Below are positions 1 to 36,143 of a stretch of DNA of 36,143 nucleotides, one piece after another. The stretch's first letter is position 1. Every line of letters starts with the position of its first letter. The translations under genes and the position numbers were made by a program. This DNA is from Gallionellales bacterium RIFCSPLOWO2_02_FULL_57_47 (GTDB lineage: Bacteria > Pseudomonadota > Gammaproteobacteria > Burkholderiales > Gallionellaceae), in contig MGWZ01000023.1 in NCBI GenBank assembly GCA_001801175.1, positions 1 to 36,143 on the forward strand. The letters are read 5' to 3'. Under the pieces are notes generated by a model that was not told where the DNA came from, searched no databases, and was given only the letters and a program-made list of their open reading frames with translations.

Positions 1-233
1 CGATTCAGAGTGTCGCAGATGGACTCCTGTAAATGTCAAACTTCTACTGCCACCCCGGCATAGCCGGGGGATTTCCTATGTTGGGTTAAGTGCGCCCCAT
101 CGCACCCGATTGCAGCACAAAGGGCTCCAGGCAATTGAACAGACATGCGGGCGCGAACTTGTCGTTTCCGTTGAACTATTGAAAACACATTGAGTCAGTG
201 ACTGCGTCTTTCCTGCTCATGTATACTGATTTG

Positions 234-1658
234 ATGCGTACAATTTTCTGCACCCTGTTTTGTCTCTGGAGCGGCTTGCTTGCTGCCGCAGAGACTTCCG
301 ATCCGTTTGGCACCGAGGCGATGCTGCCGCTCAAGCCTGCGCTGCGCCCGGACGGCGCAGTTGGCGATCCGTGCGGCGCACAACCGCTGAATCACGCGCT
401 CAATCTTCTGGAAGTAGTCAACCTCGCGTTGTGCAACAACCCGCAAACCCGCGAAGCATGGGCGAATTCGCGCGCCCAGGCAGCGCAGGTCGGCGTGAGC
501 AAGGCGGGTTATCTGCCCGGCGCAGCCGTGAGCGCCTCCGCTGCCCGCAATTTGACGGGAAGCAATGCAGGCGAAGATCAGCGCAGCATCAGCCTGGGCA
601 TTTCCTATCTGTTATACGATTTCGGCTCGCGCTCCGCCAATCTGGAAAATGCGCGCCAGTTGCTCGTTGCCGCAAGTGCGACCCAGGACAGCAGGGTTCA
701 ATCGGTTTTTCTTGCCGCAGTGCAGGCGTTTTATCAGGTGCAGGCGACGATTGGCGCGCTGGATGCCGCGCTCGAATCGGAGCGCGCCGCGAAGGAGAGT
801 TTTGCCGCTGCCGAAGCCCGTTATAACGCCGGAAGCGCAACGCCTGCCGACAAGCTGCAGGCGCAGACCGCCTATTCCCAGGCCACGCTGAACCGCATCA
901 CCGCCGAAGGCAGCGTGAAAAACGCGCAAGGCACGCTGGCAAACATCATCGGGCTGGATGCCAACCGGAATGTGCCGTTGGCAACCGCCAATACAACGGC
1001 AATGCCGGATAATTTCGAGGGCGACATCAATTCGCTGATTGAGGAGGCGCGCCGTCGCCGCCCGGATTTGCAGGCCTCCGCCGCGCAGGTGAAGGCTGCG
1101 GAGGCCAGCGCCGACGCGGCTCGCGCAGCGGGCAGGCCATCCATCTCGCTGACCGCTTCCGCGAACCAGAACAGCATCTCCGGCATTAACCAGAACAACT
1201 CTGTGTTCGGCGTCAATCTGAGCGTGCCGCTTTTTTCCGGCTACGCCACAACCTATCGCGTGCGCGCCGCCGAAGCGCAGGCGGATGCCAGGAATGCCCA
1301 GCTTGAGCAGTTGCGTTTGCAGGTGGCGCTGGATGTCTGGACGTCCTACCAGAATCTCACCACTGCGACGCAGTCGCTGCGCTCCAGTGCCGATTTGCTG
1401 AACAGCGCTGAACAATCGGAACGCGTCGTGCTGGGCCGTTACAAGGCAGGCGTGGGCAGTATGCTGGATGTGCTGAATGCGCAAAGCGCTCTGGCCAGCG
1501 CGCGACAGCAACGCATTCAGTCCACGTTTAACTGGAACACCAGCCGCGCCGCACTGGCGCAGGCGATGGGCAGCCTGGATGCCGGTTTGCTGCAAACCTT
1601 GTCGGATGCCGGTGGCCTGCAATCCGGCAACTATCCACCGCAGAAATCCCGGAAATGA
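234..1658 (+). CDS. TolC-family outer membrane efflux protein
   Basis: ORF 198..1658; ATG at 234 (MRTIFCTLFCLW...) begins a signal peptide. Two OEP-like halves (NLALCNNPQTREAWANSRAQAAQV..., RRPDLQASAAQVKAAEASADAARA, RYKAGVGSMLDVLNAQSALASARQQ) typical of TolC. Confidence 0.9.
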   Translation: MRTIFCTLFCLWSGLLAAAETSDPFGTEAMLPLKPALRPDGAVGDPCGAQPLNHALNLLEVVNLALCNNPQTREAWANSRAQAAQVGVSKAGYLPGAAVSASAARNLTGSNAGEDQRSISLGISYLLYDFGSRSANLENARQLLVAASATQDSRVQSVFLAAVQAFYQVQATIGALDAALESERAAKESFAAAEARYNAGSATPADKLQAQTAYSQATLNRITAEGSVKNAQGTLANIIGLDANRNVPLATANTTAMPDNFEGDINSLIEEARRRRPDLQASAAQVKAAEASADAARAAGRPSISLTASANQNSISGINQNNSVFGVNLSVPLFSGYATTYRVRAAEAQADARNAQLEQLRLQVALDVWTSYQNLTTATQSLRSSADLLNSAEQSERVVLGRYKAGVGSMLDVLNAQSALASARQQRIQSTFNWNTSRAALAQAMGSLDAGLLQTLSDAGGLQSGNYPPQKSRK

Positions 1659-2932
1659 AAAACCTGTTCCGTACTCAGCTTGCGTTGATCGTCGTTTCCG
1701 TTGCTGTCATCGGCGCGGGCATCGTTGCTTATTGGCAGCTCTACATGACCGCACCGCTGCAATACCGCTCGCAAACCGTGGAAAAAGGCGACATCAGCCA
1801 GACCGTCTCGGCCAACGGCACGATCAATCCGGTGACGCTGGTGAATGTGGGCACACAGGTGTCTGGCACGGTAAAGAAACTCTATGTGGACTTCAACAGC
1901 AAGGTGGATAAGGGCCAGATTCTGCTGGAACTCGATGATGCCCTGCTTTCCGCGCAACAAAAGCAGAGCATGGCCAATGTGCAGAACGCCGAAGCCTCGC
2001 TGGAACTGGCGACTGCCAATGAAGCGCGCATGCGCAGCCTGTTCGCCCAGGAATATGTCTCGCGCCAGGAGCTGGATAGCGCGGTGCAGGCGAAGAAATC
2101 CGCCGAGGCGCAATTGAAATTGGCGCAGGCGACAGTGGAAAAAGATCGCGCCAATCTCGCCTACTCGGTGATCCGTTCGCCGGTGTCGGGCGTGGTGGTC
2201 GATCGCTCGGTGGATGTTGGCCAGACCGTTGCCGCCAGTTTGCAGACCCCGACGCTGTTCAAGATCGCGCAGGATTTGTCCAAGATGCAGATCGATTCAA
2301 ATTTCGCCGAGGCGGATATCGGCGGCATCCGCGTTGGCCAGGCTGTGCGCTTTACCGTGGACGCGTTTGCGGAGCGCCGCTTTCAGGGCGAAGTCAAACA
2401 GATACGGCTAAACCCGACCACGGTATCGAACGTGGTCACCTACGACGTGGTGATCAATGTAGACAACCCCGAACAGATTTTATTGCCCGGCATGACCGCT
2501 TATGTGAACATCGCCGTGGCCGAACGCAAGGATGTATTGCTGGTCCCCAATGCCGCGCTGCGTTTCAAGCCCGCCAATGCCGAAAAGCAGAAACCTGCAG
2601 CCAATCAAGGCCCGGTGTCCAGCCAGAAGAACGACGCCCAAAAGAATAATGCGCAGAGCGGCGACCGCCCCGGCGACACATCGGGTGGCGCCAAACCCAT
2701 AGACGAAATGCGTTTGCCCGGGCACCTGCGTGACGGATTTTCCGGCAAGGTGTATGTGCTGGAAAAAGGCGTATTGAAGCCGGTCAGCGTGTCGTTCGGC
2801 ATCACCGACAACCGCAACACCGAAATCATCGGCGGAGAGCTCAAGTCGGGCGACCAGGTCGTGATCGGCGAAGCGCAAACGGCGGACAAACCGTCAGGAT
2901 CGAGCGGCAGGCCGCCGATGAGAATGTTCTGA
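1655..2932 (+). CDS. macA: MacA-like periplasmic adaptor (membrane fusion protein)
   Basis: N-terminal TM, lipoyl/barrel-sandwich motif (VSANGTINPVTLVNVGTQVSGTVKKLYVDFNSKVDKGQILLELDD), followed directly by ABC ATPase and permease. Confidence 0.9.
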   Translation: MKNLFRTQLALIVVSVAVIGAGIVAYWQLYMTAPLQYRSQTVEKGDISQTVSANGTINPVTLVNVGTQVSGTVKKLYVDFNSKVDKGQILLELDDALLSAQQKQSMANVQNAEASLELATANEARMRSLFAQEYVSRQELDSAVQAKKSAEAQLKLAQATVEKDRANLAYSVIRSPVSGVVVDRSVDVGQTVAASLQTPTLFKIAQDLSKMQIDSNFAEADIGGIRVGQAVRFTVDAFAERRFQGEVKQIRLNPTTVSNVVTYDVVINVDNPEQILLPGMTAYVNIAVAERKDVLLVPNAALRFKPANAEKQKPAANQGPVSSQKNDAQKNNAQSGDRPGDTSGGAKPIDEMRLPGHLRDGFSGKVYVLEKGVLKPVSVSFGITDNRNTEIIGGELKSGDQVVIGEAQTADKPSGSSGRPPMRMF

Positions 2933-3696
2933 TGGGAACCATGGGCGACCCGGTTATCCGCATCGAAGGCCTGCACAAGTCCTATGAAACATCTGCCGGG
3001 CCATTTCCTGCATTGAAGAATGTCAGCCTCGACATCGCTGCCGGCGAGTTCGTCGCGATCATGGGCCCGTCCGGTTCCGGCAAATCCACCTTCATGAATC
3101 TCCTCGGTTGCCTCGACAAACCCAGTGCCGGGCGTTACGTACTGGATGGCCGCGACGTTGCCGAACTGAGGAAGGATGAACTGGCATCATTGCGCAATCA
3201 CACCATCGGCTTCGTGTTTCAGGGCTTCAACCTGTTGCCGCGCATGACGCTGCTGGAAAACGTGGCTCTGCCGCTGATCTACAGCGGCTTGGGGCGCGAC
3301 GAGCGCCAGCTGCGCGCGCACGACCTGCTCGACAAGGTCGGGCTGGAAGGCTACGCGGGCTCCATGCCCAACAAGATTTCCGGAGGGCAACAGCAGCGCG
3401 TGGCGATTGCGCGCGCCCTGGTTAATCGCCCTCGCCTGCTGCTGGCCGACGAGCCTACCGGCAACCTGGACAGCAAGACCAGTGAAGAAATCATGTCGCT
3501 GTTCGAAGAGCTGAACCGCGAGGGCATCACCATCGTGCTGGTGACCCACGAGGCGGACATTGCGCATCACGCCAAGCGCCAGGTGAGATTCCACGATGGG
3601 CACATCGTCAGCGACCAGGCTACTATTCATCATGATCCCATTACTGGGAGCGCGGGCATCCTGCCCGCTTGCGGGCAGGATGCCCGCGCTCCATGA
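2932..3696 (+). CDS. MacB/LolD-type ABC transporter ATPase
   Basis: Walker A GPSGSGKST, signature ISGGQQQRVAIARAL, Walker B LLLADEPTGNLDS. The C-terminal tail GSAGILPACGQDARAP is encoded by a palindrome. Confidence 0.95.
   Translation: MGTMGDPVIRIEGLHKSYETSAGPFPALKNVSLDIAAGEFVAIMGPSGSGKSTFMNLLGCLDKPSAGRYVLDGRDVAELRKDELASLRNHTIGFVFQGFNLLPRMTLLENVALPLIYSGLGRDERQLRAHDLLDKVGLEGYAGSMPNKISGGQQQRVAIARALVNRPRLLLADEPTGNLDSKTSEEIMSLFEELNREGITIVLVTHEADIAHHAKRQVRFHDGHIVSDQATIHHDPITGSAGILPACGQDARAP
3647..3692. repeat. Perfect 22-bp-arm palindrome at the ATPase/permease junction
   Basis: ggagcgcgggcatcctgcccgc-tt-gcgggcaggatgcccgcgctcc. Confidence 0.95.
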
Positions 3697-4913
3697 TATT
3701 CGCGATGCTCGGTGAAGCCTGGCGCGCGATGGGTGCTAACCGGCTGCGCACGATGCTCACGATGCTCGGCATGGTGATCGGCGTCGGCGCAGTGGTGCTG
3801 ATGATGGCCATCGGGCAAGGCGCGCAATATGCAATCAAACAGTCCATTGCCGCGATGGGCAGCAACCTGTTCGTGCTGCTTGCCGGACACACGCAGACGA
3901 GCGGCGCGCGTTCCGGCAGCGGCGGCGCTCATACGCTGACGGTCGGCGATGCCGATGCGATCGCCGAACTGCCCGGCGTGCAGGCCGTCGCGCCGATACA
4001 TCCCGGCAGCGCGCAAATCGTGTACGGGCCGAACAACTGGAACACCTCCATCATCGGCACCACCCCGAGCTATCTGGAAGCACGTTCATGGCCGGTGATT
4101 TCCGGGTCTGCTTTCAGCGACTCGGACGTGCGCTCGGCCACGCGCGTAGCACTGATCGGCAGGACTGCCGCGGAAAATCTGTTCGGCGATGAAGATCCGG
4201 TCGGCAAGACCTTCCGCATCCGGCAAAGCCCGTTTGTCATCCTCGGAACCTTGGCAGCCAAAGGCCAGGGCATGGATGGGCGCGACCAGGATGACACCAT
4301 CCTCATTCCGCTGACCACCGCGCAGCGACAGGTGTTCGGCAGCCAATTCCCGGGAACGGTGCGCATGATCATGGTGCAGACCGCTACCCAGGAAATCATG
4401 CCCGCAGTGGAACAATCCATGACCGAACTGCTGCGCCAGCGGCACCGGATACGCGAAGGCATGGACAACGATTTTTTCCTGCGCAATCTCACCGCCGCAG
4501 CGGACTCCGCCGCAGAAAGCACGCGCATCATGTCGCTGCTGCTTGGCGCGATCGCGTCGGTTTCGCTGCTGGTGGGCGGTATCGGTATCATGAATATCAT
4601 GCTGGTTTCGGTAACCGAGCGCACCCGCGAGATCGGCATCCGCATGGCGATCGGCGCGCGCGAACGCGACATCCTGCTGCAATTCCTGCTGGAAGCCATC
4701 ATCATATCGGTGGCCGGCTGCTTCATCGGCCTGCTGTTGGGCATCGGCGGCGCGCTGCTGGCAGAGGAAATTACCGGCACCATGGTTATCATCTCGGCCA
4801 GCTCGGTCGTCGTGGCATTCAGCGTCGCGGCGACGGTGGGCATCTTCTTCGGTTTTTATCCGGCGCTCAAAGCGGCGCAGCTTGATCCGATAGAGGCTTT
4901 GCGCTACCAGTAA
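3693..4913 (+). CDS. MacB-type ABC transporter permease (FtsX-like)
   Basis: ATG at 3693 (MIFAMLGEAWRAMGANRLRTMLTMLGMVIGVGAVVLM); C-terminal FtsX-like domain (GGIGIMNIMLVSVTERTREIGIRMAIGARERDI). ATGA overlap with the upstream ATPase stop. Confidence 0.93.
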   Translation: MIFAMLGEAWRAMGANRLRTMLTMLGMVIGVGAVVLMMAIGQGAQYAIKQSIAAMGSNLFVLLAGHTQTSGARSGSGGAHTLTVGDADAIAELPGVQAVAPIHPGSAQIVYGPNNWNTSIIGTTPSYLEARSWPVISGSAFSDSDVRSATRVALIGRTAAENLFGDEDPVGKTFRIRQSPFVILGTLAAKGQGMDGRDQDDTILIPLTTAQRQVFGSQFPGTVRMIMVQTATQEIMPAVEQSMTELLRQRHRIREGMDNDFFLRNLTAAADSAAESTRIMSLLLGAIASVSLLVGGIGIMNIMLVSVTERTREIGIRMAIGARERDILLQFLLEAIIISVAGCFIGLLLGIGGALLAEEITGTMVIISASSVVVAFSVAATVGIFFGFYPALKAAQLDPIEALRYQ

Positions 4914-4933
4914 TTCTATCTAAACAATACAAA

Positions 4934-4996
4934 TTGTAGGTCGGGCTCTGCCCGACGTGTCTTTAATTCATACGGCGGGCGCAGCCCGCCCTACAA
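4934..4996. repeat. TTGTAGGTCGGGC.../...GCCCGCCCTACAA palindromic repeat
   Basis: ttgtaggtcgggctctgcccgac ... cggcgggcgcagcccgccctacaa. Each arm is a hairpin, and the outer arms pair with one mismatch. Confidence 0.85.
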
Positions 4997-5052
4997 TAAA
5001 CATACAATTGCGCATCAATAAAAAAATACAGATTCAGGAAAGGTTTTTTTAA

Positions 5053-6252
5053 ATGGAAGTCATGTCACAAACAAAACCGTTGGCGCGCGCCATGCGGCGC
5101 ACAGGGATTGCGCTGGCCGCCATTGTGCTTGTTGCGCTGGCCGTCTGGTTCTGGCGCGCCGGCAGCTCCGCAGCCAAGCCCGGGGGAACGGACGCAGTCC
5201 GGGTGATAAGCGCGGCAACGGCACAAACCGATGTATCGGTCAGGCTCACGGCCAACGGCACGGTGTCGGCGCTGCAAACCGTTGACGTGCGCCCGCAGAT
5301 CAGTGCCACAATCAAGGCGGTGCATATCAGGGAAGGGCAGTTCGTGCGCAAGGGCGACCGGATGTTCACGCTTGATGCCCGCACCGAAGACGCCAATCTC
5401 GGCAAGGCCGAAGCGCAGGTGGTCAAGGACCGCGCCGACCTGATGAATAACGAACGGAATCTGGAACGCCTGCGCGAGTTGTTCAAGCAGGAGTATATCT
5501 CGCGCGCCGAGTTTGAAACTGCGCAAAACCAGGTGGATATCTCGCGCGGCCAGCTTGCAGTCGATCTGGCTTCCCTGGAGGCAAGCCGCGTGACCCGCAG
5601 TTTCAGCGAGATCACCGCGCCGATTTCCGGGCGCACCGGCGCCGTTGCCGTCTACCCGGGAAGCCTGGTGCAGCCGAACGGTGCCGCGCTGGCGAGTATC
5701 ACGCAGATCGATCCGATCAACGTCAGCTTTACGTTGCCTGAACGCGAGCTTGCGGATTTACAGCGGGCGTTTGCCAAGGGAGAAGTGCCTGTCAGCGCGA
5801 AGCCGGATTTGCCCGGCCAGCCTGCACTCCAGGGTCGTCTGGTCTTTATCGACAATTCAGTGGATGCAGCAAGCGGCACGATTCGTCTCAAGGCGGAATT
5901 TCCCAATTCCGGCCATCGCCTCTGGCCGGGCATGTTCGTCACGGTATCATTATCGCCAAGCACATTGACAGGCGCTCTTACGGTACCGGTGCAGGCGGTG
6001 CAGACCGGGCCGGAAAATAAATTTGTTTACGTGGTCGGCAGCGACCTCAAGGCGGAATCCCGGCCGGTCACGGTGCGCCTGGTCCAGGATGGTTTCGCCG
6101 TGATCGAGGGCGTCGCACCGGGTACGCGTGTCGTCGTGGAAGGGGCGCAGAATCTCAGGCCGGGCAGCGTGGTTTCAGAAGACAGCGAACAGAGCACAGA
6201 AGACAGACAAAGCATAAACGGCGCGAAGCTCGACAGCGCGGGCAAACAATGA
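5053..6252 (+). CDS. RND efflux periplasmic adaptor subunit (AcrA/MdtA-like)
   Basis: N-terminal TM, MFP motif (GTVSALQTVDVRPQISATIKAVHIREGQFVRKGDRMFTLD), 4-bp overlap with RND pump. An alternative start is 5062. Confidence 0.9.
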   Translation: MEVMSQTKPLARAMRRTGIALAAIVLVALAVWFWRAGSSAAKPGGTDAVRVISAATAQTDVSVRLTANGTVSALQTVDVRPQISATIKAVHIREGQFVRKGDRMFTLDARTEDANLGKAEAQVVKDRADLMNNERNLERLRELFKQEYISRAEFETAQNQVDISRGQLAVDLASLEASRVTRSFSEITAPISGRTGAVAVYPGSLVQPNGAALASITQIDPINVSFTLPERELADLQRAFAKGEVPVSAKPDLPGQPALQGRLVFIDNSVDAASGTIRLKAEFPNSGHRLWPGMFVTVSLSPSTLTGALTVPVQAVQTGPENKFVYVVGSDLKAESRPVTVRLVQDGFAVIEGVAPGTRVVVEGAQNLRPGSVVSEDSEQSTEDRQSINGAKLDSAGKQ

Positions 6253-9200
6253 ACCTCTCCGAGCTGTGTATCCGGCGCCCGGTCATGACGGTGCTGCTGT
6301 CGGCCTCCGCAGTGGTGGCGGGCATCCTTGCCTACGGCAGCATCCCCATAGCCGCATTGCCGAGTTACGACACTCCCACGATCTCGGTCACTGCATCGCT
6401 GCCCGGCGCCAGCCCGGAAACCATGGCCTCTTCGGTAGCCACGCAACTCGAGCGCCAGTTTTCCACGATCTCCGGCCTGGCGGTAATCAGTTCGACGAGC
6501 ACGCTGGGCAATGCGTCGATCACACTGGAATTCGACCAGGACCGCAATATCGACAGCGCCGCCATCGACGTGCAGGCGGCTTTACTGCGCGCGCAACGTT
6601 CGCTGCCGACGGAAATGACCACGCCGCCTTCCTATCAAAAGATCAATCCCGCCGACGCGCCCATCATCTTTCTCTCCCTGACATCGCCCTCGATGCCGCT
6701 GTCGGATTTGAACAGCTTTGCCAGCAACCTTATTTCGCCGACGCTTTCCACCCTTCCCGGCGTGGCGCAGGTCAACATCAACGGGCAGAAAAAATATGCC
6801 GTCAGGGTGCGCGTCAGGCCGGAGTCGCTCACGGCACGGAATCTGACTGTCGACGACATCGCCAACGCGCTGCGCAGCGCCAACGCCAATTCACCGGTCG
6901 GCACGCTCGACGGCCCGCGCCAGACACTCATCATCCAGGCCAATCGCCAGCTTGGCGATGCCGCAGCCTTCGCCAACCTGATTGTGGCAACCGCTCCCGG
7001 CGGCAACCCGGTGCGGCTCTCCGATGTCGCGGTGGTCGAGGACAGCGTGGAATCAGTCAAGACGGCCAGCTGGGCCAACGGCGAACGAGCGATCACGCTT
7101 TCGGTGCAGCGCCAGCCGGGCGCCAACACCGTCGCGACGGTGGATGCGATCAAGGCGGCGATGCCCGGACTCATTGCCCAGATGCCGTCGTCCGTGCAAC
7201 TCAAGCTGCGCAACGACCGCTCGGCGTCGATCCGCAATGCGATTCACGATGTGCAGGTCACGCTGGCAATCACCGTCGCCCTGGTCGTGCTGGTGATGTT
7301 CCTGTTCCTGCGCAAGGCTTCCGCCACGTTCATACCGGCGCTGTCGCTGCCGATTTCGCTGCTGGGCACGGTGGCGCTGATGAGCGCCTTTGGCTACAGC
7401 CTTGACAACATTTCGCTGCTCGCCATTACCCTTGCGGTCGGTTTGGTCGTGGATGACGCCATCGTGGTGCTCGAAAACATCGTGCGCCATGTCGAGAAAG
7501 GCACGCCGCCGCTGCAGGCCGCGCTGCAAGGATCGAAGGAGGTGAGTTTTACGATCATTTCCATTTCAGTTTCACTGGTCGCGGTGTTCATCCCGATCTT
7601 CTTCATGCCCGGCGTGATCGGGCTGCTGTTCCATGAATTCGCTGTAGTGGTGGGGGTCGCCGTGCTGGTGTCGGCCGTGGTTTCGCTCACGCTGATCCCG
7701 ATGCTGGCCAGCCGGTATCTGGCGCAGCATGAAACCGCCCAGAATAGAACAGTAGATCGCGGCCTGAAATGGACAGCATGGTTTGAACGCGGATTCACCA
7801 GGCTACTGGAATCCTACGAACGCGCGCTCGACTGGTCATTGCAACGCAGCCGCATCGTGCTTGGCATCGCGGTCGGCACGCTGGTGGTTACCGTCGCACT
7901 GTTCATGGCATTGCCCAAGGGTTTCTTTCCCAACGAAGATGTCGGTCTGGCACTGATCACAGTGGAGGCGGTCGAGGACATTTCCTTCCCGGCCATGGCC
8001 GAATTGCTGCAGCGCACCGGTGACGTGATCCGCGCCAATCCTGCCGTTGATACGCTTATTGTCAACGCCAGCGGCAGCAACAGCGGGCGCCTGTTCATGA
8101 CTCTCAAACCGCGCAGCGAGCGTCCGCCCATCGACAGGGTGGCCGAACAGCTGCGCGGCGACGTGCGTGCCATCCCGGGCGTCAACGTCTACATCAACCC
8201 CATCCAGAACCTCAGGCTCGGCGGCCGTCTCAGCAAGAGCCGCTATCAGTACGTGATGCGCAGCGTGCGCGCCGAAGAACTGCGCACCGCGTCCGACAGC
8301 CTGATGTCACGCATGCGCGAGGAAGCGATCTTCCGCGATGTCACCAGCGACTCGCAACTGAAAGGCTTGCAGGCGCGCCTCAATATCAACCGCGACAAGG
8401 CCAACCTGCTGGGTGTGCAGATCGGCGATATCCGCTCCGCGCTCTACAGCGCTTTTGGCGAGCGCCAGGTTTCGACGATCTACACTTCCAGCGACAGCTA
8501 TCAGGTCATCATGCAGGTCGCCGCAGAAGACCGCGCCGACGAAACCGCGTTCGGAAAGATACATGTGCGCGCCAGGAACGGCACCCTGGTTTCGCTATCC
8601 AGCGTTGCAACCGTGGAACGCGAAGTCGGCCCAATCTCGATCAATCACGCGGGGCAGCTGGTGGCGGTGACGGTTTCATTCAACCTTGCCCCCGGCGCGT
8701 CACTGGGCGACGCATCCCGGCGCATCGAGCAATTCAGGCGTGAACTCAATATGCCGGTGAGCATACTCACCAGCTACGGCGGCGACGCCGCGGCATTCCA
8801 GTCCTCGCAGACCAGCCAGATGGTGCTGATCGCCGCCGCACTGCTGGTGATCTATGTGCTGCTTGGCGTGCTGTACGAGAGTTATATCCACCCGATCACG
8901 ATCCTTTCCGGGCTGCCGTCGGCTGCGGTTGGCGCGCTGGCGATGCTGTGGCTGTTCAACATGGATCTTTCGATCATCGCGATGATCGGCATCCTGATGC
9001 TGATCGGCATCGTCAAGAAGAATGCCATCATGATGATCGACTTTGCGCTTGATGCGCAGCGCAACGGCATGGCGCCGCATGAGGCGATTCGCACCGCGTG
9101 CCTGCTGCGTTTTCGCCCGATCATGATGACCACTTCGGCGGCGCTGATGGGGGCAATGCCTATCGCCATTGGCATGGGCGCGGGCGCAGAGCTGCGCCAG

Positions 9201-9332
9201 CCGCTGGGTCTCGCTGTAGTCGGGGGATTGCTGTTCTCGCAGGTGATCACGCTTTTTATCACACCGGTGATCTACCTCTATCTCGATCGTTTTTCAGGCA
9301 GCGGACCGCTGAAACTGGCAGGCGACAACTGA
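6249..9332 (+). CDS. RND efflux pump, AcrB/MdtB-type permease
   Basis: 1027 aa; NLSELCIRRPVMTVLLSASAVVAGILAYGSIPIAALPSYDTPTISV N-terminus, LAVGLVVDDAIVVLENI and LMLIGIVKKNAIMMIDFAL TM motifs. Confidence 0.95.
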   Translation: MNLSELCIRRPVMTVLLSASAVVAGILAYGSIPIAALPSYDTPTISVTASLPGASPETMASSVATQLERQFSTISGLAVISSTSTLGNASITLEFDQDRNIDSAAIDVQAALLRAQRSLPTEMTTPPSYQKINPADAPIIFLSLTSPSMPLSDLNSFASNLISPTLSTLPGVAQVNINGQKKYAVRVRVRPESLTARNLTVDDIANALRSANANSPVGTLDGPRQTLIIQANRQLGDAAAFANLIVATAPGGNPVRLSDVAVVEDSVESVKTASWANGERAITLSVQRQPGANTVATVDAIKAAMPGLIAQMPSSVQLKLRNDRSASIRNAIHDVQVTLAITVALVVLVMFLFLRKASATFIPALSLPISLLGTVALMSAFGYSLDNISLLAITLAVGLVVDDAIVVLENIVRHVEKGTPPLQAALQGSKEVSFTIISISVSLVAVFIPIFFMPGVIGLLFHEFAVVVGVAVLVSAVVSLTLIPMLASRYLAQHETAQNRTVDRGLKWTAWFERGFTRLLESYERALDWSLQRSRIVLGIAVGTLVVTVALFMALPKGFFPNEDVGLALITVEAVEDISFPAMAELLQRTGDVIRANPAVDTLIVNASGSNSGRLFMTLKPRSERPPIDRVAEQLRGDVRAIPGVNVYINPIQNLRLGGRLSKSRYQYVMRSVRAEELRTASDSLMSRMREEAIFRDVTSDSQLKGLQARLNINRDKANLLGVQIGDIRSALYSAFGERQVSTIYTSSDSYQVIMQVAAEDRADETAFGKIHVRARNGTLVSLSSVATVEREVGPISINHAGQLVAVTVSFNLAPGASLGDASRRIEQFRRELNMPVSILTSYGGDAAAFQSSQTSQMVLIAAALLVIYVLLGVLYESYIHPITILSGLPSAAVGALAMLWLFNMDLSIIAMIGILMLIGIVKKNAIMMIDFALDAQRNGMAPHEAIRTACLLRFRPIMMTTSAALMGAMPIAIGMGAGAELRQPLGLAVVGGLLFSQVITLFITPVIYLYLDRFSGSGPLKLAGDN

Positions 9333-9340
9333 AGTGCCGC

Positions 9341-9556
9341 AGGATGCGGTGAGGCACGAACCGCATCATTCGCCGACCCGAACGCCGCTCGCAACACGTC
9401 CTTGCGGTCAACGAGCAGGCTGTTTCCCTTGCGTTGCGCGAGGTTTACCGTGAAGAACCAGCTTGCTCCGGGAACATGGGGCGGTATTTGGTCATGAAGG
9501 CTCTGCTTTGTTGTACAGGTTACGCGAGCGATGCGGTTCGTGCCTCACCGCATCCT
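9341..9556. mobile_element. 216-bp MITE/REP-doublet-like element with perfect 27-bp terminal inverted repeats
   Basis: aggatgcggtgaggcacgaaccgcatc at 9341-9367 is the exact reverse complement of gatgcggttcgtgcctcaccgcatcct at 9530-9556. Confidence 0.8.
9374..9495 (-). pseudogene. Decayed N-terminal fragment resembling a REP-associated tyrosine transposase (RAYT, Y1_Tnp family)
   Basis: Minus strand reads MTKYRPMFP then, after a frameshift, GASWFFTVNLAQRKGNSLLVDRKDVLRAAF. This resembles the RAYT N-terminus (…YRR…PGGTWFFTVNLLER…LLV…I.LLR…). It is enclosed by the 27-bp inverted repeats. Confidence 0.6.
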
Positions 9557-9634
9557 ACCGGGATCGAATATAGCCACAAAAAGGACATAACGTACCATTT
9601 TGTATTGCGCTGCCAGTGACTGTACTAAAACGGG

Positions 9635-10930
9635 CTAGGTGCCGTAACGTGTTTCCACGCGTATGCCGATTTCTTTGAGCATTGGAATGGGCAAAGTGCC
9701 GCCGGCACAGACGATGACGACATCGCTGGGAATTTCCATTGGATGCCCGTTATGATCCATCAGGACTCGCTCTTTTTCAATTTGGAGCACTTTTGATTTC
9801 ATCAGGACTTTAATCCGGCCATTCTGTTCCGCTGCCTTGATGCGTTCGCGGTTTTTCGGCTTTGCGCCCGCGAAGACTTCACTGCGGTGAGCGAGCGTCA
9901 CTGTCGTACCCGGTTCTTCGGCCAGAGAAAGCGCCGCCTCGAGCGCGGAATCGCCGCCACCGACAACCAGTGCATGTTTGCCCTGATACTGGCTCGGCTC
10001 TACCAGGCGATAGCATACTTTCGCCATCTCCTCTCCGGGGACGTCCAGCTTGCGGGGCGTGCCGCGCCGTCCAATGGCGAGCAGCACGCTCCCGGCTGTG
10101 TATTGCCCTTTCGGTGTCGACACGACGAACTTCCCGTCTTCATGGCGCAGCACATCCATGCGCTCGCTGAAGTTGATCTTGATACCGGTTTTTTTCGCAA
10201 TGTCTTCCCACAGTTCGATCAGCGCTTCCTTGCTGATCTCGGTCAATTTCACTAATCCAATCTGCGGCAGGGTCATCGGTGCGGTCATCACGATCTTCTG
10301 GCGCGGATAATGAAGCGCGGTCCCGCCGATCGCATCCTCCTGTTCAAGGGTAAGGTAGCGCAGGCCGGCTTCCTGTGCCCCCAGCGTGGCGGAGATTCCG
10401 GCCGGTCCCGCGCCGATGATGATGACGTCGTAGTCTGTCCCGGCGACACGCCGCTTCTTGATGTGCGCGATGGCCTGCTTGCCCTGTTCCACTGCCTTGC
10501 GGATCAGCCCCATGCCGCCAAGTTCGCCGGCAATGAACAAGCCCTCGATGTTGGTTTCAAAGCTGGGATAGACGAAGGGGATGTCGACACCGCGTCTCTC
10601 GGTGCCGAAAACAAGGCGGATCGCACCGGACGGGCATGCGGCAGCGCAGGCGCCATGGCCGATGCAGACCGACGGATTGATGAAGAAGCCCTTGTGGTCG
10701 ATGATCCCGATGGCATTCTCGGGACACGCTTTCGCGCACGACACCGCGCCGATGCAGATGGCAGGATCGATCAGCGGGTGCAGCGATGGCGGTTCGGTCA
10801 GACCGGCGGCTTTTACCTCCTGCCATTCAGCCTGGGCAGCTTTTGTGCGCTTGCGGCCCTTTCTCCGGTAGACAATTATCAGGATGATCAGAGGAACCAG
10901 ATAGATTGCGTAAACAAGTAGTTCGTGCAT
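9635..10930 (-). CDS. Membrane-anchored 2x[4Fe-4S] ferredoxin / FAD-dependent NAD(P)-binding oxidoreductase
   Basis: Start chosen at MHELLVYAIYLVPLIILIIVYRRKG (TM). Ferredoxin motifs CIGAVSCAKACP and CIGHGACAAACP, then GAGPAGISATLGAQEAG and GGGDSALEAALSLAE dinucleotide folds (thioredoxin-reductase-like). Confidence 0.85.
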   Translation of the reverse strand: MHELLVYAIYLVPLIILIIVYRRKGRKRTKAAQAEWQEVKAAGLTEPPSLHPLIDPAICIGAVSCAKACPENAIGIIDHKGFFINPSVCIGHGACAAACPSGAIRLVFGTERRGVDIPFVYPSFETNIEGLFIAGELGGMGLIRKAVEQGKQAIAHIKKRRVAGTDYDVIIIGAGPAGISATLGAQEAGLRYLTLEQEDAIGGTALHYPRQKIVMTAPMTLPQIGLVKLTEISKEALIELWEDIAKKTGIKINFSERMDVLRHEDGKFVVSTPKGQYTAGSVLLAIGRRGTPRKLDVPGEEMAKVCYRLVEPSQYQGKHALVVGGGDSALEAALSLAEEPGTTVTLAHRSEVFAGAKPKNRERIKAAEQNGRIKVLMKSKVLQIEKERVLMDHNGHPMEIPSDVVIVCAGGTLPIPMLKEIGIRVETRYGT

Positions 10931-11310
10931 TTTGTTTTGTGTTGTTTTTGCAACAAGAATTGAATTTTTTAATTTTAGTGTAATTAGCAAGCTAGCGCTA
11001 TTGCTTCGCCATCGACACGCCCACTTCGTTTCCCAACTCCGGGATCAGTTCGTGCTGTATCATAATCGATGTATTTTGTATTGACTGAAAGAGTGGGTCA
11101 GGTCTTTATGGCATTTTCAAATTTGCCTCCGCTGACTTTTAGTTCCCCGGTGAATCATTATGAGAACCAATCGCAGCGTGGACTGTCGAAATGAGCCATT
11201 TCCAGAGTGGTGCCGAATGGAATCCCGGCGTATCCAATTCACAAGTCGCCCGCGCCACCCCCGGCAGGCCGGACAGAACACCATCCAGAATTCATGAAAA
11301 AAATAGTCCT

Positions 11311-11955
11311 ATGGCGATGCAGCAGAACCTTACCCCCTTCCTGAATCTCGACGAAAGCGAGCTGAAGGAATTGATCCCGCAGGGCATGGTGCGAACGTAC
11401 CCCAAGGGCAGCATCATCATTCATGCCGGTGATCTTTCCGACTCGCTTTACGTCATCCTGTCTGGCCGGGTAAAAGTCTTCATCAGCGACGAGAACGGCA
11501 AGGAGTTCATGTTAAGCACGATCAGCCCCGGCGACTATTTTGGTGAGGTGGCGCTGGATGGCGGGCCGCGCACCGCGTCCATCATGACCCAGGATGCATG
11601 CCGCTTCTTCGTCATCCCCAAGGCCGAGGTCAAGGCTCTGATCGAGCACCATCCCGATTTTGCGCGCGATCTGATCGGGCGCCTGATTAGCAAGATACGC
11701 AACCTTGCGGACAGCGTGCACAACCTGGCGCTCCTGAGCGTCTATTGCCGCCTGCTGAAGTTCATCGAGGAACAGGCCACCCGGCGCGAAGACGGGCGCC
11801 TCGCCACCGAACGCGTGACCCAGCAGGAAATCGCCGCGCGCATCGGCGCATCGCGCGAAATGGTCAGCCGCATCATCACCGATCTCACCAACTGCGGCTA
11901 CATCTCCGTCGAAAACAGGCGGATCATTGTGCACAAGGCACTTCCGGAGCACTAA
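11311..11955 (+). CDS. Crp/Fnr-family transcriptional regulator
   Basis: cNMP-binding-like domain (YPKGSIIIHAGDLSDSLYVILSGRVKVFISDENGKEFMLSTISPGDYFGEVALDGGPRTAS) and HTH (TQQEIAARIGASREMVSRIITDL). No N-terminal FNR cysteine cluster. ATG at 11311 preferred over 11191. Confidence 0.92.
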   Translation: MAMQQNLTPFLNLDESELKELIPQGMVRTYPKGSIIIHAGDLSDSLYVILSGRVKVFISDENGKEFMLSTISPGDYFGEVALDGGPRTASIMTQDACRFFVIPKAEVKALIEHHPDFARDLIGRLISKIRNLADSVHNLALLSVYCRLLKFIEEQATRREDGRLATERVTQQEIAARIGASREMVSRIITDLTNCGYISVENRRIIVHKALPEH

Positions 11956-11995
11956 TGACGACACGGGCGCTCCCGCTTTCCGGATTATCGTCGAA

Positions 11996-12010
11996 TGTGA
12001 ATATGTCACA
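11996..12010. promoter_or_regulatory. Perfect TGTGA-N5-TCACA palindrome, possible Crp-family operator
   Basis: tgtgaatatgtcaca in the crp-to-cytochrome intergenic region. Half-sites match the Crp consensus, but the spacer is 5 rather than the canonical 6. Confidence 0.35.
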
Positions 12011-12105
12011 GTACGGCTGTGCAATCCGTCATGGAAACGGGGACGCAAAGCGCGTAAATTCTGTTTCGATCAGGCTGGACTGGCAGGGTCGCCCGGCAAG
12101 GCATG
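12006..12105 (+). ncRNA. Candidate GEMM-I-like (cyclic dinucleotide) riboswitch aptamer
   Basis: GUGCAAUCCGUCAUGGAAACGGGGACGCAAAGCGCGUAA...CUGGCAGGGUCGCC contains the GEMM hallmark GGGACGCAAAGC. Pairing GUGC/GCGC and CCGU/ACGG flanks the internal loop. A GUCGCCCG/CGGGCGGC hairpin (about 12089-12118) would overlap the aptamer 3' end. The P2 loop is not a clean GAAA tetraloop and the 3' helix deviates from consensus. Confidence 0.4.
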
Positions 12106-12318
12106 CTTTCGGGCGGCGCAACATGAACCACATATCTATCGTCACGTTTGGAGTTTCGTCCACAATGCCCGGGTGGTGAGCATGGGCACGCTGACGACTA
12201 TGGACAATATGTTGGGTGACGGACGTGCAGGTTGAACTTGTACAATGCTAGCTTGTCACATACAAAATTTTTTTCACCTGCACCAAGCCATTGATAATTA
12301 CAAGGAAAATAACACGGC

Positions 12319-13203
12319 ATGAACACCCATCAAAAATCTGATACCAGCTTGACTGACAATGCCTTGCGCGTGGCGTGGCATGTCTCTGTCTGGGTGTTTG
12401 TCATCGTTATGGTCGCGCTTGCCTGGTTTGTGGCAACAGAAAGGCCATATAAGGCAGATGACGTTATTGGCTACAACATGGGTCTGGTGGGCGGGAGCAT
12501 GATGCTTTTGCTGCTGATTTACTCCTTGCGCAAACGTTTGGGATTCATGAATAAGGCAGGGCCGGTACGCCATTACTTCGCATTCCATATGTTTCTTGGC
12601 GTTATCGGTCCCATTCTGGTGATATTTCATACCACCTTCAAAATCGGCGCGCTGAATAGCCGTATTGCGCTCTACTCGATGTTGCTGGTAGCGGGCAGCG
12701 GATTGGTCGGGCGTTTTGTTTACCGGCATATTCATCAGGGCCTTTATGGCCGCCAGACAAGTCTGGCCGAAGCGGAGCAACTGTTGAACGAGAGCGCCGA
12801 GAGTGTGCAAAGCATATTGAGCATTGCTCCGGACATAGAAAAAAAGCTGGAAGACTTCCGTTCATATTCCGTTGTTAAATTGAAAGGTATCTGGCCGCGC
12901 AGCTGGCGCTTCATCACCTTGCGTATGCGCGGACACAGCCTTGCGCATGCAGTCCGGAAAGAGGCCAGGCATACCCTTGAACAGGCAGGCCGCGAAAAAA
13001 ACTGGTCGCACGATGAGTTGGCCGCCCAGCAAAAATTGGCAGGCGAACGGATTGATGGCTATGTGGAAGCGGTATGCAGCGCTGCCACCTATGCGACCTG
13101 GGTTCGCCTTTTTGCGCTTTGGCACGTGGTTCATGTGCCATTCCTTTATCTATTAATCATTACGGGCATCGTTCATGTTGTTGCGGTCAATTTCATGTAT
13201 TAG
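12319..13203 (+). CDS. Inner-membrane His-rich (putative b-type cytochrome) protein
   Basis: Four or more hydrophobic TM stretches with histidines in or near the membrane ([48 protein letters not shown]). Overlaps the downstream multiheme cytochrome ORF by 29 bp. Confidence 0.7.
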   Translation: MNTHQKSDTSLTDNALRVAWHVSVWVFVIVMVALAWFVATERPYKADDVIGYNMGLVGGSMMLLLLIYSLRKRLGFMNKAGPVRHYFAFHMFLGVIGPILVIFHTTFKIGALNSRIALYSMLLVAGSGLVGRFVYRHIHQGLYGRQTSLAEAEQLLNESAESVQSILSIAPDIEKKLEDFRSYSVVKLKGIWPRSWRFITLRMRGHSLAHAVRKEARHTLEQAGREKNWSHDELAAQQKLAGERIDGYVEAVCSAATYATWVRLFALWHVVHVPFLYLLIITGIVHVVAVNFMY

Positions 13204-15268
13204 TTTCTTCCGCTGTCTGCTATTGGCAGCCCTGATGCTCTCGTCGCATTGGGCTGCGGCTGATTCCGCCGAAACCGCACTGATGCCGGGCAAGGTGATC
13301 GAGGGCCATGCCAAGTACGAGGACGAATGCAAGAACTGCCACAAGCGCTTCGACAAGGCCGCGCAGACCGGCCTATGCCTCGACTGCCACAAGGAAACCG
13401 CGGCGGATGTTCGCTCGCACAAGGGCTATCACGGGCGCCTTAAGGACAATGAGTGCCGCACCTGCCACACCGACCACAAGGGTCGCAACGCCAAGATAGT
13501 CATCTTCGACAAAACGAGCTTCAAACATGACGAGACCGGCTTCATTCTCGAAGACAAGCACAAGACTGCCAAGTGCGAGGGTTGCCACAAACCCAAGCTG
13601 AAATATCGCGAAACACCCTCCAAATGCGACTCATGCCATCAGAAGGATGACGTTCATAAAGGCAAGCTTGGCCTTGAATGCGGCAACTGCCATGACGCAA
13701 AGGACTGGAAAAAATCAACGTTCGACCACGAGAAATCCAAATTCAAACTGGCCGGCGGTAAACACGCGGATGTTAAATGCGAGAAATGTCACTTTGACAA
13801 GGCGCTCAAGCTTGACAAGACTTTCAAGGAGGCTTCAAAAGAGTGCAATTCCTGCCACCGCAAGGATGACCAGGCCAAGGGACACAAGGGGCGCTATGGG
13901 GAAAAATGCGAAACCTGCCATAACGACCGTAGCTGGAAGGAAATACATTTCGATCACGACAAGGACACCAAATATGTGCTTCTCGACAAGCACGAGAAGG
14001 TGAAATGCGATTCCTGCCATTTGCCGGCAAAGCCGTTGTACAAACAGAATCTTTCGACGACGTGCGTGGCTTGCCATCGCAAGGATGACAAGGAAAAAGG
14101 CCACCAGGGCAAGCTCGGCGACAAGTGCGAAAGCTGCCACACAGAAAAAGACTGGAAAACCACCAAGTTCGATCACGACAAGGATACGAAATACCCGCTC
14201 AAGGGCAAGCATCGCGATGCCAAGTGCGACACTTGCCACAAGAGCGGCGTGGCTGGAATTGCCAGCAAGAAGCCGCTGGAAAAACTGGAGACGGCGTGCG
14301 TCAGCTGCCACCGCAAGGATGACCAGGAGAAAGGCCACAAGGGAACTTATGGCGCCAAGTGCGAATCCTGCCATACCGAGAAAGACTGGAAAACCCTGAC
14401 CTTCGACCATACGCGGGATACGAAATACCCGCTGAAGGAAAAGCACGTTCCGGTCAAATGCAAGTCCTGCCACCTTCCCGACAAACAGTTGTACGGGCAG
14501 AAACTGGAGACCACCTGTGTCAGTTGTCACCGCAAGGTTGACCAGGAGAAAGCCCACAAGGGAACGTATGGCGCCAAGTGCGAATCCTGCCATACCGAGA
14601 AAGACTGGAAAACCCTGACCTTCGACCATACGCGGGATACGAAATACCCGCTGAAGGGCAAGCACATTCCGGTCAAATGCAAATCCTGCCACCTCCCCGA
14701 CAAGCAGTTGTATGGGCAGAAGCTGGAGACCACCTGCATTTCCTGCCACCGCAAGGATGACAAGCACAAGGACCAGCTCGGCACAAAATGCGAAACCTGC
14801 CACACCGAGGAATCCTGGACCAAAACCAGATTCGACCACCAGCGCATGTCGAAATACCCCCTGCTGGGCAGGCATGCGCTGGTGAGCTGCAAGAAGTGCC
14901 ACACTGCCCTGACCTACAAGGATGCAAGCAAGGAGTGCTTCGGCTGCCACGAGAAGGACGACAAGCACAAGCGGCGTCTGGGCACGGAATGCCAGGACTG
15001 CCACTCTGCACGCTCATGGCAGGCGTGGGATTTCGACCACAACAAGACCGATTTCAAACTGGACGGTCCGCACAAGAAGGCAGCAAACAAGTGCTACGAC
15101 TGCCACCAGAAGCCGATGGATAAGAAGGTGCTGGCATCCACTGCGTGCGGCAGCTGCCATGACCGCGAAGACGTGCATAACGGCAGCTATGGCGATCGCT
15201 GCGACCGTTGCCACGACGGCAATGACTGGAAGCAGGTCAAGATGGGTACGATAGTTCCGCAAAAGTAG
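13175..15268 (+). CDS. Large multiheme c-type cytochrome, 27 CXXCH motifs
   Basis: Signal peptide ([29 protein letters not shown]); 27 CXXCH motifs counted by eye in 697 aa; repeated module Cx[47 protein letters not shown]. Confidence 0.95.
14290..14755 (+). repeat. Near-identical 219-bp (73-aa, three-heme) tandem duplication inside the 27-heme cytochrome
   Basis: ggaac[t/g]tatggcgccaagtgcgaatcctgccataccgagaaagactggaaaaccctgaccttcgaccatacgcgggatacgaaatacccgctgaag begins at 14342 and again at 14561 (period 219). Confidence 0.9.
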
Positions 15269-15345
15269 AACTATTGAAGATTCAACCAGTCCTATGCGTT
15301 TGAAAAAATAGCATCTTTTGAGAATAATTGTGGAGGAGGTGGATC

Positions 15346-16530
15346 GTGAGACAACTTGAACAAAAAATATGGCGCGGTTTGATTGCGATGACATTAGCGA
15401 TTGCTTCTTTGCAGGCCGTGGCCGCTGAACAATTGGGCGGGCGCGATTTCAACCATATGACCACCGGTTTCCCGCTTTCCGGCGTACATGCCACGGCGGC
15501 ATGCGAGACCTGCCACGTAGGCGGTGTCCTCAAGGGCACGCCGAGGAACTGCGATGGCTGCCATGCGCTCGGCCAGCGCGTCGTGGCAACGCCGAAATCC
15601 ACCAGCCACATCGTGACCGATGCTCCATGCGAAAACTGTCACTTCAATACGGCGACTTTTCTGGGGGCGCGCTATAACCACGGCGCGGCCATGCCTGGAC
15701 AATGCCGGACTTGCCACAACGGGCTGCAGGCAACCGGCAAGCCGGGCAGCCACAACACCGGCAGCAAGGCCACGGCATCCTGCGATCAATGCCACAGGTC
15801 TGTTGCATGGGGCCCCGCATCATGGAACCACACCGGCGTCGCTCCGGGCACCTGTACGACTTGCCACAACGGCAGCACGGCAATCGGCAAACCGGCGGGC
15901 CATAACACGGTCGCCAAGGCTACATTTCAGTGTGATGAATGCCATTCCTTTATCGGCTGGCTCCCCGCCAGATACAAACACACCACGGCCGGAGTTTGCT
16001 CGAGTTGCCACGACGGCGCCACGGCGATCGGCAAGCCGGCAAGCCATAGTCCGGCAGCCATCAAGGGTATAAACCCCTGCAGCGACTGCCATAAAGTAAC
16101 AACAAGCTGGCTCCCCGCAACGTATACGCACAGCGCGTCTGGCACATGCGTGATTTGCCATGACGGCATCAAGGCGGTGGGCAAGAGTGTGGGTCATATC
16201 GCTACGACCGACGACTGCAATAGCTGCCATACATCTACGCTGACCTGGGCGGGTGCGCTTGGCGGCAAACCGGCTAACCACATTCCCTATATTGCCGGGG
16301 TGACGTGCAGTGCCTGCCATATCGGAACCACTGTGGTGAAAGGGGCTCCCTTGCATGCTTATGTTTCTTTACCTTGCACTACCTGTCACTTGAAAGGCAA
16401 TGGATTGCTCGGAAACATGGATACAAAATCAATTGGGCATGAAGGCATGAAGGCAGGAGATGATTGTTCCAAGTCAGGATGCCATAAGCCATTGGGAAGC
16501 CGAGGCACCCTGTATACGAACTGGGATTGA
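15346..16530 (+). CDS. Multiheme c-type cytochrome, 13 CXXCH plus one CX4CH motif
   Basis: GTG start at 15346 preceded by ggaggaggt; signal peptide; 13 CXXCH motifs counted by eye plus CSKSGCH near the C-terminus; repeating CHNGxxAxGKPxxH...CxxCHxxxxWxPAxxxHT module. Confidence 0.92.
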   Translation: MRQLEQKIWRGLIAMTLAIASLQAVAAEQLGGRDFNHMTTGFPLSGVHATAACETCHVGGVLKGTPRNCDGCHALGQRVVATPKSTSHIVTDAPCENCHFNTATFLGARYNHGAAMPGQCRTCHNGLQATGKPGSHNTGSKATASCDQCHRSVAWGPASWNHTGVAPGTCTTCHNGSTAIGKPAGHNTVAKATFQCDECHSFIGWLPARYKHTTAGVCSSCHDGATAIGKPASHSPAAIKGINPCSDCHKVTTSWLPATYTHSASGTCVICHDGIKAVGKSVGHIATTDDCNSCHTSTLTWAGALGGKPANHIPYIAGVTCSACHIGTTVVKGAPLHAYVSLPCTTCHLKGNGLLGNMDTKSIGHEGMKAGDDCSKSGCHKPLGSRGTLYTNWD

Positions 16531-16545
16531 ACGACTGCAGCCAAA

Positions 16546-16576
16546 GCCACGCGAGTCAACGCTTGCGTGGCCTTTT
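16546..16576 (+). terminator. Intrinsic terminator/attenuator-like hairpin between the cytochrome and porin genes
   Basis: gccacgcgag-tcaacg-cttgcgtggc stem (10 bp, one G-U) followed by cttttta; about 45 nt upstream of the porin ATG. Confidence 0.7.
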
Positions 16577-16619
16577 TATGTTTGCACCCAGGTAAAACAA
16601 TATTATCAAGGAACAGAAA

Positions 16620-18776
16620 ATGTCTATCTATCAGACTTCACGAGTGAGGCGGATTCTATTGGCGCTATCCATGGTTGCGGGCGCATGTTCGGGCGTTGCC
16701 GTTGCACAGCCGCTGGATGACGTGAGCCTCGAGTACCAGAACCAGGGGATCGTCGCCACCATCCGCCTGACCGGGCCGGTGCAATACCTGCGCCATTTCC
16801 CCGAGAGTCACGGCAAGACGCTGGAGATTTATTACGACCGCGTCCAGGGCGCGGCCAGCACCGAAACCTGGGTGGACAATGAGGTGCGCAAGTCGCCCCC
16901 TTCGGGTCTTATCCCCAGCTTCACGGTGACTTCGCGCGACCAGCAGACCAGGCCGAAACTGGTGATCGAGTTTGCCCGCGAGGCGGAATACAGCGTTGCG
17001 CCGGGCAAGGACAATCGCAGCCTGCTGGTCACGATACGCCCGGAAAAGCGGCCGGTGGGCACCGGTCCCCTGCCTTTCCTGCCGGCGATCAAGCCAGAAG
17101 CCGCGGCTCCCCCCGCTGCAGCGTTGTCAGCGGAAGAAGCAAATCTGGCAGAGAACAACAGGCAGGCGCGTGTCCTGATGGTGCAGGGTCGTGACGCGCT
17201 GGCAGCCAAAACCAATGAAGCTGCGGTGGATGCGTTCAACAAGCTGCTGATGCTGCCGCCCAACGATTACACGCAGGATGGCCAGGAATGGGTCGGCGTG
17301 GCACGCGAGCGCGCCGCGCAAACCGACAAGGCAAGGATCGAGTACGAACTGTATCTGCGACTGTATCCTGAAGGCGAAAGCGCGGAACGGGTGGCGCAGC
17401 GCCTGGCCGGACTGGCCGGACAGGTAAAGGTACCGGCGGTCGCTGCAGCAGAAGAGAAAAAACAGGTTGCCCGCTGGATGACTTTCGGCAACATTTCTTC
17501 GCGCTATTACTACGGCACCAGCAGGATCGACTCGCTGTACACGTTCAACAACGTTGCGACGACCTCTTCGGATTCGTTCAACGACCAATCCATGCTGATC
17601 ACCAGCGTGGATGTATCCGAGCGATATGCGAGCGAAGAATACGACGGGCGCCTGGTGTTCCGCGACGTGAACACCAGGAACTTTCTGTCCAATCAACCCA
17701 GCCAGAACCGGGTGAGTTCTGCCTATGGAGAAATTAAGAACCGCACGCAAGACTACATGCTGCGGCTGGGCCGGCAACCCTCTGCCGGAGCCGGCGTGCT
17801 CGGCCGCTTCACCGGTCTCTCGGGCTCATACGGCTTTGCGCAGGACATGCACGTCAAGGGAGTGGCAGGTTCAATGAGTGATTACTCGCAAGGCAGCCAG
17901 CCCGTATTCGCCGGCGCCAGCCTGGATAAAGGCCCGCTATCGATATACGCCATCAGCCAGCGCGTCGATTCCGCCACGGACCGCCGTGCAGTGGGAACGG
18001 AATATCGCTACTTTGAGGGCAACAAGACTGCGTTCGCCCTGCTGGATTACGACACCTATTTCAAGGAGGTTAACGCGGCGCAAGTGATGGGGACGGTCGG
18101 AACAACCGTTGGGACAGTGAACTTCATGGTGGATCACCGCAAGACACCTTCGTTGAGCATACGCAACGCCCTGGCTGGCGCAAGCACGCCGTCCGTCGAT
18201 GCGTTGTTGCAGACGATGTCTGCCAGCAGTCTGCGGGAGCTGGCGCTGCAGCGCACCGCCCTTTCCAACATGGGACAAGTCGGCATCACTGTCCCTCTGG
18301 CCAAAAAATGGCAGGCGGGCGGCGATTTCCGTTTGTCGAACACAACCGGGCTGCCAGCCAGCGGAACGACCGCACTCGAAGGTATCCTCGCGGCTACTCC
18401 GGGCCGCGGTACCGAAAAGACCGTGACCGGGCAGCTCATCGGCAGCGGACTCTACATGAAGGGAGATATCTGGTCGGGCAGTATTTCCATCAACACCAGC
18501 AGCGTGGTAAGCGGCAGTTCCCTCTTTCTTTACAACCATACTCAGTTCGAAAGCGGCTGGGCAATGGATACCTCGCTGCAAATGTATCGCCAGAAAGACC
18601 AATTTGGCAGTTATATGAGGCGCAATTCGCCGATGGTGCGCGGCGCGTACCGCCTCAAGGAGCAGTTCTATTTCGATGCGGACCTGGGCTATGAATTCAC
18701 TAAATTCACAGGTGCGCAGCAAATCAGCAAAACGAATCGCTACTTCTACTCTGCAGGGCTGCGCTGGGATTTTTAG
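16620..18776 (+). CDS. Outer-membrane beta-barrel (porin of a porin-cytochrome complex) with N-terminal periplasmic and TPR-like domain
   Basis: Signal peptide; N-terminal AMIN-like beta segment (VSLEYQNQGIVATIRLTGPVQYLRHFPESHGKTLEIYYDRV); TPR-like ARVLMVQGRDALAAKTNEAAVDAFNKLLMLPPND; long amphipathic strand region ending in aromatic F (YFYSAGLRWDF). Confidence 0.8.
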   Translation: MSIYQTSRVRRILLALSMVAGACSGVAVAQPLDDVSLEYQNQGIVATIRLTGPVQYLRHFPESHGKTLEIYYDRVQGAASTETWVDNEVRKSPPSGLIPSFTVTSRDQQTRPKLVIEFAREAEYSVAPGKDNRSLLVTIRPEKRPVGTGPLPFLPAIKPEAAAPPAAALSAEEANLAENNRQARVLMVQGRDALAAKTNEAAVDAFNKLLMLPPNDYTQDGQEWVGVARERAAQTDKARIEYELYLRLYPEGESAERVAQRLAGLAGQVKVPAVAAAEEKKQVARWMTFGNISSRYYYGTSRIDSLYTFNNVATTSSDSFNDQSMLITSVDVSERYASEEYDGRLVFRDVNTRNFLSNQPSQNRVSSAYGEIKNRTQDYMLRLGRQPSAGAGVLGRFTGLSGSYGFAQDMHVKGVAGSMSDYSQGSQPVFAGASLDKGPLSIYAISQRVDSATDRRAVGTEYRYFEGNKTAFALLDYDTYFKEVNAAQVMGTVGTTVGTVNFMVDHRKTPSLSIRNALAGASTPSVDALLQTMSASSLRELALQRTALSNMGQVGITVPLAKKWQAGGDFRLSNTTGLPASGTTALEGILAATPGRGTEKTVTGQLIGSGLYMKGDIWSGSISINTSSVVSGSSLFLYNHTQFESGWAMDTSLQMYRQKDQFGSYMRRNSPMVRGAYRLKEQFYFDADLGYEFTKFTGAQQISKTNRYFYSAGLRWDF

Positions 18777-18805
18777 AGGCGCCCATATAGAGGCCCATGC
18801 ACATG

Positions 18806-18844
18806 GCGGGGCCGTCGGGCTGAATGCCTGACGGCCCCGTTTCA
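18806..18844 (+). terminator. Rho-independent terminator after the porin gene
   Basis: cggggccgtcgggc-tgaat-gcctgacggccccg followed by tttc. Confidence 0.7.
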
Positions 18845-18984
18845 TTGAATGACCTGCAAATTCAATCACTGCCCGGGAATCAGGGAGCCATGCTTTCGAT
18901 TGATTTGATGGCTGAGCAATCACGATTGTCGCGGGCCGGAATCGCGTGTTATTCTCGGTACTCTTTAAAAACGTCCCAAAGGCC

Positions 18985-19779
18985 ATGTCCGTATCCATCA
19001 AAACCCCGCAGGAAATCGAAAAAATGCGCGTGGCAGGCCGTTTGACCAGCGAGGTACTCGATTACATCACCCCGTTTGTCAAAGCAGGCGTGACGACCAA
19101 TGAACTCGACAAGCTGTGCCACGACTTCATCTTCAACGTGCAGCACGGCATTCCCGCCCCGCTCGATTACGCGCCCGGCGGCCACACCCCCTACCCGAAA
19201 TCGATCTGCACCTCGATCAATCATCAGGTATGCCACGGCGTGCCGAGCGACAAGGCGCTCAAGAACGGCGACATCGTCAATCTGGATGTCACCGTCATCA
19301 AGGACGACTATCACGGCGACAGCAGCAGGATGTATTACGTCGGCGAGCCGTCGATTCAGGCCAGACGCCTATGCGAAATCACCTGGCAGTCACTGTGGCG
19401 CGGCATACGCGCAGTCAAGCCTGGAGCGTATCTTGGCGACATCGGCCATGCGATCCAGAGCCTGGTCGAGCCGCTGGGCTACAGTGTGGTGCGCGAATTC
19501 TGCGGGCATGGCATCGGCAGGCAATTTCATGAGGAACCACAGGTGCTGCATTACGGCCGCCCGAAAACCGGTTTGAAACTCGAAGCCGGCATGACCTTCA
19601 CCATCGAGCCGATGATCAATGCCGGCAAGGCGGGGATCAAACACCTCGGCGATGGCTGGACTGTGGTCACCAAAGACCACAGCCTGTCGGCGCAATATGA
19701 ACACACGATACTCGTCACCGATACCGGCTATGAAGTGTTGACAGTTTCCGATGGCTGCCCTCCCCCGCCAAGCCAATAG
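18985..19779 (+). CDS. map: Type I methionine aminopeptidase
   Basis: MSVSIKTPQEIEKMRVAGRLTSEVLDYITPFVKAGVTTNELD..., GHGIGRQFHEEPQVLHYG, FTIEPMIN. Confidence 0.97.
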   Translation: MSVSIKTPQEIEKMRVAGRLTSEVLDYITPFVKAGVTTNELDKLCHDFIFNVQHGIPAPLDYAPGGHTPYPKSICTSINHQVCHGVPSDKALKNGDIVNLDVTVIKDDYHGDSSRMYYVGEPSIQARRLCEITWQSLWRGIRAVKPGAYLGDIGHAIQSLVEPLGYSVVREFCGHGIGRQFHEEPQVLHYGRPKTGLKLEAGMTFTIEPMINAGKAGIKHLGDGWTVVTKDHSLSAQYEHTILVTDTGYEVLTVSDGCPPPPSQ

Positions 19780-22309
19780 TTCAATCGCCGCGTTGCGCGC
19801 GTCCTTGCGCAACGATCGCTCAGCTCTCGAACAGGACTTCCTGCAGCACGGCAATCCAGCACGATTGCTGGAAGCACACAGTCGGCTGATAGACAAATAC
19901 CTTCGCCGCGTATGGAAACAACTAGCCATGCCCGACCGCATCGCATTGGCGGCGGTAGGCGGATATGGGCGCAAGAGACTGTATCCCAAATCGGATATCG
20001 ATCTGCTGATCCTTCTGGATGCAGAACCGGATGACGCGATGCAACAACAATTGCATCAGCTAATCGGGGTGTTGTGGGACATCGGGCTGGAAGTCGGCCA
20101 CAGCACCCGCACCGTGGCGCAATGCCTGAGCGAATCTTCGGACATCACCGTGCAGACCAACCTGCTTGAAGCGCGCCTGCTCTGCGGCAACAAGGAATTG
20201 TTCAGCGAATTGTGCGATAGCGTGCAACAGCACCTCGACCTGCGCGCCTTTTATCTTGCCAAGCTGCAAGAGCAGCAGCGGCGCCACGCACGCTACGCAG
20301 AAGCCGACTACAATCTTGAACCTAATTTGAAGGAAAGCCCCGGCGGCCTGCGCGACCTGCAGACGGTCACCTGGATCGCACGTGCTGCTGGCCTCGGAAC
20401 GCACTGGAGTGAACTCGCACAAATCGGGCTGCTCACTTCTGCCGAGGCGCGCCAGGTTGCGCGTCACAGCGCGCTGTTGGCGACACTGCGCATCCGTCTG
20501 CATTACCTCGCCAAGCGGCACGAAGACCGCTTGCTGTTCGATTTTCAGACGCCGCTTGCGGAGCAGATGGGCATCGCTGACTCGGCCAACCGCCGCGCCA
20601 GCGAGCATTTGATGCAGCGCTACTACCGCTCCAGGCTGGCTATCCGGCAATTCAACACCATCCTGCTGCAAAGCCTGCACAGCTACCTGTTCCGCGAGAC
20701 ACCTTCACGGCACGCGCTGAACGAAAGATTCAGGGTCATCGGCACGCTGCTGGAAATTCGCGACGAGCATTTATTCGAACACACCCCGGAAGCGATCTTT
20801 GAATTGTTCCTGCTGATGGAACAGCATCGCGAGCTGACCGACCTCGGCGCAACAACACTGCGCGCGCTGTGGCGCGCGCAGCGTCTCGTCAATGGGGCAT
20901 TCCGCCGCAACCCGCACAACCGCGCGCGCTTCATGGAAATCCTGCGCCAGCCGCAAGGTGTGCTGCACGCGCTGCGGCGCATGAACCAGTATGGGATACT
21001 CGGACGTTATATCCCCGCGTTCGGGCGCATTGTCGGGCAGATGCAGCACGACCTGTTTCATGTCTACACAGTGGATGAACACATCCTGATGGTGGTGCGC
21101 AACCTGCGCCGTTTTGCCGAGCCGGAATATGCGCACGAAATTCCGCTGTGCAGCAAGCTGCTGAACGAATTCGCCCGCCCGGAAGTGCTGTATATCGCCG
21201 GGTTGTTCCACGATATCGCAAAAGGGCGCGGCGGCGACCATTCGCTGCTGGGCAAGAAAGATGCACGCGCATTTTGCGTACAGCACCTGCTCAGCCGTGA
21301 CGACAGCGACCTGGTCGTGTGGCTGGTGGAACAGCATCTGACCCTGTCCTCCACTGCGCAGAAACAGGATTTGTCCGATCCCGAAGTGATCGCGAATTTC
21401 GCCGGAACAATAAAAAACGACCGCTACCTGGTCGCACTGTACCTGCTGACCGTGGCGGATGTGCGCGGCACCAGCCCGAAAATCTGGAATGCCTGGAAAG
21501 CCAAGCTGATGGAGGACTTGTTCCATCTGACGCGCCGCTACCTGAGCGATGGCAAGTCCACAAATCATCTCGATGATATCCTCCAGCGCGCCGTCACCGA
21601 GCTTAACCTCAATGCGATGGCGCCCGACTCCTATCAATTGCTATGGGCGCAGCTCGACGACAGTTATTTTCTGGATCATGAGGCGCAGGAAATCGCCTGG
21701 CATACCCGTTTGCTCGCGTACAAGGTGAATACCGCAACGCCCATTGTGATGACGCGCTTGAGCCACGCCGGGGAAGGTTTGCAGGTGATGGTGTATTGCC
21801 CGGACCAGCGCGCCCTGTTTGCGCGCATCTGTAATTTTATCGCACGCATGAATTACACCATCGCCGAGGCAAAGATCCACACCACGCGGCACGGCTACGC
21901 GCTGGACAGTTTCCAGGTCATGGAAGCCACGCGCAGCGACACCGCCTATCGCGACATCATGACTTACATTGAATTCGAGCTGGCGCAGCAAATTGCGCAG
22001 GCCAAGCCGATTGCGCTCGCCACATCGGGTCGCGTCAGCCGCCAGCTCAAACATTTCCCCATCGTCACCGAGGTCGAGATCAAACCGGACAACAAGGGAA
22101 TGCACGTACTGTCGCTGGTTACCGGAGACCGTCCCGGCCTGCTGGCGCGCATCGCGCTGATCATGGACACGCACAGGATCCGCCTGCACCGCGCCAAGAT
22201 CAACACGCTGGGCAGCCGCGCCGAAGACGTGTTCTGGATCAGCGGAGATGCGCTCGCCAGCCCGGAGGAAACCAGTGCCTTTCTCAACGAGCTGCTGGAA
22301 AAAATCTAG
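19751..22309 (+). CDS. glnD: [Protein-PII] uridylyltransferase / bifunctional GlnD
   Basis: 852 aa; nucleotidyltransferase GGYGRKRLYPKSDIDLLIL, HD domain GLFHDIAKGRGGDHS, tandem C-terminal ACT domains. Confidence 0.97.
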   Translation: MAALPRQANSSIAALRASLRNDRSALEQDFLQHGNPARLLEAHSRLIDKYLRRVWKQLAMPDRIALAAVGGYGRKRLYPKSDIDLLILLDAEPDDAMQQQLHQLIGVLWDIGLEVGHSTRTVAQCLSESSDITVQTNLLEARLLCGNKELFSELCDSVQQHLDLRAFYLAKLQEQQRRHARYAEADYNLEPNLKESPGGLRDLQTVTWIARAAGLGTHWSELAQIGLLTSAEARQVARHSALLATLRIRLHYLAKRHEDRLLFDFQTPLAEQMGIADSANRRASEHLMQRYYRSRLAIRQFNTILLQSLHSYLFRETPSRHALNERFRVIGTLLEIRDEHLFEHTPEAIFELFLLMEQHRELTDLGATTLRALWRAQRLVNGAFRRNPHNRARFMEILRQPQGVLHALRRMNQYGILGRYIPAFGRIVGQMQHDLFHVYTVDEHILMVVRNLRRFAEPEYAHEIPLCSKLLNEFARPEVLYIAGLFHDIAKGRGGDHSLLGKKDARAFCVQHLLSRDDSDLVVWLVEQHLTLSSTAQKQDLSDPEVIANFAGTIKNDRYLVALYLLTVADVRGTSPKIWNAWKAKLMEDLFHLTRRYLSDGKSTNHLDDILQRAVTELNLNAMAPDSYQLLWAQLDDSYFLDHEAQEIAWHTRLLAYKVNTATPIVMTRLSHAGEGLQVMVYCPDQRALFARICNFIARMNYTIAEAKIHTTRHGYALDSFQVMEATRSDTAYRDIMTYIEFELAQQIAQAKPIALATSGRVSRQLKHFPIVTEVEIKPDNKGMHVLSLVTGDRPGLLARIALIMDTHRIRLHRAKINTLGSRAEDVFWISGDALASPEETSAFLNELLEKI

Positions 22310-22413
22310 CCAGCGTAGGGCGGGTCACACCCGCCGTTAAATCCAAAACTCGTAGTTGTATCCCCGGATTCCATTTCATTTCATCCGGGCTACAGCTGCT
22401 GGAAAAAATCTAG
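22290..22413. repeat. 20-bp direct repeat (agctgctggaaaaaatctag) bracketing an inserted pair of palindromic repeats
   Basis: Copy 1 at 22290-22309 is the 3' end of glnD; copy 2 at 22394-22413. Between them are GTAGGGCGGGTCACACCCGCC and CCCCGGATTCC...CCGGGCTAC. Confidence 0.8.
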
Positions 22414-22431
22414 GGAAACGCAGAATAAATC

Positions 22432-22517
22432 GTCATTGCGAGGAACGTAGCGACGAGGCAATCCAGAAATTCGTTTGATATCAAAAAACTGGATTGCCAC
22501 GCTTCGCTCGCAATGAC
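22432..22517. repeat. Inverted repeat element (GTCATTGCGAGGAACG... / ...CGCTCGCAATGAC)
   Basis: gtcattgcgaggaacgtagcgacgaggcaatccag ... ctggattgccacgcttcgctcgcaatgac imperfect palindrome. Confidence 0.75.
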
Positions 22518-22547
22518 AATTCGCGTAAGGCGCACACCATAGGGCGT

Positions 22548-22622
22548 CAATAAGCGCAGCGCATTGCGCCGTATGAATCTTTTCCCCGCCAAACCATCCG
22601 GTGCAATGCGCTGCGCTTATTG
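22548..22622. repeat. Inverted repeat element (CAATAAGCGCAGCGCATTGCGCCG ... CGGTGCAATGCGCTGCGCTTATTG)
   Basis: 24-bp arms with one mismatch. Confidence 0.75.
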
Positions 22623-22680
22623 CCCCTGCAAACTACAAGCAAGCGTAGGGGTGAAGCGTAGAGATACCCATCGTGAAAGT

Positions 22681-23604
22681 TTATAGCCCGCTGAGCGCCT
22701 TGATATGCGCCAGCGCGCTGCGTCCCAGCGCGTGCAGTTCATAGCCGCCTTCCAGCGCCGAGACGATGCGGCCATGCGCGTATTTCTCGGCGATGCGCTT
22801 TATCTCCTTCGTCACCCACTCATAGTCCGCTTCGGTGAGCCGCAGCATCGCCATTTCGTCGTCGCGGTGCGCGTCGAAACCCGCCGAGAACAGCAGCAGC
22901 TCCGGCTGGAAACGCTCCAGCGCAGGCAGCCAGTATTGCGTGACGGCGGCGCGGAATCCGGCCCCGTCGGTTCCGGCTTGCAGCGGTACGTTGATGATAT
23001 GGTCGTTGCCGCTGCCGGCACCGGCATAGGGATAGAACGGATGCTGGAAAGTGGAGCACAGCATCACGCGCGGATCGTCGTGAAAGATATTTTCCGTGCC
23101 GTTGCCGTGATGCACGTCGAAATCCGCAATCGCGACGCGCTTCAAACCGTGGTGCGCCAGCGCATGCGCCACGCCGACCGCGACATTGTTGAAAATGCAG
23201 AAACCCATCGCACGCCCCCGCTCGGCATGGTGGCCGGGCGGGCGGATATTGCAGAAGGCATTCCCGGCCTTGCCCGCCATCACCAGGTCGACGCCCAGCA
23301 CCACGGCACCCGCCGCGCGCAATGCGGCCGGATAGCTGAACGGGTTCATCACGGTATCGGGGTCGAGTTGCACCATGCCGTGCTGCGGCGCTGCGGATTC
23401 AATCGAATCGACATAGTCCGCATCATGCACGCGCAACAACTGCTCGCGCGTCGCTTCCGGCGCATCGTGATGCTGCAGATAAGGAAACAATCCAGATGCA
23501 ATCAGCTGATCCTCGATCGCATGAATGCGCGCCGGACATTCCGGATGATGCGCGCCCATGTCGTGCTTGAGGCAGAGCGGATGGCTTATGTAGGCGGTTT
23601 GCAT
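22681..23604 (-). CDS. Histone-deacetylase family protein (AcuC/acetylpolyamine amidohydrolase-like)
   Basis: Start at MQTAYISHPLCLKHDMGAHHPECPARI; NIRPPGHHAERGRAMGFCIFNNVAVG, IADFDVHHGNGTENIF catalytic motifs. Confidence 0.92.
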   Translation of the reverse strand: MQTAYISHPLCLKHDMGAHHPECPARIHAIEDQLIASGLFPYLQHHDAPEATREQLLRVHDADYVDSIESAAPQHGMVQLDPDTVMNPFSYPAALRAAGAVVLGVDLVMAGKAGNAFCNIRPPGHHAERGRAMGFCIFNNVAVGVAHALAHHGLKRVAIADFDVHHGNGTENIFHDDPRVMLCSTFQHPFYPYAGAGSGNDHIINVPLQAGTDGAGFRAAVTQYWLPALERFQPELLLFSAGFDAHRDDEMAMLRLTEADYEWVTKEIKRIAEKYAHGRIVSALEGGYELHALGRSALAHIKALSGL

Positions 23605-23794
23605 GGTAAGAACAGGACATTGGTGTGGTGTTATCATATCAAACATAGCTTCAGTCCAGATTGCCAGACCGTTCGTGCCATGCAGGAGCATGCCCTGCGT
23701 GCGAATCGCGGCTTGGAGCCGCTCCTGCAACGGCGTTCTGACTCAATGGATTATCCCGGTTCAACCAGGATTTAAGATCACAGGATCGAAAATT

Positions 23795-26473
23795 ATGGGC
23801 AAGCACTACCTCAATCCCCTGTTCGCACCCAAATCAGTCGCGGTATTCGGTGCCAGTGACCGGCCCGATTCGGTCGGCAAGATCGTGTTCCAGAACTTGC
23901 TGGAAAGCGGCTTTCAGGGCGAGCTGTATCCGGTCAACATGAAGAACCCCGTGGTGCAAGGCAAGCGCGCTTACGCATCCATCGCCGACATCGGCCTGCC
24001 GGTGGAACTGGCGGTCATCGCCACGCCGCCTCAGACCGTGCCGGGCCTCATCGAGCAGTGCGGCATCCATGGCGTGAAGGCCGCAGTCATCATCACCGCC
24101 GGATTCGGCGAAGCCGGCGCGGCAGGCGCGGCGCTGGAAAAAGAATTGCTGGAGGCCGCGCGCCGCTACAACATCCGCCTGATCGGGCCGAATTGTCTGG
24201 GCATCATGCGCCCGTCGATCGGCCTCAATGCCACCTTCAACAAGGGCGGGGCAAACACCGGCAACATCGCGTTCGTCTCGCAGTCCGGCGCGCTGTGCAC
24301 CGCGATCCTGGACTGGGCGAAGAGCAATGATGTGGGCTTCTCCAGCGTGGTGTCGATGGGCTCCTCGACCGATGTGGATTTCGGCGAGATCCTCGACTAT
24401 CTGGTGTCCGACCCTAATACCCACAGCATCCTGATGTACATCGAAGGCATCCGCAACGCGCGTATTTTCATGAGCGCGATGCGCGCCGCCGCGCGCATCA
24501 AGCCGGTGATCCTGATCAAAGTCGGCCGCCATGCGGCGGGCTCGAAGGCGGCGCTGTCGCACACCGCGTCGCTGGTCGGCGCGGACGACGTGTTCGACGC
24601 GGCGGTGAGCCGCGTCGGCGTGGTGCGCGTGCAGTCCGTCACGCAACTGTTCACCGCCGCCAAGGCGCTGTCATGCGGCTTCCGTCCGGTCGGCAACCGT
24701 CTCGCGATCGTCACCAACGGCGGCGGCCCCGGCGTGATGGCGGTCGACCGCGCCGCCGATCTGGGGCTCGCGATGGCCACGCTGTCGGACGCCACGATCG
24801 AATACCTCAACCAGTACCTGCCGCCGAACTGGCCGCACGGCAACCCGGTGGACGTCATCGGCGACGCGCAGCCGGAGCGCTACCACCATGCCGTCAAGGC
24901 CTGCCTCGAAGACGACAACGTCGACGGCGTGCTGGCGATCCTCACGCCGCAGGCGATGACCAAGCCGCTGGAATCCGCAGAGGTACTGATCGAACTTGCC
25001 AACACCCACAGCAAGCCGCTGCTGACCTGCTGGATGGGCGACGCGCAGGTGGCCGCTGCACGCGATGCATTCAACAAGGCGCACCGCCCGCATTTCCGCA
25101 CGCCGGAACCGGCGGTCGAAGTGTTCTCGCACCTGTCCGCCTACTACCGCAACCAGAAGCTGCTGATGCAGATGCCAGGCCCGTTCTCGCACCATGTCGA
25201 GCCGGATGTGGAAAGCGCGCGCCTGATCATCGAGGGCGCGATGCAGGAACACCGCAAGGTGCTGACCGAGATGGAATCCAAGGCGCTGCTGTCCGCCTTC
25301 CGCATCCCCGTCGCGCGCACGATGGTCGCGCATTCACCCAACGAAGCATTGCTGATCGCAGAGCAGCTGGGCTTCCCGATCGCGATGAAAGTCAATTCGC
25401 CCGACATCACGCACAAGAGCGATGCCGGCGGCGTCGTGCTCAACCTGAACAATGCCCACGAGGTGCGCGCCGCCTACCACCACATCATCGACAACATCCA
25501 GCACAATCGCCCCAACGCCAAGGTGGACGGCATCTCGATCGAGCCGATGATCGTCAAGCCGAATGGGCGCGAACTGATGATAGGCGTGACCAGCGACCCG
25601 GTGTTCGGGCCGGTGATCACCTTCGGCGCGGGCGGTACGGCCGTCGAGATCATGGGCGACCGCGCCGTCGCGCTGCCGCCGCTGAACAATTTCCTGGTGC
25701 GCGAGATGATCCAGGATACGCGCATCTCCAGGATGCTAGTCGCATTCCGCCACCTGGCGCCCGCCAACATGGAAGCGCTGGAGGACGTGTTGCTGCGCGT
25801 CTCGGAAATGGTATGCGAACTGCCGCTGCTCAAGGAAATGGACATCAATCCGCTGATCCTCGACGAGCACGGCGCGCTGGCCGCCGATGCGCGCGTCGTG
25901 GTGGAATACCGCCAGCCCAGCGCCGACCGCTACGCGCACATGGCGATCTATCCCTACCCCACGCAACTGGTCAGCCAGTGGCAGCTCGCCGACGGCACCG
26001 ACATCACGATCCGCCCGATCCGCCCGGAAGATGCCGGACTGGTGCAGGAATTTGTGCGCGGCCTGTCGGAAGAGTCCCGCTACTTCCGCTTCATGAACAG
26101 CATGCACGAGCTGACCGAGACCATGCTGGTGCGCTTCACCCAGATCGACTACAGCCGCGAAATGGCGCTGGTCGCCGTGACGGTCGAGCATGAACAGGAA
26201 GTCGAACTCGGCGTGGCGCGCTACGCCATCAACCCGGACGGCGACACCTGCGAATTCGCGCTGGTGGTTGCGGACAGCATGCAGGGCAAGGGCCTGGGGC
26301 AGAAGCTGATGGTCGCGCTGATGGAAGCCGCGCGCGCCAAGGGGCTGTCGGTGATCGAAGGCGAAGTGCTGAGCAACAACCACAAGATGCTCAAGCTGAT
26401 GACCCGCCTCGGCTTCGCCATCAAGGCCAGCGAAGAAGATCAGGGCATCATGAAGGTGAGCAAGCCGCTGTAG
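23795..26473 (+). CDS. Pat/PatZ-like protein acetyltransferase (NDP-forming acyl-CoA synthetase domains + C-terminal GNAT)
   Basis: MGKHYLNPLFAPKSVAVFGASDRPDSVGK CoA-binding, ATP-grasp (PIAMKVNSPDITHKSDAGGVVLNL), C-terminal GNAT (ALVVADSMQGKGLGQKLMVALMEAARAKG). Confidence 0.92.
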   Translation: MGKHYLNPLFAPKSVAVFGASDRPDSVGKIVFQNLLESGFQGELYPVNMKNPVVQGKRAYASIADIGLPVELAVIATPPQTVPGLIEQCGIHGVKAAVIITAGFGEAGAAGAALEKELLEAARRYNIRLIGPNCLGIMRPSIGLNATFNKGGANTGNIAFVSQSGALCTAILDWAKSNDVGFSSVVSMGSSTDVDFGEILDYLVSDPNTHSILMYIEGIRNARIFMSAMRAAARIKPVILIKVGRHAAGSKAALSHTASLVGADDVFDAAVSRVGVVRVQSVTQLFTAAKALSCGFRPVGNRLAIVTNGGGPGVMAVDRAADLGLAMATLSDATIEYLNQYLPPNWPHGNPVDVIGDAQPERYHHAVKACLEDDNVDGVLAILTPQAMTKPLESAEVLIELANTHSKPLLTCWMGDAQVAAARDAFNKAHRPHFRTPEPAVEVFSHLSAYYRNQKLLMQMPGPFSHHVEPDVESARLIIEGAMQEHRKVLTEMESKALLSAFRIPVARTMVAHSPNEALLIAEQLGFPIAMKVNSPDITHKSDAGGVVLNLNNAHEVRAAYHHIIDNIQHNRPNAKVDGISIEPMIVKPNGRELMIGVTSDPVFGPVITFGAGGTAVEIMGDRAVALPPLNNFLVREMIQDTRISRMLVAFRHLAPANMEALEDVLLRVSEMVCELPLLKEMDINPLILDEHGALAADARVVVEYRQPSADRYAHMAIYPYPTQLVSQWQLADGTDITIRPIRPEDAGLVQEFVRGLSEESRYFRFMNSMHELTETMLVRFTQIDYSREMALVAVTVEHEQEVELGVARYAINPDGDTCEFALVVADSMQGKGLGQKLMVALMEAARAKGLSVIEGEVLSNNHKMLKLMTRLGFAIKASEEDQGIMKVSKPL

Positions 26474-26582
26474 CTTGCAGCCGCCTGGTACGAATTGCCT
26501 ATGTTTTTTGGCATATTGTTAATGCGGGGTTTTGCTGCTAGCGTGTATCCCCATCCATGATGATGTGGATGAAAAAGCCCGA

Positions 26583-26716
26583 GTAGGGCGCAATAACCGA
26601 AGGGCATTGCGCCGCATGTGAATCTCATCCGGCGGATAGCTTTGCATAGCCATCTGACTAAGCGATCAAATAACGCTCGCCAAGTCATTGGTTAACGCTG
26701 CGCTAATCCGCCCTAC
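26583..26716. repeat. GTAGGGCG...CGCCCTAC palindromic repeat pair
   Basis: gtagggcgcaataaccgaagggcattgcgccg ... ggttaacgctgcgctaatccgccctac. Confidence 0.6.
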
Positions 26717-26843
26717 ACGCTATCCAAAGTCACCGGAGTCGAATTGATTTGGCAAACCAAGCCAAGGGAGAAGTAAAAAATTTAAGGTGCCATGGTGAGC
26801 TAACCCCATTCATCCCTTAACAAAGGAAAGGCGATGGCATTAC

Positions 26844-27494
26844 ATGACTGAATCCGTTTGGCGGGACATGGCGTTGCTGTTATTTTGCTGGATCGGGTAC
26901 TTCGTCCTGCATTCGGTGTTGGCCTCGCTGGCGGTGAAGCGCAGGGTGGCCGCTACCCGCCCGGACCTGATGCCGTATTACCGGCTGGTCTTCAACATCC
27001 TGGCGGTGCTCCTGCTGCTGCCGATCTTGTGGCTCAGCTACCGCGATTCCGGCCCGATGTTGTGGCGCTGGCAGGGAATCGCCGCCTGGCTTGCAAACGG
27101 GCTGGCGCTGGCGGCGGTAGTCGGATTCTGGCTATCGCTTAAAAGCTACGACATGCAGGAATTCCTCGGCTTTCGCCAGTTGAAATTCCACATCCGGCGG
27201 GTCGAGGATCAGGAGCACTTCCATCTTTCCCGGTTTCACCGCTACGTGCGGCACCCTTGGTATTTCTTCGGCTTGGTCATGGTCTGGACGCGCGACATGA
27301 GCGCGGCGACGCTGTTGTCCAGCATGGTGATTACGCTTTATTTCATCGTCGGGTCGCGCCTGGAGGAGAAGAAGCTGCTGGTTTATCACGGCGACACTTA
27401 CCGCCGCTACATGGCGCGCGTTCCCGGCCTGATACCCCTGCCCTGGAAATCACTTACTGCGGAGGAGGCGGAGGCGCTGTTGAAGCAAGCTTAG
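26844..27494 (+). CDS. Isoprenylcysteine carboxyl methyltransferase/NnrU-like membrane protein
   Basis: Multiple TMs and VRHPWYFFGL...GSRLEEKKLLVYHGDTYRRYMARVPGLIPLPW motif of the ICMT/PEMT-like superfamily. Confidence 0.75.
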   Translation: MTESVWRDMALLLFCWIGYFVLHSVLASLAVKRRVAATRPDLMPYYRLVFNILAVLLLLPILWLSYRDSGPMLWRWQGIAAWLANGLALAAVVGFWLSLKSYDMQEFLGFRQLKFHIRRVEDQEHFHLSRFHRYVRHPWYFFGLVMVWTRDMSAATLLSSMVITLYFIVGSRLEEKKLLVYHGDTYRRYMARVPGLIPLPWKSLTAEEAEALLKQA

Positions 27495-27500
27495 CAAGCG

Positions 27501-27584
27501 TAGGATGGGTTGAGCGTAGCGATACCCGTCAATTCATCAAATGTTATCTCAGAGATGGGTATCGCGATGCTCAACCCATCCTAC
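27501..27584. repeat. REPIN-like palindrome between convergent genes
   Basis: gtaggatgggttgagcgtagcgatacccgtc ... gatgggtatcgcgatgctcaacccatcctac. The right arm also encodes the hoxX C-terminus and stop (RYRRMG*). Confidence 0.85.
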
Positions 27585-29472
27585 GATATCTGCCCCCCGC
27601 AATGCGTCGATGCCGCGCCAGATACAGCGGCGTCCAGGCGTGGGGAATCTTGTACACGAAGTTGTAGCGCGCCACATGGTAGCTGGGATCGAAGCCGTAA
27701 AAATTGAGTTTCATGTGTTGCAGTTCTTCGGCGCGGTAGGCATCCAGCGGCTTTTCCCGCTCGTCGCGTTCGCGCCGGGCAATCTTTTCCCGCAATAGCG
27801 CGGAGCATTCCGGACTGGCGGCCAGCCCTTCGGCGATCTGTTCTATCCTTGCCAGAAAATCTTTCCGGTCAGTTCCGAAGCAGCCGTCGATTAATCCCAT
27901 CCCGCGCGCTTCCGCCGCGCCGACCGGCAGGCGGTTCTGCGTCAGCGACGCCGCCCTCGCCTCGCCCACGCGCTTCGGCAGCAGGTAGGTCCAGTATTCC
28001 GAGCCGTACAGGTTGCCCATGCCCTTGTAGTGCGGGTTGAACACCACGCCCTCGCGCGCATAAACGCGATCCGCCGCCAGCGACAGGAACACGCCGCCCG
28101 CGCCGGCATTGCCCTGCAACGCGGCGATGGTTAGCTGGCTGCCGGTGGTGGCGATGGCGCGCGTCAGGTCGTTCATCGCGTTGATATTGCGCCAGGATTC
28201 ATCCGTCGGGCTGGCGGCGGCCTCGATGCAGTTGAGATGGATGCCGTTCGACCAGAAGTCCGCGCCGCCCATCAGCACGATCACCCGCACATCACGTTGC
28301 GTGGCGGTCAGATAAGCGTCGCGCAATCGGTCGCATTGTTCACTGCTCATCGCGCCGTTGTAGAAATCGAAATGCAGATAACCGACGTTGTTCTTTTGCT
28401 CGAACCGGATGTCGCGCCAGGTTTCGCCAGCGCTTGGCGAAAACGGATCGAGCGGCGCTTCCGGTACATCGGCGAGATGCGCTTCCAGCGCCAGTACGGC
28501 GGGTAATTTCAGCCCATACTGTTCATTGGAACTATGACCACAGTCCCTTCCCCCTTGCAGGGGGAAGGATAGGATGGGGGTAGAAGTGCGGGTAAGCAGA
28601 GTTTCTACCCCCTCCCTAACCCTCCCCCTGCAAGGGGGAGGGGATGTTGCGCCTGATGGATTGCTTGTGCTTAACCCCGATCGTTCATTATCCCATTCGT
28701 CCTTGCGCTTCAGATGGCCGATCCAAACCGCGCTGTCGAGTGTGGCGCGGCAGATCGCGCCGTTGCGTTGTGCGATGATTTTGCCAGGCTCGCTGCCGCG
28801 CAGCGTGTCCTCGGCGCAGGCATCGAACAGGTAATACTCACCTCCGCACAGCGTGTCGAGCACTCCGGGAAATCCGTCGGAGGCGTGGATCTTTTTCAGC
28901 ACCGTGCGCGTGTCATCATGACTCCAGTCAATGGCGCGATCGGCCTGTTTGATCGATGCATGCAACCGGCCGCGCACCTCGGGGCGTGAATAATCCAGCG
29001 GCTGCGGTTTGAAATCGCTGGACTGGAAACGCTCCACCGCCACCAGCACCGCGCGCACCGCCGCCTCGATCACTTCGTTGCGGTACAGGCTGCTCTTCTT
29101 CGCCAGCCGCATCGGAAAGGTTTCCGCCGCCCAGATGTCGCCGCCATCCATTTCGCCATTGGCCTGCAACACCGTGACGCCCCATTCCGCGCAATCGCGC
29201 ATGATCGCCCAGTCCAGCGCCGACGGCCCGCGGTCGCCGACGATGCCGGGATGCACCACGAAACAGACATGGTTGCGCCACACCGTCTCGGGGATGGCGC
29301 GCTTGAGGAACGGCGCGACGATGAGCTCGGGGCGATAAAGCTCGACCGCCTGCACCGTGACCGCATCGTTGATGTCGAACTCGATGGACACCTCATGCCC
29401 GCGCCGTGTCAGTTCGATATACAGGCGCTGCGCGAGGCTGTTGAAAGAGTGGGTGAGGAACAGGGTCTTCAT
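27571..29472 (-). CDS. hoxX: Hydrogenase maturation protein HoxX (formyltransferase-like + enoyl-CoA hydratase-like), with in-frame palindrome insertion
   Basis: Start at MKTLFLTHSFNSLAQRLYIELTRRGHEVSIEFD (29472); VHPGIVGDRGPSALDWAI, AALQGNAGAGGVFLSLAADRV, HYKGMGNLYGSEYWTYLLPKRVG. Sits in a hyp cluster. Confidence 0.93.
   Translation of the reverse strand: MKTLFLTHSFNSLAQRLYIELTRRGHEVSIEFDINDAVTVQAVELYRPELIVAPFLKRAIPETVWRNHVCFVVHPGIVGDRGPSALDWAIMRDCAEWGVTVLQANGEMDGGDIWAAETFPMRLAKKSSLYRNEVIEAAVRAVLVAVERFQSSDFKPQPLDYSRPEVRGRLHASIKQADRAIDWSHDDTRTVLKKIHASDGFPGVLDTLCGGEYYLFDACAEDTLRGSEPGKIIAQRNGAICRATLDSAVWIGHLKRKDEWDNERSGLSTSNPSGATSPPPCRGRVREGVETLLTRTSTPILSFPLQGGRDCGHSSNEQYGLKLPAVLALEAHLADVPEAPLDPFSPSAGETWRDIRFEQKNNVGYLHFDFYNGAMSSEQCDRLRDAYLTATQRDVRVIVLMGGADFWSNGIHLNCIEAAASPTDESWRNINAMNDLTRAIATTGSQLTIAALQGNAGAGGVFLSLAADRVYAREGVVFNPHYKGMGNLYGSEYWTYLLPKRVGEARAASLTQNRLPVGAAEARGMGLIDGCFGTDRKDFLARIEQIAEGLAASPECSALLREKIARRERDEREKPLDAYRAEELQHMKLNFYGFDPSYHVARYNFVYKIPHAWTPLYLARHRRIAGGRYRRMG
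28544..28643. repeat. Double-hairpin palindromic element (copy E1), inside the hoxX coding sequence
   Basis: cccttcccccttgcagggggaaggataggatgggggtagaa ... tttctaccccctccctaaccctccccctgcaagggggagggg. The arms are imperfect inverted repeats of about 40 bp, each containing its own hairpin. Confidence 0.9.
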
Positions 29473-29532
29473 AGATGCGTCGATACTTTTACCAAAATTT
29501 TGCTCATACAACATTTCAATCAAGCGGTCACG

Positions 29533-29643
29533 CTCCCTTCTCCCGCAGGCGGGAGAAGGGCCGGGGATGAGGGGCTGTGAACTCACTAAAACTTTCCATT
29601 GCACAACCCTCACCCCAACCCCTCTCCCGCCTGCGGGAGAGGG
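29533..29643. repeat. Double-hairpin palindromic element (copy E2), hoxX-hypE intergenic
   Basis: ctcccttctcccgcaggcgggagaagggccggggatgagggg ... ccctcaccccaacccctctcccgcctgcgggagaggg. Confidence 0.9.
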
Positions 29644-29654
29644 ACTATGTAGCC

Positions 29655-30704
<1,050 letters not shown>

Positions 30705-30712
30705 CGCTTTAA

Positions 30713-30828
30713 CTCCCTTCCCCCGCAGGCGGGGGAAGGGCCGGGGATGAGGGGCTGTGAGTTTATACAAACGCAATTCATGCTCGACACCCCTCACCCC
30801 AACCCCTCTCCCGCCTGCGGGAGAGGGG
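30713..30828. repeat. Double-hairpin palindromic element (copy E3), 3' flank of DUF559 gene
   Basis: ctcccttcccccgcaggcgggggaagggccggggatgagggg ... cccctcaccccaacccctctcccgcctgcgggagagggg. Confidence 0.9.
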
Positions 30829-31234
30829 CTATTAGATCTGAATTAGTCTCAACAACAGCCTGATAAATCACTTCCATAACTGCCTCCGTCTCCGCCAGCA
30901 TTTGATTATTCCAGAAACGCAGCACACGAATTCCTTGTGAACGCAGCCAACTATCCCGTTGTTCATCGTAATCAGCAGCCTCACCATGCTGGCCACCATC
31001 AAGCTCAATAGCCAGATTCTTCTCGACGCAATAATAATCGAGGATATATCGCCCCACCGGATGTTGCCGCCTGAATTTTGCGCCAGCGATGCGGCGATTG
31101 CGCAAAAGCATCCACAGCAAGGCTTCCGCATCCGTCATGCGGCTGCGCATTTCTCTGGCCCAGGTTCGGATATCTTCGGGAAGTTTAGCGGGGTGATGTG
31201 GTATGTAATTTTCCATGCGGAGCATCTTGATCAT
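30794..31234 (-). CDS. DUF559 (Vsr/PD-(D/E)XK-like) endonuclease-domain protein
   Basis: TDAEALLWMLLRNRRIAGAKFRRQHPVGRYILDYYCVEKNLAIELDGGQH...RDSWLRSQGIRVLRFWNNQ is the DUF559 signature. C-terminal APLPQAGEGLG* is encoded by palindrome E3. Confidence 0.9.
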   Translation of the reverse strand: MIKMLRMENYIPHHPAKLPEDIRTWAREMRSRMTDAEALLWMLLRNRRIAGAKFRRQHPVGRYILDYYCVEKNLAIELDGGQHGEAADYDEQRDSWLRSQGIRVLRFWNNQMLAETEAVMEVIYQAVVETNSDLIAPLPQAGEGLG

Positions 31235-31238
31235 TATT

Positions 31239-31353
31239 CCCCTCTCCCGCAGGCGGAAGAGGGGCTAGGGGTGAGGGGCTGTGTGTACCTGAAATGATGT
31301 TCATATTCGAAGACCCTCATCCCCGGCCCTTCTCCCGCCTGCGGGAGAAGGGA
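31239..31353. repeat. Double-hairpin palindromic element (copy E4, inverted relative to E3), 5' flank of DUF559 gene
   Basis: cccctctcccgcaggcggaagaggggctaggggtgagggg ... ccctcatccccggcccttctcccgcctgcgggagaagggag. Confidence 0.9.
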
Positions 31354-31373
31354 GTAGCACATATCGCCAGTCA

Positions 31374-32501
31374 TCAAGCTGCCTCCCTGAATCTTCCATA
31401 GCTGTAATGCGCCGCACACGCGCCTTCGGATGAAACCATGCACGAGCCGATCGGATTATCGGGCGTGCAGACCGTGCCGAACAGCTTGCAATCCTGCGGG
31501 CGCTTCACGCCGCGCAGGATCGCGCCGCATTCGCATGCCTTGTTGTCAGCGATCGAAATGTCCGGAATCTGAAAGCGCAATTCGGCATCGTAATCGGCGT
31601 ATTGCTTCTTGATGCGCAGCGCGCTGTAGGGCACCAATCCGAGGCCGCGCCATTCGAACACGCGGCGCAGTTCGAATACTTCCGCGACCAGCAACTGCGC
31701 CTTGACGTTGCCGTCGCGCGTCACCGCGCGCGAGAATTCGTTTTCCACTTCGGCGCGGCCTTGGTTCAACTGGCGCACCAGCATCAATATGGCCTGCATC
31801 ACGTCGAGCGGCTCGAACCCGGCGATCACCACGGGCTTCTGGAACTCCTCGGCAAAATATTCGTAAGGGCGGCTGCCGATCACCGTCGAGACATGTGCCG
31901 GGCCGATGAAGCCGTCCAGCGACAGCACGCCGAGCTGGCGGATTTCGGGCGATTGCAGGATGTGCGAAATCGCCGAGGGGGTCAGCACATGGTTGCAGAA
32001 CACGCTGAAGTTCTTGAGATCAAGCGCCTGCGCCTGTCTGATCGCCACCGCCGTCGGCGGCGTGGTGGTCTCGAAGCCGATCGCGAAAAACACCACCTGC
32101 CGCTGCGGATTCTGCTGCGCGATCTTCACCGCGTCTGCGCTGGAATACACCATGCGCACATCCGCGCCGCGCGCCTTGGCTTTCAGCAGGTTCTTGCCGT
32201 CGGCCGCCGGCACTCGCAGCATGTCGCCGTAACAACACAGGATCAGTCCCGGCATTTGCGCCAGCCGGATGGCATTCTCCACCCGGCCCGCCGGCAGCAC
32301 GCACACCGGGCAGCCGGGGCCATGGATCATGCGCACGTTGGCTGGCAACAGGTCGGCGATGCCGTAGCGCGAAATCGCGTGGGTATGGCCGCCGCAGAAT
32401 TCCATCAGGTGATAACGGCGGCTCGGGTCGGCTTCGCGTGCGATGTTCGCGGCGATGTTTTTCGCCAGCGCGCCGTCGCGGAATTCGTCGACGTATTTCA
32501 T
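31374..32501 (-). CDS. hypD: Hydrogenase formation protein HypD
   Basis: MKYVDEFRDGALAKNIAANI, MEFCGGHTHAISRYGI, HGPGCPVCVLPAG, GFETTTPPTAVAI. Confidence 0.98.
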   Translation of the reverse strand: MKYVDEFRDGALAKNIAANIAREADPSRRYHLMEFCGGHTHAISRYGIADLLPANVRMIHGPGCPVCVLPAGRVENAIRLAQMPGLILCCYGDMLRVPAADGKNLLKAKARGADVRMVYSSADAVKIAQQNPQRQVVFFAIGFETTTPPTAVAIRQAQALDLKNFSVFCNHVLTPSAISHILQSPEIRQLGVLSLDGFIGPAHVSTVIGSRPYEYFAEEFQKPVVIAGFEPLDVMQAILMLVRQLNQGRAEVENEFSRAVTRDGNVKAQLLVAEVFELRRVFEWRGLGLVPYSALRIKKQYADYDAELRFQIPDISIADNKACECGAILRGVKRPQDCKLFGTVCTPDNPIGSCMVSSEGACAAHYSYGRFREAA

Positions 32502-32524
32502 GGAGAATTCGCCATACAGGTAAG

Positions 32525-32607
32525 CCGTTCGTGGTGAGCCCTTCGACTTCGCTCAGGAGAGCCTTGTCGAACCATGAAAGGCCCTTCGACAGGCTCAGGG
32601 CGAACGG
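32525..32607. repeat. CCGTTCGTGGTGAGC.../...GGCTCAGGGCGAACGG palindromic repeat between hypD and hypC
   Basis: ccgttcgtggtgagcccttcgacttcgctcaggagagccttgtcgaaccatgaaaggcccttcgacaggctcagggcgaacgg. Confidence 0.8.
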
Positions 32608-32634
32608 TCAGGCGAACAATCAACCTATCCAAAT

Positions 32635-32859
32635 TCATGGGGTCATTCCGCCGATTTCCGCGAACAGCGCCAGCGTCTGCGCCGCCTCTTCCGGGTCGAG
32701 CTTCTGCAACGCGAACCCGACATGCACGATCACATAATCGCCCACCGCGACATCCTCGACCAGCGCAAGCGATATTTCCTTGCGCACCCCGCCGAGATTG
32801 ACGATGGCGCTGTCTCCGGCAATGAGTTCTTCGACGCAGGTGGGGATCGCGAGGCACAT
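32635..32859 (-). CDS. hypC: Hydrogenase assembly chaperone HypC/HupF
   Basis: [51 protein letters not shown]. Confidence 0.97.
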
Positions 32860-32861
32860 TT

Positions 32862-34109
32862 TCAGATTCCTTGAGGGATAGTACCCGTAGGGTGGGCTGC
32901 GCCCACCATGTCGGGCATAGCCCGACCTGCATTTTGTTCTGGCTCACCCGGCTTGTGTTCCTTGATGGATTGCAGCGCGACCCACGCCTGCCCGAGCGAG
33001 ATTGCGCTGTCGTTTGGCTGCATCCGCTGCGCAGTCAGCACCCGCAGCCCTTGTGCGGCAAGCCTGCCGGACAGTTCACGCAGCAAAATGTCATTGTGAA
33101 AGCAGCCGCCGCCCAGCACGACATGAGCGATGTTGTGTTGGCGGGCGGCACGTTCCACCCACTCGGCCAGACCCGCGGCGAGTGTGGCATGAAACAGCGC
33201 AGCACCGAAGCCTGCGCCATTGTTTTCTTTTGGGCTATCGGCCAGCACCGCGAGCAACGGCGAAAAATCCAGCACGCTGTCTTCGGTAATCCGCCAGCCA
33301 TCCTCCAGCGGCGCGACCTGCCCTTGGCGCTGCGCCAGTTCCTGCAACCGGATCGCGGCCTGCGCCTCGAAAGCTTGTACCTCGTTCACGCCGAGCAATC
33401 CTGCGACGGCATCGAACAACCGCCCGGTGCTGGTGGTAATCGGGCAGTTCAAATCCCGTTGCAACATTTCTGCCACCGTCTGCGCTCCCGGTTGATTGGG
33501 AAAGCGCTGCGCGATCTCGTCACCCCTGCCCAGTTGAAACAACACCGCCGCCGCCATGCGCCACGGCTCGCGCGCGGCACGGTCGCCGCCGGGCAGGCGG
33601 AGCGGAGCCAAATGCCCCAGGCGCTCGAAACCCGCACCCTCCACACGCAGCAGTTCGCCGCCCCACGGCGTGTCATCGGTACCCAGCCCCACGCCATCCA
33701 GCGCCAGTCCAAGCACTGCATCAATGGGCACTGCTTCGCCGATGTGGTGTTCGGCGCAGACTGCGGCGATATGCGCATGGTGATGCTGCACGGCAACTAC
33801 CGGCAAGCCGCGCTGTGCGGCATAATTTTGGGCGAACTGGGTGCTGTAAAAATCGGGGTGCAGATCGTGCGCCACGATCTCGGGCTGCACATCGAGTGAA
33901 TTGCACAGGCGCGCCACGGTAGCGTCGAGCATCTGCCGCGCGTCGGCGCTGTCCAGGTCGCCGATCAGCTGCGAAACATGCGCCTCGTTGCCGCGCGTAA
34001 CACAGACGGTGTTTTTCAGCCAGGCCCCGCAGGCCAGGATCGATGGCCCGGAAAATGGCAACGCGATGGTTTTATCCAAACGATTCTTCCGGTTTCGCGG
34101 CAACTGCAT
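32862..34109 (-). CDS. hypF: Short HypF-type carbamoyltransferase (Kae1-like C-terminal part only)
   Basis: 415 aa: [68 protein letters not shown]. No acylphosphatase, Zn-finger or YrdC region. The C-terminal tail crosses a palindrome. Confidence 0.93.
32887..32930. repeat. GTAGGGTGGGCTGCGCCCACC / GTCGGGCATAGCCCGACCTGC palindromic pair within the hypF 3' end
   Basis: Two adjacent hairpins, read as hypF C-terminal residues (…[16 protein letters not shown]…). Confidence 0.75.
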
Positions 34110-34890
34110 TGCTGCAACCGTCCTTGATCCACTCCAGCCATTCCGCCATGCCTTCGCCGCTGCTTGCCGAGATGCGGATCACCCGCAGCTTGGGGTTGAT
34201 GCGGCGCGCGTACTCGATGGCAAGATCGGCATCGAAGTCCAGGTACGGCAACAGGTCGCATTTGTTGAGCAGCATCACGTCCGCCGCGCGGAACATGTCG
34301 GGATACTTGAGCGGCTTGTCTTCGCCCTCGGTCACCGACAGGATCACCACCTTATGCGCCTCGCCCAGATCGAAACTCGCCGGGCAAACCAGATTGCCGA
34401 CGTTCTCGATCAGCAGCAGGCTGTTGTGCTGCAAACCCAATTGCTGCACGGCCTGGCCGACCATCTGCGCATCCAGATGGCAGCCCTTGCCGGTGTTGAT
34501 CTGGATGGCCGGCGCACCGGCGGCGCGGATGCGCGCCGCATCGTTGTCGGTCTGCTGGTCGCCCTCGATGACCGCGAGCGGCAGCGTGCCATTCAGGGCG
34601 GCGATGGTCTTCACCAGCAACGTGGTCTTGCCCGAACCGGGGCTCGACATCAGATTGAGCGCAAAAATACCGTGTTTGGACAAGTACCGGCGGTTTGCAT
34701 CGGCGTAGCCGTCATTCTTGGCAAGGAGGTCCTGTTCGAGCTTCACGATGCGGGGAGCGCTTACGTCTGCAACCTGCGCATCTGTTTCGTGCGAACGGAA
34801 GTGCAGCGGCCCATCCGGTTTACGCTGCTGCCGGAGAGCATGCCCGCCGATAATCGTGTGGCCATTACCACATCCGCATGTAACACACAT
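34072..34890 (-). CDS. hypB: Hydrogenase nickel incorporation GTPase HypB
   Basis: MCVTCGCG N-terminal motif, [19 protein letters not shown]-loop, [24 protein letters not shown]. Confidence 0.98.
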
Positions 34891-34931
34891 ATCTGCTCCT
34901 TATTCCATTTTTATATCAGAAGCAAATACCG

Positions 34932-34982
34932 TAGGGTGCATTCCATACACCATTAATATTGGTGCATGGAATGCACCCTACA
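34932..34982. repeat. Near-perfect GTAGGGTGCATTCCA palindrome between hypB and hypA
   Basis: gtagggtgcattccatacacc-attaatatt-ggtgcatggaatgcaccctac. Confidence 0.9.
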
Positions 34983-35020
34983 TGGTTATTGCCGCTTTGA
35001 AAGACAAATGGAATCGCCAA

Positions 35021-35362
35021 TTATTCCACCTCAAGTTCTTTGACGCGCATCCCTTCGCCGCCGGTCACGCGTATCTCATAGCTGCCGCAGTCCGGGCATG
35101 GCTCATAAAGCGTAGCGATCGGTATTTCATGCAAACATTTTACACACTGTCCGCGCCCCGCTGTTTCGACGATTTCCAGCCGCGCCTGCTCCGCAATGCT
35201 GCCGCGCGTCACCACGTCGAAGCCGAAGCGCAAGGACTCCTGCTCCACGCAGGCCAGCTGGCCGATTTCCAGCCACACTGTCCTCACCCGGGTAAACCCC
35301 TGCTGGTGCGCCGCATCCTCGATGATACGCAGCATGTTTTCGGCAAGCGACATTTCATGCAT
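35021..35362 (-). CDS. hypA: Hydrogenase nickel-incorporation protein HypA
   Basis: MHEMSLAENMLRIIEDAA; Zn site CVKC...CPDC. Confidence 0.97.
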   Translation of the reverse strand: MHEMSLAENMLRIIEDAAHQQGFTRVRTVWLEIGQLACVEQESLRFGFDVVTRGSIAEQARLEIVETAGRGQCVKCLHEIPIATLYEPCPDCGSYEIRVTGGEGMRVKELEVE

Positions 35363-35392
35363 GGCCGGCCCCCGGGTTATACGCGCACCCTA

Positions 35393-35887
35393 TCATCTGT
35401 CCGGCTGGCCTTCACGCCAGCGATGCAAGTCCGCCTCGGCACACAATTCACGAACCAGCTTCGCAGCGACCTCCAGGTTGGCTGCTGCCTTGCCGCTCAA
35501 CGGGTTGCCCAGCTCAAAATCATAACCGCGAATGCGCAACAGGAAGGCAGGGGGCGCATCTGTTCCATACACCTGCCGGTAGGTATGCAGCAACGCAAAC
35601 GGGGTCATCACATGACTGGTGTAGCTGCTGTCCTTTTCGGCGGCGATCTCGGAAAAATGAAATGGCTCAGCGCAGGACACATCGGCATCGACAAACAACA
35701 CCGCACTGCGATCAAGCAGGTCGGTAACGTGCTCGACCTGCAACTGGTAATCCTCGACCAGTTCAACCCGCTCACCCAGCCCGGCCGCTTCCGCCCAGCC
35801 TTCCAGGCCTCGCACCAGCAGTGGCGCAAGCGCATCGTCGCCGCGCGATTCGTTGCCGATGGCGAAGACCAGAACAGGGACGGTCAT
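35393..35887 (-). CDS. [NiFe] hydrogenase maturation endopeptidase (HoxW/HyaD family)
   Basis: VPVLVFAIGNESRGDDALAPLLVRGLEGW...DADVSCAEPF; lies next to the hydrogenase large subunit. Confidence 0.88.
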   Translation of the reverse strand: MTVPVLVFAIGNESRGDDALAPLLVRGLEGWAEAAGLGERVELVEDYQLQVEHVTDLLDRSAVLFVDADVSCAEPFHFSEIAAEKDSSYTSHVMTPFALLHTYRQVYGTDAPPAFLLRIRGYDFELGNPLSGKAAANLEVAAKLVRELCAEADLHRWREGQPDR

Positions 35888-35904
35888 GATTTGCGTTGAA
35901 TTTT

Positions 35905-35977
35905 AACCCCTCCAGACCTCCCCTTGTCAGGGGAGGCCATCATCTCCTCCCCTGACAAGGGGAGGCTGGGAGGGGTT
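35905..35977. repeat. Double-hairpin palindrome (copy E5) between large subunit and protease genes
   Basis: aacccctccagacctccccttgtcaggggagg-ccatcatct-cctcccctgacaaggggaggctgggaggggtt. Confidence 0.9.
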
Positions 35978-36002
35978 GCTATTCGGTTCATCAAGCATTG
36001 GA

Positions 36003-36143
36003 TCAACTGAATATCCCATCACCTGACCGCGTCAGCACATCGACCCTGCTGCCGGATGCGTCCAGCAACTCCACTTCCAGCGGCATCTTGCCCAGCGCAT
36101 GGGTGGCGCAGGACAGGCACGGATCGAAGGCGCGGATCGCGAC
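36003..36143 (-). CDS. [NiFe] hydrogenase large subunit, C-terminal fragment (window edge)
   Basis: Minus strand reads [46 protein letters not shown], with the DPCxxCxxH Ni-ligand motif and a cleavable C-terminal extension. Confidence 0.92.

Follow-up and report, generated by a model that had tools for sequence, protein, structure and literature searches.

DUF559 nuclease genes bounded by paired hairpin repeats: a candidate class of very small mobile elements in bacteria

Genes encoding proteins of the DUF559 family, to which YcjD of Escherichia coli belongs, are nearly always bounded by short hairpin units with a G-tract tail. We consider it probable that a gene bounded in this way, together with its units, is the autonomous form of a very small mobile element, whose nuclease would recognise its own ends and would also mobilise gene-less copies. 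The gene-less double hairpins are the already known PIT/TM/TMECO "intrastrand triplex motif" repeats. The repeat and the nuclease domain have each been known before, and it is their link that appears to be new; no earlier report of it was found in the literature searched (also under ycjD, COG2852 and CCCTCTCCC), with preprints and subscription journals mostly outside the scope of the search. The proposal is supported by the flanking units and their inward orientation, the covariation of protein and palindrome, the co-occurrence of both in genomes, alternative site states, dispersed near-identical copies, purifying selection and the nuclease fold. Together, this suggests that DUF559 is the missing enzyme spreading these hairpins and that both form a very small, undescribed kind of mobile DNA.

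The DUF559 gene of the window and its hairpin elements

The window, i.e., the whole analysed stretch of 36,143 nucleotides from Gallionellales bacterium RIFCSPLOWO2_02_FULL_57_47, contains a DUF559 gene on the minus strand (30,794–31,234), which encodes a protein of 146 amino acids. The gene is located between its upstream operon neighbour hypD (31,374–32,501, minus strand) and hypE downstream (29,655–30,704, minus strand). The original prediction had placed a single open reading frame of this length between these two genes, and its coordinates and geometry proved correct. Residues 22–127 match the Pfam profile PF04480 (136.1 bits, cut-off 20.6), which identifies the product as a DUF559 protein, a PD-(D/E)XK nuclease similar to Vsr and the EDxHD enzymes. 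The only other Pfam match of the protein was a sub-threshold one to an REase. A transposase domain of the DDE, HUH, serine or tyrosine type was not found in the protein with Pfam, nor was Y1_Tnp (PF01797), the enzyme domain of REP-RAYT systems, and neither the protein nor the source genome matched PF03852 (Vsr).

Two complete double hairpin-tail elements flank the gene, E3 (30,713–30,831) at its 3′ end and E4 (31,238–31,354) at its 5′ end. They are inverted relative to each other, in agreement with the prediction, and comprise four hairpins (30,715–30,740, 30,801–30,830, 31,239–31,264 and 31,327–31,352). A query 98% identical to E3 matched E4 at 82% on the opposite strand, and the outer arms (30,712–30,769 and 31,298–31,355) form an 84% inverted repeat. 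E3 overlaps the gene and supplies its end, as had been proposed: the last codons (APLPQAGEGLG) and the TGA stop codon (30,794–30,796) are part of the element, and the ATG of hypE (30,702–30,704) follows closely. The further claim that E4 provides the Shine–Dalgarno sequence is plausible, as the arm GGGAGAGGGG ends 3–4 nucleotides upstream of the listed ATG. However, the first methionine of the homologue at locus L284 of a congener corresponds to Met7 of the window's reading frame (MENYIPHHP), so the exact start and the Shine–Dalgarno role are uncertain.

Gene-less elements are also present in the window. E2 (29,533–29,647), downstream of hypE, is a gene-less copy of the E3/E4 element, and E1 (28,544–28,644) is a related double hairpin of the CCCTTCCCCCTTGCAGGGGGAAGG type. 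E5 (35,898–35,984) is a gene-less double hairpin of the CTCCCCTTGTCAGGGGAG type. Its family, which differs from that of E3 and E4, also lies upstream of L002, the second DUF559 gene in the source genome. Pattern and BLAST searches across the 2.8-Mb source genome gave 86 occurrences of the palindrome CCYTCYCCC..GGGRGARGG and none of a reversed control pattern; the palindromes of the window are therefore beyond chance. An Rfam scan of the window yielded no match.

E2, E3 and E4 fit the definition of the PIT ("potential intrastrand triplex") or TM motif when compared with the TMECO table, with a C-tract that pairs with a G-tract in the hairpin, a third G-tract behind it and a predicted formation of a triplex, and they are the same repeat. 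The motif was described as CCCTCTCCC..GGGAGAGGG-NNN-GGGTGAGGG, occurring singly or in inverted pairs and embedded in more variable sequence, with 23 copies in E. coli (Holder et al., 2015, PMC4666352). Two differences are apparent. Remnants of transposases or integrases were never found near TM motifs by Holder et al. (PMC4666352), whereas here a DUF559 gene lies between the units, and many DUF559 clades have other hairpin sequences with an identical architecture. In E. coli, TMECO motif no. 9 is located about 170 bp downstream of the DUF559 gene ycjD, and an apparent decayed hairpin overlaps the 3′ end of this gene.

Other repeats were observed in the window as well. Another palindrome family (GTAGGGTGCATTCCATGCACC) lies at 34,931–34,981 and recurs in the hypD–hypE gap of two congeners (L214 and L215); this gap collects different palindromic elements. 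Three additional inverted-repeat pairs (9,341–9,556, 22,548–22,622 and 27,499–27,585; AGGATGCGGTGAGGC.., CAATAAGCGCAGCGC.. and CGTAGGATGGGTTGAGCG..) probably represent other REP-like families. The tandem coding repeats at 13,547–16,185 (periods of 219 and 150 nucleotides, many CxxCH-like motifs) are probably multihaem cytochrome repeats.

The AlphaFold2 model of the DUF559 protein (pLDDT 89) matches NGO0050 (3hrl), the domain of the homing endonuclease I-Bth0305I (3r3p; Foldseek E 1e-4, profile E 5e-4) and, weakly, Vsr (1vsr). Profile matches to unrelated PDB chains (E about 0.1) were discarded. Residues E16, D45, D58, H62 and D69 are invariant among 40 proteins. As judged from the model, the fold is of the Vsr/homing-endonuclease-like PD-(D/E)XK type, and the catalytic fold and the conserved acidic and histidine residues are shared with the EDxHD homing endonucleases and Vsr; a link between YcjD and Vsr had already been made in a profile study (PMC1189080). 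In contrast to these enzymes, the DUF559 genes are located outside introns and between hairpins of their own, and the PF03852 match is missing. The comparison of the window gene with that of L284 (dS 0.59, dN 0.046) gave a dN/dS of 0.08, and the protein is therefore kept under strong purifying selection.

Hairpin units at DUF559 genes across bacteria

In a first sample of 149 gammaproteobacterial genomes, one per family, PF04480 matches were detected in 48. For 40 strong matches, the surrounding sequence (at most 20 kb) was analysed together with the window (41 loci), and weak matches below about 60 bits inside very large reading frames were left out. Within 100 bp of the DUF559 genes, 47 PIT palindromes were counted (5.7 per kb), compared with 0.06–0.07 per kb at a distance of 2–10 kb. 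PITs occurred on both sides within 200 bp for 19 of the 41 DUF559 genes and for 4 of 390 other reading frames (Fisher's test, 3e-18). Loci without the PIT pattern mostly displayed hairpin-tail units of a different sequence, e.g., CCCCTCCTCGCAGGAGGGGGTTAGGGGGTGG and CCCCCTTTTTAAAGGGGGATTGAGGGGG. A scan of GTDB genomes added 80 loci, among them representatives of Nitrospirae, deltaproteobacterial groups, Chloroflexi, Dadabacteria, Spirochaetes, Planctomycetes, Alphaproteobacteria and Rickettsiales.

A sequence-blind assay, in which the 250 bp upstream were aligned with the reverse complement of the 250 bp downstream (score of at least 40), identified flanking inverted repeats at 26/41 and 58/78 DUF559 loci compared with 8/404 and 0/211 control reading frames; one of the 58, at L137, is due to a run of N and was discarded. 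Vsr genes of the same genome sample, used to ask whether small nuclease genes generally behave in this way, were never flanked (0/22). Overall, among 146 usable loci, 143 DUF559 genes had a hairpin with a C-rich arm within 260 bp upstream, downstream or both (55 of 571 control reading frames), and 120 had one on each side (4 of 571 controls); three genes had none and the others one side only. The enrichment of flanking palindromes that the original prediction put forward as a check is thus very strong. Terminal inverted repeats, at the score threshold of 40, were found at 101 of the 146 loci, a trait shared with classical insertion sequences. In many alphaproteobacterial and some other loci (L159, L164, L167, L177, L188, L190, L194), the main hairpin is separated from its G-tract tail by an additional, small hairpin, e.g., GGTGGCCGCAAAGCGGTCGGATGAGGGG; these units constitute a distinct subtype.

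The orientation of the units is largely uniform, too. At the 146 loci, the G-tract tail of the nearest unit points toward the gene rather than away from it in a ratio of 90:12 upstream and 84:13 downstream. The usual DUF559 locus consists of the gene in the spacer of one PIT double, with the units placed as in gene-less pairs. The window represents a rarer form, in which the gene lies between two complete doubles with the nearest tails directed away from it; the arrangement at L284 is identical. The comparison with a composite transposon made in the original prediction applies to this atypical locus only and was set aside, as the gene usually lies within a single double.

The sequence of the hairpins varies with that of the protein. 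Protein similarity and flank similarity were correlated (Spearman 0.41), a value reached in none of 300 Mantel permutations. For genomes with at least two DUF559 genes, 793 contrasts could be decided; they are not independent of each other, and in 679 of them (679:114) the flanks tracked the protein clade. On the genome level, at least five PITs were present in 22 of 30 genomes with a strong DUF559 match and in 13 of 119 without (p=3e-11; 149 families, with shared history and composition partly controlled). In these 13 PIT-rich genomes of the 149-genome sample, a strong DUF559 match was sought and not found; under the proposed model, they must have lost the gene or use other enzymes.

In some cases the cassette is part of another coding sequence. 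According to Pfam, DUF559 is found inside the open frames of an N6/N4 methylase, HsdM, two HsdS-type proteins, an MmeI-like enzyme, HrpA and MetG, and after SelD (L107, L120, L121, L122, L277, L286, L288 and L132). The hairpins translate as Gly/Pro-rich linkers, e.g., SPSGRGAGGEG, in the predicted fused proteins. Rickettsia palindromic elements (RPEs), which are palindromic repeats lying in frame within protein-coding genes, resemble these cassettes in placement. RPEs contain no gene, whereas the DUF559 inserts can hold a whole nuclease (HrpA, MetG, HsdM, MmeI-like enzyme).

Alternative site states and dispersed copies

The hypD–hypE site exists in several states. Both genes are directly adjacent in several relatives, so that the empty site sought by the original prediction was found. 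The congener locus L224 contains a gene-less PIT double that is 71–77% identical to E2–E4, and at L284 the same DUF559 insertion as in the window is present. The prediction had also named relatives with DUF559 at this place but without palindromes as evidence to the contrary; at L284, palindromes are present on both sides.

A similar series was observed for hrpA. In 17 of the 19 congeners shown, the gene reads EMGM-xxxx-P-A-T/S-YEQIHKALL with no extra sequence. L344 has a few extra residues, and L339 has one in-frame PIT unit. At the same point, the hrpA gene of L286/L328 carries a full in-frame PIT-DUF559-PIT cassette. Neither a target duplication nor the exact ends could be read from the comparison of the hrpA congeners.

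Dispersed copies were detected in genome G035, in which a unit of DUF559 between terminal inverted repeats occurs four times in unrelated contexts, as three copies with proteins of about 97% similarity and one internally deleted copy. The 75-bp terminal inverted repeats contain the hairpin unit. Direct repeats of 9 bp, assessed by eye, were exact at L103 (GTGCAGATT) and L104 (GTTTGTAAC) and agreed at 8 of 9 positions at L101; the fourth copy had none. The outermost 19 bp of the ends also occur alone elsewhere in the genome, and no transposase reading frame was recognised near these lone ends. These 19 bp and the direct repeats may belong to another element. Among the sites inspected, which included hrpA and E. 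coli, putative target duplications were seen in G035 only.

Of 5410 E. coli genomes, 3337 contain the 1.2-kb ycjD region over at least 80% of its length. The region was rejected as a clean insertion boundary, as the three strains examined that lack it carry other genes next to sapF. In the E. coli hrpB–mrcB gap (L317, L321–L324), the TM pair of strain MG1655 is missing in several strains; their sequence at this site differs by about a dozen bases, and a target duplication could not be read. In one further strain, the pair is partly removed by an internal deletion, and the gap provides states of one site that lend themselves to locating exact ends. In several congeners (L265 and L271, as well as L267, L269, L272 and L273), a DUF559 element separates the gene of a LolD-like ABC ATPase from that of an ABC permease. 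At L265 and L271, the first ~70 bp of the permease gene recur in diverged form on the opposite side of the element, too.

Proposed mechanism and competing explanations

In the proposed mechanism, the DUF559 nuclease would recognise the hairpin-tail units at both ends of its own element and would cut at or near them. The unit itself would then be copied or moved, and gene-less doubles (PIT/TM) would be mobilised in trans. Candidate routes of insertion are transposition-like, replication-linked or repair-mediated, the last by break repair into existing PITs and hence a form of homing. To our knowledge, strand transfer by a PD-(D/E)XK nuclease alone has not been described, which counts against the model.

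The original prediction had likened DUF559 and its palindromes to RAYTs and REPs. The genome co-occurrence and the covariation of hairpin and protein speak in favour of this idea; the palindromes themselves turned out to be the known PIT/TM motifs, and binding, cleavage and movement are what we infer. Both systems feature short palindromes in high copy number, inverted pairs and non-autonomous copies, as well as a single-copy nuclease gene that lies between inverted copies of the genome's own repeat and shares this repeat with the gene-less copies. Unlike the Y1 HUH enzyme RAYT (TnpA-REP) of REP/REPIN systems, DUF559 is a PD-(D/E)XK nuclease, and by inspection its hairpins have a G-tract tail and no GTAG tag. 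We rate the DUF559 cassettes as a new kind of putatively mobile element, because they lack the enzymes of RAYT/REP systems and classical insertion sequences and are not intron- or intein-borne homing endonucleases.

The main rival, which we regard as possible but clearly the less likely reading, is that DUF559 is a free-standing homing-type endonuclease that cuts gene-less PITs, with the gene being copied in by recombination between PIT arms, whereas the PITs spread otherwise or arise by gene loss. I-Bth0305I, an EDxHD homing endonuclease, has the closest characterised fold, the PIT arms around the gene could serve as homology arms, and at hypD–hypE as well as in hrpA, one congener carries a gene-less unit where another carries DUF559. 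However, such gene-less states are equally explained by an internal deletion of the gene, of which G035 provides an example, and the G035 copies, with their 75-bp terminal inverted repeats and, mostly, 9-bp direct repeats, occupy sites without a separate PIT. Homing also leaves the spread of PITs unexplained, although their number tracks DUF559.

The two remaining explanations fit poorly. That the PITs are moved by another enzyme, such as a RAYT/Y1 transposase, and that DUF559 is cargo captured between copies is improbable, even though Y1_Tnp genes are present in the source genome and in 98 of the 149 sampled genomes and 13 genomes are PIT-rich without a strong DUF559 match. Captured cargo does not agree with the scarcity of other reading frames flanked on both sides, with hairpins that follow the DUF559 clade within one genome, or with the strong purifying selection on the protein. 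The abundance of PITs is only weakly associated with Y1_Tnp (p=0.045), and five of the PIT-rich genomes with DUF559 lack any Y1 match, which makes RAYT unlikely as the sole mobiliser. Least probable is a purely regulatory role, in which immobile hairpins would influence a host nuclease gene at the RNA level or during translation (as ribosome-binding site or terminator, or through stability), for although the window hairpins adjoin the start and stop codons and the hundred such palindromes of Enterobacter sp. 638 are presumed terminators (PMC2869309), the units are inverted and present on both sides, many copies are gene-less, in-frame cassettes read open through the hairpins, site occupancy differs among congeners, and PIT motifs had neither promoter nor terminator activity according to earlier work as cited in PMC4666352.

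Returning to DUF559 as the enzyme of its own element, we lean slightly toward the broader view that the family and its paired units form a new, widespread class of minimal mobile elements, that hundreds of genomes harbour its non-autonomous copies in the form of PIT/TM repeats, and that the cassettes can insert in frame in housekeeping genes with the frame staying open. Laboratory E. coli, with ycjD and its motifs, allows a direct test of the model. The PIT/TM motifs, a large class of bacterial repeats that has lacked an explanation, would thereby be given a proposed origin, and a widespread domain with a member in E. coli a proposed function; the genomic instability that has been reported near TM motifs could be explained in this way as well. 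If true, DUF559 would be one more nuclease family among the drivers of mobile DNA.
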